A stretch of 64,000 bases of DNA from Salinibacter grassmerensis (lineage in GTDB: Bacteria; Bacteroidota; Rhodothermia; Rhodothermales; Salinibacteraceae), in contig NZ_CAMTTF010000002.1 of the NCBI RefSeq assembly GCF_947077765.1, positions 1-64,000 of the forward strand, read 5' to 3'. The position numbers and the translations under genes were made by a program. Each line of letters opens with the position of its first letter. Position 1 is the first letter of the stretch. Below are positions 1 through 64,000 of this stretch, piece after piece. Under the pieces are notes generated by a model. That model did not search any database. It was given only the letters and a program-made list of their open reading frames with translations, and had not been told where the DNA came from.

Positions 1-228
1 GAGTCGATCTCCGGCGTGGCGGACAGCGTGTCGGACTCGACGAACCAGTTGGCAGAGATGGCCGACGACATGTCCCGCCAGGCCGAAGACCTGGGCGATC
101 TCATCGAGCAGTTCGATGTCTCGGCGGCCGGGAAGGGCGCCCGGGCGCGGCAGGGCGACGCGGCGCCGGAGCCGACCCCGAACGTGTCGGCGTCCGGCTC
201 CAACGGGGCGGCGGTAGGGGCCGCCTAG
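1..228 (+). CDS. Methyl-accepting chemotaxis protein, C-terminal end (5' truncated by window)
   Basis: The reading frame is open from the first base to a TAG at 226-228, so this is the last 75 residues of a longer protein. It begins ESISGVADSVSDSTNQLAEM, which matches the final helix of an MCP signalling coiled coil (compare the end of the complete chemoreceptor at 1074-3032). A disordered Ala/Pro/Ser tail follows. MCPs transmit ligand signals to CheA/CheW at the membrane. The short tail ends in GAAVGAA and has no NWETF-type CheR-binding pentapeptide. It lies directly upstream of another motility gene. Identity is inferred from the heptad helix and context only. Confidence 0.7.
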   Translation, partial: ESISGVADSVSDSTNQLAEMADDMSRQAEDLGDLIEQFDVSAAGKGARARQGDAAPEPTPNVSASGSNGAAVGAA

Positions 229-313
229 CCGCGGGGCACGCACGCTGTCTTTGGGAGCCATTCAACCCTGACGGTCATTCCCGAACGGTGGGAGAAAGAA
301 GAGGACTGGACAC

Positions 314-340
314 TTAAGGTCCGCTCCGGCGTGCCGATAA
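314..340 (+). promoter_or_regulatory. Sigma-28 (FliA)-type promoter
   Basis: TTAA at 314-317, a 15-bp spacer, then GCCGATAA at 333-340. The -10 element is a perfect match to the enterobacterial FliA consensus (TAAA-N15-GCCGATAA), the -35 matches 3 of 4, and the spacing is exact. Transcription should begin near 347. That makes the ATG at 382 the likely start of the downstream gene and excludes the in-frame GTG at 331 and ATG at 343. fliA itself lies at 16033-16779. Confidence 0.7.
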
Positions 341-381
341 TCATGGGTGCGCCGGATTTCTCTTTCCCGTCGTCTCGCATC

Positions 382-1026
382 ATGCAGCGCCCTGCTTCCG
401 ACATCTGGACGACCCTCCCAGTGGGATGGATTGCTGTGATCCTCTGGGCGGCGGCGGTCGGGAGCGGATTCGTGCTGTTGACGAGCTACCAGAACGCGCC
501 CGGGACGCCCGCCCAGCCCCCTTCCGAATGGCCGGCTGAGAGCCGCATCGAGCTGGCTGATCGAGGGGCGACGCTGCTCGTATTCGTCCATCCGCACTGT
601 CCGTGCACCGACGCGACGATGGAGGAGCTGGCGCGCCTCATGCGCCATGTGCGGGACACCGTGCGGGCTCATGCCGTCTTTTTGCGGCCGGAGCAGGTCG
701 AGCCGGGCTGGGTAACGACGTCCCTCTGGCGCCGGGCCGAGTCGGTAACCGGCGTTCGTCCGCGCCGGGACCCCGAAGGACGTGAGACCGACCGGTTTGG
801 GGTGGAGACGTCGGGCCAGGTGTTGCTCTACGGGCCCGATGGCGCGCTCCGGTTTCAGGGCGGCATCACGGCGGGCCGAGGACACGAAGGCGACAATGCG
901 GGACGTGCTGCCCTCCGGGCCCTCCTCACGGGCGACCGGCCGGCCGAGACCGAGACGTTTGTTTTCGGCTGTTCGATGCACGAAGACGGAACGACCGGAT
1001 GCATCGGAGGGGTGTGCCTCCGGTGA
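382..1026 (+). CDS. RedB-like membrane-anchored thioredoxin-fold protein
   Basis: A 214-residue protein with one N-terminal membrane anchor (about residues 10-32) followed by a domain facing outward. It carries a Cys pair in FVHPHCPCTDA, the segments LWRRAESVTGV and ETSGQVLLYGPDG, GGITAGRGHEGDN, and a late Cys in FGCSM. This combination recalls proteins annotated RedB, a family of uncertain function with a thioredoxin-like fold. The start at ATG 382 is chosen because the upstream candidates overlap the sigma-28 promoter at 314-340. A chemoreceptor begins 47 bp downstream and is probably co-transcribed. A redox or metal-linked role in motility or taxis is an inference from the promoter and neighbour, not from the family. 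Confidence 0.65.
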   Translation: MQRPASDIWTTLPVGWIAVILWAAAVGSGFVLLTSYQNAPGTPAQPPSEWPAESRIELADRGATLLVFVHPHCPCTDATMEELARLMRHVRDTVRAHAVFLRPEQVEPGWVTTSLWRRAESVTGVRPRRDPEGRETDRFGVETSGQVLLYGPDGALRFQGGITAGRGHEGDNAGRAALRALLTGDRPAETETFVFGCSMHEDGTTGCIGGVCLR

Positions 1027-1073
1027 GGATCCGTTCCGCCACCGTCTCATGAACGCGTAGCGCTCTATCTGCC

Positions 1074-3032
1074 ATGCCTGCCTCTACAACAGTATCTTCG
1101 GAAGCGCCCAATTCGCCGCCCAGCGACGCTGAGGCGTCGGCCGAGACGGTCGCGCCGGATGAGGTCCACCGTCGCTTCATGGACTACGTGACGGAAAACT
1201 ACCGCAACGTCGATTTCCGGTTCGCGGTGTTGATGACGGTGCAGTGGGCCGCGGCGATCGTTGCTGCTGTCCTCATCTCCCCGAACACATGGGCCGGGAC
1301 CGAGAGCACGATGCACGTGCACGTCTACGCGGCCATCCTGCTGGGGGGGCTCATCAGTGCCCCACCGGCCATCCTGGCGTGGGCGCGGCCGGGGACGACC
1401 CTCACCCGCCACCTCATTGCCGGGGCTCAGCTGCTGATGTCGGGGCTGCTCATTCACCTGTCGGGCGGACGCATTGAGACGCACTTTCACATTTTTGCGT
1501 CGCTGGCCTTCCTCTCGTTGTACCACGACTGGCGGGTGCTCTTTACCGGTGCGGCGGTGACGGGGGTGGATCACGTCGCCCGGGGCATCATCTGGCCGGA
1601 GTCGATCTACGGCGTGCTCACGGCCAGTCCGTGGCGCACCGTCGAGCATGTTGCCTGGGTCGTGTTTTCTGTTTCCTTCCTGGCCGTGGGGTGTGTACAG
1701 GCCGTGCGGATGTACCGCCGGCGGGCGAAGCAGGAGGCCGAGGCGGCACAGAAAAACGACCGGCTGGACGCCCTTCTCCAAGACGTCAAGGCGGCCAAGA
1801 CCGAGGCGGAGGAGAAGCGCGAACAGGCCGACCGGCTGGCCGACCAGTCGCGCGTCGTGCGGGACTACCTGGAGGGGGAGGTGGAGCGCATGCTCGGGGC
1901 GATGAATCGCCTGTCGGAGGGGGACCTGACGGTTGAGTTTGAGCCGAGCCGCGTTGAGGACACCCTCAACGAGGACCTCAGCGAAACGGAGGCCCTCGTG
2001 GACCGGCTCGGCGACGGGTTTAACCAGACGGTGGAGCAGATGCGTGAGACGCTCACGGAGGTCGATGCCGCCGTGAGTGAGACGGCCACGGCCACGCGGC
2101 AGGTCGGAGCGGTCACGGACCAGTTGGCCGACGGCGCCGATCGGCAGCACGCCCAGGCCGACGAGGCGGCCACCGCGGTGGAGGAGATGAGTCGGACCAT
2201 CTCGTCGAATGCCGGCAGCGCCACCCGGGCGGCCGAGGCGGCTCAGCAAAACGGGCAGCAGGCCGAGACCGGCGCGGAGGTGGTCGGGGAGGCCGTGGAG
2301 AAAATGCACGAGATTGCCGATACGGTCCAGGACTCGGCCCAGACGGTCAAGGAGTTGGGAGCGTCCAGCGAAGAGATTGAGGAGGCCGTGTCCATCATCA
2401 ACGACATCGCCGACCAGACGAACCTGCTGGCCCTCAACGCGGCCATCGAGGCGGCCCGGACCGGCGAAGAGGGACACGGCTTTGCGGTCGTGGCCGAGGA
2501 GGTCCGTGAACTGGCCGAGCGCACCGCCGAGGCGACCGACGACATTGCCGAGATGGTCGGTGAGATCCGCGACAAAGCGGACGAGGCGGTGTCGGCCATG
2601 CAGCAGGGAGAGGAGCAGGTGCAGGACGGCATGGCCCTCGCCGACGAAGCGGGGAAGGCTCTCGACAAGATCGTCGACGGGACGCAGGAGGCGGCCGACA
2701 CTGTCAGTGAGATTGCATCGGCCACCGAAGAGCAGTCGGCCACCAGCGAACAGATCGCGAAGAGCGTACAGGGAATTTCGGAGGTATCGAGGGAGGCGGT
2801 CACGGGCATCCAGCAGATTGCAGATACCGTGGAGGACATGGAGGCGCGGACCGACCGCCTCAGGCGACTGGTCGGCCACTTTGCGCTCGAAGAGGCGCAG
2901 GCAGCGGAGCAGCGTCCAGGGGCGGTAGCGGCCCCGGACGATGCTCCACGTGGCCCGTCGACGCAGTCGCTGGATCAGGCCGAGAACCTGCCGTCGGACC
3001 CGTCGGCACTGGGAGACGGAGCGCCCGACTAA
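1074..3032 (+). CDS. Methyl-accepting chemotaxis protein with histidine-rich multi-TM sensor region
   Basis: A 652-residue chemoreceptor. Residues about 40-215 form five or six hydrophobic segments with many histidines ([33 protein letters not shown]), in place of the usual periplasmic ligand domain. A HAMP-like helical linker follows, then a long MCP signalling coiled coil. The hairpin tip is near residues 450-490, with the canonical core [20 protein letters not shown] and [10 protein letters not shown]. The C-terminus is a disordered acidic/proline tail. It should signal to CheA/CheW at the inner membrane. The sensor region resembles uncharacterised membrane sensors on other MCPs, kinases and cyclases. 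The ligand is unknown; the histidines suggest metal or haem, as inference. It lies between the RedB-like gene and motA. Confidence 0.92.
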
Positions 3033-3146
3033 GGAGACTCGCACGCGGGGAGAGAGACAGAGCGGAAGTCGTGTGGGCGGCACGATTTTCCGTGGTGGCG
3101 CCCTGGGTTTTTTCCGGGCCGTCGTGTTTTCACCTTGTTATCCTGA

Positions 3147-3980
3147 ATGGACGTAACCATGAGGAAATCGACCTCGATTGGCCTGATCAGTGGCTTTGCC
3201 CTCATCACCGGGGCCATCCTGCTGGGCAACACGTGGGGGAAGTTTTTCGACCCGGCCTCGCTGCTGATGGTGGTTGGGGGCACGGCGGCGGCCGTGGTGG
3301 TTAATTACTCCTTCGAGGACCTGAAGCGCGTGATCGAGATGACGCAGGACATCTTCACGTTCGACCCTCCATCGTTCCAGAGTCGCCTCGACCAGATTAC
3401 CAACATGGCCCGCACCGCCCGCCGGGAAGGGGTGCTTGCCCTCGACCGACACATCGACGACGTCGACGATGACCTTCTGCAGTTTGGGCTCGAAATGGCC
3501 GTCGACGGGATGGGGGAGGACGAGATTGCCGAGATGCTCGACCAGCGGATCGCGGAGATGAAGAGCAAGCGCCAAGTCGTGGCGGACTTCTTTACCCAGG
3601 CGGGGACCTACGCCCCGGCGTTCGGCATGATTGGCACCCTCATCGGGCTCATTCAGATGCTGAACAACCTCAGCGACCCGAGCAAGATCGGTGCGGGCAT
3701 GGCGACGGCCCTGGTGACCACCTTCTACGGGGCGCTGCTGGCCAACTTGGCGTTTCTCCCGCTGGGCGACCGGGCGCGAAAGCAGAACGAGCTCCGGGGA
3801 AAGGCCCGCTATATTACACGGGAGGGTATCCTCGCCATCGCCCGGGGGGACAGCCCGCGCATGATTGAGCAACGCCTCGGCTTCCTCGCAGAAGGAGAGG
3901 GGGAAGAAGAGCCGGAGGCTGCGGGGGCGGAGTCGACGGAAGACGCCACCGACGCCCAGCCCGCTACGGCCGCGGCATAG
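3147..3980 (+). CDS. motA: Flagellar motor stator protein MotA
   Basis: A 277-residue inner-membrane stator subunit that, with MotB, conducts ions to drive flagellar rotation. An N-terminal TM pair is visible (GLISGFALITGAILLG; ASLLMVVGGTAAAVVVN), then a cytoplasmic domain, then the conserved PAFGMIGTLIGLI segment (about residue 155) and the last TM. The charged C-terminal tail ends in Ala/Thr-rich acidic sequence. The start could also be ATG 3159 (MRKSTS). It is followed at 25 bp by motB. Whether H+ or Na+ is used cannot be read off directly; a halophile could use Na+. Confidence 0.93.
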   Translation: MDVTMRKSTSIGLISGFALITGAILLGNTWGKFFDPASLLMVVGGTAAAVVVNYSFEDLKRVIEMTQDIFTFDPPSFQSRLDQITNMARTARREGVLALDRHIDDVDDDLLQFGLEMAVDGMGEDEIAEMLDQRIAEMKSKRQVVADFFTQAGTYAPAFGMIGTLIGLIQMLNNLSDPSKIGAGMATALVTTFYGALLANLAFLPLGDRARKQNELRGKARYITREGILAIARGDSPRMIEQRLGFLAEGEGEEEPEAAGAESTEDATDAQPATAAA

Positions 3981-4004
3981 TCCCATCACTTGTTCTACAC
4001 CCTT

Positions 4005-4775
4005 ATGAGCAGCAACCAAGTGGGTCCCGATGCCGACGAGGACGACGGCGACGACATGCCGACGGCGCCGTTCTGGATGACGACCTACGGCGACATCATG
4101 ACGCTGCTCGTCACCTTCTTCGTCCTCCTGATTTCCATGTCGGAGATTCGGATGAAGAAGTTCCGGGACGCGATCAGCAACTTTCAGCGGCAGCCCGGCA
4201 TGTTTTCCGGGAGCAAGTCCGTCGTGCCCGCCGACTACTCGTCGGGCTCCAGTCAGTCTCGGGCGCGAAAGCGGGCCGAGCAGTACGAGGAGTTCCTCAA
4301 AAGGATTGAGGAGCGCGGGCTCGGCGACAAGATCCAGGCGGACCTGAAGAAGGAGGGCATCCACGTTGTCATCGCCGACTCGTTGATGTTTCGCACCGGA
4401 CAGGCACGTCTCCTCGAGCCTTCTCAGACAGTGTTGCGCGAGCTGGCGAATCTGCTCAGCCGGGACGTCGGGTCGGTGGTCGTAGAGGGGCATACTGACA
4501 ACCGCCCAATCGAGACCCGAAGATTCCCGTCGAACTGGGAGCTGTCGACCGCCCGGGCCGCGTCGTCGGTACGCTTTCTGCAGAATACGGCCCCTGAGTA
4601 CGACTCCTCGCGCTTCAAGGCCGTGGGGCACGCCTCCACGGATCCGCGTGCCTCCAACAAGACGGACGAAGGGCGGGCCCGAAATCGTCGTGTAGAAATT
4701 ATGTTCAACTGGCGCTCATGGAACAACAACAAGACGACATCGACCCGTCCGGAGTCGACGGCGACGGGGCCGTGA
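4005..4775 (+). CDS. motB: Flagellar motor stator protein MotB
   Basis: A 256-residue protein with an acidic cytoplasmic N-terminus and a single TM containing the ion-carrying aspartate (TYGD at residue 30, then IMTLLVTFFVLL). A plug/linker region follows, then a C-terminal OmpA-like peptidoglycan-binding domain with VVEGHTDNRPI, NWELSTARA and ARNRRVEIMF. It anchors the stator to the cell wall. ATG 4005 is preferred over an upstream TTG at 3990. The 3' end overlaps the start region of fliL. Confidence 0.93.
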   Translation: MSSNQVGPDADEDDGDDMPTAPFWMTTYGDIMTLLVTFFVLLISMSEIRMKKFRDAISNFQRQPGMFSGSKSVVPADYSSGSSQSRARKRAEQYEEFLKRIEERGLGDKIQADLKKEGIHVVIADSLMFRTGQARLLEPSQTVLRELANLLSRDVGSVVVEGHTDNRPIETRRFPSNWELSTARAASSVRFLQNTAPEYDSSRFKAVGHASTDPRASNKTDEGRARNRRVEIMFNWRSWNNNKTTSTRPESTATGP

Positions 4776-5329
4776 CGGAGAGTGAAGAGCCGCTCGTCAA
4801 ACGGCATTTTCTCCTGCTTCTATCCCTGGCGCTTGGCGTGGCGGGCGTGGCCGGGGTAGGGGTGACGTACGCGCAGTACGACCGGGTCGGAGAGACGATT
4901 CAGTCGATCCCGTACGTCGGGCAGATTGCCCAGAATCCCGGGAAGGTCCCGTATGCCAATCAGATTGCGGGGATGATTCCCTTTGTGGGGGGCGGCGACT
5001 CCGGTGAGGATGGCGAGTCCAACAAGGTCGGCTCTCTGTCGAAGATGGAGGGGCTCGTGGTCAATCCCGCAGGCTCCCGGGGCAACCGGTATCTGGCCGT
5101 CAGTGTCGCCTTCGAGATGGGGGCGCCCACGGTGAAGAAGGAGATGAAGAAAAAGAAGGTCATCGTCAAAGACGCCGTGCTGCGGCTCCTGTCGGAGCAG
5201 ACGGTCGAAGAACTCTCCAATCCCAACCGACGCGACAGCCTGAAAGCATCCCTGCGCAACGAGGCGAACGGAATCCTCAGCAAGGGAGAGGTGGATCGGC
5301 TATACTTTACGGAATTCGTTTTGCAGTGA
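4718..5329 (+). CDS. fliL: FliL-like flagellar basal body protein
   Basis: A 203-residue single-pass membrane protein (TM about residues 29-50: FLLLLSLALGVAGVAGVG). Its C-terminal domain has the FliL pattern: LVVNPAGSRGNRYLAVSVAFEM, then LRLLSEQTVEEL, then ILSKGEVDRLYFTEFVLQ at the end. FliL associates with the stator and helps torque under load. Two starts are possible. ATG 4718 overlaps motB by 58 bp. GTG 4772 forms a GTGA overlap with the motB stop at 4773-4775, the usual translational coupling arrangement. The linker after the TM is longer than usual. Confidence 0.85.
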   Translation: MEQQQDDIDPSGVDGDGAVTESEEPLVKRHFLLLLSLALGVAGVAGVGVTYAQYDRVGETIQSIPYVGQIAQNPGKVPYANQIAGMIPFVGGGDSGEDGESNKVGSLSKMEGLVVNPAGSRGNRYLAVSVAFEMGAPTVKKEMKKKKVIVKDAVLRLLSEQTVEELSNPNRRDSLKASLRNEANGILSKGEVDRLYFTEFVLQ

Positions 5330-5388
5330 CCAGGACCCGTGGGCGCGGGGACGTTCACTGATCTTCTCGACGGCATCGCAGCACTGGC

Positions 5389-6507
5389 ATGTCGAAGCCC
5401 CTTAGTCAGGAGGAAATTGACGTCCTTCTCGGCGACGCCGAGGCGGAAGAACAGGACGAGCCTACCGGAAAAGCAGGCGACGAGCCAGACGCGCAGGCGG
5501 AGAAGGAAGCGCAGGCCCAGCCGTACAATTTCAAGCGGCCGCGCCTGTTCTCGCAGACACAGAAGCGCATCCTGAACCAGGTGCACGAGTCGTTCGCCCG
5601 CGACCTCTCGGTGTACCTGTCCGCCCAGCTCCGCACCATCGTCGACATTTCGCTGACGGCCGTCGACCAGGTGCTCTACTCGGAGTTCGTGATGTCGAGT
5701 GCTCCGCCCTCGGCCCTGTACGTTCTGCACGAGAACGAGCTCGAATACCGGTCGATTTTCGAAATCGACCCGCGGCTGGTGGTGTACACCATCGAAAAGC
5801 TCATGGGGGGCGACGGGCACCTAATGGACGATTCCCGCGAGGTGTCTCCGATCGAGCAGCGTATCATGAGCCGGGTGATGAAGCGGGCATACCGGAAGCT
5901 GGAAGAATCCTGGGAAAAGGCCTACGAGCTGTCGGTCGAGGAGGTCGCGTTCGAGTCGAACGCCGAATTTGTGCAGATCATCCCGGCGGCCGAGCCGGCG
6001 CTCGTGGCCTCGTTCGACGTGCGCGTCTACGACGAGCCGTCGTTTATCAACATCTGCTACCCGTACCTCATGCTGGAGCAGATGCTGGGGCGCGCCGGCA
6101 TGGAGCAGTGGATTTCCAGCTCCACGACGGCTGTCGAGCCTGAGGTGCGGGACCGGTACGAGGACACCCTGCGAGAGACGGAGGTGAACCTGAGTGCCGA
6201 GCTGGGGCGCACCGTCCTGCCCGTGACCGAGCTGGCCCAGCTGCAGGAGGGCGACGTCATTCCCCTCGACCGCGAGACCGACGATCCCATTAAGGTATTT
6301 GTGAACGGCGAGCAGAAGTTTGAGGCCGTGCCGGGCCGTTCGGGACGGCAGCGTGCCCTACGGATTACGGCGGCGGAATCCCCTGAGAACGTCGAGTTCG
6401 ATTCTCTGACCCCTTCCCCTGATCATGAACCAGAACACGCTCGAGACGCACATACAAACGGCACTAACGGCGCTGGAAGCACTGCTGGAGCAGCTGAGCG
6501 GGAATGA
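5389..6507 (+). CDS. fliM: Flagellar motor switch protein FliM
   Basis: A 372-residue C-ring protein. The N-terminus MSKPLSQEEIDVLLG is the CheY-P-binding peptide typical of FliM. The middle CheC-like domain holds FKRPRLFSQTQ, QVHESFARDLS and a MGGDG loop in place of the usual GGxG motif. The C-terminal SpoA domain includes LGRTVLPVTELAQLQEGDVIPLDR. An acidic linker typical of this genome follows the N-terminal peptide, and there is a disordered C-terminal tail. It sets the direction of rotation. The end overlaps fliN by 83 bp. Confidence 0.95.
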   Translation: MSKPLSQEEIDVLLGDAEAEEQDEPTGKAGDEPDAQAEKEAQAQPYNFKRPRLFSQTQKRILNQVHESFARDLSVYLSAQLRTIVDISLTAVDQVLYSEFVMSSAPPSALYVLHENELEYRSIFEIDPRLVVYTIEKLMGGDGHLMDDSREVSPIEQRIMSRVMKRAYRKLEESWEKAYELSVEEVAFESNAEFVQIIPAAEPALVASFDVRVYDEPSFINICYPYLMLEQMLGRAGMEQWISSSTTAVEPEVRDRYEDTLRETEVNLSAELGRTVLPVTELAQLQEGDVIPLDRETDDPIKVFVNGEQKFEAVPGRSGRQRALRITAAESPENVEFDSLTPSPDHEPEHARDAHTNGTNGAGSTAGAAERE

Positions 6508-7360
6508 AATCCCGCTCAACACGTCGGCCCCGAAGAATATCGCCGACCGGTCGCCCACGGAGGCGCTCCAGAACGACTTGGAGGAGCGCTTCGTCCTGCA
6601 CGCCGCCGACAAGGACACGATTGTGGCCCTGGACCCGGACTGGGTCCCCCTCTTCTCGGAGGCCATGTTCGGGGAAGAGATGGAACCCAATGCGGACGGG
6701 GCCCTCGACCTCATGCAGGAGATTTCTTCTCAGGGCTTCGGAACCGTACAGAGCACCCTCTCGGAGAAGGGCCTGACCCTCCCCGAGGTGCAGTTCGACA
6801 CGGCCGCTCCGGGCCAGGCGCCTCCGTCCCCCGGCGGGGCCTCGTGGCTCGTGCCGTTCAAGGCGCAGGGGGGCGGGGGTGAACTGGACGGGCTTGTGCT
6901 CCTGCCGGACGGCGGCGAGGAGGCGTCGGACGAGTCGACCCAGACGGAGAGCGCTTCCCAGCAGGCTTCCACGGGGTCTGCTCAGCCGTCGGGCGCGTCG
7001 GGCGGCGGTGCACCGTCGTCGTCGGAGTCAGAAAGCGTCGAGGTGTCGCCCGCCGCCTTCAGCGAGCTGGGCGACGAGGAAATCAGCGGAGACGGGGGCT
7101 CGGGCACCTTCAAGCTGCTGGCGGACGTGGACCTGGAGGTGCGGGTGGAACTGGGCCGCCGCGAGTTGCCCCTCGCGGACGTGCTGAAGCTCACGACGGG
7201 GAGCGTGGTCGAACTGGAGAAAATGGTCGGGGAGCCGCTGTCGGTGTACGCCAACGGGCGCCTGATTGCCGAGGGGGAGGCCGTAGTGATTGACGAGCAG
7301 TTTGGGGTGCGTATCACAAATCTCGCCTCGGAAGGACATCGCGAGAAGGCATTTTTCTAA
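6425..7360 (+). CDS. fliN: FliN/FliY-type motor switch protein with long N-terminal domain
   Basis: A 311-residue protein whose C-terminal 80 residues are a clear FliN SpoA domain: LLADVDLEVRVELGRRELPL, DVLKLTTGSVVELEKMVGEPL, VYANGRLIAEGEAVVID, FGVRITN. The N-terminal about 140 residues contain LMQEISSQGFGTVQSTLSEKG. This recalls the CheC/FliY phosphatase fold, but the catalytic ExxN reads EISS, so phosphatase activity is doubtful. The two parts are joined by a Ser/Gln/acidic linker. It completes the C-ring with FliM. Starting at ATG 6425 is needed to include the N-terminal domain, so the long overlap with fliM appears genuine. Confidence 0.9.
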   Translation: MNQNTLETHIQTALTALEALLEQLSGNEIPLNTSAPKNIADRSPTEALQNDLEERFVLHAADKDTIVALDPDWVPLFSEAMFGEEMEPNADGALDLMQEISSQGFGTVQSTLSEKGLTLPEVQFDTAAPGQAPPSPGGASWLVPFKAQGGGGELDGLVLLPDGGEEASDESTQTESASQQASTGSAQPSGASGGGAPSSSESESVEVSPAAFSELGDEEISGDGGSGTFKLLADVDLEVRVELGRRELPLADVLKLTTGSVVELEKMVGEPLSVYANGRLIAEGEAVVIDEQFGVRITNLASEGHREKAFF

Positions 7361-7488
7361 CCCGGAACGGGACCCACGACGGGAGAGCCCCGGAGGATTT
7401 TCCGGCTGGCATCGTTTTCGCAAAACAAGAGAGCGAATATTGCGCCCTCTTGTTCTGCCGCTCTCATCCGTGTTGCCGTCTGCCGACC

Positions 7489-8061
7489 ATGGTCCCCTCC
7501 GCCCCAGACTCGCCCGGAGTATCCACACGTCGCCTGGCCTGGTATGCGCTGTACGCGCTGGGGGCGCTGGTGGCCCTCTGGGTGCTGGTGCAGGCCGCCG
7601 CGCTGGTCCCGCCCGCCGAGGGGGCCGAGTCCGCCGACGGGGCCGAACGGGAGGCTCCCGCCTCTCCGTCCGTATCGTCGGACGCCGGTGTCGATCTCTT
7701 CACCTGGGGCAACCTGTCGGCCCTTCTGGTGCTCGTGGGGGGCGGAGGATACGCGCTCTACGTGCGCCGCCGTGTCTCGTCCGAGGAGGGCTCCGTCGCC
7801 CTCCGCCCAATCGGGCAGCTGGCCCTCGGGCAGTCGCAGCACCTCCGCCTTGTTGCGTGTGGGGACGAGGTGCTCCTGGTAGGGGCGACCGAAGAGACGG
7901 TCGAGCTCCTGAAGACATATCCCCGCGAGGCGTTTGACGAGTCGATTCTCGACGCGGCGGAGGGCGACGAGGCCCCGCCGGGCGGAAGCGGGCCCTCGCC
8001 CCAGTCGGCACACTTCGCCGACGTGCTGAAGCAGTTCGCCCGCCAAAACTCCCTGTCGTGA
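7489..8061 (+). CDS. fliO: FliO-like flagellar export assembly protein
   Basis: A 190-residue small membrane protein between fliN and fliP, the expected position of fliO. There are two hydrophobic segments (about residues 14-34 and 69-90, the second being LSALLVLVGGGGYALYV). The cytoplasmic domain has the FliO-like pattern RPIGQLALGQSQHLRLVACGDEVLLVGATEETVELL. FliO assists FliP/FliR assembly in the export gate. ATG 7489 is preferred over a TTG at 7450. Its last four bases overlap the GTG of fliP (GTGA), implying coupling. Confidence 0.8.
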   Translation: MVPSAPDSPGVSTRRLAWYALYALGALVALWVLVQAAALVPPAEGAESADGAEREAPASPSVSSDAGVDLFTWGNLSALLVLVGGGGYALYVRRRVSSEEGSVALRPIGQLALGQSQHLRLVACGDEVLLVGATEETVELLKTYPREAFDESILDAAEGDEAPPGGSGPSPQSAHFADVLKQFARQNSLS

Positions 8062-8912
8062 CGCCGCACGCCGTGCCTACACGTCTCTCTACGCCGTGTC
8101 CCTCGCCCGTTCGACGGACCGGGGGACTCATCGTACTGGTTGTGCTTCTGCTGGCGAGTGGGCCCCTCGTGGGGTCGACCGCGTTTGCGCAGGAGGCCGG
8201 AGCGACGGCCGCGCAGGTCGATACGTCCGGGTCGTCGCTCGGGGGGCTCCCCCAGGTCGACCTGAACCCTTCGGAGGACGGGTACGAGCTGCCGATCCAG
8301 CTTCTCCTCCTGCTGACGGTCCTCACGCTCGCCCCGGCCATCATCATTCTGATGACCAGCTTCACGCGCCTGGTCGTCGTCTTCAGCATCCTACGCCGGG
8401 CGCTGGGGCTGCAGCAATCCCCGCCCCGTCAGGTCGTCATCGGCCTCTCGCTCTTTCTGTCCATCTTTATCATGCAGCCGGTGCTGGAGACGGTCCACCA
8501 GGACGCGCTCCGGCCGTACCTGGACAACGAGATTACCCAGCAGGAGGCATTCGACCGGGCGTCTACGCCGATGAAGCGGTTCATGCTCACTCACACGCGG
8601 GACAAGGACCTCATGCTCTTCATGGACATGGGGGAGATTGAGAGCTTCGAGAGCCCGGACGAGGCCCCGCTCTACGTGGTCGTGCCGTCGTTCGTCATCA
8701 GCGAGCTCCGGATTGCGTTCCAGATCGGCTTCATGATCTTCCTGCCGTTCCTCATCGTGGACCTCGTCGTGGCAAGCATCCTGATGAGCATGGGCATGAT
8801 GATGCTGCCGCCCGTTATGATTTCGCTGCCCATCAAGCTGCTCCTCTTTGTGCTGACCGACGGCTGGTACCTCATCGTCGAGTCGCTCATGCAGGGCTAT
8901 GCGGTGGGGTAG
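8058..8912 (+). CDS. fliP: Flagellar export gate protein FliP
   Basis: A 284-residue export-gate subunit. A cleavable signal-like N-terminus (LIVLVVLLLASGPLVGSTAFAQ) precedes the FliP core: LLTVLTLAPAIIILMTSFTR, VVVFSILRRALGLQQSPPRQ, LFLSIFIMQPV, then the C-terminal TM pair FQIGFMIFLPFLIVDLVVAS and MGMMMLPPVMISLPIKLLLF. The GTG start overlaps the fliO stop. The export gate sits in the inner membrane at the centre of the basal body. Confidence 0.96.
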   Translation: MTPHAVPTRLSTPCPSPVRRTGGLIVLVVLLLASGPLVGSTAFAQEAGATAAQVDTSGSSLGGLPQVDLNPSEDGYELPIQLLLLLTVLTLAPAIIILMTSFTRLVVVFSILRRALGLQQSPPRQVVIGLSLFLSIFIMQPVLETVHQDALRPYLDNEITQQEAFDRASTPMKRFMLTHTRDKDLMLFMDMGEIESFESPDEAPLYVVVPSFVISELRIAFQIGFMIFLPFLIVDLVVASILMSMGMMMLPPVMISLPIKLLLFVLTDGWYLIVESLMQGYAVG

Positions 8913-8965
8913 TGCCCCCCCGCAGGCCCCTTCGCAATCGCCGTACATCAACCGCCTCCCCCCCA

Positions 8966-9235
8966 ATGAACGCAGATGTTGCTGTCTACTGGCTCAAAGA
9001 ATCGCTCCGAACGGGATTTATGGTGCTCGGGCCCATGCTGGGCATGGCGCTGCTGGCTGGAATTGTCGTGAGCCTCTTCCAGGCCGTCACCTCCATGCAG
9101 GAGATGACGCTCAGCTTTATCCCCAAGCTCATCGCAATTGCCGTTGTCTTCTTCTTTATGATGCCGTGGATGATTCAGATGATGACCGACTTCACGGCCG
9201 AGATCTTCGCCGCCATCCCCAGCGTGTCGAAGTGA
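8966..9235 (+). CDS. fliQ: Flagellar export gate protein FliQ
   Basis: An 89-residue protein of normal FliQ length. Two TM helices are visible: MVLGPMLGMALLAGIVVSLF and LIAIAVVFFFMMPWMIQMM. The connecting segment QAVTSMQEMTLSFIPKL is diagnostic of FliQ. ATG 8966 gives the standard N-terminus MNADVAVYWLKESL. It lies 53 bp after fliP and 71 bp before fliR in the same operon. Confidence 0.96.
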   Translation: MNADVAVYWLKESLRTGFMVLGPMLGMALLAGIVVSLFQAVTSMQEMTLSFIPKLIAIAVVFFFMMPWMIQMMTDFTAEIFAAIPSVSK

Positions 9236-9306
9236 CCGGCGGCCCGCGGCCGGACGTTCTTCTCCCATGCCCGTGACGACCGACGTCGTGACAGACGGCG
9301 TGTCCC

Positions 9307-10083
9307 ATGTCGCTGCTCGATACCGAGTACATTTTGCGGGTGCTGCTCGTGTTTGTGCGGGTCAGTGGCCTGATGCTGGCGGCCCCGGTCTTCCAGCAGC
9401 AAACCATCCCCGTGCGGGTGCGGGTGCTAGCCAGCGTGGTGCTGGCCTACAGCCTGGCGGGGTTTGCCACGGGGCCCCTGCCCGACCACGTGACCCACGA
9501 TGTCGGGTTTATACTGGTCGTGCTGGTGGAGGCGGGCACGGGGCTTGTCATGGGCTTTACGGCGCGCATCATCTTCTGGGCGGTGAGCTTCGCGGGAACG
9601 ATCATGGGATATCAGATGGCGCTGAGCCTCGCGCAGACCTACAACCCGATCAGCGGCACGTCGAGCAACCCGCTCGGCCAGATTCTCTCGTACACGTTTC
9701 TCCTCGCGTTTCTCCTCGCCGACGGGCACCACTTCCTCCTGCGGGCACTCGCCCAGTCGTTTGAGGTGGTGCCGCTGGGCGGCGCCGAGCTGGCCGGGGC
9801 CGGGCCGTCGATGCTGGAGTGGATGGGGGACTTCTTCCGCCTCGCCGTCCGGCTGGCGGCGCCGTTCCTGGTGATCCTCTTCCTGACTGACATCGCGCTG
9901 GGCATCTTCGCGCGCCTCGTCCCCCAGGCCAACCTGTTCACGCTCAGCCTGCCCACAAAGCTGCTCGTGGGCATTGGAATCTTCCTTGTCTTTATACAGG
10001 GGGCCGTCCCGTTCTTCCCGTCGCTCTTTGGGCAGATTGAGCAGATGGTGCACGAGGTCCTCCGGATCATTGCGCCCGGGTAG
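9307..10083 (+). CDS. fliR: Flagellar export gate protein FliR
   Basis: A 258-residue polytopic protein completing the FliP5Q4R1 export gate. Typical segments are LRVLLVFVRVSGLMLAAPVF near the N-terminus, GLVMGFTARIIFWAVSFAGT, IMGYQMALSLAQTYNP, and TDIALGIFARLVPQANLFTL followed by LPTKLLVGIGIF. The length is normal. A 13-bp palindrome lies just after the stop, before flhB. Confidence 0.95.
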   Translation: MSLLDTEYILRVLLVFVRVSGLMLAAPVFQQQTIPVRVRVLASVVLAYSLAGFATGPLPDHVTHDVGFILVVLVEAGTGLVMGFTARIIFWAVSFAGTIMGYQMALSLAQTYNPISGTSSNPLGQILSYTFLLAFLLADGHHFLLRALAQSFEVVPLGGAELAGAGPSMLEWMGDFFRLAVRLAAPFLVILFLTDIALGIFARLVPQANLFTLSLPTKLLVGIGIFLVFIQGAVPFFPSLFGQIEQMVHEVLRIIAPG

Positions 10084-10100
10084 CCGGCGACGGCGGGCCG

Positions 10101-10113
10101 GGAAAAGTTTTCC
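10101..10113. repeat. Short palindrome in fliR-flhB spacer
   Basis: GGAAAA-G-TTTTCC is a perfect inverted repeat with a one-base centre, in the 107-bp spacer between fliR (stop 10083) and flhB (ATG 10191). It is too tight to be a good RNA hairpin. It could be a protein-binding site, or it may be chance. Confidence 0.3.
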
Positions 10114-10190
10114 GTTGCGTCCCACGCAGTCCTTTCCCCGTGCTGGGACGCCGAGAATCTCGATCGCGTGATCACTTTCCAGTGCCACCG

Positions 10191-11252
10191 ATGAGTGAGA
10201 CGCAGGAAAAACAGTACGACCCAACGCCCCGGCGCCTCGAGAAAGCGCGCGAAGAGGGAAATGTGCTTCGGGCAACCGAGCCCGTCTCCGTGGGGCTCCT
10301 GCTGACGGCGATGGCGCTCTTTTCGGTGGGGGGCGCCTCGGCGTTTCAGTCCCTCCAGGACATGGCGGCGCGCATATTTCTCCGGTCGGCGCGCATGTCC
10401 CTCACCGTAAAGTCGATCCAGAGCCTCGTCGCGGAGATTGGGGTGCAGGTCGCCGAGATGCTAGCCCCCCTCTTCATCGTGCTCGTGGTCGCGGCGGTGG
10501 GACTCAACATGGTCCAGTCCGGATGGAACGTGTCGTTCACCCCCATCCAGCCGCAGCTCAGCCGCGTGAACCCGTTGGAGGGGCTGAAGCAGATCTTTTC
10601 CTCGGAGGGCGCCTTCGGCTTCGCGAAAACCCTCCTCAAGATCGGCGTGGTGGGGCCCATCGCGTATTTTGCCATGCGGCCGCTTATCCCGGAGATGGTG
10701 CAGGTCTACACGCTGCCGCTGCCAGCTCTGCTCGACCAGGCGGCCGACTGGTTCTTTGCACTGATGTGGCGGGTTCTGATGGGCCTCGTCGTGATTGCGG
10801 CGCTCGACTTTGCGTTCGAGCGTTGGAAGTACTACGAGGATCTCAAGATGAGCAAAAAAGAAATGGAGGACGAACAGAAAGAAACGGAGGGGGACCCGGA
10901 GTTTGAGGAGAAACGGCGGGAGAAGGCCAAAGAGCTGGCCGAGCAGCCGCGCATGGACCACGCCGTCATGAAGTCGGACGCGGTCGTTACAAATCCGACG
11001 CACTACGCCATTGCCCTGCGCTACGACCCCGACGAGGCGCCGGCTCCGCGGGTGTTGCTGAAGGGCGTTCGCAAGCGCGCGCTCCGCATCAAGGAGCTCG
11101 CCGCCGAATTTGACGTGCCCACGTTCGAAAATCGGTCCCTGGCACACGCCTTGTACGACAATGTGCCAGAGGAAGAGGAAATTCCGGAGGAACTCTACCC
11201 CGCCGTCGCCGCCATCCTCGCCGAAGTGTACGAACAGCGCGGCGACGTCTGA
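10191..11252 (+). CDS. flhB: Flagellar export switch protein FlhB
   Basis: A 353-residue protein. The N-terminal motif EKQYDPTPRRLEKAREEGNV is diagnostic. Four TM segments follow, then a cytoplasmic domain with the autocleavage site NPTH at residues 268-271 (VVTNPTHYAIALRYDP). FlhB cleaves itself there to switch export from rod/hook to filament substrates. ATG 10191 gives the standard N-terminus MSETQEKQYD. A charged EEEEIPEEL stretch near the end is in keeping with the acidic proteome. Confidence 0.96.
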   Translation: MSETQEKQYDPTPRRLEKAREEGNVLRATEPVSVGLLLTAMALFSVGGASAFQSLQDMAARIFLRSARMSLTVKSIQSLVAEIGVQVAEMLAPLFIVLVVAAVGLNMVQSGWNVSFTPIQPQLSRVNPLEGLKQIFSSEGAFGFAKTLLKIGVVGPIAYFAMRPLIPEMVQVYTLPLPALLDQAADWFFALMWRVLMGLVVIAALDFAFERWKYYEDLKMSKKEMEDEQKETEGDPEFEEKRREKAKELAEQPRMDHAVMKSDAVVTNPTHYAIALRYDPDEAPAPRVLLKGVRKRALRIKELAAEFDVPTFENRSLAHALYDNVPEEEEIPEELYPAVAAILAEVYEQRGDV

Positions 11253-11287
11253 TCCGTTGTGCTCTGTCATCCACCCCCGCAGGTGCT

Positions 11288-13450
11288 TTGTCCCGCGCTG
11301 CTGATTCCCGCACGTCGTCGTCGCCCACTGGGTCGCTGGGGGTTGGAGGGTTTGACAGCGAGATTGTCGTAGCCGGTGCCATCGTGGCGATTTTGTTCAT
11401 GATGGTGGTGCCCCTGCCCAGCTACCTGCTGGACCTCTTCCTGGCCACGGACATCGCTCTGAGCCTTGGGGTGCTCCTGACGTCGTTCTACGCCGAGCGG
11501 CCCCTGGAATTTGCGATCTTTCCGGGCCTGCTACTCACGACGACTCTCTTCCGGCTCTCGCTGAACGTCGCGTCGACCCGGCTCATCCTGGGCAACGCGG
11601 AGGCCGGGGCCCTCATCAACGCGTTTGGGAGCTTCGTCGTGGCGGGCAACTACGTGGTGGGGGCCATCATTTTCCTCGTGCTCGTCATTATCAACTTCGT
11701 GGTCATCACGAAGGGCACCGAGCGCATCTCGGAGGTGGCCGCGCGGTTTACGCTCGACGCGATGCCGGGAAAGCAGATGGCCATCGACGCGGACCTCAAC
11801 TCGGGCCTCATCGACGAGCGGGAGGCGCGCGAGCGGCGGGACGAGGTGACGGAGGAGGCCGATTTCTACGGCGCCATGGACGGTGCGACGAAGTTCGTGC
11901 GGGGCGAGGCCGTCGCGGGCATTCTCATCACGGCCATCAACGTCGTGGGGGGGCTGGTAATCGGCGTGACCCAGCAGGCGATGGGGGTTGGGGAGGCGGC
12001 GAGCACCTTTGCCCTGCTCTCGATCGGGGACGGGCTCGTGTCGCAAATCCCTGCGCTCATGGTGTCGACGGCGGCCGGCATCATTGTCTCGCGGGCCAGC
12101 GGAGAGGAGGGGTCGCTGGCCAGCGAAATGAAAGGTCAGCTCCTCGACAAGCCGCCCCCGCTGCTGATCACGGGGTGCTTCCTGGGGCTCATGGGCTTTG
12201 TGCCGGGGCTGCCCATCATTCCGTTCTGGCTGCTGAGCGCAGGGGTGCTCCTGTTGTGGTACCTACGCAGCAAAGAGAAGAAGGCGGAGGAGGAGGCAGA
12301 GGCGGAGCGCCAGCGCGAGGCGGAGGAGCAGCAGGCCGAGGAGGAGTCTGAAGAAGACCCCTCCGACCTGTTGCTGGTGGACCCGCTCGAATTGGAGATC
12401 GGCTACGGGCTCATCTCCCTGGTGGACCCGGACCAGGGCGGAGACCTTCTGGAGCGCGTCAAGATGCTGCGGAAGCAGCTGGCCGAGGAGATGGGGCTCG
12501 TCATCCCGCCGGTGCGCATCCGAGACAACGTCGACATGGACTCGAACAAATACGTGATTCGGCTCCGGGGGAATCCCATCGGAGAGGGGCAGGTGATGCC
12601 GGGCTACAAGCTCGCGCTGCTCCCCGACGACGTCGACGAGGCGCCGTCGGGCATCCGGGTGGAAGACCCCACGTTCGGGCTTCCGGCCGTCTGGGTGGCG
12701 GAGCGCAACCTGCCAGAAGCGGAGCAGATGGGGCTGACCGTCATCGAGTCGCCGGCCGTGATCTCGACCCACCTGCTGGAGGAGCTGCGGAAGAACGCCT
12801 ATCGGCTCCTCGACCGGCAGGAGGTCCGGGAGATGCTGGACAAGGTCGAAGAATCGGCGCCGGCCCTGGTTGACGAACTGGTGCCGGATCTCCTCTCGCT
12901 GGGCAGCATCCGCAAGGTGCTCCAGCGGCTGCTGGAGGAGCGGATTCCGATCCGCGACCTCGTGACGATCCTTGAGACGCTGGCCGACCACGCGTCGCAG
13001 ACGCAGACGGTGGAGGTGCTGACCGAACATTGCCGGGCGGCGCTGGCGCCCACCATCACCCGTGAGTTTTCGGGGCCCGAGGGGCGCATCAAGGCCTTCG
13101 TGATGGATCCAGCCCTGGAGCAGCACCTGCTCGAAAGGGCCGAGGCCGGGGGCCTCGACGCCAACACCCTCGGGCTCCAGCCCGAACGGGCCGACGCCCT
13201 CGTGAAGGCGATCGACGAGCAGGCGACCCAGCTCATCAGCAATGACCGGGCGCCGATCTTGCTGATCTCCCCCGTGCTGCGGGCGACGGTCTACCAGTTC
13301 CTAGACCCAATGGTCTCGGACATTACCGTCCTCTCCTACAACGACCTCACGCCCGACGCCCCGGTCGACATCGTCGATCAGGTCAGCATCCCGCAGGGAT
13401 CGTCGTCCTCCGACCTGTCCGCCGCGACTGCCGGAATCTCCAACACATAA
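11288..13450 (+). CDS. flhA: Flagellar export protein FlhA
   Basis: A 720-residue FHIPEP-family protein. Eight TM segments lie in the first about 330 residues, with the diagnostic PGLLLTTTLFRLSLNVASTR and LDAMPGKQMAIDADLNSGLI. A highly charged acidic linker (EKKAEEEAEAERQREAEEQQ) leads to the cytoplasmic domain that docks chaperone-substrate pairs. The first plausible start is TTG 11288, since no ATG or in-frame GTG lies closer. FlhA couples the proton gradient to export. Confidence 0.95.
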   Translation: MSRAADSRTSSSPTGSLGVGGFDSEIVVAGAIVAILFMMVVPLPSYLLDLFLATDIALSLGVLLTSFYAERPLEFAIFPGLLLTTTLFRLSLNVASTRLILGNAEAGALINAFGSFVVAGNYVVGAIIFLVLVIINFVVITKGTERISEVAARFTLDAMPGKQMAIDADLNSGLIDEREARERRDEVTEEADFYGAMDGATKFVRGEAVAGILITAINVVGGLVIGVTQQAMGVGEAASTFALLSIGDGLVSQIPALMVSTAAGIIVSRASGEEGSLASEMKGQLLDKPPPLLITGCFLGLMGFVPGLPIIPFWLLSAGVLLLWYLRSKEKKAEEEAEAERQREAEEQQAEEESEEDPSDLLLVDPLELEIGYGLISLVDPDQGGDLLERVKMLRKQLAEEMGLVIPPVRIRDNVDMDSNKYVIRLRGNPIGEGQVMPGYKLALLPDDVDEAPSGIRVEDPTFGLPAVWVAERNLPEAEQMGLTVIESPAVISTHLLEELRKNAYRLLDRQEVREMLDKVEESAPALVDELVPDLLSLGSIRKVLQRLLEERIPIRDLVTILETLADHASQTQTVEVLTEHCRAALAPTITREFSGPEGRIKAFVMDPALEQHLLERAEAGGLDANTLGLQPERADALVKAIDEQATQLISNDRAPILLISPVLRATVYQFLDPMVSDITVLSYNDLTPDAPVDIVDQVSIPQGSSSSDLSAATAGISNT

Positions 13451-13477
13451 CCTCACCCGTCTCACGCGCGCACCGCC

Positions 13478-14812
13478 ATGGACGTCCAGACCTTTACCGA
13501 TTCGAGCATTCAGGCGGCCCTCGAAAAGGCGCGGCACAAGCTGGGCGACCAGGTTGTGCTGGTCGAGTCGGAGCCGTCCACCGACGAGGCGCCCGCGCAG
13601 GTCACTGTGATGGTGGACGAGTCGGCTCAACAGACCGCCGCGCAGGGCGAGCAATCGTGGGGCCACGTGCCGAAGCCATCGGAAGCCCCCGTGTCGACGC
13701 CGAGCGCATCGCCCGCCCCGGACCGCGGGGGGGCGGACGACGAGACGTCCTTCGAATATGAGGGAAACGACGAGGCGGAATCGGCCGGGTCGGGAATGGC
13801 GTCGCGTTTCCAGTCGGAGTTGGAGGCACAGTCCTGGCCCGGCGGCGACGCGTCGCAGCAGAGACAGGGGCGGGGGCGGGTGTTTCCGTCCTCGGATTCG
13901 GAGGAAAACGCGTCCCCGACGACCGGGGACCACGAAGCCTGGGTCGAGTCGCGCCTGGAGGAGCTTCGCGCCCGCTCCGGAGACAGGCACGACCAGAACG
14001 CGCGCCTCGCCGGAACGGAGACCGGCGAGTGGGCGACCCATCCCCTCTACGGGCGGCTGCTGCAAGACGGCCTTCGTCCCAAGACCGCGACCGCCCTCTT
14101 CGGTGACCTGACGGAGCGGGGCGTGGACCCGAGGGAGAGTCCCCGAGACGAGCTGCACTGGGCCCTCGCGCAGGTGGTGTGTCGCCGCATCCAGACCGAC
14201 CCCTTGGCCGCAGAGACGGGCGTGATTGCTCTGGTGGGGCCCAGCGGCGCCGGGAAGACGTCGCTCGCCCTCAAGCTCGCGGTCCACGACCGCATGCTCG
14301 CCGGACAGGACACCGCCGTGATTCATCTGCTTCCGGAGGAGGGGCGCAACGCGTCCTACCAGAACCCGACCGCCCTGTACCGGCGCTTCGGGCTGCCGGT
14401 GCGGAGCGTGCGCACGAGGGAAGACATGGCGAAGGCGCTCCGGTGCGTCGGCGACTTCGAGCAGGTGCTCATCGATACGCCACCGCTCCCCATGCCCCTG
14501 TCGGAGGCCCGCCCGGTTCTCCGGCGGTACCGGCGCCTCCTGCGCCCCCTGCCGCGGCCCGCCGTCCACTTCGTGGTCGACGCCACCCGGGCGCTGGGGG
14601 GAATCGACGAAGAGACGTTCGCCCGGCTGCCCCTTCGTCCCACGGCGGCCGCCGTTACCCACCTGGACGAGGTGCACGACTGGGGACAGGTAGCCGAGTG
14701 GCTGATCCACGTCGACCTGCCTGTACAGATCGTCTCGGAGGGGCCCGAGGTGCCGGACGGGGCCCGGGCTTTCTCCCTGCGGTGGTTTGTAGAAGACATC
14801 ATGGACCTCTAA
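13478..14812 (+). CDS. flhF: FlhF-like SRP-family GTPase, divergent
   Basis: A 444-residue protein starting MDVQTFTDSSIQAALEKARHK, the FlhF N-terminal B domain. A disordered acidic/Ser region (about residues 50-170) is followed by an NG-type GTPase domain. The P-loop GPSGAGKTS is near residue 254. The G3 motif, normally DTAG, reads DTPP. The G4 motif, normally TKxD, reads THLDE. FlhF places the flagellum at the pole. Order (flhA-flhF-flhG-fliA) supports the assignment. The altered motifs could change nucleotide handling. Confidence 0.88.
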   Translation: MDVQTFTDSSIQAALEKARHKLGDQVVLVESEPSTDEAPAQVTVMVDESAQQTAAQGEQSWGHVPKPSEAPVSTPSASPAPDRGGADDETSFEYEGNDEAESAGSGMASRFQSELEAQSWPGGDASQQRQGRGRVFPSSDSEENASPTTGDHEAWVESRLEELRARSGDRHDQNARLAGTETGEWATHPLYGRLLQDGLRPKTATALFGDLTERGVDPRESPRDELHWALAQVVCRRIQTDPLAAETGVIALVGPSGAGKTSLALKLAVHDRMLAGQDTAVIHLLPEEGRNASYQNPTALYRRFGLPVRSVRTREDMAKALRCVGDFEQVLIDTPPLPMPLSEARPVLRRYRRLLRPLPRPAVHFVVDATRALGGIDEETFARLPLRPTAAAVTHLDEVHDWGQVAEWLIHVDLPVQIVSEGPEVPDGARAFSLRWFVEDIMDL

Positions 14813-14850
14813 CTGCCTTGCTTCCTCCCGCTGCCTGATCTTTTTGACCG

Positions 14851-15621
14851 ATGGAAGTGACCTCCAACGTTTTAACATTTGCCAGTGGCAAGGGGGGCGT
14901 CGGAAAGAGCGTCGTGACGGCCAACCTCGCCGAGATGCTCGCGCGAGAGGGGCACCATGTCGCCCTCGTCGACGCGGACCTGGGCCAGAGCGACACGGCT
15001 GTGCTCCTCAATGAGGCCCCCGCCACGACGGTGCTGGACGCCGTGCAGGAGGACGCCGCGCTGCGTACGGTGCCGCACGAGACGGAGAGCGGGATGACCC
15101 TCGTGCAGGCCGCCAATCGCCCGACGTCCGGGGACTCGGGGGAGCGCGAGGCTCTGTACGCCGCCCTCGATACGCTGCTCGGACGCCTCCGCACGACCCA
15201 CGATTACGTGCTCGTCGACGCGTCGGCCGGGACCGACGGGCCCGTGCAGTGGGCCCTGGACCGGGCCGACCTGGGGGTGCTCGTCGTCGTGGGCGAGCCC
15301 ACCGCCGTTGCCGACGCCTACCGACTCGCCAAGCAGCTGTGGACCGCCGACCCCGATTACCCACTGGGCCTCGTCGTCAACTTCGCCGAGGACGAGGACG
15401 ACGCCCGAAGCATTGCGGAACGGTTCAAGGCAGTCACGACCCGCTTCCTGGGACAGGCCCCGAAGACCCTCGGGTGGATTCCGTTCTCGCACGCCGTGCG
15501 CCGCTCGGTGTCGGACCAGACGCCGGTGGTGCGGAGTGAGGGACCTGCCCGGGACGCCTTCGCCGACCTGGCCGATACGACGGCTCGGGGGCAGTACGTC
15601 CTCTCGCCCGCCCTCTCGTGA
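14851..15621 (+). CDS. flhG: FlhG/MinD-like ATPase (flagellar number regulator)
   Basis: A 256-residue ParA/MinD-family ATPase. The deviant Walker A GKGGVGKSVV lies at the N-terminus, with DADLGQSDT next and an LVDASAGTDGPVQ switch region. The C-terminal part carries a QAPKTLGWIPFSHAVRRSV segment typical of FlhG/YlxH. In other bacteria FlhG stimulates FlhF GTPase and limits flagellar number. It lies 38 bp after flhF. The start is ATG 14851. Confidence 0.92.
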   Translation: MEVTSNVLTFASGKGGVGKSVVTANLAEMLAREGHHVALVDADLGQSDTAVLLNEAPATTVLDAVQEDAALRTVPHETESGMTLVQAANRPTSGDSGEREALYAALDTLLGRLRTTHDYVLVDASAGTDGPVQWALDRADLGVLVVVGEPTAVADAYRLAKQLWTADPDYPLGLVVNFAEDEDDARSIAERFKAVTTRFLGQAPKTLGWIPFSHAVRRSVSDQTPVVRSEGPARDAFADLADTTARGQYVLSPALS

Positions 15622-15668
15622 GCCGCGTTCCGCCCGACCCACTACGCCCCACAATCATCCCCTCAATT

Positions 15669-15992
15669 ATGCCGTCTTCCGACACTGCCTCTGTCTCCGT
15701 GTCTCTGTCCTACCACACAATCATTGCCGACGTGAGTGTGCTGTTCGGGACCGGCATTTTTCTGGCGCAGATGTGGGGCGGGGCGCCCCTGGAGCACACC
15801 GTCGTCACCGCGGCGGGAGGGGGAGTGGCGACCTACCTCATCCTGGCAGTCGGCTACGCGGCGGCCCGCAGAATCGTCCAAAACGGGGTGCCCTTCGAGG
15901 ACGCCGGGGAGGATGGTGCGTCGGACGAAGAGGGATCCGCGGAGTCGGAGCCTGAGCCGTCCGAGAACGTTCCGGAAGCCCAGGCCGCCTAA
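15669..15992 (+). CDS. Small two-TM membrane protein in flagellar operon, unknown
   Basis: A 107-residue protein from ATG 15669; an in-frame GTG at 15618 overlapping the flhG stop would give 124. There are two predicted TM helices (TIIADVSVLFGTGIFLAQMW and VVTAAGGGVATYLILAVGYA), then an acidic tail rich in E/S/P. I do not recognise a family. Its position between flhG and fliA, on the same strand with short spacers, suggests a function linked to flagellar placement or to the sigma factor. That is inference from context only. Confidence 0.7.
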   Translation: MPSSDTASVSVSLSYHTIIADVSVLFGTGIFLAQMWGGAPLEHTVVTAAGGGVATYLILAVGYAAARRIVQNGVPFEDAGEDGASDEEGSAESEPEPSENVPEAQAA

Positions 15993-16032
15993 ATCCCCGC
16001 GACTCGTTGCGACGTCCTAACGCAGTAGTGCT

Positions 16033-16779
16033 ATGTCCCGTGACCTACAGCCCCTTGTCGAACAGTACCTCGACGACCCCACCCCGTCGAACCGAGAGGC
16101 CGTCGTAATGGCGGCGCTCCCCCTCGTGCGCTCCATCATCGGCAAGATTAGTGTGCCCGATCACCTGCTTGCCTCGCATGAGGACCTAGAGAGCGTCGGG
16201 ATTGTCGGGCTTCTTGAGGCCCTCGACAACTACGACCCGGAGCAGGCCCAGTTTGCGACCCACGCGTACCGGCGGGTCCGGGGCAACATCATCGACTACC
16301 TCCGCTCGATCGATGTGCTCTCGCGGGAGAAGCGCAAGAAGATGGGCGCGGTGCAGGAGGCGCTCTCCTCGCTCCGGCAGATGCTGGGGGAGGAGCCGTC
16401 GGACGAGGATGTATCCGACTACATGGGAATGTCCGTGGAGGAGTATCACGACCTCCTCCGGGACGCGCAGTGCCGTTTCTCCCTCTCGCTCTCGCGGCCC
16501 AGCGAGGACGACGACCATACGATGCTCGACGTGCTCCCAAGCGACGACGGGACGGAGGGGTTCGAGCGGTTCGAAAAGGCCTCTACGCAGAAGCACCTCG
16601 AGGACCTCATCCAGACCCTTCCGGAGCGCCAACAGACGATTCTGGGCCTGTACTACACGGAAGACCTGACCCTGCAAGAAATTGGGGAGGTGCTCGACCT
16701 CAGCGCCGCCCGCATCTCGCAGCTCCTCGGGAAGATTCAGCTCACCCTGCAGGCGAAGTTTGAAGAGCACGCGCACTGA
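16033..16779 (+). CDS. fliA: Flagellar RNA polymerase sigma factor FliA (sigma-28)
   Basis: A 248-residue FliA/WhiG-type sigma factor. Region 2 includes LPLVRSIIGKISVPDHL, DLESVGIVGLLEALDNYDPE and FATHAYRRVRGNIIDYLRS. Region 3 has LSSLRQMLGEEPSDEDVSDY. Region 4 ends with ERQQTILGLYYTEDLTLQEI and SAARISQLLGKI. It should direct transcription of late flagellar and chemotaxis genes. Two fitting promoters are present in this window (314-340 and 17899-17925). No flgM is visible next to it. A hairpin follows the stop codon. Confidence 0.96.
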   Translation: MSRDLQPLVEQYLDDPTPSNREAVVMAALPLVRSIIGKISVPDHLLASHEDLESVGIVGLLEALDNYDPEQAQFATHAYRRVRGNIIDYLRSIDVLSREKRKKMGAVQEALSSLRQMLGEEPSDEDVSDYMGMSVEEYHDLLRDAQCRFSLSLSRPSEDDDHTMLDVLPSDDGTEGFERFEKASTQKHLEDLIQTLPERQQTILGLYYTEDLTLQEIGEVLDLSAARISQLLGKIQLTLQAKFEEHAH

Positions 16780-16782
16780 TGG

Positions 16783-16807
16783 CACCGTCTGCGGTATGCA
16801 GAGGGTG
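16783..16807 (+). terminator. Hairpin after fliA
   Basis: CACCGTCTGC, loop GGTAT, GCAGAGGGTG: a 10-bp stem with one mismatch, starting 4 bp after the fliA stop. There is no U-tract, so it may act with Rho or as a transcript-end stabiliser. It marks the probable end of the motility operon. Confidence 0.5.
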
Positions 16808-16943
16808 AAGGGATGCGTCTCTTCTGGGGGTTGTGGGGCTCGCTAGCGTATCGGGAGCCGAGAGCACCCGGTCAGGGCGCGAGAGGCACTCGGCCTGCCC
16901 TCCCGGATGAGCGGCTGGACGGGTCCGTGGGGCAGAAGATCCG

Positions 16944-17858
16944 TTAGAAGTGGCCCACCTCCGAGGCATATGTCGATGCGTCCTGGGCGACCGTCATCAT
17001 GAGATCGTCGACCCTCGACGCAGAAGAGTCCTCAGAGGTCCCCAGCGACGCGGCGAAGTCTTCGGCGAGGTCCCGGCGGGCAAGGTCGCCCCCGTTCCGG
17101 ATGGACACCCCAAGCATCTTGCTGGCCGACTCCGGCTCGTCATCCGGGTTGGCGGCGATCTGGAGCACCGAGCAAACCCGCTCCGGCAGTTCCCAGTGGT
17201 CGGCTGCCTGCGGGGCGAGGGTGCGGTAGTTCTCGCCGAAGGCGTGGGCCTCGGCCTCGGTGTCGGGAAGGGGCATCGTACCCGCCTCGGCCAGCGTTGC
17301 GTATCGGTCCGGCTGGACGTGGAGCAGGACGAGGCGCCCCATCGCGTGAATGAAACCGGCCGAGAAGGCAAGCCGGGTCCAGTCCTCCTCCACGTCCAGG
17401 GCTTTCGTAAGCCCCTGTGCGAACCGACCGGTGAAGACGGCCGAGTGGGCGATTTGGCGGAGCAGGGCGGAATGGGAGTCGAAGTGATCCCGGAGCTCCT
17501 CAACCCCCTCAATCATGACGATCGAGGAGACCTCGACGAACCCGAGGAGGCGAACCGCACGGTCGATGCTCTCGACCTCCCGGCGGAGGCCGTGGTACGG
17601 GGAGTTGACGCGCCGGAGCACGTTGAGGGAGACGGACGGATCGCGTTCCACGATGTCAATGAGTGGACCAGGGTCCGTCTGGCCAGAGGCGATGAATTCT
17701 TCCACCTTCGAAATGGTGGACGGGAGGGTCGGAAACGTGAGCGTAAGGCCCTGTTTTTGCACGGACTGAGTGCGGAATTGATGAACCGACTGGGCGGAAA
17801 GGAGCCTGTGGTGCCCATCCAGATCAGCCGCCGGCATGAGCGCGGATGGCGCCGGCAT
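16944..17858 (-). CDS. HDOD-domain signalling protein
   Basis: A 304-residue protein with an HDOD domain (about residues 40-240). Features are LTFPTLPSTISKVEEFIASG, LIDIVERDPSVSLNVLRRVN, SPYHG, IDRAVRLLGFVEVSSIVMIE, FIHAMGRLVLLHVQPD and HWELPERVCSVLQ. HDOD proteins are catalytically inactive relatives of HD phosphohydrolases, often tied to chemotaxis, motility and second-messenger signalling. The gene faces the fliA end of the flagellar operon and has its own sigma-28-like promoter at 17899-17925. That supports membership of the motility regulon. An AAAGGAG ribosome-binding-like sequence lies about 28 bp before the chosen ATG, so the exact start is uncertain. Confidence 0.88.
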   Translation of the reverse strand: MPAPSALMPAADLDGHHRLLSAQSVHQFRTQSVQKQGLTLTFPTLPSTISKVEEFIASGQTDPGPLIDIVERDPSVSLNVLRRVNSPYHGLRREVESIDRAVRLLGFVEVSSIVMIEGVEELRDHFDSHSALLRQIAHSAVFTGRFAQGLTKALDVEEDWTRLAFSAGFIHAMGRLVLLHVQPDRYATLAEAGTMPLPDTEAEAHAFGENYRTLAPQAADHWELPERVCSVLQIAANPDDEPESASKMLGVSIRNGGDLARRDLAEDFAASLGTSEDSSASRVDDLMMTVAQDASTYASEVGHF

Positions 17859-17898
17859 CTGGAGCAGATGGACGAAATAAAAGCTCCTTTGTAATCGG

Positions 17899-17925
17899 TT
17901 ATCGACACGTGCCGGCCCATCTTAA
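17899..17925 (-). promoter_or_regulatory. Sigma-28 (FliA)-type promoter for HDOD gene
   Basis: Read on the minus strand: TTAA (17922-17925), a 15-bp spacer, GTCGATAA (17899-17906). Seven of eight -10 bases match GCCGATAA, and spacing and -35 are the same as in the promoter at 314-340. The predicted transcript start is near 17892, ahead of the HDOD gene starting at 17858. Confidence 0.6.
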
Positions 17926-18056
17926 ACCTGCACTTCTAGGGTCTCAGATGAAGCGGCTTTCCGTGTCCGTGCAGTCGGCCGTGTGCCCCCTCCGTGCCGA
18001 ATCCGAATCAGTGTGCCCCCACGATCAAGTCGTTGTACTGTAGAGCCGGGCATGCG

Positions 18057-18392
18057 TCATCCCTGAAAAAGACGCTTCTGCTCAAGCACGCGACGGTCGG
18101 CGGTCACGTGGTCGCCGTGTTCGGGGCCTGCCTCCTGCAACGCATCGGCATGCTCGTCAAAGTATGCCTGCAGGGCGTCGCGGTCGCGCACCTGATACTG
18201 TACGGTCCAGGCGCGCTCACCGGTCGGCTCGTCGGGGGCCGGCGCCGTGCTGCCGTCGTCGCTGGTGGCGTACCAGACGGCCGCCTCAAACCCGTCGAGC
18301 TCGAGCATCTCCCGAATGTGCTCGCGCAGCCACGAGCTGTAGCGTGGTGCGGTCTCGCCGTCGACGGTCAGGTTTACTTCGTAGAGGAGCAT
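18057..18392 (-). CDS. DUF4286 family protein
   Basis: A 111-residue small cytoplasmic protein. The N-terminus MLLYEVNLTVDGETAPRYSS, WLREHIREMLELDGFEAAVW, TVQYQVRDRDALQAYFDEHA and the His/Lys-containing end match the DUF4286 pattern, a ferredoxin-like alpha/beta fold common in Bacteroidota, of unknown function. ATG 18392 is chosen because homologues start with this MxxYEV motif; a longer form from 18422 is less likely. It stands alone between the HDOD and CapA-like genes. Confidence 0.8.
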   Translation of the reverse strand: MLLYEVNLTVDGETAPRYSSWLREHIREMLELDGFEAAVWYATSDDGSTAPAPDEPTGERAWTVQYQVRDRDALQAYFDEHADALQEAGPEHGDHVTADRRVLEQKRLFQG

Positions 18393-18512
18393 GGTGGGGG
18401 ACGTGAGATGAAAGAAAACCAATTGGAAGTGGGGAGTGTCAGTGCTTTAACCTAAGGGCCAGGTGGGGAAATGGCAGGTGGATCGAGCACGAAGACGGGA
18501 GCAGAGCAAGGG

Positions 18513-19445
18513 TCAGGCTTCACTGTCGAGGGTGATGCGCTGGGGCGCTGGGGGCGCGGAATGATGGAGCGTAACGTGGCACGTCTGACGGTCGCGGTCG
18601 AGGGTAATTGCACGGAACTGGGCCTGCACGACCGTGGGGGGGGTTGTCCCGGAACGGGTGAGGTCCACCTTGAGGAGGGCGCCTTCGCCGAGAACGGGAA
18701 GCTGCTTGCCGGTAACGAAGTTGCCCAGCGAGTACGCCACCAGCCGCCCGTCGTCGCGGGCCTCGAGCGGCTGGGGGAGATGCGTATGGTGACCGGTCGT
18801 CAGCGTGTAGCCTGCGGGCGGCGTCTGCTCGGGACGAGGCTCTCGCTCGTGCTCGTAGCCCCAGTGCGGGAGGGCAATGTGAAGCCCCGGCGCGTCCGGC
18901 GCTCCGGGATCGGTGCGGGCCACCCCGTCGCCCTCGTGGTTGAGCCACCAGGTCCAGGCCGTCACCGTGAGGCCGTCTGCGATCTGGAGGCGGGGGCGGT
19001 CGGTGGTGCCAAGCCAGCGCAGGCCGTGATCTTCCAGCCGCTGACAAGTTCGCCGGAGGGCGTCCGGGCCGTAGTCGGTGGCGTGGTTGTTGGCGACCGA
19101 GACGACCCATCGATCGAGGGGGCAGAGCTGAGCCAGCGCCGGGAAGATGTCCGCCTCGTGCTTCATGAGGAACGGCTTCCAGGCGCGCTCCGAGAAAATG
19201 CCCTCGAAGTTGCCCACCACGATGTCACAGTCGCCCAGGAAGCCTTGCACACCTGCCCCGAAGCGCGCCTCGCGCCCAAACAGCGGGCAAATGTCGCCGA
19301 CGAAGCCCAGCGTACAGTCCGAATCTCCCTCTCGAAGCCGCAGGTCCCGGTCGATGGACTCGGGGCGGGGCGACGGGCCGGTGAAGCGCCGCCACACCAT
19401 CGGAAAAAATTCGCCCCAGGAGTACGGGCCGAAGGGATTGTCCAT
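18513..19445 (-). CDS. CapA-like metallophosphoesterase-fold protein
   Basis: A 310-residue protein of the CapA/PgsA (poly-gamma-glutamate capsule) family. Motifs in order: TLGFVGDICP, IVVGNFEGIFSE, VVSVANNHATDYG, ALPHWGYEHEREP, TTGHHTHLPQPLE, VAYSLGNFVTG. These match the calcineurin-like metal site of CapA. No N-terminal signal or TM is evident, unlike classical CapA, so a cytoplasmic role is possible. No other capsule genes are nearby. ATG 19445 is preferred over 19511. Confidence 0.8.
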   Translation of the reverse strand: MDNPFGPYSWGEFFPMVWRRFTGPSPRPESIDRDLRLREGDSDCTLGFVGDICPLFGREARFGAGVQGFLGDCDIVVGNFEGIFSERAWKPFLMKHEADIFPALAQLCPLDRWVVSVANNHATDYGPDALRRTCQRLEDHGLRWLGTTDRPRLQIADGLTVTAWTWWLNHEGDGVARTDPGAPDAPGLHIALPHWGYEHEREPRPEQTPPAGYTLTTGHHTHLPQPLEARDDGRLVAYSLGNFVTGKQLPVLGEGALLKVDLTRSGTTPPTVVQAQFRAITLDRDRQTCHVTLHHSAPPAPQRITLDSEA

Positions 19446-19768
19446 AAAGGGAGCGATCCGAGAAGAGAGGTGGATGTGCTTCTGGTTGCTGGTGGAGAAC
19501 GCCAGCAGCAACGACGTGAGAGAGTACGCTGGGGGGCGGCCCGAAGAGGCCCGCGCCCCCGACCGTAGTCTCTACACCGGGGCGAGCGGATTACGTGGGG
19601 GGGTGGGCTCGCCCAGGCGACAGGCCGGTGTCCCGGCGTGGATATCGGTCTTCTAAGGCCGGTGGCGGTCGAACAGAGCCCGCCCGCTTGGCCGCGCGCT
19701 GGGGAGGGGGACTGGCCGGCACTGGTGAGGCGCCGGAGTGACGAGATTCGGGAGGCAACAGCCCCCGT
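19446..19768. other. Non-coding spacer between capA-like gene and miaB
   Basis: About 320 bp upstream of the CapA-like gene and downstream of miaB, both minus strand. I see no credible gene. A 7-bp-arm inverted repeat (GTTGCTG ... CAGCAAC, 19485-19512) lies in the 5' leader of the CapA-like gene. No convincing promoter or terminator was recognised. Confidence 0.5.
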
Positions 19769-21280
19769 CTACGCGACGGCCGGGGTCGTCGTGATCGAGT
19801 TGGTCCGCGCCGCTGCCTCCAGTGTGGTCGTTTCGAGGGCGGTGCCCAGGAGCGTGCTGGAGGTGCAGTCGTCGATGCGGACCTTCACATAGTCGCCCTT
19901 CTCATAGTCCTCGCGGTCGAAGACGACGCCCTTGTTCGTGTCCGCCCGCCCGAAGAACTGCTCGTCGCTCTTCTTGCTGGTGCCCTCCACGAGCACAGTG
20001 TGCACGCGCCCAATCTCCGCCTCGTTGCTCTCCTTCGCGTGCTGGTTCTGCAGCTCGATGATCTCCTCCAGGCGACGCTGCTTCGTGTCTTCGGGCACGT
20101 CGTCCTCGTACTTGCGCGCAGCGTAGGTCTGGGGCCGCTCGCTGTACTTGAACATGTAGGCGTGGTCGTAGCGCACCTGCTCCATCAGCGAGAGGGTGTC
20201 CTCGTGCTGCGCCTCCGTCTCGCCGCAGAAGCCGGCGATGAGGTCGGTCGAGAGGGAGACGCCGGGGCACAGCTCCTTCGCCCGCTCCGTGAGTGCCAGG
20301 TACTCCTCGCGGGTGTAGGTGCGGCGCATGCGATCGAGCACCTCCGTGTTGCCGTGCTGCACCGGCAGGTGGATGTAGTTGCAGACATTGGGACGGTCGC
20401 GGTGCACCCTCAGCAGCTCGTCGGTGCAGTCCTTCGGGTGGCTCGTGGAGTAGCGGACGCGCATCTCCGGCGAGACGCGGCTGACGCGGTCGACGAGCTC
20501 GGCGAAGCTGACGGACGTGCCGTCCTCGTCGGTGTAGTGGTAGGAGTTGACGTTCTGGCCGAGGAGCGTCACTTCCTTGTAGCCCTCTTCGACCAACTGA
20601 GCAACTTCGGAGAGGATGGTTGTCACTGGCCGGCTCTCCTCGCGGCCCCGCGTGAAGGGCACCACGCAGAAGGTGCACATGTTGTCGCAGCCGCGCATGA
20701 TGGAGACGTAGGCGCTGACGCCGTTGGAGTCGTAGCGCACCGGCTGGATGTCCTCGTACGTCTCCTGCTTGGACAGCTCCACGTTGACGGCGGCCTGGCC
20801 GGTGGCGTCTGCCTCGTAGAGGAGCCGCGGCAGGTCGCGGTACGCGTCGGGGCCCACCACCACGTCCACCAGGTCCTCCTGCTCCAGCAGCTTCTCGCGG
20901 AGGCGCTCGGCCATGCAGCCGAGCACCCCCAGCATGAGTTCGTCGTCGCGCTTTTCCTTCTCCGAGCGCAACATGCTGAGGCGCGCGCGAATCTTCCGCT
21001 CGGCGTTTTCGCGGATGGCGCACGTGTTCAGCAGGACGACGTCCGCCGCCTCCTGGTCCCGCGTGAGGCCGTAGCCGCTGTCCTCCAGCACCGAGGCCAC
21101 GATCCCGGAGTCGTTCACGTTCATCTGGCAGCCGTAGGTCTCGATGTAGACCTGCTTGTCGCCGGCGGTGGCGTCGTAGCCGTGCTTTACGCGATCGAGG
21201 TCCTCGTCGACCTCCCCGTCGGCCTCGCGCTGCCGCACGCGCTCCTCGTCGAGGACATCGAGGTCTTCAATCGGCTCCAT
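19769..21280 (-). CDS. miaB: tRNA-2-methylthio-N6-dimethylallyladenosine synthase MiaB
   Basis: A 503-residue radical-SAM methylthiotransferase that adds a methylthio group to i6A37 of tRNAs. The N-terminal UPF0004 domain has its [4Fe-4S] cysteines at C51 (YGCQMN), C87 ([10 protein letters not shown]) and C122 (LGCMAERL). The radical SAM CxxxCxxC motif is C198-C202-C205 ([11 protein letters not shown]). The HLPVQHGN segment and a C-terminal TRAM domain are present. An about 40-residue acidic N-terminal extension precedes the catalytic domain. ATG 21280 gives the start MEPIEDLD. A structured 640-bp spacer lies upstream. Confidence 0.96.
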
Positions 21281-21922
21281 GGGAAAACAGGGGTTGGTGG
21301 GCGAGTGGCCGAAAAAGGGAAGAATGTTGCATTCGGGGTCCGGGCGAACGTTCCCACGAATCATCCTCGCCGGGGGAGGTCGGCTCCCCGAGGCGAGCGT
21401 GAGTGGGACCGACGAGCACGGGAGGCCCCTCGACAGGGGCGGTCGCGATCCGCCACGGCACTGAGCCATCCGGGGCCTCGGACGAGCAGTGAGGTCTTGA
21501 GCGAGCAGCCAAGCTGGTTTTCAGTAGGCCCCTCGGGGATGCAACGCCGTCCGGCCCGGTTCACTCATGTTGGGATGTTATCGAATGGGAGACGCCCCGG
21601 ACGGGAAAAAGACGAACGCGTCGGGTCGGACCTATCGTGCCGATGCGCGGAGCGTGCCGGGTTGGTAGGCTCGAATCAACGGTGTCGGACCTGCACCGCA
21701 CTTGCACCGGAACGCCCCCTGGTCGCAACAATCTCGCACTGAGCTTCGCCCTGACCTGGGCTGGTGGGCCTCTGGAAGAGAATTTGCGTTGTCTCGTCCC
21801 GACCACGCCGCTTCGAACCGGTTGTTCGAGACACGGCGACTTCCCTTTAATCGACGTTAATAAGAAACCTACAGTCCCGCCATAAATTTCAGGAATATAT
21901 TCTTATTGTACGATCTAATTTA
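21281..21922. other. Long non-coding divergent spacer, miaB / histidine kinase, with strong hairpins
   Basis: 640 bp without a credible gene. On the miaB side there are strong potential stems: 21367-21398 (CTCGCC-g-GGGGAG, loop GTCGG, CTCCCC-ga-GGCGAG) and 21425-21440 (GCCCCT-CGAC-AGGGGC), plus the palindrome GAACGTTC at 21346-21353. The kinase side (21840-21922) is markedly AT-rich, with TATATT at 21896-21901, and probably holds the kinase promoter. No tRNA-like cloverleaf was found. Confidence 0.55.
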
Positions 21923-24166
21923 ATGTGTGTCATAGCTCTCCGGCTCTACGAGCTTTTTCGGCCCGAAGATGAGTTTTTCTCGCGGCGGCACAGGTCGCAG
22001 GTACAGATATACCGCCTGCTGTCCCTGCTCGGGCCGATATTGCTTCTCGTACACGGAGCGGTTCACCGGACCGCGAATCCGGGGACCCATGATCCCCTGT
22101 GGCTTCGGCTCTCCTTCGTGGGGGTCCTGCTCCTTCTTTTTTTCGCATCTACCTTCTCCGCGTCGGTCCGCCGCTGGTACGTCGAAGTGTCCTGGGGGGT
22201 ATTGGGAACGGTCATGGCCTGGACCGTCACGCTTGCCACACTGAACCAATTCAGTGGGGAGTATTCACTGAGTGTCCTGTTCGTCTACGCTCTCTTCGGA
22301 GGGATCGTGATTCTCGGCGCCGACTCGATGGCCCCGGTCCTTTCGTTTCTGGCGGTGGGTCTTGCTCTGCTCGGCGCAGGGGTGTGGGCCGCACCCGTCC
22401 TCGAAACAAGCCCGCTCGTGCTGGGGAGCGGCATGGTCGACCTGGCCCTTTTCGAAACGGCGGCCCACTGGTGGGGGCTGTCGATGCGCGAGAGCCTCAA
22501 GACACAACAGGACGACCTGCGTCGGTCTCGGGATCAGCAGCGACAAATGATCGAGCAGCTCCCGATGGAAATGGCCATCTTCGACCCGGAGGCGCGGTTC
22601 CAGTACGTCAACGAGCAAGCCGTCGGGGACCCGGCGGTGCGAGAGCAGTTGGTCGGTCACACCAACGAGGAGTACTATCGTCGGCGCAACCTGGACGTGG
22701 AAGTGGGCCGGAAGCGGGACGAATCGATCCGGGAAGTGGTCCAGACCAAGGAGGTCGACCGGGTGCAGGAGACCATGCACACGGAACAGGGCCCCCGGCA
22801 CTACCTCCGCATCCATGTCCCGATCACGGACTCGGACGGGGAGGTGAGAAAGGTTGTAGGGTGTGGCGTAGATATCACCGAGCGTAAAGAGCGGGAGCAG
22901 GCTTCCCGTAGGCGGCAAGAGAAGGTTCGGGCCCTCTACGAAGCCACTGGTCAGCTTCTCCGGTCTGGCTCTCAGAAAGAGGTCTCCGATCGGATCCACT
23001 GGGTGCTGAAAAAGGTCTTCGACTACCCGTTCGCCCATACCGGATTCTTGGAGGACGGAATGATCGTTCCGGAGCGCACGGAGTCTGCGTCGGGGCTGTC
23101 GCTACCGGTGCCCGAAGCCCGTTCGCCGAGTAGTAACATGGTGGCTGGGCGGGCCTTGCAGTCCGGAGAGGCCGTCGTCACTGAAAACATTCAGTCGCTG
23201 GAGAACCCCATTGACTACGGAGATCTGCGCTCGGCCGCATCTGTCCCGATTGGTGGACACGGGGCCATCGTGGTGGGGAAGGCGGAGGAGGCCACGTATG
23301 GCCAGTTTGACCTTCACCTTCTGGAGATGTTGGGCGGATACGCCGCACTCATTCTCGACCGGCTCCGTCGTGAGGCCGACCTTCGAGACACGAAGGAGGA
23401 GGCCGAAGAGGCCAGTCGGCTCAAGTCAACGATGCTGGCGAACATGAGCCACGAGATCCGCACTCCCCTCACGTCGATTATTGGATTCTCCGAGGCGATC
23501 GAAGAAAAGGCGGATCTTCTTGAGAGCAGCCCTCAAGACACAAATCTGTCTACCCTGAGCCGGTTTGCGTACCTCATCGGAAAGAACGGGCGTCGTCTCC
23601 TCAACACGCTGGACAGCGTCCTGAACCTCTCGAGGCTGGAGGCGGACCGGATGGATTTGGCTACGGAACGAGTTTCGCTGGACGAACTGGCGACGAGTCT
23701 CGTCGAGGAGCTTTATCCGCAGGCCGACGAGGCGGGGGTCCACTGTGAAGTAGAGGTGGCCTCCTGCCCTGTTGTTGCCCAGGTTGACCAGGGAGGAATG
23801 CAGGTTGCCCTGCAGAACCTGATTAGCAACGCCATCACGTACACGGAGGAAGGCGGTCGTGTGCGGGTCCGGTCCTACCGGGCAGAGGGCGACGCCGTGG
23901 TCGAGGTGGAAGATACCGGCATCGGGATGGACGAGGACACTGTTGAGCGCGTCTTCGAGCCGTTTCGGCAGGCCTCTGAAGGCCTCAACCGAGAGTACGA
24001 GGGCACCGGGCTCGGTCTTTCCATCACCAAGCAGATTGTCGAAAAAATGAGCGGGGACATTGAGGTAGATACAGAAGAGGACGCCGGAACATGTATCCGC
24101 CTACGGCTTCCCCAAGCGGACCCGGAGGAGGATGCCGCCGGCTCGCCCCCCGGCGATGGGCAGTAG
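21923..24166 (+). CDS. Membrane PAS-GAF sensor histidine kinase
   Basis: A 747-residue kinase. Residues about 30-170 form six hydrophobic segments. A PAS domain (about 205-320; QLPMEMAIFDPEARFQYVNE ... VVGCGVDITERKERE) and a GAF-like domain (about 330-475; GHGAIVVGKAEEATYGQFD) follow. Next is HisKA with the phospho-acceptor H510 in MSHEIRTPL, then HATPase_c with NLISNAITYTEEGG, EDTGIGMDED and GTGLGLSITKQIVE. There is no receiver domain and no response regulator gene beside it, so it is an orphan kinase here. The ATG overlaps an AT-rich tract and shows no clear Shine-Dalgarno. Confidence 0.92.
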   Translation: MCVIALRLYELFRPEDEFFSRRHRSQVQIYRLLSLLGPILLLVHGAVHRTANPGTHDPLWLRLSFVGVLLLLFFASTFSASVRRWYVEVSWGVLGTVMAWTVTLATLNQFSGEYSLSVLFVYALFGGIVILGADSMAPVLSFLAVGLALLGAGVWAAPVLETSPLVLGSGMVDLALFETAAHWWGLSMRESLKTQQDDLRRSRDQQRQMIEQLPMEMAIFDPEARFQYVNEQAVGDPAVREQLVGHTNEEYYRRRNLDVEVGRKRDESIREVVQTKEVDRVQETMHTEQGPRHYLRIHVPITDSDGEVRKVVGCGVDITERKEREQASRRRQEKVRALYEATGQLLRSGSQKEVSDRIHWVLKKVFDYPFAHTGFLEDGMIVPERTESASGLSLPVPEARSPSSNMVAGRALQSGEAVVTENIQSLENPIDYGDLRSAASVPIGGHGAIVVGKAEEATYGQFDLHLLEMLGGYAALILDRLRREADLRDTKEEAEEASRLKSTMLANMSHEIRTPLTSIIGFSEAIEEKADLLESSPQDTNLSTLSRFAYLIGKNGRRLLNTLDSVLNLSRLEADRMDLATERVSLDELATSLVEELYPQADEAGVHCEVEVASCPVVAQVDQGGMQVALQNLISNAITYTEEGGRVRVRSYRAEGDAVVEVEDTGIGMDEDTVERVFEPFRQASEGLNREYEGTGLGLSITKQIVEKMSGDIEVDTEEDAGTCIRLRLPQADPEEDAAGSPPGDGQ

Positions 24167-24233
24167 CATTGTGGCGGTCGCGCTGGCCGGCCGCGCCCAC
24201 GAGAGGCGTCTGAGCCGGGGTGAGGTGGGGGCG

Positions 24234-24252
24234 CCGCGAACGATTCTCGCGG
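24234..24252 (+). terminator. Hairpin after histidine kinase
   Basis: CCGCGA-ACGATTC-TCGCGG, a perfect 6-bp stem in the 176-bp spacer between the kinase and the DUF58 gene. There is no U-tract, so function as a terminator is tentative. Confidence 0.35.
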
Positions 24253-24342
24253 GGAAAAGCTACAACAGAGTGTTGCTTGACGTCTCCCGGACGTGGCCTC
24301 GCCGCCCCGGCGTCGTGTGTGTCCCCTGACGTGCCCTCCGCC

Positions 24343-25218
24343 ATGATTCCCGACGAGCTCTTTGAAAAGATCCGTCGCCTGGAGGTGCGCACCCGCGGCC
24401 GGGTCGAAAGCATTTTCCGGGGCGAGTACCAGTCGGCCTTTCAGGGACGTGGAATTGAGTTTGCGGAGGTGCGGCCCTACCAGGTGGGCGACGACATCCG
24501 CAACATCGACTGGAACGTGTCGGCCCGGATGGACGACACCTACGTGAAGGTGTACGAGGAGGAGCGGGAGCAGACCGTCATGTTGTGCGTCGACGTGTCG
24601 GGGTCGGAGAACTTCGGCTCGCACGGCAAACTGAAGCGGGAGGTGGCCGCAGAAATCTGCGCGGTGATTGCCTTCAGCGCCATCCAGAACAACGACACGG
24701 TGGGCCTGCTTCTGTTTTCCGACGAAACGGAGCGGTTTGTGCGGCCGGGGTCGGGGCGGCGTCACGTGCTTCGGTGCGTCCGCGAGCTGTTTACGGCCGA
24801 GCCGGCCTCCATCGGGACGGACATCGGCGGGGCCCTCCGGCGTGTGCTCCGCATTCTACAGCGCCGGTCGATCCTCGTACTGGTGAGCGACTTCTTTGAC
24901 GCCGACTACGACTCGATGCTGCGGGCCGCCGGACAGCGCCACGATACCATCGGAATTGAGCTCCAGGACCCCCGCGAAGAGGAACTGCCCCCGGTGGGCT
25001 TAGTTGATCTGACCGACGCCGAGACCGGGGAGACGGTGACGGTAGACACCCGCGATCCGGCGGCGCGAAAGGCCATTGAGGCCTCGGCGCGGGCGCGCCG
25101 GGAGCGTACCCGCGAGATCCTTCGGCGGGCCGGGGTTGGGCACGTCATCGTGCAGACCGACGCCGACTACCTGGAGCCCCTTATCGCATTCTTTCGGGGG
25201 CGTGCCCGACGGGGATAG
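24343..25218 (+). CDS. DUF58 domain protein (Bat operon, von Willebrand A-like)
   Basis: A 291-residue protein. The N-terminal DUF58 signature runs RGEYQSAFQGRGIEFAEVRP, YQVGDDIRNIDWNVSAR and VKVYEEERE. A vWA-like domain follows with the MIDAS start CVDVSGSENFG and later LVLVSDFFDADYD. DUF58 proteins normally sit next to a MoxR AAA+ ATPase and the Bat proteins and are thought to take part in MoxR-dependent assembly. Here no MoxR is adjacent; the upstream neighbour is the histidine kinase. The next gene starts 3 bp after the stop. Confidence 0.9.
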   Translation: MIPDELFEKIRRLEVRTRGRVESIFRGEYQSAFQGRGIEFAEVRPYQVGDDIRNIDWNVSARMDDTYVKVYEEEREQTVMLCVDVSGSENFGSHGKLKREVAAEICAVIAFSAIQNNDTVGLLLFSDETERFVRPGSGRRHVLRCVRELFTAEPASIGTDIGGALRRVLRILQRRSILVLVSDFFDADYDSMLRAAGQRHDTIGIELQDPREEELPPVGLVDLTDAETGETVTVDTRDPAARKAIEASARARRERTREILRRAGVGHVIVQTDADYLEPLIAFFRGRARRG

Positions 25219-25220
25219 CA

Positions 25221-26255
25221 ATGGGGCGCGCCCGTCCGTTGACCGACTCGGGACGTATGCAGCGACGGATGCGAGGGTGGACACGGACCGGGCCCCAGCT
25301 TCTTTTGCTTTTGAGTCTGCTCTGCGCGTGTGCGCGTTCCGTGGGGGCCCAGCCTGAGCCCCGCGTCGAGGTCCGCGTGTCGGCCGACAGCGTAAAAGTC
25401 GGCGAGCGATTCACGCTGACTCTGGCGGCCACGCGCGCCGCGGACCGTGACGTGACGTTTCCGAGCGTGGACGCCGGGCCGGCCGTCTTCGGAGACCTGC
25501 ATCCGGTTCGACGGCAGGCGGTCCGGACGCGCCGCTCGTCGAGCGCCCGTCGGGTCGACAGCGTGGCCTACGAGGTGACCACCTTTGCCCTCAACTCGGC
25601 CCGCGTGCCCGTCCTGCCCGTTCGTCTTGTGTCGGGGGGCGACACGACGGTCGTCGGCAGCCCGCCCCGCACGGTGCCGGTCGTGTCGGTCGTGGGGCCC
25701 GACGCGAAGGCGCTGCGTACCCCGGCCGCGCTCGCACACTTTCCGCGGCCGGCCTGGGTGTGGGGGCTGCTTGGTCTCTTCACTGCGGCCGTCCTCGGCG
25801 GGGGGGCGTACGGATGGTGGCGCTGGCGAACCCAGGACGCGACTGGAACCGACGATCCCGAGCCGGAGCGTGCCTACGAGGCGGCGTCGGCGCAGCTCCG
25901 GCGTCTGGAGCGGCGCCACCCGTCCGGGCACGAGGCCGCCAAGGCCTTCTACGTGGACCTCACTGAGGCCCTGCGCGTCTATTTGGTGCGTCGCGTCGGC
26001 GTCCCGGCCCTGGAGCAAACCACCGCCGAGGTGGTGGCGGCGCTCCGCCGTCGGCCCGAGGTGCAAGAGGAAACCATTCAGCGCCTCCAGGCCGTGCTGG
26101 AGCAGGCCGACCTCGTCAAGTTCGCCGATGCCCAGCCCCCACCGGCGGAGAGCCGGTCCGTCCTCGGCGACGCGCAGGACGCGCTCGACGCCCTCGAAGC
26201 CACACGGCGTCGGGAAGAAGCGCGGGCAACAGACGACGCATCGTCCTCCGCGTAA
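25221..26255 (+). CDS. BatD-like membrane protein
   Basis: A 344-residue protein. A signal peptide/TM (LLLLLSLLCACARSVGAQ) is followed by a short BatD-like beta domain (VEVRVSADSVKVGERFTLTL). A TM lies near residue 180 (AWVWGLLGLFTAAVLGGGAY). The helical cytoplasmic tail has KAFYVDLTEALRVYLVRRVG, a pattern shared with the C-terminal part of full-length BatD and DUF4381 proteins. It is tightly spaced after the DUF58 gene. The operon encodes a second, full-length BatD at 30695-32548. ATG 25257 is an alternative start. Confidence 0.75.
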   Translation: MGRARPLTDSGRMQRRMRGWTRTGPQLLLLLSLLCACARSVGAQPEPRVEVRVSADSVKVGERFTLTLAATRAADRDVTFPSVDAGPAVFGDLHPVRRQAVRTRRSSSARRVDSVAYEVTTFALNSARVPVLPVRLVSGGDTTVVGSPPRTVPVVSVVGPDAKALRTPAALAHFPRPAWVWGLLGLFTAAVLGGGAYGWWRWRTQDATGTDDPEPERAYEAASAQLRRLERRHPSGHEAAKAFYVDLTEALRVYLVRRVGVPALEQTTAEVVAALRRRPEVQEETIQRLQAVLEQADLVKFADAQPPPAESRSVLGDAQDALDALEATRRREEARATDDASSSA

Positions 26256-26347
26256 GCGCCCGACGTGTCATTTCCGCGCGATGCCTACCCTTTGCTCGTG
26301 CGGAGCGCTCCCTGAGCTGGTTCTCTGCATTCCCCCTTGCGCCGCCC

Positions 26348-27106
26348 ATGCCCGACTTTAGTGACACGCTCGTCAACCGACTCGCCGAGGCCGACCACGT
26401 GGCCGTGCTGACAGGGGCGGGGATCAGTGCCGAGAGCGGCATTCCCACCTTCCGCGACCCCGGTGGGCTCTGGGACGAGTTCGACCCGCAGGAGCTTGCG
26501 AACGTGGAGGCGTTCCTCGACAACCCCGAGTTGGTCCAGGGCTGGTACCGGCACCGCCGCGAGGTGGTGGTGGACGCCGAGCCCAACGCGGGCCACCACG
26601 CCCTGGCAGACCTGGAGGCGCATGTGCCGTCAATGGCCGTCATGACCCAAAACGTCGACGATCTGCACAACCGCGCCGAGAACAGCACCGTCATCGAGCT
26701 GCACGGCAACATCACGGACAACTACTGCATGGACTGTGAGCAGGCGGTCGGGGCGGAGGCCGTCGACGCCGCCATCCAGGACGGTGAGCCGGCCCGCTGT
26801 CCGGACTGCGAGGGACTCGTTCGCCCCGACGTGGTCTGGTTCGGGGAGATGCTTCCGCCCGACGCGATGGAGCAGGCGGATGCGACCACCGAGCACGCCG
26901 ACGTGTTTCTGAGCGTGGGAACGAGCGCCGTCGTGTACCCGGCGGCGCGTCTCCCCGTCGCGGCGCGAGAGCAGGGCGCCTACGTGGCCGAGGTCAACCC
27001 GGACACGACCGGCGTCACCGACGACGTCCACGAAACGATCCGGGGGCCTGCCGGGGACGTGCTGCCCGCCCTCGTCGACGCCGTGGCCGTCCGGCAAACG
27101 GCGTAA
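26348..27106 (+). CDS. cobB: Sir2-family NAD-dependent protein deacylase (CobB type)
   Basis: A 252-residue sirtuin. Motifs: GAGISAESGIPTFR (23-36), TQNVDDLH (100-107), the catalytic H119 in ELHGN, zinc cysteines C127/C130 and C151/C154, then VVWFGEMLPP, SVGTSAVVYPA and EVNP. Y67 and R70 (WYRHR) match the Tyr/Arg pair that lets class III sirtuins such as CobB/SIRT5 remove succinyl groups. Insertion between the BatD-like gene and batA in the same orientation is unusual and may place it under Bat operon control. Confidence 0.95.
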   Translation: MPDFSDTLVNRLAEADHVAVLTGAGISAESGIPTFRDPGGLWDEFDPQELANVEAFLDNPELVQGWYRHRREVVVDAEPNAGHHALADLEAHVPSMAVMTQNVDDLHNRAENSTVIELHGNITDNYCMDCEQAVGAEAVDAAIQDGEPARCPDCEGLVRPDVVWFGEMLPPDAMEQADATTEHADVFLSVGTSAVVYPAARLPVAAREQGAYVAEVNPDTTGVTDDVHETIRGPAGDVLPALVDAVAVRQTA

Positions 27107-27174
27107 CGCCCGGTCGTGGCGCGCTCTTTGCCCCTGTGTGCTGAATCCGCTGGACCCGCCCGATCCGTCCCACC

Positions 27175-28152
27175 GTGAGCTTCGTCAATCCTCAATTGCT
27201 GTGGCTACTCCTCGCCGTGCCGGCGGTGGGGGCCTGGACGTGGTGGCGACGGCGGCGGACGACGGGGCTCCGCTACAGTGATGTGGGGCCGGTGCAGGGA
27301 GCGCCGATCGCGTGGACCGTGCGTCTCCGATGGCTTCCGGTAGGGCTCCGCATGGGGGCGCTCGCGCTTGGCGTTCTGGCTCTGGCCCGTCCCCAGACCG
27401 AAGAGACCACGCGGACCCGGACGGCCGAGGGCATCGACATCATGATGGTCCTCGACGCTTCCACGTCGATGCAGGCCGAGGACTTCCAGCCGACCCGCTT
27501 CGAGGCCGCACGTGAGGCAGCGGGGGCGTTCGTGGAGGGACGCGTGTCCGACCGGGTGGGTCTCATCGTGTTTGCTGCCGAGGCGTACACGCAGGCCCCC
27601 CTCACGCTCGATTATTCGTTCCTCCAGCGCATGCTGGATGACGTAGAGATTGGGGCCGTGGAGGACGGCACCGCCGTGGGAACGGCCCTGGCGACGGCTG
27701 TCAATCGGCTCAAGGACAGCGAAGCGGAGAGCAAGGTGGCCATTCTCCTTACCGACGGCCGCAACAACCGGGGCCAGATTGACCCCCGCACGGCGGCGGA
27801 GGTTGCCCAGACAATGGGTGTGCGGGTCTACGCGATCGGGGTCGGGTCGTCGGACGGCACGGACACCTCGGAAGAGCCGCTGTCTCGGGGCCCGCAAGAC
27901 GAGTCGGCGGGCGTGGACGCGGAGATGCTCCGGTCCGTCTCCACGTCGACCGGAGGACAGTACTTCTCCGCGACGAACCGCGACGCACTGGAGCGCATCT
28001 ACGCTGAGATCGACGCCATGGAGGCCACGCCGGTCGACGAGCGCGTCTACACGGACCGGACGGAGCGGTATCCGTGGTTCCTCCTGCCGGCCCTGGGACT
28101 CATCCTCCTGGAGGTCGGGCTCTCCGCGACCCTGTTTCGGCGTTTCCCGTAG
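27175..28152 (+). CDS. batA: BatA: membrane vWA-domain protein
   Basis: A 325-residue protein from GTG 27175. Architecture is TM, vWA, TM: the N-terminal PQLLWLLLAVPAVGAWTWW, a second TM near residue 65, and a C-terminal PWFLLPALGLILLEVGLSAT. The MIDAS is intact: DASTS (MMVLDASTSMQ), the Thr in EDGTAVGTAL, and the Asp in LLTDGRNN. BatA of Bacteroides contributes to aerotolerance. It is followed by batB with the same layout. Confidence 0.92.
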   Translation: MSFVNPQLLWLLLAVPAVGAWTWWRRRRTTGLRYSDVGPVQGAPIAWTVRLRWLPVGLRMGALALGVLALARPQTEETTRTRTAEGIDIMMVLDASTSMQAEDFQPTRFEAAREAAGAFVEGRVSDRVGLIVFAAEAYTQAPLTLDYSFLQRMLDDVEIGAVEDGTAVGTALATAVNRLKDSEAESKVAILLTDGRNNRGQIDPRTAAEVAQTMGVRVYAIGVGSSDGTDTSEEPLSRGPQDESAGVDAEMLRSVSTSTGGQYFSATNRDALERIYAEIDAMEATPVDERVYTDRTERYPWFLLPALGLILLEVGLSATLFRRFP

Positions 28153-28218
28153 CCCGCGTTGAGGGATCCGCGAGGCGCTCCCAAAGCCAGTGCTCCTTCC
28201 TGCAATTACACCCCAGAC

Positions 28219-29295
28219 ATGGATTGGCTCCACCCCGGATACATGTGGACGCTTCTCCTCGTCCCTTTGGCCGTGGGGATCTACGGCTGGGTGGTGCGTC
28301 GGCGCCGGGCGGACCGGGAGCGGTTTGGGCACCCGGCGACCGTGCAGCGGCTCGCGACGACCCTTCGCCCGCGCCGTCGGATGTGGAAGGCGGGCCTCGT
28401 GGTGGGGGCGCTACTTCTCGGGGCCGTCGCCCTGATGGGGCCGCGGTGGGGCACGGAGGTGCGCACGGTGGAGCGTCGAGGGCTCGATCTGGTCGTGGCG
28501 CTGGACGTCTCGGCGTCGATGCGGGCCCAAGACGTGCCCCCGAGCCGCCTCCGACGGGCGAAGAACGAGATCCGCACGCTGGTGGATGATCTGTCGGGCG
28601 ACCGGGTTGGGCTCGTCCTCTTTGCCGGAAGCGGGTTCGTGCAGTCGCCCCTCACGACCGACTACGGCGCCTTCCGTCTCTTCCTCGACGCAGCGGCGCC
28701 CGACCAGATCTCGACGCCGGGCACCGACGTGAGCATGGCCGTCGACGCGGGCCTGCAGGCCTTCGGCGCGTCCCGTCCGGCGGACGACACGACGGCGGCG
28801 CCCGACGAGACACGCCCCCGCGCGCTGCTCGTCGTCTCGGACGGGGAGAACCACGCCGGCGATCTCGACGCCGCCCGCCAGCGAGCAGAAGAGGCCGGGG
28901 TGACGCTCCTGACCGCCGGCGTTGGCACCGAGGACGGCGCCCGGATTCCGGTCTACGAAAACGGGCGGCGTGTCAACTACAAGCGGAACCGGCAGGGCGA
29001 GGTCGTGCGGAGCCGTCTGCGCGAGGCCCCCCTGACGAGCCTGGCCCGGTCCGGGGCGTACTTTCGCGTCGGGGCGGCCTCTAGTGCCCTCTCGGACGTG
29101 CCGGCGGCGCTCCGGCAGGTCGGGGCCACGACATACGGTGCCGAACGGTTTGCCGACTACGAGGAGATGTACCAGTGGCCCCTGGCGGCGGCCCTGTTGC
29201 TGCTACTCGCCGCAAGCGTCCTCCCGACGCGGCGCCGGGACGCCTCGGCCCTGGGTTTTGAGGGGTGGCTCGGCGGGGCTCGGGATGGCGAGTAG
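28219..29295 (+). CDS. batB: BatB: membrane vWA-domain protein
   Basis: A 358-residue paralogue of the preceding protein. The N-terminus is MDWLHPGYMWTLLLVPLAVG, then a TM near residue 60, a vWA domain with an intact MIDAS (ALDVSASMRAQD; STPGTDVSMAV; VVSDGENHAGD), and a C-terminal TM (PLAAALLLLLAASVLPTRR). ATG 28219 is chosen as it gives the conserved membrane N-terminus. It lies 66 bp after batA. Confidence 0.92.
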   Translation: MDWLHPGYMWTLLLVPLAVGIYGWVVRRRRADRERFGHPATVQRLATTLRPRRRMWKAGLVVGALLLGAVALMGPRWGTEVRTVERRGLDLVVALDVSASMRAQDVPPSRLRRAKNEIRTLVDDLSGDRVGLVLFAGSGFVQSPLTTDYGAFRLFLDAAAPDQISTPGTDVSMAVDAGLQAFGASRPADDTTAAPDETRPRALLVVSDGENHAGDLDAARQRAEEAGVTLLTAGVGTEDGARIPVYENGRRVNYKRNRQGEVVRSRLREAPLTSLARSGAYFRVGAASSALSDVPAALRQVGATTYGAERFADYEEMYQWPLAAALLLLLAASVLPTRRRDASALGFEGWLGGARDGE

Positions 29296-29366
29296 TCGCG
29301 TCGGAATCGACAGACGAGACCACACGTACAGCACCACCATTGCACTTGCAATGAGACCCTAAACGC

Positions 29367-30008
29367 ATGTTCGCCCGAGCGGCACTTATTTTGCTCCTCT
29401 TCGGTCTCCTCGGCGACAGCGGAGCGGGGCAGGGCCGAGACGGCAACGTCCTCTTCGAACAGGGACGGCACGTCGCCGCGGCGGAGACCTACCGGGCGGG
29501 CCTGGACGCCCTCGACGACACGACCGGCTCCGTGTACATGGGCCTCCAGAACAACCTGGGACTGGCCCTTCACCGCCAGGAGCGCTTCGGGGCCGCCCGA
29601 ACCGCGCTCCGGAAGGCCCGTCGCGCCGCCACGACCGACGAGGAGCGTGTCCGGGTGCTCTTCAACGCCGCCACCGTCGCGGCCGAGATGAAGGATCGAA
29701 CCGAGGCCCTGACTCACTACCGGACGGTGCTCCTCCTCGACCCCACGCACGAGGCCGCCCGGTTCAACTACGAGTACCTGAAGCGGCAGGCAGGCGAGGA
29801 CTCCGGGGGCGAACCGCCTACCATCGAGCCCTCATCCTTCGCGCAAACGCTGAAGGAAAGGGCGGACGCCCTGGTGGCGCAGACCCAGTACACCACCGCC
29901 GCGGCCCTGCTGCGGGACGGGATGCAGAAAGACTCGACGGTTCGCGCGTACCGCGACTTTGTCACCCGCATCGAAGAAATTGCGCAAATAGCCCGCTCGG
30001 ACTCGTAA
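29367..30008 (+). CDS. TPR-repeat protein of Bat operon
   Basis: A 213-residue protein with an N-terminal signal/TM (ARAALILLLFGLLGDSGAGQ). Three TPR-like helical pairs follow, including NNLGLALHRQERFGAARTAL, VLFNAATVAAEMKDRTEALT and YRTVLLLDPTHEAARFNYEY. It corresponds to the N-terminal TPR part of BatC-type proteins, here split from the next gene. The stop overlaps the next start (TAATG at 30006-30010), indicating coupled translation. Confidence 0.85.
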   Translation: MFARAALILLLFGLLGDSGAGQGRDGNVLFEQGRHVAAAETYRAGLDALDDTTGSVYMGLQNNLGLALHRQERFGAARTALRKARRAATTDEERVRVLFNAATVAAEMKDRTEALTHYRTVLLLDPTHEAARFNYEYLKRQAGEDSGGEPPTIEPSSFAQTLKERADALVAQTQYTTAAALLRDGMQKDSTVRAYRDFVTRIEEIAQIARSDS

Positions 30009-30610
30009 TGCTCATGCGTCTGTACGTGATTGGAGCCGTTTTGGGTCTACTGGTCGGGCTCGCGGGCACGCCGGCCCTGGGCCAATCCTCTGCCGACGCC
30101 CTGTTCCACGCCGCCGCGCAACGGTATGTGGCCGGCAATACAGAGGCCGCCCGGCGGGCGGTGGAAAAGGGGCTGGAAATGGCTCCGTCGGACCCCCGCT
30201 TGCGGGCCCTTCGGAAAAAACTGCAGCAGCAAGAGAAGCGGCGCGGGGGAGGACGACAGTCCCAGCAAGGCCAGCAGTCTCAGAGCCAGCGCGACCCTTC
30301 GAGGGGAAACGAGGGGGCGCAGGAGCAGTCCGACGCGGCGGAGCAGGCGTCTCGGTCCCAATCCGACGACCCGTCCCGTTCGGAGTCGTCCCGACCGGAG
30401 GGGGCGGACCCATCGTCGGCGGAATCGCCCGGGGAGAAGGCCCAGGGGCAACAGGGAGGCCGCCAAGCCGGCGCCCGCCGGTCGGCCCGTTCCCTGAGTC
30501 AGGCACAGGCGGCCCGCCTCCTCCAGGCCCTCGAAAACCAGGAGCAGAGGCTGTTGCGTGAGGTGCAGGGCGAGTCGGGGGAGCCCAACCGGGTCGAGAA
30601 AGACTGGTAA
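30008..30610 (+). CDS. batC: BatC-like TPR protein with C-terminal KDW
   Basis: A 200-residue protein. A signal peptide (LYVIGAVLGLLVGLAGTPALG) is followed by one TPR (ALFHAAAQRYVAGNTEAARR, AVEKGLEMAPSDP), then a long low-complexity Gln/Ser/Arg/Glu stretch (about residues 75-160). The C-terminal helix ALENQEQRLLREV ends in VEKDW. The terminal KDW is a recurrent ending in Bat TPR proteins. It is coupled to the preceding gene by a 1-bp overlap. The function is unknown, presumably a periplasmic scaffold. Confidence 0.8.
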   Translation: MLMRLYVIGAVLGLLVGLAGTPALGQSSADALFHAAAQRYVAGNTEAARRAVEKGLEMAPSDPRLRALRKKLQQQEKRRGGGRQSQQGQQSQSQRDPSRGNEGAQEQSDAAEQASRSQSDDPSRSESSRPEGADPSSAESPGEKAQGQQGGRQAGARRSARSLSQAQAARLLQALENQEQRLLREVQGESGEPNRVEKDW

Positions 30611-30694
30611 CGACGCAGACGATGTGGCCCACTGCCGGACGGGAGGCTGGCACCCGGGGCCGGAACAGTTTTCTCCATCAGTGGCGCACTGCCC

Positions 30695-32548
30695 ATGTGG
30701 ACCGCACAGTCCATGCCTATCCGAATCGCGGTCTTCGTGTTCGTGTTGGGGGCGGCGTGTGCCGGGATAAGCCGGGCCCAGTCCAGCGGTTCGGTGCGGG
30801 TCACGGCTGAGGCTGACCCTACGGACGTGAGGGTCGGCGAAACGGTCCAGTTGACGGTGCGGGTCGATGGGGTTCCCGCTACCGTCGTGCGGACGCCGGA
30901 TCCCCCCGCGACGACCAACCTTGCCCCCCGGCAGCGCACGCCCCGGACGAAACAGATCCGGGCATCGAGGGGCGGGCGGCTCCGTCAGGGGGTCGTCTTC
31001 TCGTGGCGGTTGCGCCCGCGGCAGCAGGGGGCCGCACTCATTCAGCCTCTCACCGTGGTGGTGCAGGGGAAAGAGTACACGACGGCCCCCATTCGCGTCC
31101 GAGTGTCCCCACGGACAGGAGAGCCCGATGCCCCAACGCTGACGCGCCCCGACGGCACGTCCCGGAATGAATCCCTGAACGCCCGGGATCTCTTCATCCG
31201 TGCATGGGCAACCAATGACTCGGCGTACCAGAATGAGCAGGTGGTTGTCGAGTACAGCCTGTTCTATCGCCCGGGCATCCGGCTCCGGCACAGCCGCCTG
31301 GCCGGCTCGTGGGACGCGCCGGGCTTCTGGCGCGAGGAGCTCAACGTGGCCGCCCGCCCCACCCCTCAGCGGCGGCGGGCCCACGGACAGGCGTACGAGA
31401 CCGTGGTCCTAAAGCGGGTGGCCCTGTTTCCCACGCGCCCGGGCACCCTGCAGGTCGATCCCCTCCGCATCGAGACGGAAGCGCAGGGAACGATGCGCAT
31501 GCGCGAGGGCGGCCCGTCCCTGCGAGGGCGCTTTGAGCCTGTGCAGCTTGCCTCCGAGGGGCTCTCGCTGGATGTGCGATCCCTTCCGTCGGGGGCGCCA
31601 CCCGCCTTCGACGGGGCCGTGGGGCAGTTTTCGATGACGGCCAGGACCGACGCGGACAGCACATCGGTGGGGGAGCCGGTGACCCTGATGGTAGAGGTGG
31701 AAGGCGCAGGAAATCTGGCGACGCTCTCTCCACCGTCCGTGGAGCCGCCCCCGGACATGGAGGTCTACGATCCATCTGTCGAGACGGACATCGAGCGCAA
31801 CGAGTCCCGAATCCGCGGTACCAAGACGTTTGCCTACACGCTCGTGCCTCAGTCCGCGGGGCGCTACGACCTTCCAGCCGTCACGCTCTCCTACTTCGAT
31901 CCGGACGCGGGACAGTACGAGACGCGCCAGGCCACGCCCTCAGCGCTACAGGTGTCGGGGGAGGCAGCCCCGCGAGCGGTGGGCCGGACGGGAGACGGCC
32001 TGCCGGTGGGCGACGTGGCGGAGCCGATGGCGGCGAGCGAGGCACAGTGGGCACGAACAGACCGGCGCCCTCTCTACCGCAGTCCCTGGGCGTACCTTGC
32101 CCTCTTGGTGCCAGCCCTGGTCGTCGGCGCCGGCGTCGCCTACCGGCGCTGGAGGTCCGAGGCTGCGCCGTCGTCGGACGAAACGGCTGCCCTCGATGAA
32201 GAAACGAACCGCCTCCAGGTGGCGCGTCGCCGCCTGCAAGCGGGGCCCGACGCGGCGTTCTATGATGCCGTGACGCGTGCGCTCCGGGCCTTCCTCGCGG
32301 AACGGCTGGGGCGGGACGGTCCCAACGACGTAACCCGGACGATACTGGATCGCCACCTGCCCCGACACGACGTTCCGCCGGACCTTCAGGACGCCCTCTA
32401 CGATGTGCTCGACCGCTGTGACGAGGCCCAGTACGCGCCCCGTGCCGGCTCCGCAGCGCCCGAAGACGTGCTGGCCAACGCCCACGCCGTGCTCCGGCGA
32501 CTCGACACCACACTACCACGGTCGGAGTCCACGGCCTCTCGCTCGTAG
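30695..32548 (+). CDS. batD: BatD: oxygen-tolerance membrane protein
   Basis: A 617-residue protein. A signal peptide (PIRIAVFVFVLGAACAGISR) leads to several beta-sandwich domains. Characteristic segments are VRVTAEADPTDVRVGETVQL, VVEYSLFYRPGIRLR, SVGEPVTLMVEVEGAGNLAT, and TKTFAYTLVPQSAGRYDLPA followed by SYFDPDAGQYE. A TM lies near residue 462, and a helical C-terminal domain has FYDAVTRALRAFLAERLG. That last segment is shared with the BatD-like protein at 25221-26255. It acts in the periplasm with BatA/B in current models. Confidence 0.9.
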   Translation: MWTAQSMPIRIAVFVFVLGAACAGISRAQSSGSVRVTAEADPTDVRVGETVQLTVRVDGVPATVVRTPDPPATTNLAPRQRTPRTKQIRASRGGRLRQGVVFSWRLRPRQQGAALIQPLTVVVQGKEYTTAPIRVRVSPRTGEPDAPTLTRPDGTSRNESLNARDLFIRAWATNDSAYQNEQVVVEYSLFYRPGIRLRHSRLAGSWDAPGFWREELNVAARPTPQRRRAHGQAYETVVLKRVALFPTRPGTLQVDPLRIETEAQGTMRMREGGPSLRGRFEPVQLASEGLSLDVRSLPSGAPPAFDGAVGQFSMTARTDADSTSVGEPVTLMVEVEGAGNLATLSPPSVEPPPDMEVYDPSVETDIERNESRIRGTKTFAYTLVPQSAGRYDLPAVTLSYFDPDAGQYETRQATPSALQVSGEAAPRAVGRTGDGLPVGDVAEPMAASEAQWARTDRRPLYRSPWAYLALLVPALVVGAGVAYRRWRSEAAPSSDETAALDEETNRLQVARRRLQAGPDAAFYDAVTRALRAFLAERLGRDGPNDVTRTILDRHLPRHDVPPDLQDALYDVLDRCDEAQYAPRAGSAAPEDVLANAHAVLRRLDTTLPRSESTASRS

Positions 32549-32583
32549 CCCCACCGTCGTCCCTGGCTAAGACCGCCCCTCCC

Positions 32584-33333
32584 ATGCGCCTTCTCGCGGT
32601 TGTTCTCGGCGGACTTGGATTGATCATCGTCTCCCCGGTCTGCGCGCAGCCGTCGTCTGTCTCCCAACAATTTGAGGCCGCCAACGAGGCCTACGCCCAG
32701 GGCCAGTACGAGGACGCCGTAGGGGAATACCGGGCCGTTCTCGACGCCGGTCACGAGAGCGCAGCGCTCTACCACAACTTGGGCAACGCCTTCGTGCGCC
32801 TCGACCGCACGGGGCCGGCCGTCTGGGCCTACGAACGAGGACGTCGCCTCCAGCCTAGGAACCCGCGCCTGCAGCATAACCTGGAATACGTCCGTCGGCG
32901 TGCCGAGCTTCCGCGGCGTGGGGGGACGTCCAGTGGCCTCGCGGCCCTCGTGGTGGGATGGTCGCCCCTGCTGCTGTTCAGCATTGGGGTGCTGGCCCTG
33001 TGTGCCGGAGGGCTCGGGGCCGTGGTGCGGTGGGGCACGAGCCGGGCGGGCGCATGGCGGGGCCCAGCCATAAGGGGGCTGATCGGGGGGGGAGTGCTGC
33101 TCGCCGCCATTGCGCTAGGCACTTCGTACGTGCAGGCTCAAGAGCGTCGGGCCGTCGTGGTGGATGAGGGGGCGGCGCTCCGCTCCGCTCCCGCCGACAC
33201 GGCGGCCTCCGATTCGACCCTTCGTTCGGGGACGCTCGTGAAGCCCGAGGCCGAGCGAAATGGGTGGACCCGCGTACGGCTTGGGGAGCGAACCGAGGGC
33301 TGGATTGCGCCCGGTACGCTGGCGGAAATATAA
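32584..33333 (+). CDS. batE: BatE-like TPR / SH3 protein
   Basis: A 249-residue protein. A signal peptide is followed by TPRs (QQFEAANEAYAQGQYEDAVG, YHNLGNAFVRLDRTGPAVWA, YERGRRLQPRNPRLQHNLEY), two TM segments (LLLFSIGVLALCAGGLGAVV and GLIGGGVLLAAIALGTSYV), and a C-terminal SH3b domain (VVVDEGAALRSAPADTA, WTRVRLGERTEGWIAPGTLA). This matches the BatE architecture and closes the operon. The SH3b domain could bind cell wall. Confidence 0.88.
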   Translation: MRLLAVVLGGLGLIIVSPVCAQPSSVSQQFEAANEAYAQGQYEDAVGEYRAVLDAGHESAALYHNLGNAFVRLDRTGPAVWAYERGRRLQPRNPRLQHNLEYVRRRAELPRRGGTSSGLAALVVGWSPLLLFSIGVLALCAGGLGAVVRWGTSRAGAWRGPAIRGLIGGGVLLAAIALGTSYVQAQERRAVVVDEGAALRSAPADTAASDSTLRSGTLVKPEAERNGWTRVRLGERTEGWIAPGTLAEI

Positions 33334-33378
33334 CACAAAGCGGGATCTGAAGCGGGGCCGACCCGTTCGTTTGGTAGA

Positions 33379-33384
33379 TATAAT
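33379..33384 (+). promoter_or_regulatory. TATAAT -10-like element
   Basis: A perfect TATAAT about 78 bp before the ATG at 33462, in an AT-richer patch after batE. No good -35 is present at 16-18 bp, so this is a tentative promoter for the SSB-tipped protein gene. Confidence 0.35.
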
Positions 33385-33461
33385 TCGCACATGTGTCGGG
33401 CCCATCTTTTGGGCTTCGGACCGGGTCCGGCCGGCACTCCCCTGACCAGCGTTCTCACGCC

Positions 33462-34247
33462 ATGCCGACGGGCCACTTTGCCATTGGCGACCTTTCTTTC
33501 TCGTTCGAGGGCTCCCTCGAGGAACTGGCGCACTGCCAGGAGATTGTCCGCGAAATCGAGCGCGCGGAGCATCGGCTTCGTCGGGCGTCGGGGGCGGAAG
33601 AGGTGGTCGTGATCTATGATCAGGACCTCGAAGGCGAGCGCGGCACGTTCGACAAGATGCGGCTCCGCGCGTACGACGACGAGCACAACTACACGCTCGA
33701 CCTGGGGGTGACGGACACCAATCCGCTCGGCATTTACGTCGGGTACGATCAGAACATCGAGGTTTACAACCGGGACACCGGAGAGACGTGGCAGATTACC
33801 CCGGAGGGCGACCCGGTCAAATCGGATGAGGACGGGTCCGGGGCGGACCCGCGAGAGGAGCCGACCGCCCGAGATGCGGACACGTCGCGGCGGCCCTCTT
33901 CTTCCTCTACACGATCCACGGAGCCGGCATCGTCCGAGGGGCCGTCCCAGGCTGAAATTGACCGGGCCGCGGAGGTGCTTGTCAACCGCGTGCGACAACA
34001 GCCGCCCGAACAACGGGTGGGCGATACCACCATTCCGGATGGGCCGCTCGGGGAGAAGCTCATCGGGTTCGCCACGTACTGTGGGCGCGGCGAGGGGTAC
34101 CTAAACCGCGTGCTCGACGTGAAGAGCGTCTCCGCGGTCGATGCGTTGACCGTGGGGCAGGTGCCGGACGTGCTCGCCATGATCAAGGACGAAGAGACGC
34201 TTCGCCAGAACGAGAGCTTCGAGCCGGATAATGACCTTCCCTTCTAA
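33462..34247 (+). CDS. Hypothetical protein with SSB-like acidic C-terminal tip
   Basis: A 261-residue protein of unknown family. The N-terminal about 120 residues are a compact alpha/beta domain (FAIGDLSFSFEGSLEELAHC; RLRAYDDEHNYTLDLGVTDT; IYVGYDQNIEVYNRDTGETW). A disordered acidic/Ser linker (about 125-165) follows, then a helical C-terminal domain (EIDRAAEVLVNRVRQQPPEQ ... ALTVGQVPDVLAMIKDEE). The protein ends EPDNDLPF, strikingly like the DDDIPF tip by which SSB recruits replication and repair proteins. No OB fold is recognised, so it is not obviously an SSB. A role in DNA transactions is inference. It is convergent with the LysR gene. Confidence 0.75.
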   Translation: MPTGHFAIGDLSFSFEGSLEELAHCQEIVREIERAEHRLRRASGAEEVVVIYDQDLEGERGTFDKMRLRAYDDEHNYTLDLGVTDTNPLGIYVGYDQNIEVYNRDTGETWQITPEGDPVKSDEDGSGADPREEPTARDADTSRRPSSSSTRSTEPASSEGPSQAEIDRAAEVLVNRVRQQPPEQRVGDTTIPDGPLGEKLIGFATYCGRGEGYLNRVLDVKSVSAVDALTVGQVPDVLAMIKDEETLRQNESFEPDNDLPF

Positions 34248-34420
34248 AAAGGAACGGTCAGGTGTCGTCCTGGGTCAGTCGTGGCCTTGACAGTGTGACC
34301 GGCGGGTCCTCGCCGTTTTCTCCTGCAGGCGGGGCCTGGCTGCTTCCCGCTGGGCCCTTCCACACGAAGACGCGTCTCGCACCGAGGCAGCCCCGACTGG
34401 GATCCACGAGCCAACCTCAG

Positions 34421-35326
34421 TTAGATTGGGCTCTGCTGGGTGAACGCGTCTTGCTCCTCCGTCACGGTCTCGAGAAACCGGTCGAGGAGCGGCGAGTCGT
34501 TGTCGGGGCGGTGGACGAGACCCAGGGTGAGGGGCACGGTCGGCTCCACGATCTTCGCGTACCGCACCCCGGGGCGCTGAATTTGTACGTTCGAGGCATG
34601 GGCGATGGACACCCCCAGCCCGGCCTCTACGAGCCCCAAAAAGCTCTCTCCCCGCTCAATCTCTTGAAGAATCTGCGGGGTGAACCCGGCCTCGTGGCAG
34701 GCGCGCACGTAGGCGTCATGAATGCGGGGCGCCCCGCTCCGTGCCCAGATCACGTGCGGCTCGCCCTCAAGTTCACGGAGGGGCACGGACGCCCGCTCGG
34801 CGAGGCGATGGCCTGCTGGCACCACCACCACCATCGGGGCCGTGAAGAGGGGCTGCACCCGCAGGCCACGCTCGTTAATCGGTAGAAACAGGAACCCGGC
34901 GTCCGTCTCCTCGCCCCGGAGGGCGTTCACCTGTTCGCGGGTCGTCTGCTCCACCAGGTCGAGCTCCCCGTGGGGGCGTTCGGACCGAAAGGTCTTGATA
35001 ATGGCGGGGAGCCCGCTCCGCATTGCGGTCGCCTCGTAGGTGATGGTGAGCAGGCCCGCCAGTCCGTCCCGCGCCGCGCGTGCCACGGACTCTGCACGCC
35101 GCGCCTCGCGGAGCACCCGCTTCGCGTAGGGGAGGAAGGTGCGGCCTGCTTCGGTCAACTCCACGCCCCCGGAGGCCCGGTCGAAGAGGGCGACCCCGAT
35201 CTCCTCCTCAAACGCCTTGATCTGCTGGCTCAGGGTGGACTGGGCGACGAAGACGGCGTCGGCGGCGCGGCCGAAGTGTAGTTCGTCGGCGAGGGCTGTG
35301 AAGTATCGCAGGTGACGAAGTTCCAT
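34421..35326 (-). CDS. LysR-family transcriptional regulator
   Basis: A 301-residue LTTR. The N-terminal winged HTH is MELRHLRYFTALADELHFGR, AADAVFVAQSTLSQQIKAFE and GVALFDRASGGVELTEAG. The substrate-binding domain (about 90-295) resembles the CbnR/BenM group (PLFTAPMVVVVPAGHRLAER; LGLVEAGLGVSIAHASNVQ). It is divergent from marC with a 240-bp shared region holding a palindromic ATC-N9-GAT site (35394-35412). It may regulate marC and/or itself. The effector is unknown. Confidence 0.93.
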   Translation of the reverse strand: MELRHLRYFTALADELHFGRAADAVFVAQSTLSQQIKAFEEEIGVALFDRASGGVELTEAGRTFLPYAKRVLREARRAESVARAARDGLAGLLTITYEATAMRSGLPAIIKTFRSERPHGELDLVEQTTREQVNALRGEETDAGFLFLPINERGLRVQPLFTAPMVVVVPAGHRLAERASVPLRELEGEPHVIWARSGAPRIHDAYVRACHEAGFTPQILQEIERGESFLGLVEAGLGVSIAHASNVQIQRPGVRYAKIVEPTVPLTLGLVHRPDNDSPLLDRFLETVTEEQDAFTQQSPI

Positions 35327-35393
35327 TACGCAGGATCCCGGGGGAGCCGAGGGGAAAGTACGGGAGAGAGCTGGTCAAAAGGGCTCATACGAA

Positions 35394-35412
35394 CGATCGA
35401 TAGCGTCGATCG
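35394..35412. promoter_or_regulatory. LysR-type operator candidate
   Basis: CGATCGA-TAGCG-TCGATCG: perfect 7-bp inverted arms around a 5-bp centre, containing ATC-N9-GAT and therefore the T-N11-A core of LTTR binding sites. It lies 67 bp upstream of the lysR ATG and 155 bp from marC, in the divergent promoter region. This is the expected place for autoregulation and control of the divergent gene. Confidence 0.6.
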
Positions 35413-35426
35413 GTCCGAGCGAAAAA

Positions 35427-35471
35427 CTCCATGAAACGGCATCAAGGAGGCGCTCCTATCACCTCATGGAG
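35427..35471 (-). repeat. Nested inverted repeat flanked by A/T runs
   Basis: Outer arms CTCCATGA (35427-35434) and TCATGGAG (35464-35471) enclose an inner stem AGGAG-GCG-CTCCT (35445-35457). Plus-strand flanks are GAAAAA on the left and AAAAAAGAG on the right. Read on the minus strand, the outer stem is followed by TTTTT, as in an intrinsic terminator or attenuator directed toward lysR. It could also be an extended operator. Confidence 0.45.
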
Positions 35472-35566
35472 AAAAAAGAGACGGACCACTGCGCGTTACA
35501 TTGCCGTAATCCGCTCTTTTCCACGTCTTCGCCGTTCTCCAAAACCCAATCGACCACCACGAATAG

Positions 35567-36163
35567 ATGACGGTATTTTCGGCCGCCCTCTTGCTCTTTC
35601 TGGTCATGGATCCGTTCGGAAATGTCCCGGTGTTCCTCTCGGTCTTGCGTCCAGTGAAGCAGGGACGTCGACGGTGGGTCATCGCCCGAGAGTTGTTGAT
35701 TGCACTGGGGTTCCTAGTGGTTTTTCTGTTCGGCGGCCAGTATTTACTCGCGGCCATTGGCATCTCGGAGTCGTCCGTGACGGTGGCGGGGGGCATCATC
35801 CTCTTTCTGATTGCGCTCCGCATGGTGTTTCCGTCGCCCGGCGGCGTGTTTGCGGAGGATGCGGAGCAGGCAAGTGACGCCCCGATCCTCGTGCCGCTCG
35901 CCGTCCCGCTCGTGGCGGGTCCGTCGGCTCTGGCGTCGGTGCTATTCATCATGAGCAAGGACCCGACACGTTGGCTGGAGTGGCTGGCCGCGCTCGTCGG
36001 GGCGTGGGCGGCCACCGGTGCTGTTCTGCTTCTGGCCCCCAATCTGTCGCGTCTCCTCGGCAACCGTGGGCTGGTGGCGACGGAGCGGCTCATGGGAATG
36101 GTGCTCACCGCGATTGCATCGAAAATGGTACTGGGCGGCGTCGCGGAGTTCTTTGGGATCTAG
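35567..36163 (+). CDS. marC: MarC-family integral membrane protein
   Basis: A 198-residue protein with six predicted TM helices. Family motifs are LFLVMDPFGNVPVFL at the N-terminus and VPLAVPLVAGPSALASVLF in the second half, plus RLMGMVLTAIASKMVLGGV near the end. MarC/YchE/YhgN proteins are inner-membrane proteins of unclear transport function and are not multidrug exporters despite the name. It is divergent from the LysR gene and followed at 63 bp by an MFS transporter. Confidence 0.9.
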   Translation: MTVFSAALLLFLVMDPFGNVPVFLSVLRPVKQGRRRWVIARELLIALGFLVVFLFGGQYLLAAIGISESSVTVAGGIILFLIALRMVFPSPGGVFAEDAEQASDAPILVPLAVPLVAGPSALASVLFIMSKDPTRWLEWLAALVGAWAATGAVLLLAPNLSRLLGNRGLVATERLMGMVLTAIASKMVLGGVAEFFGI

Positions 36164-36226
36164 CCTCTGCTGTCCCACGCTCGTCTCCGCCCTCGTTCTG
36201 TTCTCCTCACTACTCCCCCTACGCCT

Positions 36227-37429
36227 GTGACACTGTGGTCACGTCAAGGAGCCGTCCTTGGGACGTGCACCCTGGCCTTCTTTGCGACGATGGTCGCGCG
36301 ACTCGTCATCAGTCCGGTCGTTCCCTCCATCAGCGACGCATTTTCGGTGCCCAACGGCGCGATTGGGCTTGCCCTGACGGGGATGTGGCTGGGGTACGCC
36401 CTGTCGCAGTTTCCGAGTGGCCTGCTGGCCGACCGCTACGGGGAGCGGCGCATCATCCTCGTGGCGGTGGGTGGCACGGCAGTTGCGAGTACGCTTCTGG
36501 CCTTCGCCTCGTCCTACGCAATGTTTCTGCTGGGGACGGCCGTGCTGGGGACCGTGGCGGGGCTGCACTACAGCGTGGCCACGTCGCTCCTGACGCGCAC
36601 CACCGATCAGATCGGGACGGCTATCGGCATTCACACGGCCGGGGCGCCCGTGGCGGGGGTGTTGGCGCCGGTGGCCGCCGGGGCCGTCGGTGCGTGGATG
36701 GGGTGGCGGTGGGCCGTCGCCCTGGGGACCGTGTTTGCCATTCCCGTCGTGGCCCTCGTGGTCTATGTGGTGCGGGCACGGCCACCGGTGCGTCCGGACC
36801 AGTCGGTGTGGAGCCGGTTCAAGATCGGCCCCCTCACTGAGCTTCTACGCCGTCCGCCAATTGGCCGCACGGTCATCCTCTCGGCCGTAGGCATGTTTGT
36901 GTGGCAGGCCACGGCGTCGTTCCTGCCCACATTCTTCGTGGCGTACCACGGCTACACGGAAGCAACCGCCGGGGCGCTCTTCTCGGCGTACTTTCTGGTC
37001 CAGGGCGCGACCCAGCCCGGCCTCGGGGCGTTGTCGGACCGCATCGGGCGGGACCCGGCCGCCAGTCTTGCCATCGGGGTGGGCATCGTGGGGTATGGAC
37101 TCCTGGTCGTGGGGACGGGCCTGAGCATGGCCATCGTATCGGTGGTGTGTGCGGGGCTCTCGATGGGATGGGGGGCTGCCCTCATGCCCAAGTTCATGGA
37201 TCACCTGGACGAGCACGAGCGCAGTGCTGGGTTTGGGCTCGTCCGAACCGTCTACATGGTGCTGGGGGCGAGCGGGAGCGTCGTGACGGGGTTCGTAGCC
37301 GACGTCTTTGGGTGGGGCGTCGCGTTTCTGGTCCTCGTGCTGATGCTGGTGGGGATGATGGGAGCGCTGGTCCGGTCCACATGGCGGAACCGGACGGCAC
37401 GACGGGCTCAGGCCCACGCTACATCCTAG
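36227..37429 (+). CDS. Major facilitator superfamily transporter
   Basis: A 400-residue, 12-TM MFS protein from GTG 36227. The signature between TM2 and TM3 is seen as GLLADRYGERRIILVAVGGT; the equivalent in the second half is GALSDRIGRDPAASLAIGVG. TM4/5 shows LGTVAGLHYSVATSLLTR and GIHTAGAPVAGVLAPV, as in sugar/drug-H+ antiporter branches. The substrate cannot be predicted. It is in line with marC and the TRIC-like gene. Confidence 0.9.
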   Translation: MTLWSRQGAVLGTCTLAFFATMVARLVISPVVPSISDAFSVPNGAIGLALTGMWLGYALSQFPSGLLADRYGERRIILVAVGGTAVASTLLAFASSYAMFLLGTAVLGTVAGLHYSVATSLLTRTTDQIGTAIGIHTAGAPVAGVLAPVAAGAVGAWMGWRWAVALGTVFAIPVVALVVYVVRARPPVRPDQSVWSRFKIGPLTELLRRPPIGRTVILSAVGMFVWQATASFLPTFFVAYHGYTEATAGALFSAYFLVQGATQPGLGALSDRIGRDPAASLAIGVGIVGYGLLVVGTGLSMAIVSVVCAGLSMGWGAALMPKFMDHLDEHERSAGFGLVRTVYMVLGASGSVVTGFVADVFGWGVAFLVLVLMLVGMMGALVRSTWRNRTARRAQAHATS

Positions 37430-37460
37430 GATTTCTCAACGCGTCCCGCGTCCTCTTTCT

Positions 37461-38111
37461 ATGGAGTCGCTGCGTCCGATTCCCGTTTCGCCCGGCACCA
37501 TTCTGTATGTTCTGGATCTGTTTGGCACGGCGGTCTTCGCGGTGTCCGGGGCGCTGGCGGCCGGCCAGCGGCGCATGGATCTCTTCGGGGCCTTGGTGAT
37601 TGCGGCGGTGACGGCCGTCGGGGGCGGCACGATTCGCGACTTGATTCTGGACCGACACCCGGTCTTCTGGATCCAGGACCTGCGGTACCTCGCGGTGATC
37701 GCCGGGGCGGGAGGGCTCACCTTCGCCTACACGTCCGTCTTCCGGCCCCCCCGGCAGTCGTTGGAGGTGGCCGACGCGTTCGGGCTGGCGGTGTTCTCGG
37801 TCGTTGGGGCCCGTGTTGCGCTCGGCGTGGGGGCGCCGCCGGTCGTGGTCGTGATCATGAGTGCCGTCACGGCCACGGTGGGCGGGATGGTGCGGGACGT
37901 GCTCTGCGACGAAACGCCCCTCATTCTGCGAGAAGAGATCTACGCGACGGCGGCCCTGTCCGGGGGCGTGCTCTATCTGGGCCTCCGGGCCGCGGCGCTT
38001 CCGGAGGCGGCGGTGGCGGGCCTCACGATCGTCACGGTGTCGGCCGTGCGCCTGGCCGCGCTCCGGTGGGAAGTGCACCTTCCCTCGTTTCGTGTGGAGG
38101 AGGCGGGGTAG
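37461..38111 (+). CDS. TRIC/YicG-family (UPF0126) membrane channel-like protein
   Basis: A 216-residue protein with two copies of the glycine-rich UPF0126 repeat: DLFGTAVFAVSGALAAGQRR, MDLFGALVIAAVTAVGGGTI, RDLILDR in the first, and AFGLAVFSVVGARVALGVGA, SAVTATVGGMVRDVLC in the second. About seven TMs are expected. Relatives are prokaryotic TRIC cation channels (K+). It ends 36 bp from the convergent ABC permease gene with a G/C hairpin between. Confidence 0.9.
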   Translation: MESLRPIPVSPGTILYVLDLFGTAVFAVSGALAAGQRRMDLFGALVIAAVTAVGGGTIRDLILDRHPVFWIQDLRYLAVIAGAGGLTFAYTSVFRPPRQSLEVADAFGLAVFSVVGARVALGVGAPPVVVVIMSAVTATVGGMVRDVLCDETPLILREEIYATAALSGGVLYLGLRAAALPEAAVAGLTIVTVSAVRLAALRWEVHLPSFRVEEAG

Positions 38112-38124
38112 GCCGGCATGAAGT

Positions 38125-38142
38125 CCCCCCGTGGCGGGGGGG
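38125..38142. terminator. G/C hairpin between convergent genes
   Basis: CCCCCC (38125-38130), loop GTGGC, GGGGGGG (38136-38142), between the TRIC-like gene (stop 38111) and the ABC permease (stop side 38147). A likely bidirectional transcription barrier, but without U-tracts. Confidence 0.45.
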
Positions 38143-38146
38143 CAGG

Positions 38147-39727
38147 TCAGTGTTTCTGGTAGCGGTTCGTCACTGCTCCCGCCAGCAGTCCTGCCGTAAG
38201 GAGGCCGTAGCCGAGAAGCGTTGCCGCTGAGGCCTGGGCTACGCCCCCGAAGTCGAGTACCGCCTGCTGGTTGGCCAACCCCACGTACCAGAGCACGAGG
38301 TAGACGACCTCAAAGAGACGAGGGGTTCCGGACAGGCGTCCGGCGGCCAGGCCGAGCGCCGGCACGAAGAGGACGCCCACGAGCGCCGCCCACTGCCCGC
38401 CCAGCAGGACGGGGCCGATCACCAGGGCGACGGCGGTTGCGGCCCCCACCGCCCATGCCGCGACGCGCTGGGCCCGCGGATAGACCGAGGTGGCCACCAG
38501 CGGCGCCACGCGACAGACCGTCTCGCGCACCCCGAGGTCCGACCATAGTGGCATGGGCCAGAGCCATGCGACCACGAGCAGGCCGGTGCTGGTGGGCCAC
38601 CACAGCCCGGCGCCGACGAGGCCCAGCGCTCCTAGTTTCCAGGTCCACGACCGCCGCCGAAGGGCCCGTCGGCCCTCGGCGAGGAAAAGGCGGAGGGGCC
38701 GCAGTGAGCGGGCGGCCGAGAAGCGCCCGAGAGACGCGGAGCGAGGAGACGAGTCTGCGGTCGAGGGGGCCGGGGAAGCTGTCGGAGTGGAGGAGGGAGC
38801 CGTCCCCGTTGCGTTGGACGCATCCTCGTTTGGGTCGGGCAGGCCGGTGCCCATCTGTGCCCACCAGGCCGGGCTCGGGTCGAAGCGGCTGAACGGGAGG
38901 GCCGCTCCCGCAACGAGCACCGCGCTGCCCAGAATGAGCCCGGCGCGGTGGGCAACGAGGCGGGCGGTGGGGGCCACGCCGTCCCAGCGGAACGTTTTCA
39001 GCTGCTCGGCGGCATCCCGGTAGTACCCGAAGCTAAACATCGTCCCGATGTCGGCCTCCGGGTACTGCTCGAGCAGGGCCTGGGCCATGCTGTTATGGAT
39101 TGTGCCCATGCCCAGCAGGTCTACTGGGGGGGAGCCAGAGAGGGGGGCAGTGACCGCCGCCATGGCGCCCATGAAGTAGAGAATGCCGCCGACGGTGCCC
39201 CGGAGGCCCGGCAGGCACTCAAACGCGAGGGCGAGAGCCGTTACGGCCGTCGCTGTAGGCACGACGAACAGGAAGAAGGGCGTCAGGAGCGGCCCGGGTG
39301 CCGGAAGGCCGTTGCCCCGTAGTACGAACAGAACCGCCAGGCTCAGGGCCATGCTGCCGGCCAAGAGCAGCAAAAACAACGTCCCGCTCGCCCACTTGCC
39401 GAGCAGAAACGTGACCGAGCGGACCGGGGCAGACGCCACGAGGGGCGCTGTACGAGCCTGTCGGTCGCGGGCGAGTGCACCTCGAACCAGGTAGAACCCG
39501 AAGAAGGTGAGCAGAAAGGCCGCGGTGAGGGCCAGCATCGTGCCCATCCAGGCGGCGTTCTCGACCCCGCGGTGCGAGCGGTCCGCGAGGGTGAGCTCGA
39601 TCTGGCCGGTTAGGACCAAGTGGCCAATATAGATACAGGCCGCCACCATCATCAGAAGGCGGCGGTCCCGGAGGCGTGCCCGCAGGTCGGCCGCGGCGGT
39701 GTAGAGCCAGGCGCGTAGGATTGTCAT
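38147..39727 (-). CDS. ABC-2 type transporter permease
   Basis: A 526-residue polytopic membrane protein starting MTILRAWLYTAAADLRARLR. About 12 hydrophobic segments are present, including LALTAAFLLTFFGFYLVRGA and FLLGKWASGTLFLLLLAGSM. A disordered acidic/Pro/Ser loop (about residues 295-340) separates two halves, so two six-TM units may be fused. The ATG overlaps the end of the ATPase gene by 4 bp, making the pair a translationally coupled exporter. The substrate is unknown. Confidence 0.87.
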   Translation of the reverse strand: MTILRAWLYTAAADLRARLRDRRLLMMVAACIYIGHLVLTGQIELTLADRSHRGVENAAWMGTMLALTAAFLLTFFGFYLVRGALARDRQARTAPLVASAPVRSVTFLLGKWASGTLFLLLLAGSMALSLAVLFVLRGNGLPAPGPLLTPFFLFVVPTATAVTALALAFECLPGLRGTVGGILYFMGAMAAVTAPLSGSPPVDLLGMGTIHNSMAQALLEQYPEADIGTMFSFGYYRDAAEQLKTFRWDGVAPTARLVAHRAGLILGSAVLVAGAALPFSRFDPSPAWWAQMGTGLPDPNEDASNATGTAPSSTPTASPAPSTADSSPRSASLGRFSAARSLRPLRLFLAEGRRALRRRSWTWKLGALGLVGAGLWWPTSTGLLVVAWLWPMPLWSDLGVRETVCRVAPLVATSVYPRAQRVAAWAVGAATAVALVIGPVLLGGQWAALVGVLFVPALGLAAGRLSGTPRLFEVVYLVLWYVGLANQQAVLDFGGVAQASAATLLGYGLLTAGLLAGAVTNRYQKH

Positions 39728-40605
39728 CGGGGGGAGCCGGAGGCGTCGCTCAGAAGCGAGAGGTATGCGTCTTCCAGGGTGGGGGTGGCGGGCGATGCGT
39801 CCGCAGCGGGCTGGTGGTCCGCCACCGCGTGAACGCGGACGCCGTCCGGCTGGTGAGCCGCCTTCGTCACCGGATATTGATCCCGCACCGCTCCCAGTTC
39901 GCTCCGAGGCACGGCCCACTCCCAGACGTGATCGCGCACCCGGTCGATGAGGGCCTCCGGCGAAGAGGTAGCGGTCAGCCGCCCGTCGTTCATGATGGCG
40001 AGGCGCGTGGCCGTGGCCTCTACGTCCGACACGATGTGTGTGGACAGGAGCACGACCCGATCCTCGGCCAGGTCGGTGAGTAGGGTCCGGAAGCGCACGC
40101 GCTCCTCCGGGTCGAGGCCCACCGTCGGCTCGTCGGCCACCAGCAGGTCGGGGTCGTTCAGAAGAGCACAGGCGATGCCCACGCGCTGGGTCATCCCCCC
40201 TGAGAAGTCGCCGAGGGCCCGGTCGCGAGCGTCCTTCAGGCCCACGACTTCCACGAGCGTGTCGATCCGGGCCCGCGCCGCATCGCCCGGCAGTCCTTTG
40301 AGCGCCGCCATGTAATTCAAAAATTCCGTGGCGGTCAGTTCGGGGTATACCCCAAAATCCTGGGGGAGGTAGCCCAGGACGCGTCGCATCGCCGTGGGGT
40401 GTTTCGCGATGTCGGTCCCGTTCCAGTAAAGGGCCCCCGCCGTGGGCGTCGTGATGGTCGCGATAAGCTGCATAAGGGTCGACTTGCCCGCCCCGTTTGG
40501 ACCAAGCAGCCCGATGAGACCCTCCGATACGGTCAGGGATACGTCCCGCACAGCCTGGGTGCCGTCGGCATAGGTTTTCGACACGTCGTCAATCTGGAGC
40601 TCCAT
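39724..40605 (-). CDS. ABC transporter ATP-binding protein
   Basis: A 293-residue ATPase. Walker A GPNGAGKST, Q-loop YLPQDFGVYPELTATEFLNY, signature DFSGGMTQRVGIACAL, Walker B LLVADEPTVGLDP and H-loop LLSTHIVSDVEA are all intact. It belongs to the exporter class with ABC-2 permeases (CcmA/NatA-like). The C-terminal about 80 residues form an extra domain. ATG 40605 gives MELQIDDVSKTY. It partners with the permease at 38147-39727. Confidence 0.95.
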   Translation of the reverse strand: MELQIDDVSKTYADGTQAVRDVSLTVSEGLIGLLGPNGAGKSTLMQLIATITTPTAGALYWNGTDIAKHPTAMRRVLGYLPQDFGVYPELTATEFLNYMAALKGLPGDAARARIDTLVEVVGLKDARDRALGDFSGGMTQRVGIACALLNDPDLLVADEPTVGLDPEERVRFRTLLTDLAEDRVVLLSTHIVSDVEATATRLAIMNDGRLTATSSPEALIDRVRDHVWEWAVPRSELGAVRDQYPVTKAAHQPDGVRVHAVADHQPAADASPATPTLEDAYLSLLSDASGSPR

Positions 40606-40902
40606 CCGAAGGAGAGAGTAAGGCCCGAAAAAGACAAGTGGCGTAGCATCCGAAGTCCCCCACGGCTCTCTATATGATGAACCCCCGCGTGGGTTGGCTG
40701 GCACGCGACGAGCAGGAGGGCTCGTGCGATGGATGGAAGGTGCGGGCCCCCAAACTCCTGCCGGCCCCCTTCTTTTTCAGTCGCCGCGCGTGTCGGTCAG
40801 CGGCCTTCCCCGCTTCCATACAGAATCGGTCTGGACTTCCTCCTCGGAGTGCAGTTATTTTGGAGAGCCTAAGTACACCCTCGCACTGTGCAGGCCCCAT
40901 TC

Positions 40903-41610
40903 ATGTCCGCCCTGGAGCCCCACATTGTTGACCGCGACCGCACCACCGGCTGGATGGAGGTCATCTGCGGGTCGATGTTCAGCGGCAAGACCGAAGAGCT
41001 GATTCGTCGGCTACGCCGGGCCCGCATCGCGCGCCAGCACACCCGCGTCTTCAAACCGGCCCTCGACGAGCGCTACAGTGAGGACGAGGTGGTGTCGCAC
41101 AACGAGAACTCCGTGACCACTACGCCAGTGGAGGGCCCGTCGCAGATCCGAGAGCTGGTTCAGGAGGCGGACGTCGTGGGCGTCGACGAGGCGCAATTCT
41201 TCGACGACGCCCTCGTGCCGACGTGTCAGTCGCTAGCCGAAGAAGGGCACCGCGTGATTGTGGTGGGGCTTGACACGGACTACCGCGCGGAGCCGTTCGA
41301 CCCGATGCCCCAGCTTATGGCGGTGGCCGAGCATGTAACCAAGCTACACGCCGTCTGCGTGGTCTGTGGGGCGCCCGCCAACCACTCCCAGCGCATTGTG
41401 CCGGGTGAAGACCGGGTGCTGGTCGGCGCCACGGAGGCCTACGAGCCGCGGTGCCGGGCGTGCTTTGAGCCGGAGCCCGTCACGGTGACGCACCCCCGCC
41501 CCCACACGGAGGCGCTGCGGGAGGTGTCCACCGACGACGCGGAGGCGTTGACGAGCGAGGCGAGCCCGGAGGCAGTGGACGCGGCCTCGTCCGACGGAAC
41601 GGCGGCCTGA
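40903..41610 (+). CDS. tdk: Thymidine kinase
   Basis: A 235-residue type II thymidine kinase (dT + ATP to dTMP). The P-loop is [15 protein letters not shown], the catalytic Asp/Glu segment is VGVDEAQFF, and the lasso/substrate segment is [11 protein letters not shown]. Structural zinc cysteines are CVVC and CRAC. An acidic C-terminal tail of about 40 residues extends beyond the usual length. GTG 40888 could add five residues. It lies divergent from the ABC ATPase with a 280-bp spacer. Confidence 0.95.
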
Positions 41611-41663
41611 GGAGCAGTGCCAACAACCGCCTGAGAGGCACGTATGAGTGCACCCTCAGTGTA

Positions 41664-41900
41664 ATGCGGACGAACTCTGGCTTCGGTCCCATGCCCAACG
41701 CTCGCCCCCAGACGGTCCCGACCAATCCTCGTCGCCGCCGCACGCCGCAGCGCACCCCCCAACGGACCCCACAGCGCTCGCCCCAGCGGCAGCCCAAACA
41801 GCCGCCCAAGGTGCCGAGCCCGACGCGCCGAGAGCCGTCGACCCCGGACCCGCAGCGCCGGGAACCGAACTCCCCGGATCCGTCGTCGAACGTGGCCTAG
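41664..41900 (+). CDS. Small Pro/Arg/Gln repeat protein, doubtful
   Basis: A possible 78-residue basic protein of low complexity, with tandem TPQR/SPQR units (residues 27-42) followed by Pro/Arg/Glu-rich sequence ending PDPSSNVA. There is no homology I recognise. It fits the gap between tdk and the RDD gene on the same strand, but the composition could equally be chance coding in GC-rich repeat DNA. Confidence 0.35.
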   Translation: MRTNSGFGPMPNARPQTVPTNPRRRRTPQRTPQRTPQRSPQRQPKQPPKVPSPTRREPSTPDPQRREPNSPDPSSNVA

Positions 41901-41951
41901 CCGCCGCGGGCCGTGACCGGACCCGTTCCCTCTTTCTAGACACGCCTCCTC

Positions 41952-42428
41952 ATGAACGGGTCCCCCGCAGACGCCTCTTCGCCTTCGCAACACGAACGGT
42001 TTGTTGCGGCCCTCCTCGACGGCATCATCGCGACGGGGCTGACTGCCCTGTTCGGGGGAGCCCCCTTGCTGGGCGGGCTCATGGGCGGACTCTATCTGGT
42101 CGCGCGGGATGGGTTCGAGGTTGGACCGCTGCGGTTCCGATCACCGGGAAAGTACGTGATGGGACTGGACCTCGTGCGCCTCGACGGGCGGCCGGTCTCC
42201 CTCGAAACGTCGGTCCAGCGCAACTGGATGCTTGGGCTCAGCTCTGTCGCCGGGGCATTCATCGTCATCCCCATCGTTGGTGGGGCCCTGGCGTCGCTCC
42301 TTTCGCTCGCGGGGCTCGGGCTCATCCTGCTCGAGGTCTACAACGTCTTTGCCGACCCCGTCGGCCGGCGGTGGGGCGACCGGCTGGGCAACACCAAGGT
42401 CGTGGCCGTCGGTGATGGGCTGGTGTGA
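41952..42428 (+). CDS. RDD-family membrane protein
   Basis: A 158-residue protein with three hydrophobic segments. The N-terminus ERFVAALLDGIIATGLTALF is the RDD helix (with LLD in place of RDD). The central RFRSPGKYVMGLDLVRLDGR, VSLETSVQRNWMLGLSS and the end VFADPVGRRWGDRLGNTKVV are typical of the family. RDD proteins are often accessory membrane proteins of unknown transport role. It ends about 50 bp before the dnaX promoter. Confidence 0.85.
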   Translation: MNGSPADASSPSQHERFVAALLDGIIATGLTALFGGAPLLGGLMGGLYLVARDGFEVGPLRFRSPGKYVMGLDLVRLDGRPVSLETSVQRNWMLGLSSVAGAFIVIPIVGGALASLLSLAGLGLILLEVYNVFADPVGRRWGDRLGNTKVVAVGDGLV

Positions 42429-42476
42429 GACGGGTCTCGCGGCGGTCGAGCAGCCCGTTTGCACGTCGACGTACAA

Positions 42477-42506
42477 TTGACTTCCCCGAGGCAGCGCCGG
42501 TATATT
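42477..42506 (+). promoter_or_regulatory. Sigma-70-type promoter for dnaX
   Basis: TTGACT (42477-42482), 18-bp spacer, TATATT (42501-42506). Matches are 5/6 and 5/6 to TTGACA/TATAAT. Transcription would start near 42513, leaving an about 85-base leader to the dnaX ATG at 42599. Confidence 0.6.
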
Positions 42507-42598
42507 AAGCGGGACGTCACCTGACGCCCGCGCTCCCTCTCAGGAAGAGGTCCGGTGCTGCTCCCCACTGTTTTTTCTTCATCCGTCCCCGCGTTCTT

Positions 42599-44764
42599 AT
42601 GGACGAACAGCGATATCTGGTTACGGCGCGCAAGTATCGGCCCTCCCTCTTCAAGGAGGTCGTTGCGCAGGAGCACGTCACCGAGACGCTCAAGAACGCG
42701 ATCCGGATGGAGCGGCTCGCACACGCCTACCTGTTTAGTGGCCCACGGGGGGTGGGAAAGACCACGGCGGCCCGTATTCTGGCAAAGGCCATCAACTGCG
42801 AGACCCCGAGAGAGGAACGCGAGGACGGCGCCGAGCCGTGTTGCGAGTGCGACTCGTGTGCATCGTTCGAGGAGGGCCGCAGCCTCAACGTCTTCGAGAT
42901 GGACGCGGCCTCCAACAACAAGGTCGACGACATCCGCGAGCTGCGCGAGAAGGTCCGAATCCCCCCGCAGGGAGACCAGAAGAAGGTCTACATCCTCGAC
43001 GAGGTGCACATGCTGTCGAAGCAGGCGTTCAACGCCCTGCTGAAGACGCTGGAGGAGCCGCCCGCCCACGCCCTCTTCATCTTCGCGACCACCGAGCCGC
43101 ACAAGGTGCTGCCCACCATCCTCTCGCGGTGCCAGCGGTTCGACTTCCGCCGCATTCCGGTGCCGGAGATTGTACAGCGCCTGCGTGAGATCTGCGAGAC
43201 GGAGGGTGTGGAGTCCGATGAGGAGAGCCTCATGCTGCTGGCCCGCAAGGGCAATGGGGCGCTCCGCGATGCCCTCTCGGCGTTCGACCAGGCCCTCTCG
43301 CTCTGTGGGGCCACGCTGGAGTACGGCGAGCTGACCCAGGCCCTCGGCGTGGTGGACCAGGACCTGTTCTTTCGCCTTACCGACCACGTCGCCGCGCAGG
43401 ACACGGCGGGGATGATCGAGCTTGTGCGCCATGTGGTGCGCAGCGGGTACGACCTGCAAGAGATGCTGGTGGGGCTGGCCGAGCACCTGCGCAACCTACT
43501 GGTGGCCCACTCGCTGGGGGGAGAGGCGCTAGAGGAGGTTGCGGAGTCGACCCGCACCCGCTACGCCGACGAGGCCGAGCGTTTCGACGAGGCCGACCTG
43601 CTGCGCCTGCTCACCATGGCCGCGGACACGGAAGACGACATCAAGCAGAGCCCGCAGCCGCGCCTCACGCTGGAGACGACACTCCTCAAGATGGCACAGC
43701 TCCGCCGCTCGGCCGACCTCCGGGCGGTGCTCGAAAAGATCGACCGCCTGGAGCAGATGGCCGAGGACGGCGAGCTCCCCGAGGCCGTGCCGGGCGACGG
43801 GGCGACCGCGCCCGAAACGCCGTCGTCCCCGGCGGCGTCTCCTGAGTCCGCGGAGGCCGACGCGAGTGCGGAGGCCGAACGAGAGCAGTCCCCCGACGCG
43901 GCCGCCGAGCCCCTTCCCGACTACGGTCCCGATTCGGGAGACGCGACGGGCGTGTCGGACGACGCTTCCGCAGAGAACGAGACGTCCGGCGGTGCGCCGG
44001 CCGAAGATCATGAGGGGGAGGACGAGAGCTCGCGTGCGTCGGGGGAGGACGCCCCAAGCGAGGATGCTACGAGCGAGGATGCTACAAGCGAGGACGCCCC
44101 GGACTTCGGTGAGGAGGACCCCGACAACCAGGAGGACCCCGACGACCAGGACCAGCCGCCGTCTCCGGACGCCTCGTCCGGTGAGACGGGCGCGTCGGGG
44201 CCAGATCCGTCTGTCGAATACAACGACCTATTTGGCGCCCCGGCGCTGGGGGAAGGAGAGTCGTCGGACGGGGAAACGGCGTCGGGCACCACGGATGCTC
44301 AGGCCTCCACATCGGAGTCGATGTCGGGCGGGTCGGACGCCTCGCCCGCCGCGGTGGCGGAGCCGGCCGTGGCGTCCGGGGCCGGCGCCGATGGGGTGGC
44401 CACCGAGTGGCCCCAGGTCGTGCAGTCCGTGAAGGAAACCCACATCAGCCTCGGATCCTTGCTGGGCGAGGCCGAGCCCGTCGAGTACGTCGATGGCACG
44501 CTCACCGTCGCCGTCCCCCGAGCACTTCACCGCGACACCCTACGTGACCGGCGGCGCGTGCTGCTGCGCCACGTCACCGACACGGTGGCCCACACAGTTG
44601 ACGACCTGCGGTTCGTCGTCGAGGCCACGAGCGAAGAGGACTCCACCGACACCGACGCGTCGGATGAGCCCCTCAGCCCCCGTGAACAGTTGACCCGGCT
44701 CCGCGACACCTACCCGGCGCTCGACGTGCTCTTCGGTGAGTTTGGGGCCGAGCCGGTCTGGTAG
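42599..44764 (+). CDS. dnaX: DNA polymerase III subunit gamma/tau
   Basis: A 721-residue clamp-loader ATPase. The P-loop GPRGVGKT is at residues 48-55. Zinc cysteines are C67, C81, C84 and C87. Walker B ILDEVHMLSKQAFNALLKTL, sensor 1 FIFATTEPHKVLPTILSRCQ and RFDF are present. Domain III ends near residue 400. A very acidic, repetitive about 200-residue linker follows (including GEDAP-SEDAT-SEDAT-SEDAP and EDPDNQEDPDDQDQ), then a C-terminal tau-like domain (WPQVVQSVKETHISLGSLLG ... GTLTVAVPRALHRDTL). No frameshift slippery run was sought in detail. Confidence 0.95.
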   Translation: MDEQRYLVTARKYRPSLFKEVVAQEHVTETLKNAIRMERLAHAYLFSGPRGVGKTTAARILAKAINCETPREEREDGAEPCCECDSCASFEEGRSLNVFEMDAASNNKVDDIRELREKVRIPPQGDQKKVYILDEVHMLSKQAFNALLKTLEEPPAHALFIFATTEPHKVLPTILSRCQRFDFRRIPVPEIVQRLREICETEGVESDEESLMLLARKGNGALRDALSAFDQALSLCGATLEYGELTQALGVVDQDLFFRLTDHVAAQDTAGMIELVRHVVRSGYDLQEMLVGLAEHLRNLLVAHSLGGEALEEVAESTRTRYADEAERFDEADLLRLLTMAADTEDDIKQSPQPRLTLETTLLKMAQLRRSADLRAVLEKIDRLEQMAEDGELPEAVPGDGATAPETPSSPAASPESAEADASAEAEREQSPDAAAEPLPDYGPDSGDATGVSDDASAENETSGGAPAEDHEGEDESSRASGEDAPSEDATSEDATSEDAPDFGEEDPDNQEDPDDQDQPPSPDASSGETGASGPDPSVEYNDLFGAPALGEGESSDGETASGTTDAQASTSESMSGGSDASPAAVAEPAVASGAGADGVATEWPQVVQSVKETHISLGSLLGEAEPVEYVDGTLTVAVPRALHRDTLRDRRRVLLRHVTDTVAHTVDDLRFVVEATSEEDSTDTDASDEPLSPREQLTRLRDTYPALDVLFGEFGAEPVW
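44042..44101 (+). repeat. 15-bp tandem repeat within dnaX linker
   Basis: Four 15-bp units, the last three being agcgaggatgctacg, agcgaggatgctaca and agcgaggacgccccg (44057-44101), preceded by a diverged unit at 44042-44056. They encode GEDAP, SEDAT, SEDAT, SEDAP in the acidic linker of DnaX. Confidence 0.85.
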
Positions 44765-44783
44765 CGGCACGGCGCCCCAGCCC

Positions 44784-44800
44784 TCACCCAAAAAGAGGGT
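44784..44800 (+). terminator. Weak hairpin after dnaX
   Basis: CACCC-AAAAAGA-GGGTG, a 5-bp stem 20 bp after the dnaX stop. Weak and without a U-tract. Confidence 0.3.
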
Positions 44801-44930
44801 GCGTCCACGATCAGGGATCGGTTGCGATCGATGTCCGTTGCACCCCTTTGTACAGACTTGAGGTCGTTCCCACTTCCGGCGAACGGCCTTCCCTCCCCAC
44901 GAGTCTTCGAATTGAGATTACCCCTTAGCT

Positions 44931-45275
44931 ATGGCTAACCCAGGAGGAATGAACATGCAGGACATGTTCGGGAAGATGATGGAGATGCAGGAAAAGATGA
45001 ACGCCGCGCAGGACGAACTCGCGGACAAGACGGTGACCGCAGAGGCCGGCGGTGGCATGGTGAAAGTGACCGCCAACGGCGCGCAGGAAATTACGGGCAT
45101 CGAGATTGACCGGGAGGCCGTCGACCCGGACGATCTGGAGCTTCTGGAGGACCTCGTCATCGCGGGCGTCAACAAGGCCCTCGAAGACGCGTCCGACATG
45201 GCCCAGGAAGAGATGAAGGACTCCATGGGCGGCATGCTGCCGCAGGGCATGGACCTCAGCCAGCTTGGCCTCTAG
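44931..45275 (+). CDS. YbaB/EbfC nucleoid-associated protein
   Basis: A 114-residue small DNA-binding protein family member: MMEMQEKMNAAQDELADKTV, TAEAGGGMVKVTANGAQEIT, GIEIDREAVDPDDLELLEDL, VIAGVNKALEDA. The dnaX-ybaB-recR order is widely conserved in bacteria and supports the assignment. A perfect AGGAGG at 44942-44947 lies inside the reading frame, 7 bp before ATG 44955, so translation may begin at 44955 (MQDMFGKM) rather than at 44931. Confidence 0.93.
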   Translation: MANPGGMNMQDMFGKMMEMQEKMNAAQDELADKTVTAEAGGGMVKVTANGAQEITGIEIDREAVDPDDLELLEDLVIAGVNKALEDASDMAQEEMKDSMGGMLPQGMDLSQLGL

Positions 45276-45370
45276 GCAGGTGCGGATGGCGAGTTGCGGG
45301 TGTCGAGTGATCCTGAAAGACCCCGCCATCCATAGTCGAACCTCGACATTCGAAATTCGAGATTGTCGCG

Positions 45371-46084
45371 ATGCAGTACACCTCGGAGTCCGTCGAAACC
45401 CTGGTGGAGCAGTTCACGAAGCTGCCCACGATCGGGAAGAAGACGGCACGGCGACTGGCCAACTACGTCCTGAAGATGCCTCAGGAAGAGGTTGAGACCA
45501 TCGCGAACGCGCTGACGTCCGTGAAGGAGGATGTGCAACGCTGCTCGACCTGCTACGTCGTGGCGGACCAGGACCCGTGTCCCATCTGCGGCTCGGACAA
45601 GCGCGACGCCTCAACGATCTGTGTCGTAGAGGAGTCGAGCGACCTGACCGCCATCGAGCAGACGAACGAGTACCGGGGTGTGTACCACGTGCTCGGCGGG
45701 GTTATCTCGCCGCTCGACGGCGTCGGCCCCGACGACCTCCGGGTGCACGAACTGGCCACACGCATCGACCCGTCCTTCGAAGACACGGCGGCCAACGCGG
45801 CCCCGGACTCCGAAGCCACGTCCGACGACGAAGCGGACGCGGACGAGTCTCCCCCGGAAAACGGGCAGGCGGACGAGTCGGGGTCGTCGGTCGATGAGGT
45901 GATTCTCGCCGTCAATCCCAACGTCGAGGGCGACACGACGGCGTACTACATCTCCCAGCTCCTCGAGCCGTTCGACGTCCGTGTCACACGCATTGCGCGT
46001 GGGTTGCCCATCGGCGGGGATTTGGAGTACGCCGACGAGGCAACCCTCTCGCGGGCGCTGGAGGGGCGCGGGCACGTCGATTAG
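45371..46084 (+). CDS. recR: Recombination protein RecR with acidic insertion
   Basis: A 237-residue protein. The HhH segment is [17 protein letters not shown]. The four-Cys zinc finger is C58, C61, C70, C73 (CSTC ... CPIC). The TOPRIM domain starts with [16 protein letters not shown]. About 35 residues of very acidic sequence (about 136-173) interrupt TOPRIM before [20 protein letters not shown]. Typical RecR is about 200 residues, so the extra length is this insertion. RecR loads RecA with RecF/RecO at gaps. It is third in the conserved dnaX-ybaB-recR cluster. Confidence 0.95.
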
Positions 46085-46145
46085 TGTTCCTGGGCCTGCC
46101 CGACGCGCTCGTACCGTCCGGACCCTGCCAAGCCGACGACTGCAC

Positions 46146-47348
46146 ATGACGATTACGGTTCTCGGTGCTGGATCAATCGGAGCCCCCGTCGTCCGCGAGC
46201 TCTGCGCCCGAAGCGGCGAGGTGGACCAGGTGCAGGTCTGCGACACCCGGTCGCAGGCGCTGGAGCGCCTCCACGAACAGGTCGACGCCGACCAGTTTCT
46301 TCGCTCCTTCCAGGTTGACGTGCGCGACACTGGCGTGCTGTCCCAGATTGTGCAGGGCAGCGACTGCGTCATTAGTTGTGTGCCGGCGGAGTTCAACCCC
46401 GAATTGGCGGAGCTATGCCTCGACGCGGGAGTGCACTTCTGTGATCTTGGGGGGGACGACACCCTCGTGGATAAAGAGTTGGCACTCGACGAGCAGGCCC
46501 GTGAGAAGGGCGTCTGGATCGTCCCCAACTGCGGACTGGCCCCCGGCCTCGTGAACGTCGTGTGTCTGCACGGCATCGATCAGCTCGACCGGGCCGAGGC
46601 GGCCCATCTCCGCGTGGGCGACGTTCCCCTGCACCCGGAGCCCCCCTTCAACTTTCGCATCTCGTGGTCGGCCGAGCGCATCCTCGCGGACTATACAAAC
46701 CCGGCGCAGTTGATCGAGAACGGGCAGGTCGTGGAGGCGGACGCCCTCTCGCGTGAGGAGGAAATTCAGTTTGAGAAGCCCTTCGGCACGATGGAGGCGT
46801 TCTGCACGCAGGGCGGGCTTTCCACCCTCACCGACACGCTGGCCGGGCGCGTAGAGGCCCTCGACCACAAGACGATCCGGTGGCCGGGCCACGCCCATCA
46901 GATGCGCTTTGTGCTCGGCCTCGGGCTTGCCGAAGAGCGGAAGATTGGGGTGCGCACGCATCTCACCTACCGCGACCTCTTGGTGCGCCGCATGCGAAAG
47001 CGTCTCGGCGGCGACTACGAGGACGCGGTGCTCATGCGGGTGTTGCTGCGGGGCGAGCAGGAAGGACGGCCCACGACGCTCGTCTACGAGATGATGGAGA
47101 AGTACGACGCGAAGACGGAGCAGACGGCCGTGATGCGCTGTACGGCCATCCCGACGGTCGTCTCGGCCCTGTTCCTGGCCCGCGAGGAGGCCGTCTCCAC
47201 CGGCGGGGCCGACGTGCCGGAAAATGTGATCCCGCGCGATCAGTTTCTGCGGAAGGTGGCCGATCGCGGGCTTAACATTCAGAAGGAGCGGCACGACGAT
47301 TTCCGAGAGGTCACCGCCAAGCGCCCCCTCGACGGCCGGCGGGCCTGA
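46146..47348 (+). CDS. Saccharopine dehydrogenase-like reductase
   Basis: A 400-residue NAD(P)-dependent protein. The N-terminal Rossmann motif VLGAGSIGAPVVRELC, the acceptor-binding segment FCDLGGDDTLVDKEL, and VPNCGLAPGLVNVVCLHGID fit the saccharopine dehydrogenase / saccharopine reductase-like superfamily (LYS9-like C-terminal part with FGTMEAFCTQGGLSTLTDTL). It may act in lysine degradation or in an unknown amino acid dehydrogenase reaction. ATG 46146 gives the standard Rossmann N-terminus. A hairpin follows the stop. Confidence 0.88.
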   Translation: MTITVLGAGSIGAPVVRELCARSGEVDQVQVCDTRSQALERLHEQVDADQFLRSFQVDVRDTGVLSQIVQGSDCVISCVPAEFNPELAELCLDAGVHFCDLGGDDTLVDKELALDEQAREKGVWIVPNCGLAPGLVNVVCLHGIDQLDRAEAAHLRVGDVPLHPEPPFNFRISWSAERILADYTNPAQLIENGQVVEADALSREEEIQFEKPFGTMEAFCTQGGLSTLTDTLAGRVEALDHKTIRWPGHAHQMRFVLGLGLAEERKIGVRTHLTYRDLLVRRMRKRLGGDYEDAVLMRVLLRGEQEGRPTTLVYEMMEKYDAKTEQTAVMRCTAIPTVVSALFLAREEAVSTGGADVPENVIPRDQFLRKVADRGLNIQKERHDDFREVTAKRPLDGRRA

Positions 47349-47357
47349 CAGGCAGAC

Positions 47358-47373
47358 TGCCCCAAACGGGGCA
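47358..47373 (+). terminator. Hairpin after saccharopine dehydrogenase-like gene
   Basis: TGCCCC-AAAC-GGGGCA, a perfect 6-bp stem with tetraloop, 10 bp after the stop codon at 47346-47348. There is no strong U-tract (followed by CAGGATTT). Confidence 0.5.
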
Positions 47374-47422
47374 CAGGATTTGCGGCATGTCGTTGCCCAG
47401 GACGGGTGATCGGCTCCCGTGC

Positions 47423-47451
47423 TTGACGAAAAAAACAGCACATCTTACATT
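47423..47451 (+). promoter_or_regulatory. Sigma-70-type promoter for sprA
   Basis: TTGACG (47423-47428), a 17-bp A-rich spacer, TACATT (47446-47451). The -35 matches 5/6 and the -10 matches 4/6 with optimal spacing. The transcript would carry an about 250-base 5' leader before sprA. Confidence 0.6.
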
Positions 47452-47709
47452 CGAAGTGAAGACCGGTCAAGGCGGCACTCGGTCGCACACATCCAGTCCG
47501 CTACTCTTGCTCCCAGACGCAACGTCGCGCATCGGTAGGAACCGCTACAAGTCCCTTCAGACACGCACCGGGGCCTTCGCCCGAGTTTGGCCGGAGCACC
47601 GGTGCATGCCGTAGCATCTTGGAGCGTTCCTGAACCTGTGCCGTTGATCTCGTCAATACTGCCGTCTCCGGTCCTCTGCGTGGGTGTGCTGAGGGAGGGG
47701 CGCGTGTGC

Positions 47710-50700
47710 ATGCTGACGACGGTGCTCTTCCTGATCGGGGGTCTTTTTGGGGACGGGCCGTCGGCACGAGCGCAGGAGGGGCCGCCGCCCGACACGACGG
47801 CCCCCGATACGGCCCGCCGCGTCCCGGTCCTGGATTCGGAGCGGCCGTCCCCTCTGTCCGAAGACAGTACGACGACTCTGGATCGGGCGGGCGGTGTCCG
47901 GGGAACCGAGAGTAGGTCCCTCTCGGCACCGTCCCCACCCCCCGATACAGGCGTCGTCGGCCGGTACCTGCCGGCGCGGCGCGAGCGGTCCGTCCGCCTG
48001 TTTGCGCGGACGTCCCCGTTTTTGGGGCCGCGCGCCCCCACCGCCGACGCACGCTCCGTCACGCTTGATTCCACTCAAAACCGATATGTCCTCACGGGCA
48101 GCACACATCGCCCGGAAAGCGTGGGGATGGACGAAGACGCGTACCGGCGTGAGCGCTACCGTGCCAACCTGCGTGAGAACTGGCGCACGCTCGCTGAGCA
48201 GCGCCAGCAGGAGGACACACGCGGTGGGTTTGGGGTGAACATGGTGGTCCCCGGTGGGCGAGAGAGTGCCTTCTCCACCGTCTTCGGCAAGCCGCAGGTG
48301 GACCTTCGGGTAAATGGCCAGGCCGACATCAATGCCGGGTTTAAGTACCGCAAGAGCGACCAGCAGGTCAATGTCACGGGAAACGCCAGTCAACTCAACC
48401 CGGACTTTAAGCAGGACCTGCGGCTCGGCATCACGGGCACGATCGGCGACAAGCTCCAGATCAACGTCGACTGGGACACGCAGAGCCAGTTTGACTACCA
48501 GAATCAGGTCAAGCTCGACTATACCGGCTACGAGGACGAAATCCTCCAGAGCGTCGAGGCGGGCAACGTGTCGATGCAGACGCCGTCGCAGCTCATCAGC
48601 GGGGGACAGAGTCTCTTCGGTATCAAGAGCGAGTTTCAGTTTGGCAACCTGAGCCTTACGACGATTGCGAGTCAGCAAGAGGGCCAGTCCAACAGCCTCA
48701 GCATTGAAGGGGGGGCCCAAGAGACGGAGTTTGACCTCAAGCCCACGGACTACGACGAGAACCGCCATTTCTTCCTCGGCTACTACTTCCGCAACAATTG
48801 GAACCGGGCCCACGAGGACCCGACGACGATCCGGACATTTGAGGGGTTCGACGAGATTACCGAGGTGGAGGTGTGGAAAATTACGCAGCGGGTGGGGAGC
48901 CAGGCAAATACCCGGCAGGCGGTGGCGGTGGTTGACCTAGGAGAAAGCGCCCAGCTGGTGAGCCAGGCGAACGGGTACACGGAGACCCTACTGCCTGTAC
49001 CGGACGAAGATCAGTACGGCGAGGCCGACCTGGAGGCCCTCCGTGATGGAGAGCAACGGGCCTCATCCTATCTGAGCGACCCCGCCGCCATGGAGCAGCC
49101 CTTAGACACCCAGCAAGACCTCCACTCGGGCGAGTTCAAGCGGCTTACGCGGGGACAAGACTACCGGATTGATAGTCGGCTGGGTTTCCTGTCCCTCCAG
49201 CAACGGCTGCGGCCCGACGAGGCCCTGGCGGTGGCGTTTCGGTACCGGACGAACGACGGGACTGTGCGCACGGTCGGGGACTTCACGCAGGGGGGAACGA
49301 CGGGCGGCATCAACGCCGACCGCCTCGTGGTGAAGCTGCTCCGCCCCACTGATCCGGTCGCGCCGGGACAGGACGGGACCGTGAACCCCGCCGCCTGGTT
49401 CCTGCAGCTCCGGAACGTGTACGACCTCTCGGGGCGGGACTTCAGTCCTGAGAATTTCGAGCTCGACGTGGAGTACCAGGCCTCCGGGCAGGGGGCACGG
49501 ACCACGCTGCCGGACGTGGCCGGGCAAACCACGCTGCTTCAGGTGCTCGGGTTGGACCGGGTGGACCAGAACGGCGCGCCCAGTCCGGACGATCAGTTCG
49601 ACTTCCTCCCGCAGACGATCAATGCGGACCAGGGGCTCCTCTATTTTCCCTACCTCCAGCCGTTTGGGGGGCGCATCCTGGACGCCGCGTCCCAGAACGG
49701 GAGTCAGGCGGCCGGGGAGCCCTTTGCGTTCGAGAACCTCTACACCAAGAAAAAAGCAAACGCCCGGAAAGAGGACACTCAGAAAGACGTCTACCGGATT
49801 CGGGGCGCGTACACGGGGGGCGCACAGCAATTCTACGACCTGGAGGCCTTCACCGGGCTGGTGGAGGGTTCGGTCGAGGTCACCTCGGGCGGCCAGACCC
49901 TGCAGGAGGGCGTCGATTACCGGGTGGACTACCAGGGTGGGACGGTCAACATCACCAACGAGTCGTACCTCACCGCCGGGCGGGACATCAAGATTGACTA
50001 CGAAGAGAACAGCCTCACCAACATTCAGAAGAAAACCCTGCTCGGTGCGCGGGCCGACTGGTCGATGCGGGATCAGTTTTCGCTCGGGGGCACCGTCATG
50101 CGGCTGAGCCAGCAATCGCCCGTCGATAAGTTTCGCATCGGGCAGGAGCCGATCCAGAACACCATCTGGGGCCTGAACGGCTCGATGGACCTGCAGCCGC
50201 AATGGATCACGGAGGCGGTCGACGCCCTGCCGCTCGTCCAGACGCGGGCCGAAAGCCAGCTTTCGGTCTCCGGTGAGTTCGCACAGCTCCGCCCCGGACA
50301 CACCACCACCGACGCGTACGAGCGGACCGTAGACCGGGTGGAGGGCAGCGAGACGGATCAGTACGCGTCGGACGAGCGCAACGGGGTCTCCTACATTGAC
50401 GACTTCGAGGGCTTCGAGAACACCTTCTCCCTCCGCGAGCAGCCGGGCGCCTGGCAGGTAAGCGCGGCGCCCGACTCGACGGCCGATGCCGCCCCGCTCG
50501 ACGGCGAGGTGCCGGGAACCTACGAAGACAACCGGCGGCGCACCCACTGGCGGGGCCGCCTCGGATGGTACCGGCTCAACGAAAACGTGCTGGAGTCCAT
50601 CGGCACGGCGGGCGGAGGAGAGGCCACCGAGCTCATCGACACCGACGAGGTCTTCGTGGGGCGCGACACGCGGGGGGAAGCAAACCCGACCCTCCGCACA

Positions 50701-53700
50701 CTCGACCTCCACTTCAATCCCTGGCAGCGCGGGCCCTACAACTACACGGAGAGGCTGGCGGACTTCTTTCGGGAGCCACAGAAGGTGTGGGGGGGCATCA
50801 CACGCTCGCTCCCGGAGGGCTACACCGACTTTTCGGTGCAGAACGTCGAGTTCGTCGAGCTCATCGTGAAGGTGTACCCGGAGAACGGCGAGGTGACCGA
50901 TGGGGCGCGTCTGTTCGTCGACCTCGGGACGATCTCGGAGGACGTGGTGCCGAACCAGCGCATCGACATGGAGGACGGGCTCTCCCTCAACTTCAACGAG
51001 GCGGATCTTGGGGATCTGAGTCGCATCCCCAATGCCGAGCCGGGAGGAGGTATCGACCTCCGCGGACGCCGGACCCAGGACCTGGGGCTGGACGGGCTCG
51101 TCTCTTACACCGATGGCACCTACGACGAGCGCCTGCTCGAACGGAGCTTCTATGCGGGCTTCGTCGAGTACGCGGACAGCCTGCGGGGGAGCATCGGGCA
51201 GCTTGGCCTGACTCCCGCCCAGCGGCAACGCCTGCGGGCAGAGATTGCACGCACCGCCGAGGACCCCTCGGCCGACGACTACCACTTCTACGAGAACGAC
51301 CGCTTCTTCGAGGCCTCGGAGTTTTTTCCGGACGGGGCCTCGGTGCAGCAGCGCCTGAGCTGGTACCAGTCAGGGCACGAGCTCAATGGCTTTGAGTCGC
51401 AGAATGAGCTGGCCGAGGACGCGAGCGTGAAGCGGGGTGTGTCCCGCTCCCCGGACCGGGAGGCCCTCGATGGCGTGGGCAGCCAGATCAACATCGACAA
51501 CAACTACTTCCAGTACGCCGTCCCGCTCGGCAACCTCGACCAGCGTGCCAGCACCGACCAGGGGCCGACGGACTACGTGGTGAGTCGGGTCGGGCAGGAG
51601 GAGGACTGGTACAAGGTTCGGATTCCAGTGCAGGACTTCACGCGTCAGGTGGGCTCCATCGAGAACTTCGACGACATCAAGTCCATCCGCCTGTGGACGA
51701 CCGGGCACAAGGCCCCCGTGACGATGCGGTTTGCGTCTCTGGAGCTGGTGGGCAGCCAGTGGCGCGCCTCAGAGCCGGTGGCACAGCAGCCCGTGCAGGA
51801 GAACAGTGTCGTGGATGCGGGCGCGGGCGAGCTTCGGGTGGCCAGCATCAACAACGAGGAGGACCTCAGCTACGAGCCGCCCGCCGGGGCCGTGGTGGGG
51901 CAGAACCGCACGTCCCGCGGCGTGCAGCAGCAAAACCGCGAGCAGGCCCTCCTGCTGAACGTGGATCAGCTGGCCCCCGGGCGGCAGCGGGGCGTTTTCA
52001 AGACGTTCGGGCAGGGCCTCGACCTGCTCAAGTACTCAAACCTGCGCATGTACACCCACCTGCACGGGTCGTCGAGCAGTGGGCAGGTGAAGGACCGGCT
52101 CCGCGAGCACCTGCGGCTGTTTGTGCGCCTCGGGTCCGGGGAGACGGGCAACTACTACGAGTACGAGCAGCCCCTGGACCCGGGGGACGTGCCAATGGCG
52201 GAAGGGTCCCAAAACCTGTGGCCGGAGGAGTTCGAGATGAACCTCGTCCTCGAACGACTCAACCGACTCAAGCTCCTCCGCGACCAGAGCGGCGTTGCGA
52301 CGGACTCGTCGTTCTCGAGCAACGACGTGAATCTAGACGTTGGCGACTTTGCACCGCCGGAAACGGTGCTTCGGGTGCGGGGCACGCCCTCCCTGCAAAA
52401 CGTACAAACGGTTGTCGTCGGCGTGCGGCATGCGACGGCCCCCGAAGAGAATCCGCCGGTGCTGCAGGATTTTGAGGTGTGGCTGAATGAGCTGCGCGTG
52501 AGCGGGTTCGACGAGCAGAAGGGGTGGGCCGCCAACGCCAGCGCGAGCCTCGACCTTGCGGACTTTGCCTCGGTCGAGGGCAGCTTCCAGCGCCGGACGG
52601 ACGGGTTCGGGGCGTTGTCCAGCACGCTGAGCGAGCGGGAGCAGTCCGACAACACGAGTTGGAACGTCCGTGCCAACCTCAACCTCGACTCGTTTTTGCC
52701 CGCGGACCAGGGCTGGCGCATCCCGGTCACCATGCAGGTGCAGTCGAACCGCACCACCCCTCGCTTCGACCCCAACCGCGGAGACGTGGAGATCCAGAGC
52801 GTGGTCCGGCAGTTCGACGCCGTCCCGGACAGTACGCTGGAGAGTCGGTACAGCAGTCAGTACGGGGACCTTGGGACTGAAGAGATTCGCCGCCGGTTAA
52901 AGGACAGCGTGCGCACGGCGGCCGAGACGCGCAGCCTGCGCCGCACGATGACGGCCGACGTATCGAAACAGGGGTCCGATTCGTGGTGGCTCCAAAAGAC
53001 CGTCGACGGCCTCTCGCTGAGCTTCTCCTACCTCGACCAGTCGCGGCGCAACCCGCAGAGTCAACTCAACGATCGGTGGAGCTGGACGGGAGACGTGCAG
53101 TACCAACTTAGCTTCGGGCAACCCCGGACCGTGGATCCCTTTGGCTTCCTCCCCGACGCGCCAGTGCTCGGCACGCTGGCGGGACTCTCGTTCAACTATG
53201 TGCCCCGGTCACTCTCGTTTTCGATGAGTGCGGATCGGGAGGCCCGGACGACCCGAAGCCGCCCGTCGGGCCTCCGGAGCACGCGCAGCCAGCCATATCG
53301 AATTGCCTATCCCCTTCGGGAGCAGCAGCAATTCGACCACCGTCGCAATTTCAGTCTCCAGTACGACCCCTTCGGCTTTCTGAGCCTGAGCTTCGACACC
53401 AACACGCGCCAGAACTTCGACGATGCCGCCTCGCGGAACCAGACGAACGTCATCATCAACGGCGAGAGTGTCCGGGACACGGTGCTCACCGACATTGGCA
53501 TTCCCCGCGACAGCACCGCGGACTTCTTCGACAGTCTAGGGGACTACGGGCTGGACGGCCGCGACATCACCGCGGCCGATGAGGGCGAGACGGTGTTTTT
53601 CGAGAGCCGGCTGTTCCGCCGGTCGGAGCTCGACGTGTTTCGGGACCTGCTGGTGGGGCGGGTGAGTCCGCGCACGAACAACTACCAGCACCGGTTCTCG

Positions 53701-55431
53701 GCCACCCTGAGCATGGGATGGACCGACCGGCCGTGGCTCAACTGGGTCGACCTGCAGGACGTCTCCTACCAATCGTCGTTTCAGTGGTCGAACGGGCCGC
53801 AGGAAAGCCTGCAGGGCGCCAGCGTCCGGAACTCCCTCACGCTGCGCACGGGGGCGACCCTGCGGCCCAACCGGGTGTGGGAGCGGTTTGGGTTCTTTGA
53901 GCGGCTGAAGGAGGCGCAGCGCCAGTCGGGCCAAGATGATCGTGGGGACGGTGGCGATGGACGGTCCGCCGGGGCGAACGGGGACGAGCGGGACGAGGGA
54001 GGGGACGGAGAGGCGTCGGAGGACGACGGCCTAGATTGGGAGGACGTCCCCCTCCCGAGTCCCACGGGGGTACTGCGGGGACTGGCCCTCATGGTGCTCG
54101 ATATCAACGACTTTAGCGTCAACTACAACGGCGACTGGAGCGCCCGCTCCTCCAACATAGGAAGCTTGAATTCGGACTCGACGGACGTAGATGTGCACTA
54201 CCGCCTGTTTGACGCGGTGCGAGGAGACGGACCGTCGGTCGGCTACCGGCTCGGGCTCGAACGCTCCATCGGCCCGGGAGAGCGTGTGCTGGACTCGCGG
54301 TTTCAGGTGTCGGACGCCCTCAGCAACACCCACCGCTTGGAGGGGCGCACTGCCCTGAGCCCGAGCCCGTCCTTCCAGATCGACCTGAGCTGGAACGTGG
54401 AGTGGCGCACCCAGACCGATCGGACCTTCCGAACAGGCAACGGCGAAGACGGCGGCGGAGGGCAAGACGGGCCCTTCACGACCGAGAGCGGCGACAATTC
54501 GGCGTCGGTGTGGGGCTTCGGGTCCGTGGTGTCGCTTGTGGAAGAGCAGGCTCGTCGACTGTCGGAGGGGAGTGGATCCGGAGAGGCGCTCCCCGCCGAC
54601 GAGGTGCCCCTTACCAACGCCTCCGTCGCGGATGACTTCAAATCGGCCTACCTGACCGGGGGCGGGAGCGTGGGGGCACACGGGTTCGCGCCGTTTCCCC
54701 TGCCCGGCTGGAATGTCCGCTACTCGGGGCTGGCCGACTGGCCCCTGCTCGGCCGCATTATGGAAAGCGCGTCCCTCCGCCACAGCTATAACGCGGAGTA
54801 TCGATCCAGCTATTCGACCGACACGCGGGCCGGCGGCGAAGAAGAGGCCCCGAGTGGACAGACGTTTCTGAATCCGGAGTTCAAGGTCGGGTCGTCCCGC
54901 GTCAGTGAGCAGTTTCGGCCGCTCCTCGGGGTCAGCATCACCTGGCCCGGCAACCTGGAGACGAGCGTCGAGTGGAGCAAGCAGACCGAGACGTACCTTC
55001 GCACGGCGAACCTGAAGGTCGAAGAGGTGCAGACGAATCAGCTCTCCGGGAGCGTCTCCTACCGGAAGCAGGGGATACGCATTCCTGTACTCGGGCTTGG
55101 GCGCCTCGAAAACCAGATCCGGTTTTCGCTTACCGTGTCCCGGTCGGTCAACGACGAGCGGAGCTACAACCTGCGCGGGGCGCTCGCAGACGTTGACGCA
55201 GGGGGATCGGTCGATCCGAGCCAGGTGACCGATCCGACCAACGACTACGTTCAGGTCCGAAAGCAGACGACCCGCATCCAGGTGACCCCCGAGCTCACCT
55301 ATAGGCTTAGCGACCGGGTCACGGGGGAGCTGCTGGTCGAGTACGAACGGTTCAACGGCGACAACCGGCAGCCCTCTTACACACGCGTCAATGGGGGCTT
55401 CAACGTTAGCGTAAGCATCTCACAAAACTAA
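47710..55431 (+). CDS. sprA: SprA: type 9 secretion / gliding motility outer-membrane translocon
   Basis: A giant 2573-residue outer-membrane protein. ATG 47710 gives a signal peptide (MLTTVLFLIGGLFGDGPSAR, then AQ) and sits 9 bp after GAGGGAGGGG. A TTG at 47587 would add 41 residues that bury the signal. SprA features include QINVDWDTQSQFDYQNQVKL, ILQSVEAGNVSMQTPSQLIS (near residue 283), SLFGIKSEFQFGNLSLTTIA, and GVSYIDDFEGFENTFSLREQ (near residue 894). Long stretches of alternating beta strands form the barrel; SprA is the 36-strand T9SS translocon in Flavobacterium. An acidic Gly/Asp-rich loop lies near residues 2080-2110. No other T9SS gene lies in this window. Confidence 0.95.
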   Translation: MLTTVLFLIGGLFGDGPSARAQEGPPPDTTAPDTARRVPVLDSERPSPLSEDSTTTLDRAGGVRGTESRSLSAPSPPPDTGVVGRYLPARRERSVRLFARTSPFLGPRAPTADARSVTLDSTQNRYVLTGSTHRPESVGMDEDAYRRERYRANLRENWRTLAEQRQQEDTRGGFGVNMVVPGGRESAFSTVFGKPQVDLRVNGQADINAGFKYRKSDQQVNVTGNASQLNPDFKQDLRLGITGTIGDKLQINVDWDTQSQFDYQNQVKLDYTGYEDEILQSVEAGNVSMQTPSQLISGGQSLFGIKSEFQFGNLSLTTIASQQEGQSNSLSIEGGAQETEFDLKPTDYDENRHFFLGYYFRNNWNRAHEDPTTIRTFEGFDEITEVEVWKITQRVGSQANTRQAVAVVDLGESAQLVSQANGYTETLLPVPDEDQYGEADLEALRDGEQRASSYLSDPAAMEQPLDTQQDLHSGEFKRLTRGQDYRIDSRLGFLSLQQRLRPDEALAVAFRYRTNDGTVRTVGDFTQGGTTGGINADRLVVKLLRPTDPVAPGQDGTVNPAAWFLQLRNVYDLSGRDFSPENFELDVEYQASGQGARTTLPDVAGQTTLLQVLGLDRVDQNGAPSPDDQFDFLPQTINADQGLLYFPYLQPFGGRILDAASQNGSQAAGEPFAFENLYTKKKANARKEDTQKDVYRIRGAYTGGAQQFYDLEAFTGLVEGSVEVTSGGQTLQEGVDYRVDYQGGTVNITNESYLTAGRDIKIDYEENSLTNIQKKTLLGARADWSMRDQFSLGGTVMRLSQQSPVDKFRIGQEPIQNTIWGLNGSMDLQPQWITEAVDALPLVQTRAESQLSVSGEFAQLRPGHTTTDAYERTVDRVEGSETDQYASDERNGVSYIDDFEGFENTFSLREQPGAWQVSAAPDSTADAAPLDGEVPGTYEDNRRRTHWRGRLGWYRLNENVLESIGTAGGGEATELIDTDEVFVGRDTRGEANPTLRTLDLHFNPWQRGPYNYTERLADFFREPQKVWGGITRSLPEGYTDFSVQNVEFVELIVKVYPENGEVTDGARLFVDLGTISEDVVPNQRIDMEDGLSLNFNEADLGDLSRIPNAEPGGGIDLRGRRTQDLGLDGLVSYTDGTYDERLLERSFYAGFVEYADSLRGSIGQLGLTPAQRQRLRAEIARTAEDPSADDYHFYENDRFFEASEFFPDGASVQQRLSWYQSGHELNGFESQNELAEDASVKRGVSRSPDREALDGVGSQINIDNNYFQYAVPLGNLDQRASTDQGPTDYVVSRVGQEEDWYKVRIPVQDFTRQVGSIENFDDIKSIRLWTTGHKAPVTMRFASLELVGSQWRASEPVAQQPVQENSVVDAGAGELRVASINNEEDLSYEPPAGAVVGQNRTSRGVQQQNREQALLLNVDQLAPGRQRGVFKTFGQGLDLLKYSNLRMYTHLHGSSSSGQVKDRLREHLRLFVRLGSGETGNYYEYEQPLDPGDVPMAEGSQNLWPEEFEMNLVLERLNRLKLLRDQSGVATDSSFSSNDVNLDVGDFAPPETVLRVRGTPSLQNVQTVVVGVRHATAPEENPPVLQDFEVWLNELRVSGFDEQKGWAANASASLDLADFASVEGSFQRRTDGFGALSSTLSEREQSDNTSWNVRANLNLDSFLPADQGWRIPVTMQVQSNRTTPRFDPNRGDVEIQSVVRQFDAVPDSTLESRYSSQYGDLGTEEIRRRLKDSVRTAAETRSLRRTMTADVSKQGSDSWWLQKTVDGLSLSFSYLDQSRRNPQSQLNDRWSWTGDVQYQLSFGQPRTVDPFGFLPDAPVLGTLAGLSFNYVPRSLSFSMSADREARTTRSRPSGLRSTRSQPYRIAYPLREQQQFDHRRNFSLQYDPFGFLSLSFDTNTRQNFDDAASRNQTNVIINGESVRDTVLTDIGIPRDSTADFFDSLGDYGLDGRDITAADEGETVFFESRLFRRSELDVFRDLLVGRVSPRTNNYQHRFSATLSMGWTDRPWLNWVDLQDVSYQSSFQWSNGPQESLQGASVRNSLTLRTGATLRPNRVWERFGFFERLKEAQRQSGQDDRGDGGDGRSAGANGDERDEGGDGEASEDDGLDWEDVPLPSPTGVLRGLALMVLDINDFSVNYNGDWSARSSNIGSLNSDSTDVDVHYRLFDAVRGDGPSVGYRLGLERSIGPGERVLDSRFQVSDALSNTHRLEGRTALSPSPSFQIDLSWNVEWRTQTDRTFRTGNGEDGGGGQDGPFTTESGDNSASVWGFGSVVSLVEEQARRLSEGSGSGEALPADEVPLTNASVADDFKSAYLTGGGSVGAHGFAPFPLPGWNVRYSGLADWPLLGRIMESASLRHSYNAEYRSSYSTDTRAGGEEEAPSGQTFLNPEFKVGSSRVSEQFRPLLGVSITWPGNLETSVEWSKQTETYLRTANLKVEEVQTNQLSGSVSYRKQGIRIPVLGLGRLENQIRFSLTVSRSVNDERSYNLRGALADVDAGGSVDPSQVTDPTNDYVQVRKQTTRIQVTPELTYRLSDRVTGELLVEYERFNGDNRQPSYTRVNGGFNVSVSISQN

Positions 55432-55469
55432 GTCCCTCAACAAAACCAGGCCGGGTGTGCCAAGTACGG

Positions 55470-55497
55470 TTGGGGCCTACGAAGCGTCCCATATACT
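55470..55497 (+). promoter_or_regulatory. Possible promoter for lipB
   Basis: TTGGGG (55470-55475), 16-bp spacer, TATACT (55492-55497), 15 bp before the lipB ATG. The -10 is good (5/6), the -35 modest, and the short distance to the ATG would give a near-leaderless transcript. Confidence 0.4.
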
Positions 55498-55512
55498 GCC
55501 CTGTCCGCAGAG

Positions 55513-56283
55513 ATGTCGTCGTCCGCTCAGAACGAGATTGTTGCGTGCCACCTTGGCCGGGTCTCCTACGAGCAGGCGCAGGCCCTGCAGGGGCGGGTCC
55601 AAGAGCGCCTCATCGCGGCGAAACGGGCCGATCCGCCGGAGTCGGAGCCTCACGTGCTACTTCTGCTGGAGCATCCCCCGGTCTATACCCTCGGCAAGAG
55701 TGGGGAGGCAGAGAACCTGCTCGTGTCACAGGAACGGCTCGAAGAAGTCGGGGCCACGTTTCACCGCATCGGGCGTGGGGGCGATGTCACCTTCCACGGT
55801 CCCGGTCAGCTGGTGGGGTATCCACTGTTCGACCTCGATCGTTTCTTTACCGACCTGGGCCGGTACCTGCGTACGCTTGAGGAGGCGATCATCCGTACCT
55901 GTGCCGAGTATGGCGTGACGGGCACGCGAGTGGACGGGCGGACCGGGGTATGGGTTGGGCCCGACGAGCGGGGACTGGAGCGCAAAATCTGCGCGATGGG
56001 GGTCCGCTGCAGCCGGTGGGTAACGATGCACGGCTTCGCTCTCAACGTGACCACCGACCTCGACTACTTCGACCACATCGTGCCGTGTGGCATCGACGAC
56101 CGCGGCGTCACGTCGCTGGCGGCGGAGACCGACGCGTCGGGGACGGTAGACGATGTGTGTGGACCCGTGACGGAGCATTTTTCTGCCCTGTTCGACGCGG
56201 AGGTGACGACGCGTCACGGTGCCGATGCCCGGTCGTTTCTGAGGGAGCTTACAGGAGAACGCGTCGAAGCACCTCGGCAGTAG
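55513..56283 (+). CDS. lipB: Octanoyltransferase LipB
   Basis: A 256-residue lipoate-biosynthesis enzyme that transfers octanoyl from ACP to lipoyl domains. Family segments: [60 protein letters not shown], and [20 protein letters not shown] followed by the catalytic Cys (C192, PCGI). The conserved Lys lies in ERKICAMG. Length is somewhat longer than E. coli LipB. It is transcribed after sprA but has its own promoter candidate. Confidence 0.95.
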
Positions 56284-56302
56284 GAGGTTATTCCACCGCA
56301 GA

Positions 56303-56325
56303 GGCCCCATCCACCGCCTGGGGCC
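56303..56325. terminator. Hairpin between convergent lipB and zinc-ribbon gene
   Basis: GGCCCC (56303-56308), 11-base loop, GGGGCC (56320-56325). It sits in the 85-bp convergent spacer and may serve both strands. No U-tract. Confidence 0.4.
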
Positions 56326-56368
56326 CGTGTGGGGTCCCTCAGCCGCGCAGCTGCGACCCGCGATGTTC

Positions 56369-56614
56369 TCATTCCGTCGGGGCCGCCTCTTTGCCCTCGG
56401 TTATTGCGTCCACGTCTACGGGCGGCAGGTCGTGGTACCAGTCGTGGTGGGGGGACCACTCACCACATGCGTGGCATTGCGTTTCGCGCCACACCGTGCC
56501 GCACTCGGGGCACTGGCCCTGCGTGTCGAACGTGTGCCAGGAATGCCCACACTCACAGATCCACGTTGCACTCGACGGGGGCTCCCATTCGCACTTGGGG
56601 CAGTAAATCTCCAT
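56369..56614 (-). CDS. Small multi-zinc-ribbon protein
   Basis: An 81-residue protein with eight cysteines: C5/C8 (CPKC), C20/C22 (CEC), C35/C38 (CPEC), C47/C50 (CHAC). The spacing suggests two interleaved zinc ribbons, with additional His in GHSWHTF and SPHHDWYHD. The C-terminal tail is acidic. I do not recognise a characterised function; relatives are small conserved hypothetical proteins. The Cys pattern on an otherwise clean reading frame argues that it is a real gene. Confidence 0.75.
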   Translation of the reverse strand: MEIYCPKCEWEPPSSATWICECGHSWHTFDTQGQCPECGTVWRETQCHACGEWSPHHDWYHDLPPVDVDAITEGKEAAPTE

Positions 56615-56656
56615 GGCGCGGGGGATGTGGAACGGAAATGAGGAAGCGGGTTCTGG

Positions 56657-56685
56657 TTGACAAGGCCGTCGCCGGTGAATACCCT
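56657..56685 (+). promoter_or_regulatory. Sigma-70-type promoter upstream of acidic protein
   Basis: TTGACA (56657-56662), 17-bp spacer, TACCCT (56680-56685). Perfect -35 and 4/6 -10 at ideal spacing, about 145 bp before the ATG at 56831. Confidence 0.55.
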
Positions 56686-56830
56686 ACTGCCGATGTACGC
56701 CGTGAGCCGTGCGCTGTGAAGCGCCCTCAAGGGCGGCGTACTGCAGGGCGCACGCGTCGCTCCTCACGCGTCACGGTCCGCGGCGCACGCATCCATCGCC
56801 TTACTTCTCTCCTTGCTTCGCTCCTCCACC

Positions 56831-57190
56831 ATGCCGATGTTTGATGCCGACAACTTCACCACGCGTCTTCTCGCCGAGTCGCTGTTCTACGATATCGAGT
56901 ACGGCCTCGTGGGGAGCGTAAGCCTCGTCGATGCGGAGGCGGAGCGGGAGCTCTACCTTGCATCCTTCATGCCGGACGACGGGACGTACCTGGTGGAGGA
57001 GGCGACGGCGTGGGAGAGCGAGCCGACGCTGGACGAGGACACGGACGTGGCCTACGCCCTCGCCGTCGACAGCGACGTGCATGGGCGCTACGAGGTGCCG
57101 GAGGCCGCGGCGCAGTCGCTCCTGGAGCTGGCCCGTGAGCACGACCTCCTGCCGAGCGTCACCGTGCTGTTCGAAGACGAAGAACTGTGA
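56831..57190 (+). CDS. Small acidic hypothetical protein
   Basis: A 119-residue, very acidic soluble protein (MPMFDADNFTTRLLAESLFY, then SLVDAEAERELYLASFMPDD, ending VTVLFEDEEL). Predicted alternating helices and strands; no TM, signal or Cys. I do not recognise the family. The reading frame has the strong D/E bias of genuine genes here and a promoter candidate at 56657-56685. It is convergent with the DUF423 gene. Confidence 0.65.
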   Translation: MPMFDADNFTTRLLAESLFYDIEYGLVGSVSLVDAEAERELYLASFMPDDGTYLVEEATAWESEPTLDEDTDVAYALAVDSDVHGRYEVPEAAAQSLLELAREHDLLPSVTVLFEDEEL

Positions 57191-57226
57191 TGGTGGGCGG
57201 GCGCACGGATGCGGAGTTCAGTTCCG

Positions 57227-57598
57227 CTATCCCCCCGTGAGCGTCGCCCACGCCAGCAGGGTCCAGCCCATGATGAAGGCAACGCCCCCGAGCGGGGTAA
57301 TTGCGCCGAGCCAGCCCGTGTCGCTGAGGACGAGCACGTACAGGCTGCCCGAGAAGACCACGATGCCGGCGACGAAGCAGTAGCCGGCCCAGTGTAGGGA
57401 TGGCCCCCAGCCCTGCGCGGCGGCCCAGCCCACGAAGAGGAGGGCCAGGGCGTGGTACATCTGATACTGCACCCCCGTCCGGAAGGTCTCGATTCGCTCC
57501 GGCGACACCCGCCCTTCGAGGCCATGCGCACCGAAGGCCCCGAGAACAACGGCCATGCCGGCCGCGATGGCACCAAGTCCAAAAAACACACGGGGCAT
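57227..57598 (-). CDS. DUF423 family membrane protein
   Basis: A 123-residue protein with four TM helices. The family pattern is FFGLGAIAAGMAVVLGAFGA, HGLEGRVSPERIETFRTGVQ, YQMYHALALLFVGWA, then FSGSLYVLVLSDTGWLGAIT and PLGGVAFIMGWTLLAW. DUF423 (YgdD-like) proteins are small inner-membrane proteins of unknown role. ATG 57598 matches the usual start. It lies 38 bp downstream of rsfS in the same direction. Confidence 0.9.
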   Translation of the reverse strand: MPRVFFGLGAIAAGMAVVLGAFGAHGLEGRVSPERIETFRTGVQYQMYHALALLFVGWAAAQGWGPSLHWAGYCFVAGIVVFSGSLYVLVLSDTGWLGAITPLGGVAFIMGWTLLAWATLTGG

Positions 57599-57636
57599 TG
57601 TCGATCGGGGCGTCACGGATGGACAGGATGGACAGG

Positions 57637-58104
57637 TTACGCCGGGTCCGAGGACTTCTGCAGAAGGTCTTGCAGGAGGTCGAGGTCCGAGGCGTCGCCG
57701 TCCTCGGGCACGATCTCCGAGTCGGCCTCCCCCCAGAGGCGATCGATGCGGTAGTGCTCCCGTTTCTCGGGGAGGAAGACGTGCGCGACCACGTCCACGT
57801 AATCGAGCACGACCCACTGGAGGTGATCCGTGCCTTCCCGCTTCCAGGGCCGCTCCCCACATGTTGCCTCCACCTGGTCTGCGATGCCGTTGGCGATGGC
57901 CTTCACCTGGAGGTCCGACTCGCCGGTGCCGAGGACGAAGAAATCCGCCATGCTACTCACCTCCCGCAGATCGATTACACTGATGTCCATCGCCCGCTTG
58001 TCGGCCATGGCGTCCACGATCCGTGCGGCGAGCACAGGGCTGGGGTTCTCGGGGGTTCGGCGGAGAGAGGGGTCTGCGGAGGATGTCTGGTCGGGGGAAG
58101 CCAT
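57637..58104 (-). CDS. rsfS: Ribosomal silencing factor RsfS
   Basis: A 155-residue protein. The core SPVLAARIVDAMADKRAMDI, SVIDLREVSSMADFFVLGTG, ESDLQVKAIANGIADQVEA and HLQWVVLDYVDVVAHVFLPE, then REHYRIDRLWGEA, is diagnostic of RsfS (Iojap), which binds L14 and blocks subunit joining under starvation. Both ends are extended with disordered and acidic residues. It is preceded by a LytR_C-domain gene on the same strand. Confidence 0.95.
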   Translation of the reverse strand: MASPDQTSSADPSLRRTPENPSPVLAARIVDAMADKRAMDISVIDLREVSSMADFFVLGTGESDLQVKAIANGIADQVEATCGERPWKREGTDHLQWVVLDYVDVVAHVFLPEKREHYRIDRLWGEADSEIVPEDGDASDLDLLQDLLQKSSDPA

Positions 58105-58163
58105 ATGGTCAGGACATTAGTGTAGGGAGTCGTGAGGGAAAACGGGTACACGCCGAATGCAGG

Positions 58164-58631
58164 CTAGGGCGTCTCCTGAAACGGACGAAGTTGTGCGTAG
58201 TCGCGGCCGAGGATCACAGAAGCATCGAGATAATATTCCGGCTTGATGTTCTGACGCACACGGGACGACGGAATACCAAGCGCCTCCGCCACGTTCCGTG
58301 CGGCCTCAGGGTTGCCGACCCGGTCGATCACGACCGACTGGTCCTGATCGAACGACGAGTGGTTGCCCACGTCGACCACGTCGAAGCCCTGGTCGCGGAG
58401 GTACTGCGTGGTCCGCTCGGCAAGGTGATCGACCCCGGCGCCGTTGCGCACCTCCACCTGAATGATCCGGCCCACCAATTGCGAGGTGTCGGAGGCGGGG
58501 CGCTCCGGGCTCGGGCCCGTAAAGACGGCTCGACTCGCAAAGGCGTACAGCAGGACCGCCGCGCCCAGTCCGGCCGCCACGAGCGCCGCGTTCAGCAGTC
58601 CGTTGGTGAAGCGGGAGGACCATTGGGCCAT
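58164..58631 (-). CDS. LytR C-terminal domain protein, membrane anchored
   Basis: A 155-residue protein with one N-terminal TM (LLNAALVAAGLGAAVLLYAF) and a LytR_C domain (IIQVEVRNGAGVDHLAERTT, QYLRDQGFDVVDVGN, VVIDRVGNPEAARNVAEALG, YYLDASVILGRDY). The LCP phosphotransferase domain that LytR_C usually follows is absent. A cell-envelope role is likely, but the substrate is unknown. It is immediately upstream of rsfS on the same strand, a neighbourhood resembling the LCP-rsfS linkage of other bacteria. Confidence 0.85.
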   Translation of the reverse strand: MAQWSSRFTNGLLNAALVAAGLGAAVLLYAFASRAVFTGPSPERPASDTSQLVGRIIQVEVRNGAGVDHLAERTTQYLRDQGFDVVDVGNHSSFDQDQSVVIDRVGNPEAARNVAEALGIPSSRVRQNIKPEYYLDASVILGRDYAQLRPFQETP

Positions 58632-58718
58632 GAGCGCCGGGGCAACCAGGCCGATCCGGTGGGAGGCCTACGTGTAGGCCGCCGTGCGCACCGATCGGCA
58701 CCGAGGGGAGAGTGTAGC

Positions 58719-59228
58719 TCAGTTCGGCAGCAGGGGAGCGGTAGAGGAAAAGGCGCTCCGCCGGTGCCGGTATCCGTACGGGCTTGCGTACCGTCCGTGC
58801 GGACTCTGCTGCACCTGGAAGTGGATTTTCATGTTGTCGGACGGCTTGTAGGCCACCTCCGCGTTGCGGAGAAAGACCTTCGCCTCCTGATTGCCAAAGG
58901 CATTGTTGCTGGCGAGCGGGTGGGACACGCCCACGTCCACTCGGGCGGCCAGATCGGAGTTGAACTGCCACATCATGGAGTTGGTGTACATGCCCGCCGA
59001 GGACGTATTGCCGCCAAACGAGGAGAACGACATCTGGTAGCTGTGGCTCATCCGGAAGTCCTCAGCCCCGAACAGGTTGCCAAGGGCATCGGTCGCGTCC
59101 GAGCCCGTGTCGTACAGCTGGGTGACGACCGAGGAGTTTTTCTGGGCCGTTTCGCGAAGCTGAGCGTGCGCCGGAGCGGTGGCGCTCAGCACAAACACGA
59201 GACACAAGAGGGGCAGAATCGTGCGCAT
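58719..59228 (-). CDS. Secreted/outer-membrane hypothetical protein
   Basis: A 169-residue protein with a clear signal peptide (MRTILPLLCLVFVLSATAPA, then HAQ). The mature part has aromatic, Ser/Asn-rich beta-like sequence (FRMSHSYQMSFSSFGGNTSS, AGMYTNSMMWQFNSDLAARV, DVGVSHPLASNNAFG, LRNAEVAYKPSDNMKIHFQV). This suggests a small outer-membrane barrel or lipid-facing protein. I do not know its function. It is divergent from tsaD. Confidence 0.75.
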   Translation of the reverse strand: MRTILPLLCLVFVLSATAPAHAQLRETAQKNSSVVTQLYDTGSDATDALGNLFGAEDFRMSHSYQMSFSSFGGNTSSAGMYTNSMMWQFNSDLAARVDVGVSHPLASNNAFGNQEAKVFLRNAEVAYKPSDNMKIHFQVQQSPHGRYASPYGYRHRRSAFSSTAPLLPN

Positions 59229-59413
59229 GAGAACTTCGTCCGTCGGTGTGGAGACGTTGCGAAGGGTAGCTCGAAGATACCCATGTGTAGTACCTCAGGG
59301 CAGCCGGTTTGTTCGCGCTTCATTCTGGGGGAGGATCCAGGCCCAGGACGGTTCGTGCGAGGGAGACAGTCAAATGCCCATGTCGATTCGGTATTGAACC
59401 CCAAAACGGCCCC

Positions 59414-60418
59414 ATGCTTGTGCTCGGGATTGAATCGTCGTGTGATGACACGGCCGCGGCCGTGTGGGACGATGGCACGGTGCGGTCAAACGTCGTGTCG
59501 TCGCAGGCGGACCTTCACGAGGACTATGGCGGTGTGGTGCCGGAGTTGGCCTCCCGCAACCACCAGCGGCTCATCGTGCCCGTCGTGCAGCGGGCCCTTG
59601 CCGAGGCGGACACGGACGCCGGTGCACTCGACGCCATTGCGGGCACCTACGGACCGGGACTGCCGGGCTCTCTTCTAGTGGGGCTCAGCTTTGCGAAGGC
59701 GTTTGCGCAGGGGCTCGACGTGCCCCTGATTGGGGTGAACCATCTGGAAGGGCACGTCCACTCGGTCGACCTGGGGCCGATCCCCCCGGACCGTCCGTTC
59801 TTGTGTCTGGTCGTATCCGGCGGCCACACCGAGCTCGTGCACGTCGGCGAGCCCTTTCAGTATGAGGTGCTCGGACGTACCCGGGATGATGCGGCCGGCG
59901 AGGCGTTTGACAAGGTCGCGCAGCTGTTTGGGCTTGGGTACCCCGGCGGCCCCGACATTGATCGGCACGCCGAGTCCGGAGACCCAGCCTTCCACGACTT
60001 TCCCCGGAGCCGGCTCGACGACTTTGACTTTTCGTTCAGCGGCCTGAAGACCTCGGTCCTCTACTACCTCCGCGACCGGTCCGACGCGGAGCGCGAGCGC
60101 CTGCTCGACGACCACCTTGATGACCTGTGCGCGTCGGTGCAGGCGGCGGTGGTGGATGTGCTCGTCGATGGCCTGCGGCGCGCCGTCGCGGAGACGGGGG
60201 TTGAGCACGTGGCCGTGGTGGGGGGCGTGGCGGCCAACGGGGCGCTGCGGCGGCGGGTGGAGGCGCTTGGGCGCGACGAGGGGGGCGATGTGTCAGTGCC
60301 CAGCCTGGCGTACTGCATGGACAACGCGGCCATGATCGCGCAGGCTGGGGCCCAGCGCCTTGCGGCCGGCCACACGAGCCCGCCAACGCTGGACGTGCAG
60401 TCGAGCCTCCAGCTGTAG
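59414..60418 (+). CDS. tsaD: tRNA N6-adenosine threonylcarbamoyltransferase TsaD
   Basis: A 334-residue Kae1/TsaD protein that transfers threonylcarbamoyl to A37 of ANN-decoding tRNAs. Motifs: VLGIESSCDDTAAAV (N-terminus), GTYGPGLPGSLLVGL, metal histidines H110 and H114 in NHLEGHVHS, LVVSGGHTELVHV, GRTRDDAAGEAFDKVA, GYPGGPDID, FSFSGLKTSVLY and VVGGVAANGALR. ATG 59414 gives the standard N-terminus. Its partners TsaB/E/C are not in the window. Confidence 0.96.
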   Translation: MLVLGIESSCDDTAAAVWDDGTVRSNVVSSQADLHEDYGGVVPELASRNHQRLIVPVVQRALAEADTDAGALDAIAGTYGPGLPGSLLVGLSFAKAFAQGLDVPLIGVNHLEGHVHSVDLGPIPPDRPFLCLVVSGGHTELVHVGEPFQYEVLGRTRDDAAGEAFDKVAQLFGLGYPGGPDIDRHAESGDPAFHDFPRSRLDDFDFSFSGLKTSVLYYLRDRSDAERERLLDDHLDDLCASVQAAVVDVLVDGLRRAVAETGVEHVAVVGGVAANGALRRRVEALGRDEGGDVSVPSLAYCMDNAAMIAQAGAQRLAAGHTSPPTLDVQSSLQL

Positions 60419-60428
60419 CCGGGGGCGA

Positions 60429-60456
60429 TTCGTCGGGCCCGAAACGAGGCGACGAA
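60429..60456 (+). terminator. Hairpin after tsaD
   Basis: TTCGTCG (60429-60435), 14-base loop, CGACGAA (60450-60456), a perfect 7-bp stem 10 bp after the tsaD stop. No U-tract. Confidence 0.4.
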
Positions 60457-60534
60457 GGGGAAGTATCTCTGGTTTGCCACTGCTGCCCTGGACGGTGGAT
60501 CCTCGTCTGATCTGTCATTTCCTCACTGTTTTCC

Positions 60535-61575
60535 GTGCACGCTCGTCGTCGCTTTGGGCTCATCGTCGCCGTCCTCTTTATCGGGGGGCTCGCCGTCGGT
60601 GTGGGGGGCGCACTGGTCTTTGGGCCCAACACGGGTGGGTACGACGCGCCCCGCAGCGTGTACATTGCGCGTGGGGCGACGCTCGACGCGGCCATCGATT
60701 CGCTGGAGCAGGCCGACGTGCTCGTCGTGCCCGCCGCGTTTCGTCTCGTTGCCCAGGCGACCGGATGGGGGCAGCAGATCAAGCCGGGACACTACCGCAT
60801 CGCCCCCCGTCGCTCCAACTACGCCCTGCTCGACAAGCTGCGACGGGGCCTGCAGGATCCGGTGCGCATCACGATTCCGCCCGGCGTGCAGCCCGACGAT
60901 CTCACGTCGGTGTTGGGCCGGCGGCTCGAACGAGACGCCGACGCGTTCCGCACGGCCCTTCGCGACACGAGTCTCGCGGAGGAGCTAGACAGCACCCCCG
61001 CGCGGCTGTTCGGGTACATGCTCCCCGAGACGTACGAATTCTATTGGCAGACGCCCCCCGAGGCCGTCATCCAGCGCGTCAAGAAGGGGTTTGATCGCTT
61101 CTATGAACGGGAGCTCGCCGCCCGGGCCGACAGCCTCGGCCTCACCAAACGGGAGGTCGTCACGCTCGCCTCCATTGTGGAGTGGGAGGCCCTCGTCGAC
61201 GCCGAGAAGCCGGCGATTGCGGGGGTCTACCTGAATCGCCTCGACCGCGGGTGGCCCCTCCAGGCCGACCCGACGATCCAGTACGTTCTGCTCGACACGA
61301 AGGGGGATCGCGTGGGGCGGGTGCTCTACAAGCATCTCGAGATCGACCACCCGTACAACACCTATCAGGTTCAGGGCCTGCCCCCCGGGCCCATCACGAA
61401 CCCGTCGCCCTCCAGCCTGCGGGCCGCGGCCCATCCCGAGCAGCACGAGTACCTCTACTTTGCGGCCGACGGGACCGGCGGGCACACCTTCAGCCGCACG
61501 CTGCGAGAGCACAACCGGGCGGCGGAGAAGTACCAGCGGATGCTCGACGAACGGCGGTCAGACGGCACACCGTAA
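60535..61575 (+). CDS. mltG: Endolytic murein transglycosylase MltG
   Basis: A 346-residue YceG/MltG protein from GTG 60535. A single N-terminal TM (FGLIVAVLFIGGLAVGVGGA) is followed by a LysM-like subdomain and the catalytic domain. ASIVEWEA at 214-219 corresponds to the E. coli SIVEKET region, with E216 and E218 retained. The conserved LQADPTIQYV, YNTYQVQGLPPGPITNPSPS and HTFSRTLREHN complete the family signature. It cuts nascent glycan strands at the inner membrane. It is convergent with the FadL-like gene. Confidence 0.94.
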   Translation: MHARRRFGLIVAVLFIGGLAVGVGGALVFGPNTGGYDAPRSVYIARGATLDAAIDSLEQADVLVVPAAFRLVAQATGWGQQIKPGHYRIAPRRSNYALLDKLRRGLQDPVRITIPPGVQPDDLTSVLGRRLERDADAFRTALRDTSLAEELDSTPARLFGYMLPETYEFYWQTPPEAVIQRVKKGFDRFYERELAARADSLGLTKREVVTLASIVEWEALVDAEKPAIAGVYLNRLDRGWPLQADPTIQYVLLDTKGDRVGRVLYKHLEIDHPYNTYQVQGLPPGPITNPSPSSLRAAAHPEQHEYLYFAADGTGGHTFSRTLREHNRAAEKYQRMLDERRSDGTP

Positions 61576-61607
61576 ACACGGCGTCTCGCACGGATGGCGT
61601 AGGGCGC

Positions 61608-63206
61608 TTAGAACGAATAGCGAAAGCCCACCCGAACTTGGTTCCGGATGACATCTTCGTCGATGAACGGAACGTCAATCGCTTCGGACTCGTCGGGGGG
61701 CGTCACGCTCGAGTAGGGGACAAACTGGTCCTTCGAGCGCTCCTGCATCCAGGCGGCATTTAGGGAAAGCCGCTCGCTCAACGGGACACCAGCCCCTGCC
61801 GATAAGAACAAGCGTGAACGATCGGTTTCTTCTCCACTGGCGAGGGTGAAGTCAAACCCACGAGCCCCCGGACGGTACGCGATCCCGGTCCGCAGGGAGA
61901 GGCCGTTTTCCGAACGGTACTCGATGCCGCCCCGCCAGTTAACCACGTAGTCGTATTCCTCAAGATTCTCGTTCGTCACGTCGAACTCCGTCTCGTCGGC
62001 ATCGAGACTTGTCTGTGACCAGTCAACGAACTCTACGTCGGCCGAGATCAGAAACGGGTCGCGCGTGTAGCTCACGCCCGTGCTGAGGCGCCACGGAGTT
62101 TGCAACTCGTACTGAAATTCCCCCCGGGCGGCGTCTTCGTCGGAATCGTCGCCGTAGGTCAGCGACCCATTTCCGAACTCGGTACGAATAAACGCGTCCG
62201 TGAACGTCTCGTCAATGGAGTACCAGGTGGGGGTCTCTACCGTGAACCCGAGCCGAACGTGCTTGGCTGCACTAGCCGAGAGGCCGAGACGAAGGTTGAA
62301 GCCCGTAAGGTCGGAGGTGAATCGCTCTCGGAAGAGCATGCTCCGGAAGCCCTCCAGTAGTCTGTTGCCCACGACGACGGAGTACCCGTCGCTGGAGCCG
62401 GGATTGGTCGCCGTCTCCGTCAGTTCATTCTCGAAAACGTACGTGCCGTACGAGATATTGGCGGATCCTCCAATCATTACGTCTGGGGCTACTTCAGCAG
62501 CGCCGGCGAAGCTGAATTCGTTCATGGAACCGCCCCGTGTCACCGTCCCGTCTTGCTGGATGCTTCGGCCTGGGGCAACGGCCTGAAGAAATGGATACTG
62601 GTCGTTCTGAAATCGAGAGTTGAAAAATTCAATGGCCCCTGCTTGGAAGGCGACGAAGGGGATGACGGGAAAGACATCAATGTTGATGGTGCCGTTGTCC
62701 TCTGAGGCGTCGAATTCCTCTCCGAACGGCAGAAACGTATCTGTGATCGAGCTGGCAGAACTTTCGCCGCTGTACGTCAGCTCCCGGTCGAACGCAGATG
62801 TCCGGTTGAAGCCGAGCGCAAAGACGAGCGATCCCTGTTTCGTATCCACATTGTAGATTCCCGTGAGGTGGCCGAGCCGCGTAGTCGCATTATTGCCGGT
62901 GTTCTGGGAGGAAGGCTGATAGGTGGATTCATCTCGACTGAGCAGTCCGCTGAGGCTCCCACTGATCTCCGACGCCTGGTAGTATCCAAGGCCCGCCGGG
63001 TTGGTGTAGGGCGCACTCGGGTCGGCCCACCCGCCTACGCCGCCAGCGCCGCTCATCCCGGTCGCACGTGTGCCCACCGCCGGAAATCGATTTGAGAAGC
63101 GGTACGCATCATCCGCTGTTTGTGCGGCGGCGATCGACGGAAACCACCCGAGAACGCCAACGAGGAGGAGCAGGGAGAGTCGAGAGCAAAACGACCGCGA
63201 AGGCAT
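61608..63206 (-). CDS. OMPP1/FadL-type outer-membrane transport protein
   Basis: A 532-residue barrel protein. A signal peptide (LSLLLLVGVLGWFPSIAAAQ) is followed by the OMPP1 N-terminal hatch-like sequence AYRFSNRFPAVGTRATGMSG, AGGVGGWADPSAPYTNPAGL, GYYQASE, as in Bacteroidota FadL-like porins. The rest alternates aromatic and polar residues expected of beta strands, ending in QVRVGFRYSF with the C-terminal Phe of outer-membrane barrels. It probably imports hydrophobic substrates. It lies 83 bp downstream of the RS-rich gene on the same strand. Confidence 0.9.
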   Translation of the reverse strand: MPSRSFCSRLSLLLLVGVLGWFPSIAAAQTADDAYRFSNRFPAVGTRATGMSGAGGVGGWADPSAPYTNPAGLGYYQASEISGSLSGLLSRDESTYQPSSQNTGNNATTRLGHLTGIYNVDTKQGSLVFALGFNRTSAFDRELTYSGESSASSITDTFLPFGEEFDASEDNGTINIDVFPVIPFVAFQAGAIEFFNSRFQNDQYPFLQAVAPGRSIQQDGTVTRGGSMNEFSFAGAAEVAPDVMIGGSANISYGTYVFENELTETATNPGSSDGYSVVVGNRLLEGFRSMLFRERFTSDLTGFNLRLGLSASAAKHVRLGFTVETPTWYSIDETFTDAFIRTEFGNGSLTYGDDSDEDAARGEFQYELQTPWRLSTGVSYTRDPFLISADVEFVDWSQTSLDADETEFDVTNENLEEYDYVVNWRGGIEYRSENGLSLRTGIAYRPGARGFDFTLASGEETDRSRLFLSAGAGVPLSERLSLNAAWMQERSKDQFVPYSSVTPPDESEAIDVPFIDEDVIRNQVRVGFRYSF

Positions 63207-63289
63207 AGAACGGGTGTTGCTGTGTGACAGGGTGGGTCTGAGAGCCAGAGAGATGAAAGGCGGCTTCCGTCCCGAATGCGACGTGAGCG

Positions 63290-64000
63290 CTACTGATCGT
63301 CCTCATCACTCCGGCTGTTGCGATCCGACCCTCCTCGATCCGACCGGGACGACCGCGAGCCCCGGGAGGCCGAAGACGAGCGGTCCGAGCGCGATGACTC
63401 CGCACGGGAGGAAGACCGCGACGACCGAGAGGTTGACTGTGAGCGCGAGCGGCTCGAGGAACGAGATCGCTCGAACGAGAAGGGATCGGTCCGATCGGCG
63501 AAACCAGCGGCCTCGGACTGGGAGTGTCTCCAGTTCAGGGTGCGACGGGACGCCCGCTGCTCCTGCCGAAGGCGTTTTCGCTGCTGCTCGTAGCGGTCGA
63601 TATCGAGGCGATCCGGGGTATAACGATCCAGGAGAAGCCGCTCGCCGCCGTCCTCGTTGGAGCGGGAGCCGCGGCTTGACCGAGAGCCCTCATGGTCCGA
63701 CTGCTGGCCCGACCGTGCTCGTCTGTCGTTTGAATCCGAAGACCGCCGTCGCGCCTGTCGACGAGCGTCTCGGTCTGAGGAGCGACTGGACCGCCGCACC
63801 TCCGAGTCGCCGGCCCGGCGGTTTCGCCGGGTGCCGCGTGAGCGCGATCGGTTTCGAAGGGGGCGGTTCACCACCGTGCGGTCTCGGTCCACGGTGCGGC
63901 GGCCGATGCGTCCGCTTGACGACCGGGGCCGTTCACTCCGTGCCGAGCGGGCGCGTCGGCTTCGGTCGGTGCGTCTCGACCTTGACCGCCGTGCTGCCTC
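63290..64000 (-). CDS. Arg/Ser-dipeptide-rich hypothetical protein (5' end outside window)
   Basis: An open frame from the window edge to a TAG at 63290-63292, at least 236 residues. Most of it is RS/SR dipeptides mixed with Asp, Gln and Gly (for example RSRGTRRNRRAGDSEVRRSS and SRSSSRSRSQSTSRSSRSSS). A less repetitive island in the middle reads GGERLLLDRYTPDRLDIDRY followed by EQQRKRLRQEQRASRRTLNW. The end SRSDEDDQ is acidic. It resembles eukaryotic RS domains in composition only. A secreted or membrane N-terminus may lie outside the window. Codon bias may partly drive the composition, but the uninterrupted frame and the central island support a real protein. Confidence 0.6.
   Translation of the reverse strand, partial: EAARRSRSRRTDRSRRARSARSERPRSSSGRIGRRTVDRDRTVVNRPLRNRSRSRGTRRNRRAGDSEVRRSSRSSDRDARRQARRRSSDSNDRRARSGQQSDHEGSRSSRGSRSNEDGGERLLLDRYTPDRLDIDRYEQQRKRLRQEQRASRRTLNWRHSQSEAAGFADRTDPFSFERSRSSSRSRSQSTSRSSRSSSRAESSRSDRSSSASRGSRSSRSDRGGSDRNSRSDEDDQ

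Follow-up and report, generated by a model that had tools for sequence, protein, structure and literature searches.

A FliA-type promoter, a RedB-like thiol protein and a histidine-rich chemoreceptor in Salinibacter grassmerensis: a probable redox or metal taxis unit of a widespread type

What a membrane-anchored thiol protein is doing between a flagellar-type promoter and a chemoreceptor gene is the question raised by the first kilobases of the window, a stretch of 64,000 nucleotides from Salinibacter grassmerensis (contig NZ_CAMTTF010000002.1; Table 1). A preliminary description had assigned the promoter to sigma-28 (FliA), called the protein RedB-like and proposed that it forms a redox or metal taxis unit with the receptor encoded downstream. 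The name RedB presumably reflects a link to redB in the red operon of Myxococcus. Taken as a whole, the locus is best explained as a FliA-driven operon in which RedB and the receptor domain would work together at a metal or redox site, a reading that we consider rather probable.

Table 1. Features of the window that bear on the redB-receptor locus
Feature	Positions	Strand	Remarks
Chemoreceptor gene, cut off at window start	1-228		end of contig C2 of the genome
Sigma-28 (FliA) type promoter	314-340	+	TTAA 314-317, 15 bases, −10 element 333-340
redB-like gene, membrane-anchored thioredoxin-fold protein	382-1026	+	214 codons; start ATG 382
HPHCPC motif, residues 70-75	589-606	+	H70, P71, C73, C75 invariant in 49 aligned homologs
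Cys197 codon	970-972	+	third invariant cysteine
Chemoreceptor gene	1074-3032	+	652 aa; N-terminal six-helix histidine-rich domain and MCP signaling domain
Predicted six-helix membrane input domain	1155-1703	+	about residues 28-210; from model
His81 and His83 codons (HxH)	1314-1322	+	positions going with RedB
MCPsignal domain	2235-2786	+	residues 388-571
motA	3159-3980	+	start 3147 or 3159
motB	3990-4775	+	
fliA, sigma-28 factor	16033-16779	+	above TIGR02479 cut-off

The promoter, TTAAGGTCCGCTCCGGCGTGCCGATAA, pairs an exact GCCGATAA at −10 with TTAA at −35 over a gap of 15 bases. The −35 element of Escherichia coli FliA is TAAA rather than TTAA, and TTAA is also found at cheW, flagellin, FliS and others in this genome. 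The pattern TTAA-N14..16-GCCGATAA has 2 matches in the 3.78-Mb genome, both with a gap of 15 and the second ahead of cheW, compared with 0 for the reversed pattern, and loosening it to TWAA/GCCGATAW adds no genome site. When 1 mismatch is allowed, the genome contains 21 sites (the 2 exact ones counted) versus 2 for the reversed control. Among the genes that follow these sites are those for flagellin, FliS, a PAS chemoreceptor, a HAMP chemoreceptor, a dCache protein with HAMP and a periplasmic ABC-type binding protein lying between chemoreceptors, as well as a FlgM-like ORF whose match (E 0.0025) falls short of Pfam's cut-off. Other sites precede an HDOD gene, a type II secretion F gene and the gene for a 390-aa protein without a Pfam match, several have no evident client gene, and 7 of the 21 lie on C11, a contig of 36.6 kb. 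The preliminary description had expected the motif upstream of flagellin and che genes, where it is indeed found (flagellin, FliS, cheW and MCP genes), and had named a random frequency in the coding regions of this genome as what would speak against the promoter; both genome-wide reversed-pattern counts go against a chance match.

The motif block is identical in three aligned congeners bar one spacer base, and the DNA upstream of it diverges. FliA exceeds the curated cut-off in 5 of 13 congeners, the window's genome counted (G000, the window's genome, with G002, G003, G006 and G010). The exact pattern occupies 18 places in 6 of the 13 genomes, namely the five with FliA and G012, whose single site lies inside an ORF; 9 of the 18 precede redB (4) or cheW (5). 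Within the window alone, the 2-mismatch count of 2 against 0.59 expected is not unusual, being reached by 11 of 100 shuffles, and the strength of the candidate promoter lies in its exact match, its conservation and the genes that share the motif rather than in this in-window count. On the sequence evidence, we regard 314-340 as a real FliA-type promoter, as had been proposed earlier from the perfect −10 and the 15-base gap, to which congener conservation and the fliA gene encoded in the window can be added. A chance match was ruled out by the genome-wide rarity of the motif, its conservation among congeners and the flagellar and chemotaxis genes that share it, and a scan of positions 1-6000 for a sigma-70 promoter in its stead found no sigma-70-type site. 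ATG 382 is the likely start of the redB-like gene because it is kept in all four aligned genomes, whereas the in-frame ATG at 343 is ATA or GTG in two of them; 41 bases lie between the −10 element and ATG 382, and the transcript would begin near 347.

Near fliA, a 1-mismatch FliA-like site occupies positions 17899-17925 on the minus strand, 40 bases before the HDOD-domain gene (16944-17858, minus strand). FliA-like sites recur in congeners before the 390-aa exported-looking protein without a Pfam match and before the T2SSF (pilC-like) gene (L220 and L044, L046; L226 and L034), and both are possible further FliA clients.

From this promoter, FliA-RNA polymerase would transcribe an operon of redB, chemoreceptor, motA and motB, with more flagellar genes lying downstream of motB. 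The redB-like and receptor genes are 47 bases apart, and a scan of positions 1-6000 detected no terminator-like site in the gaps from redB to motB, the one between receptor and motA included. All of the operon as far as motAB is very likely under this promoter, because in the congener G006, where redB and receptor have decayed jointly (the receptor is absent from the locus and redB is a remnant without HPHCPC), the promoter is intact ahead of motA. On its other side, 85 bases separate the promoter from the truncated chemoreceptor gene. Two candidate N-terminal halves of that gene sit at contig ends in the same genome (C11:3-1040 and C6:3-1043), so the assembly was probably interrupted at the window start by a receptor gene that is repeated; gene order in G003 and G006 suggests that C11 joins C2. 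Contig C6 also holds a decayed second redB copy (1086-1382; L022, L030, L228) with internal stops and HPHRPC in place of HPHCPC, which has its own promoter with one mismatch and is followed by a chemoreceptor of the ordinary kind that lacks the histidine domain.

The RedB-like protein is predicted (AlphaFold, pLDDT 91) to consist of one membrane helix (residues 12-37) and a thioredoxin fold, in agreement with the membrane-anchored CPC protein of the preliminary description, whose motif is HPHCPC in full. Its ORF is under purifying selection, with dN/dS values of 0.084 and 0.089 against two congeners, and the residues invariant over 49 homologs are W22, H70, P71, C73, C75, D130, S144, G145, G160, G161, T163, G170, G196 and C197. 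Structural matches up to Z 15.7 place the model in the thioredoxin fold, the best being four thioredoxin-like structures of unknown function (2cvb/2ywo, 2ywi and 3u5r; Z 15-16, 163-164 residues aligned), followed by SdbA, DsbE and ResA-like proteins at Z 11-13; Sco, ResA and CcmG-like folds also occur among the matches. The four best structures share a C-terminal Gly-Cys with RedB and differ in having a proline where RedB has an invariant Ser-Gly. This is the place of the cis-proline, taken in 49 of 49 homologs by Ser144-Gly145 as positioned by sequence alignment to 2cvb, and the same 49 have CxC instead of the CxxC of canonical thioredoxin/TlpA oxidoreductases. An identity as thiol reductase was rejected for want of CxxC and cis-proline, and one as Sco protein (SCO1/SenC) because the motif is CxC and not CxxxC. 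A passage of PMC2757866 gives CxxxC as the Sco copper motif and cites the view that the cis-proline may prevent metal binding to cysteines. No Pfam or NCBIfam model reaches its cut-off for the RedB family, and the open-licence literature yielded no account of it (subscription papers lay outside the search); the portion of PMC3018481 that deals with red genes mentions redCDEF only. The best reading of HPxCPC, Cys197 and the missing cis-proline is a periplasmic thioredoxin-fold partner that would serve the receptor at a metal or redox site.

The protein encoded next is identified as a chemoreceptor by its MCPsignal domain (E 5.8e-49, 166.7 bits, cut-off 34.6) and carries conserved histidines in its N-terminal membrane domain, which is modeled as six membrane helices with a long helix behind them. 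Since the output is cytoplasmic and the helices number six, loops 1-2, 3-4 and 5-6 would lie outside. Neither Pfam nor NCBIfam has a model for the six-helix domain, and only parts behind the membrane domain (a PAS box and MCPsignal) reached cut-offs. Foldseek alone returned nothing under E 0.1 for the receptor domain (best E 0.13), and a second structural comparison of the receptor model ranked ImcA first, adenylyl cyclase 8 second and Cya sixth.

With receptor residues 1-309 as the query, the best 80 of 176 loci span Planctomycetota, Verrucomicrobia, Myxococcota, Rhodothermota, Melainabacteria and others. Since IETHFHIF is one of the peptide patterns used to find these 80 loci, the invariance of E135-H139 is partly built in; H81, H83 and H128 lie outside the patterns. 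A RedB relative stands just upstream in 73 of these best 80 by phmmer, and by profile RedB is beside the domain in 74. Across 296 genomes of the phylum, RedB adjoins 11 of the 16 strong receptor places and all 11 strong RedB places adjoin a receptor; three further RedB-profile matches (about 45 bits) are not beside a receptor, and eight weak receptor-profile matches (49-69 bits) are without RedB. A survey of two more sets, 294 genomes from the phylum of a Pirellula MAG and 282 from that of a Myxococcales MAG, found RedB at 41 of 51 receptor places, two of which (L166 and L201) coincide with L094 and L105 in the 80-locus set. No RedB is linked to 10 of the 51 receptors in this survey or to 6 of the best 80 of 176. 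The unbiased linkage counts are those of the 80 loci by profile, the 296 genomes and the 51 places, L006-L013 and their relatives having been recruited by RedB itself.

The domain is joined to several outputs. Among the best 80 of 176 loci, 63 match a kinase C-terminus, 10 match the signaling part of the window's chemoreceptor and one has GGDEF and EAL, the rest being kinase-like (HATPase) or cut at contig ends. The preliminary description had suggested a neighborhood survey of RedB homologs beside MCP genes: RedB adjoins the six-helix receptor, and most of these receptors are histidine kinases and some are chemoreceptors. The pair with chemoreceptor output also occurs in a planctomycete MAG and in myxobacteria (L048, L092 and Corallococcus loci), so the output has either been swapped more than once or been inherited widely. 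At the level of sequence, the partnership of RedB and the six-helix histidine-rich input domain as one module is strongly supported, and the locus here is the chemoreceptor form of a widespread module, not a mere local oddity.

Individual residues of the receptor domain follow RedB to different degrees. H81 lies at the end of helix 2 that is predicted to face the periplasm; it is present in 125 of 127 RedB-linked rows of the alignment versus 5 of 17 unlinked rows, H83 in 125/127 versus 9/17 and H128 in 120/125 versus 9/19. The corresponding counts are 125/125 versus 18/19 for H137, 122/125 versus 18/19 for H139, 123/125 versus 15/19 for H167 and 124/125 versus 16/19 for H192, with gaps uncounted, one row (L212) set aside for too little upstream DNA, and the rows of L006-L013 and relatives recruited via RedB. 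Three of the 5 unlinked receptors that retain H81 come from genomes with RedB elsewhere (G334, G335 and G741). A ranking of 44 conserved positions by Fisher p is led by H81 with a margin of four orders of magnitude, and H81 keeps this place after divergent and near-duplicate unlinked rows are omitted. A tree built without columns 81, 83, 128 and 136 requires a minimum of 14 changes in RedB linkage and 9 in H81, and a Pagel-type test favors the dependent over the independent model (LR 36.5, p 2e-7, 4 df), the loss of H81 being confined to lineages without RedB. The well-supported (starred) branches provide 4 independent pairs only, about 2 in the expected direction and 0 in the opposite one, which is too few for significance. 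Part of the H81 signal is general relaxation, because R188, E135, G131, T136, P70 and D47 also loosen without RedB. A side test for RedB-coupled positions in the periplasmic half gave a one-sided p of 0.029; it used helix halves that were assigned visually on the model and is not relied on. The window's genus also has a second, orphan copy of the receptor, in the window's genome a chemoreceptor paralog (C3:134885-135586, L148) with the same six-helix domain and no RedB, which keeps H137, H139, D166, H167, E191 and H192 and has Gly, Tyr and Tyr in place of H81, H83 and H128. The earlier proposal that thiol protein and chemoreceptor make up one unit gains support from both the linkage and the covariation with His81.

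Several characterized systems resemble parts of this arrangement. RegB has a six-helix form. SenC with RegB/RegA (PrrC/PrrB in Rhodobacter) is alike in that a membrane-anchored thioredoxin-fold protein is encoded with a membrane signaling protein, there a histidine kinase; a section of PMC9147068 describes SenC as a membrane-anchored thioredoxin-fold copper-binding protein and senC as invariably cotranscribed with group 1 regA/regB. RedB differs from SenC in having CxC and not the CxxxC of Sco, plus a third conserved cysteine, and the receptor domain differs from RegB in its own histidine set and its chemoreceptor output. As a RegB-type redox kinase would have a histidine kinase output, the window protein with its MCPsignal domain is not one, and most relatives of its input domain are kinases. 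In Pseudomonas aeruginosa, according to part of PMC10904736, the iron-sensing partner IsmP controls the six-helix membrane signaling enzyme ImcA, which heads the structural matches of the receptor model (Z 10.8, 191 residues aligned, rmsd 3.8); this score lies below the tool's mark of 13 for helical bundles and may reflect a common arrangement only, so common descent is not claimed. As described there, IsmP senses iron via a CHASE4 domain, not a thioredoxin fold, and ImcA makes c-di-GMP. Adenylyl cyclase 8 (AC8; Z 9.7, 195 residues aligned) and Rv1625c/Cya (Z 6.5, 159 aligned), which also score below that mark and for which common descent is not claimed either, likewise set a six-helix domain over a long helix, and an extracellular cation site controls the cytosolic part of Cya in the account given in a passage of PMC9433096. 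Both cyclases differ from the receptor in lacking a RedB partner, in the residues concerned and in their cyclase output.

We propose that RedB and the input domain of the adjoining receptor, with its six helices, jointly make up a single sensor on the outer side of the inner membrane, to which one helix of RedB would tether a thioredoxin-fold domain that faces the periplasm. The input domain would have a core of H137, H139, D166-H167 and E191-H192, largely retained with or without linked RedB, and a RedB-linked set of H81, H83 and H128 at those ends of helices 2 and 3 that are predicted to face the periplasm. The two sets suggest a metal or cofactor site on the receptor, and H70, C73, C75 and C197 of RedB suggest metal handling or thiol exchange. 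Through these four residues, and presumably by direct contact, RedB would load or withdraw a metal, or oxidize or reduce the site; the state of the site would move helix 6 and so reach the chemotaxis kinase. Elsewhere the same pair would drive histidine kinases or a GGDEF/EAL enzyme. A Rhodothermus-like genome (L157, 3084-9094), in which the receptor is again of the chemoreceptor form and CPC is CSC, has the pair flanked by a LysR regulator and a catalase at one end and by an Mn-catalase at the other, a neighborhood that hints at peroxide or metal stress. Catalase/OxyR neighbors as a general feature were considered and set aside, phmmer with three Rhodothermus-like proteins having matched the same genomes only (L011-L013) among the ORFs of the loci collected by then. 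Judged from the fold, the conserved cysteines and histidines and this one neighborhood, the unit is probably one of redox or metal taxis.

Other readings give RedB a smaller or a larger share. RedB could be a maturation factor only, inserting a cofactor or forming a disulfide during receptor folding, with the receptor alone sensing, for example, oxygen or the state of quinone. The strict linkage and the loss of H81 would be expected of assembly no less than of sensing, RedB has structural matches with Sco, ResA and CcmG-like folds, and some receptors have no linked RedB; yet those unlinked receptors mostly retain the core histidines, which can therefore do without RedB, and we consider a role in maturation alone unlikely, if by no means far-fetched. 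That RedB carries the input itself, its CPC/C197 thiols acting as a redox or metal sensor that presses on the receptor as iron-free IsmP holds ImcA, seems to us improbable. A sensing partner with a six-helix enzyme is a known plan (PMC10904736), and ImcA is the best structural match to the receptor model, but the receptor has its own conserved histidine set, and the way its H81 follows RedB points to a site common to both and away from a receptor that is passive.

RedB might also be an ordinary thiol protein that merely hitch-hikes behind a FliA promoter that in truth exists for the receptor and motAB. The promoter in G006 persists after the decay of redB and so does serve motAB, but linkage in 74 of the best 80 of 176 loci over many phyla, the joint decay with the receptor and the covariation of H81 make this reading very hard to sustain.

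Beyond the shared metal or redox site favored for this locus, we put forward tentatively a broader proposal that could well go either way: RedB and the HxH...HFH...DH...EH six-helix domain would constitute a two-protein input module, as yet undescribed and spread across phyla, whose thioredoxin-fold partner is dedicated to loading or setting a histidine metal site on the periplasmic side of a cyclase-like six-helix sensor; in the course of evolution this module would have been connected to kinases, c-di-GMP enzymes and chemoreceptors.

The locus thus belongs to a widespread sensory module so far unnamed in two major family libraries, Pfam and NCBIfam, and it comes with a residue-level prediction, that His81 goes with RedB and that C73, C75 and C197 would act on His81. 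The six-helix membrane domains of cyclases are long-standing orphan receptors, and a partner gene and partner residues that can be read by covariation would offer a direct route to what such domains sense.

Follow-up and report, generated by a model that had tools for sequence, protein, structure and literature searches.

We identified in Salinibacter grassmerensis a protein of 261 amino acids, designated hereafter as P0001, whose C-terminal tip is an almost exact copy of the tail of the host SSBs and whose two domains each have relatives in different Salinibacter phages. P0001 is probably a phage recombination-slot protein that has become fixed in the chromosome, and its SSB-type tip would dock on SSB partners of the RecO, PriA and RecQ class. 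Recruitment through the SSB tail is generally regarded as private to SSB. A conserved non-SSB cellular protein with the nine-residue SSB signal, together with phage relatives that bear it or not depending on the presence of an ssb gene, would make the tail as a portable recruitment module directly testable. The sequence-orphan family to which P0001 belongs may represent annealing proteins or recombination mediators of a new type, and its relatives in the cultured S. ruber phages M1EM-1 and M8CR30-2 are open to study now.

The gene and its SSB-type tip

The window (the whole stretch of 64,000 nucleotides that was analysed) contains the complete P0001 gene (Table 1), the translation of which ends ...NESFEPDNDLPF, with ESFEPDNDLPF as the last residues before the stop. 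The ATG start is supported by the sequence MPTGHF, common to the starts of all orthologues at that point. The original prediction of an SSB-like tip was confirmed by comparison with the host genome, which contains two SSB genes, both ending TFEPDDDLPF; the tip of P0001 is identical to the host SSB tail at eight of nine positions. The acidic tip of E. coli SSB is likewise nine residues long (PMC7145534). The conserved acidic ending of the SSB family, D-Phi-PF followed by a stop, has a single occurrence in the window, where shuffles gave an expectation of 0.06, and of the 331 window ORFs with 100 or more codons none but the P0001 gene ends D.PF. A scan of the whole-genome DNA for D-Phi-PF plus stop returned eight matches. 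Three of these carry TGG in place of the stop, and the five that truly terminate there comprise the two SSB genes, the P0001 gene, an ORF of 21 aa and a reading frame that is implausible, leaving only the two SSBs and P0001 as credible endings of this type in the genome. Given this rarity, both genome-wide and against the shuffles, the tip is to be regarded as an almost exact copy of the host SSB tail and as more than an acidic ending.

P0001 shares with the Salinibacter SSB (PF00436) this tip and a layout of domain, linker and tip, but differs from it in having no OB-fold SSB domain by Pfam and in carrying an extra helical domain before the tip. No match to SSB was obtained in a Pfam scan at E values up to 10, and no family, including those of single-strand annealing proteins (SSAPs), was matched in Pfam or PHROGs. 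Profile searches against PDB sequences gave no match for the C-domain and none above chance level for the whole protein.

Table 1. Positions of the P0001 gene, its parts and related features (window positions unless a locus is given)
Feature	Position	Strand	Remarks
Complete gene, 261 aa	33462..34247	+	ATG start, TAA stop; mosaic of two phage recombination-slot proteins plus SSB tip
N-domain, residues 1-118	33462..33815	+	predicted beta-beta-alpha-beta(6)
Linker, about residues 119-160	33816..33941	+	variable, disordered, mildly acidic
C-domain, about residues 161-250	33942..34211	+	five predicted helices, pLDDT 80-92
SSB-type C-terminal tip FEPDNDLPF, residues 253-261	34218..34244	+	host SSBs: FEPDDDLPF
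batA-E-like operon	27175-33333		aerotolerance type
BatE-like TPR/SH3 protein	32584..33333	+	upstream neighbour; context only
N-domain homologue, M1EM-1	L156:6998-7699		annotated 'structural protein'
N-domain homologue, M8CR30-4	L157:6998-7690		annotated 'structural protein'
N-domain homologue, M8CR30-2	L158:2998-3690		annotated 'structural protein'
47-aa ORF, M1EM-1	L156:6858-7001		between exonuclease VIII and slot protein
47-aa ORF, metagenomic contig L161	about 4861-4986		between exonuclease VIII and slot protein
306-aa protein, prophage of genome G001	L170:5720-6637	-	follows exonuclease VIII
DnaB-like helicase, S. altiplanensis prophage	L010:7880-9346		ends STQDPPF
gp32-type SSB, metagenomic phage	L057:8653-9498		PF08804 2e-12, tail FEADGDLPF

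Predicted structure and conservation in Salinibacter

An AlphaFold2 model of P0001 (mean pLDDT 67) predicted an N-domain (residues 1-118) of two strands, a long helix and six strands at modest confidence (pLDDT about 70), a disordered linker (about 122-158), a helical C-domain (about 163-250) and a disordered tail. An OB fold was not evident in this model, whose N-domain is of modest confidence, and no Pfam or PHROG family covered it; the earlier view that the N-terminal domain has no recognised OB fold therefore holds as far as tested. The same source had placed the tip after an acidic linker, which was borne out in part: the linker is mildly acidic (net charge -4), but a conserved five-helix domain separates it from the tip. 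The net charge of the N-domain is -16; proteins of halophiles, including those of Salinibacter, are acidic in general.

With respect to the RAD52-superfamily fold of SSAP DNA-binding domains, the best PDB match of the N-domain model, itself of modest confidence, was Ugi with a Z score of 5.4, which lies within the range of common arrangements, and a Ugi-like fold was set aside. The C-domain was modelled twice, in different proteins, and showed weak structural likeness to the C-terminal part of 80alpha Sak (Z 3.8) and to the C-terminal domain of Red-beta (Z 3.4, rmsd 2.9 over 55 residues). Homology to either domain was not retained, as profile comparison gave no support. A scan for Sak relatives recovered near-identical sequences only.

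The P0001 gene is carried by six of 13 Salinibacter genomes, and the orthologue in S. altiplanensis AN15 is 83% identical. The original prediction had been staked beforehand on conservation of the last residues among orthologues, and the tip, FEPD[N/T/S/D]DLPF, is kept in all six while the linker drifts. Among the Salinibacter orthologues, dN/dS was about 0.05-0.14 for the N-domain and 0.07-0.30 for the C-domain; it was about 0.4-0.8 for the linker, which has also undergone insertions and deletions, and in the tip codons synonymous change is saturated with one residue only varying. These comparisons indicate that the gene is real and under purifying selection, strong outside the linker.

Gene order, with batE followed by the P0001 gene, is kept at all six orthologous loci, and the batA-E-like operon is conserved upstream at each of them. 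Three genomes without the P0001 gene have the batE locus, from which the gene is absent. An expected synteny with recombination genes did not hold for the chromosomal gene, which follows the batA-E operon instead; it is the phage homologues, for the N-domain and the C-domain alike, that are encoded beside a recombination exonuclease and/or ssb. In the genome that includes the window, neither an exonuclease VIII nor any match to the RecT model was found, so the chromosomal P0001 must work with other partners. The host SSB tail is FEPDDDLPF in four genomes that have the P0001 gene (L035, L037, L041 and L043) and FEPDDELPF in four that lack it (L038, L040, L042 and L045). A link between the gene and the type of host tail (DDDLPF or DDELPF) was considered and dropped, being confounded by phylogeny, which may be its only source.

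Relatives of both domains in Salinibacter phages

A protein encoded by the S. ruber phages M1EM-1 (gp27), M8CR30-2 and M8CR30-4 matches the N-domain of P0001 with 41-43% identity (E 2e-24). Gene order in these three phages runs from exonuclease VIII through a 47-aa ORF and the N-domain homologue to a true SSB, with DnaN and primase later, and in M1EM-1 the exonuclease, 47-aa ORF and homologue genes overlap by 4 bases each. The metagenomic contig L161 encodes, in the same order as M1EM-1, a homologue 59% identical to the phage protein; the 47-aa ORF is conserved between exonuclease VIII and the slot protein. In all four, the ssb gene beside the gp27-type gene encodes the tail DFxPDDELPF. In cassettes of the type exonuclease VIII-X-SSB, X is normally an SSAP or a recombination mediator, and the genes annotated as 'structural protein' between exonuclease VIII and SSB likely encode recombination proteins, with misannotation possible; no SSAP match was obtained for the phage homologues in Pfam or PHROGs. 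Like P0001, the Holosalinivirus gp27-type protein consists of the homologous N-domain, a linker and a small C-terminal domain; unlike P0001, it ends ...EEERELPLQ or similar, has no SSB tip and is followed by a true ssb gene. Homology between the two C-domains was rejected, no relation being detectable by profile.

The C-domain and tip of P0001 recur in P0002, encoded in a S. altiplanensis prophage (39% identical, hhalign E 1.8e-19), and in P0003 of phage contig L054 (43% identical, hhalign E 1.4e-20). The P0002 gene lies directly after exonuclease VIII (phrog_412 3.5e-59; DUF3799 3.8e-20) and upstream of a replication initiator and a DnaB-like helicase, the terminus of which is faintly SSB-tip-like. 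The P0003 gene is upstream of a DnaD-like initiator and a DnaC-like loader, and no exonuclease VIII was found within 17 kb of contig. In contrast to P0001, P0002 and P0003 are phage-encoded, precede replication genes and have N-domains without detectable relation to that of P0001; homology between these N-domains appeared plausible by eye and was discarded, the hhalign scores falling within those of shuffled controls. No relatives of the P0001 C-domain outside Salinibacter were found in 395 genomes of the phylum, nor any of P0002 or P0006 in 244 genomes of the class. In a third prophage, located in a Salinibacter genome without the P0001 gene (G001), the gene after exonuclease VIII encodes a 306-aa protein that combines an N-domain of the P0003 type (50%) with an unrelated C-domain and ends in the tip FEADEELPF. 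The phage homologues are encoded either immediately behind exonuclease VIII or between it and SSB, which lends support to the earlier guess of a single-strand-binding protein or recombination mediator, and the interpretation given with that guess is partly supported overall.

The slot protein has no tip where an ssb gene follows (M1EM-1, M8CR30-2, M8CR30-4 and L161) and has a tip where no ssb gene was found (the P0002 and P0003 records and G001), a pattern seen in a small sample of about two independent cases against three. No SSB-fold protein is present in the P0002 and P0003 phage records, which may be fragments, and no ssb lies near the G001 slot gene, the sole SSB of G001 being on another contig. 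The slot family would comprise at least three N-domain and three C-domain types, none of them in Pfam or PHROGs. The chances are even that Salinibacter phages fill the position behind exonuclease VIII with new, mix-and-match recombination proteins, to which an SSB tail is added if the phage has no ssb gene, and that the Salinibacter chromosome took up one of these chimeras and has retained it as a second carrier, other than SSB, of the SSB interaction code.

Proposed function and rival explanations

The phage homologues of P0001 resemble SSAPs (RecT/Red-beta, Erf and Rad52-like Sak) in their cassette place after a DUF3799 exonuclease and/or before ssb, and the small helical C-terminal domain predicted for P0001 bears a weak structural likeness to theirs, but no sequence relation of P0001 to Red-beta or Sak was found. 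DUF3799-type exonucleases co-occur with RecT SSAPs in phages, and phage recombination modules are defined by SSAP-SSB gene pairs (PMC8093625); the SSAP Sak4 depends on the six C-terminal residues of its SSB (PMC5928155), and the C-terminal domain of Red-beta binds both lambda exonuclease and SSB (PMC8303780). In view of such exonuclease-SSAP-SSB modules, and of SSAPs and mediators that bind SSB tails, P0001 is best read as a chromosomally fixed slot protein with a docking tip of its own. Its N-domain is of the family found in exonuclease VIII-X-SSB cassettes, and its helical C-domain and tip would be derived from, or shared with, other Salinibacter phage proteins. The N-domain would engage a recombination substrate, which may be ssDNA or an intermediate of annealing or replication. 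The flexible tip would dock in the conserved SSB-tail pocket of host RecO, PriA, RecQ or other SSB partners, which could then be brought to the substrate, or shared there, with no need for SSB itself. Where a phage has no ssb gene, the tip of the slot protein would substitute for the phage SSB tail, and the chromosomal P0001, which has no exonuclease VIII partner, would act with host RecF-pathway or replication-restart proteins.

Several observations count against the slot-protein reading, including the N-domain without an SSAP family match in a genome without a RecT match, the annotation of the phage homologues, and the position of the chromosomal gene next to bat genes where exonuclease VIII is missing. 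The C-domain likeness to SSAPs is weak (Z 3.4-3.8) and unseen by profile comparison, and the N-domain is strongly negative, though halophile proteins generally are acidic. To our knowledge, known SSAPs bind SSB tails and, unlike P0001, carry none.

Alternatively, P0001 may be an SSB mimic competing for SSB partners. An unlikely reading is that of a host interference protein, a domesticated phage copy acting as a dominant-negative or decoy, whose N-domain would poison phage exonuclease VIII or annealing complexes or whose tip would occupy SSB partners. The phages with the N-domain homologue are virulent and infect S. ruber, the host copy has no exonuclease partner, and phage SSAPs are known interference targets (PMC11846896); however, the low dN/dS of the N-domain and vertical inheritance beside batE look like housekeeping and not like an arms race, and no defence genes adjoin the P0001 gene among the genes checked. 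It is also improbable that the whole of P0001 is an SSB analogue, in which a new, non-OB ssDNA-binding N-domain, a linker and a tip would follow the logic of gp32 or gp2.5. Such an analogue would fit the SSB-like architecture with its variable linker, the presence of tips exactly where no ssb was found and the lack of SSB-fold proteins in the P0002 and P0003 records, but the host already has two SSBs, a helical domain is added ahead of the tip, and the Holosalinivirus N-domain protein coexists with an SSB, which argues that the N-domain is no simple SSB replacement.

A virion structural or internal protein, with the tip in another role, is very unlikely despite the 'structural protein' annotations in M1EM-1, M8CR30-2 and M8CR30-4: the homologue lies between exonuclease VIII and SSB, with 4-base overlaps tying it to the exonuclease operon, far from tail genes, and the chromosomal copies have an SSB tip and no virion genes. 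That the tip is a chance acidic ending, as the general acidity of Salinibacter proteins might suggest, is scarcely credible and was refuted at the level of sequence by the window shuffles, the genome-wide scan and conservation; the tip is confined to the SSBs and P0001 in the genome, and phage relatives whose N- and C-domains differ carry it as well. A scan of IMG/VR for proteins ending FE[P/A]DxDLPF returned exactly four, namely an OB-fold SSB, a gp32-type SSB, P0002 and P0003, and thus grouped the P0001 family independently with ssDNA-binding proteins.
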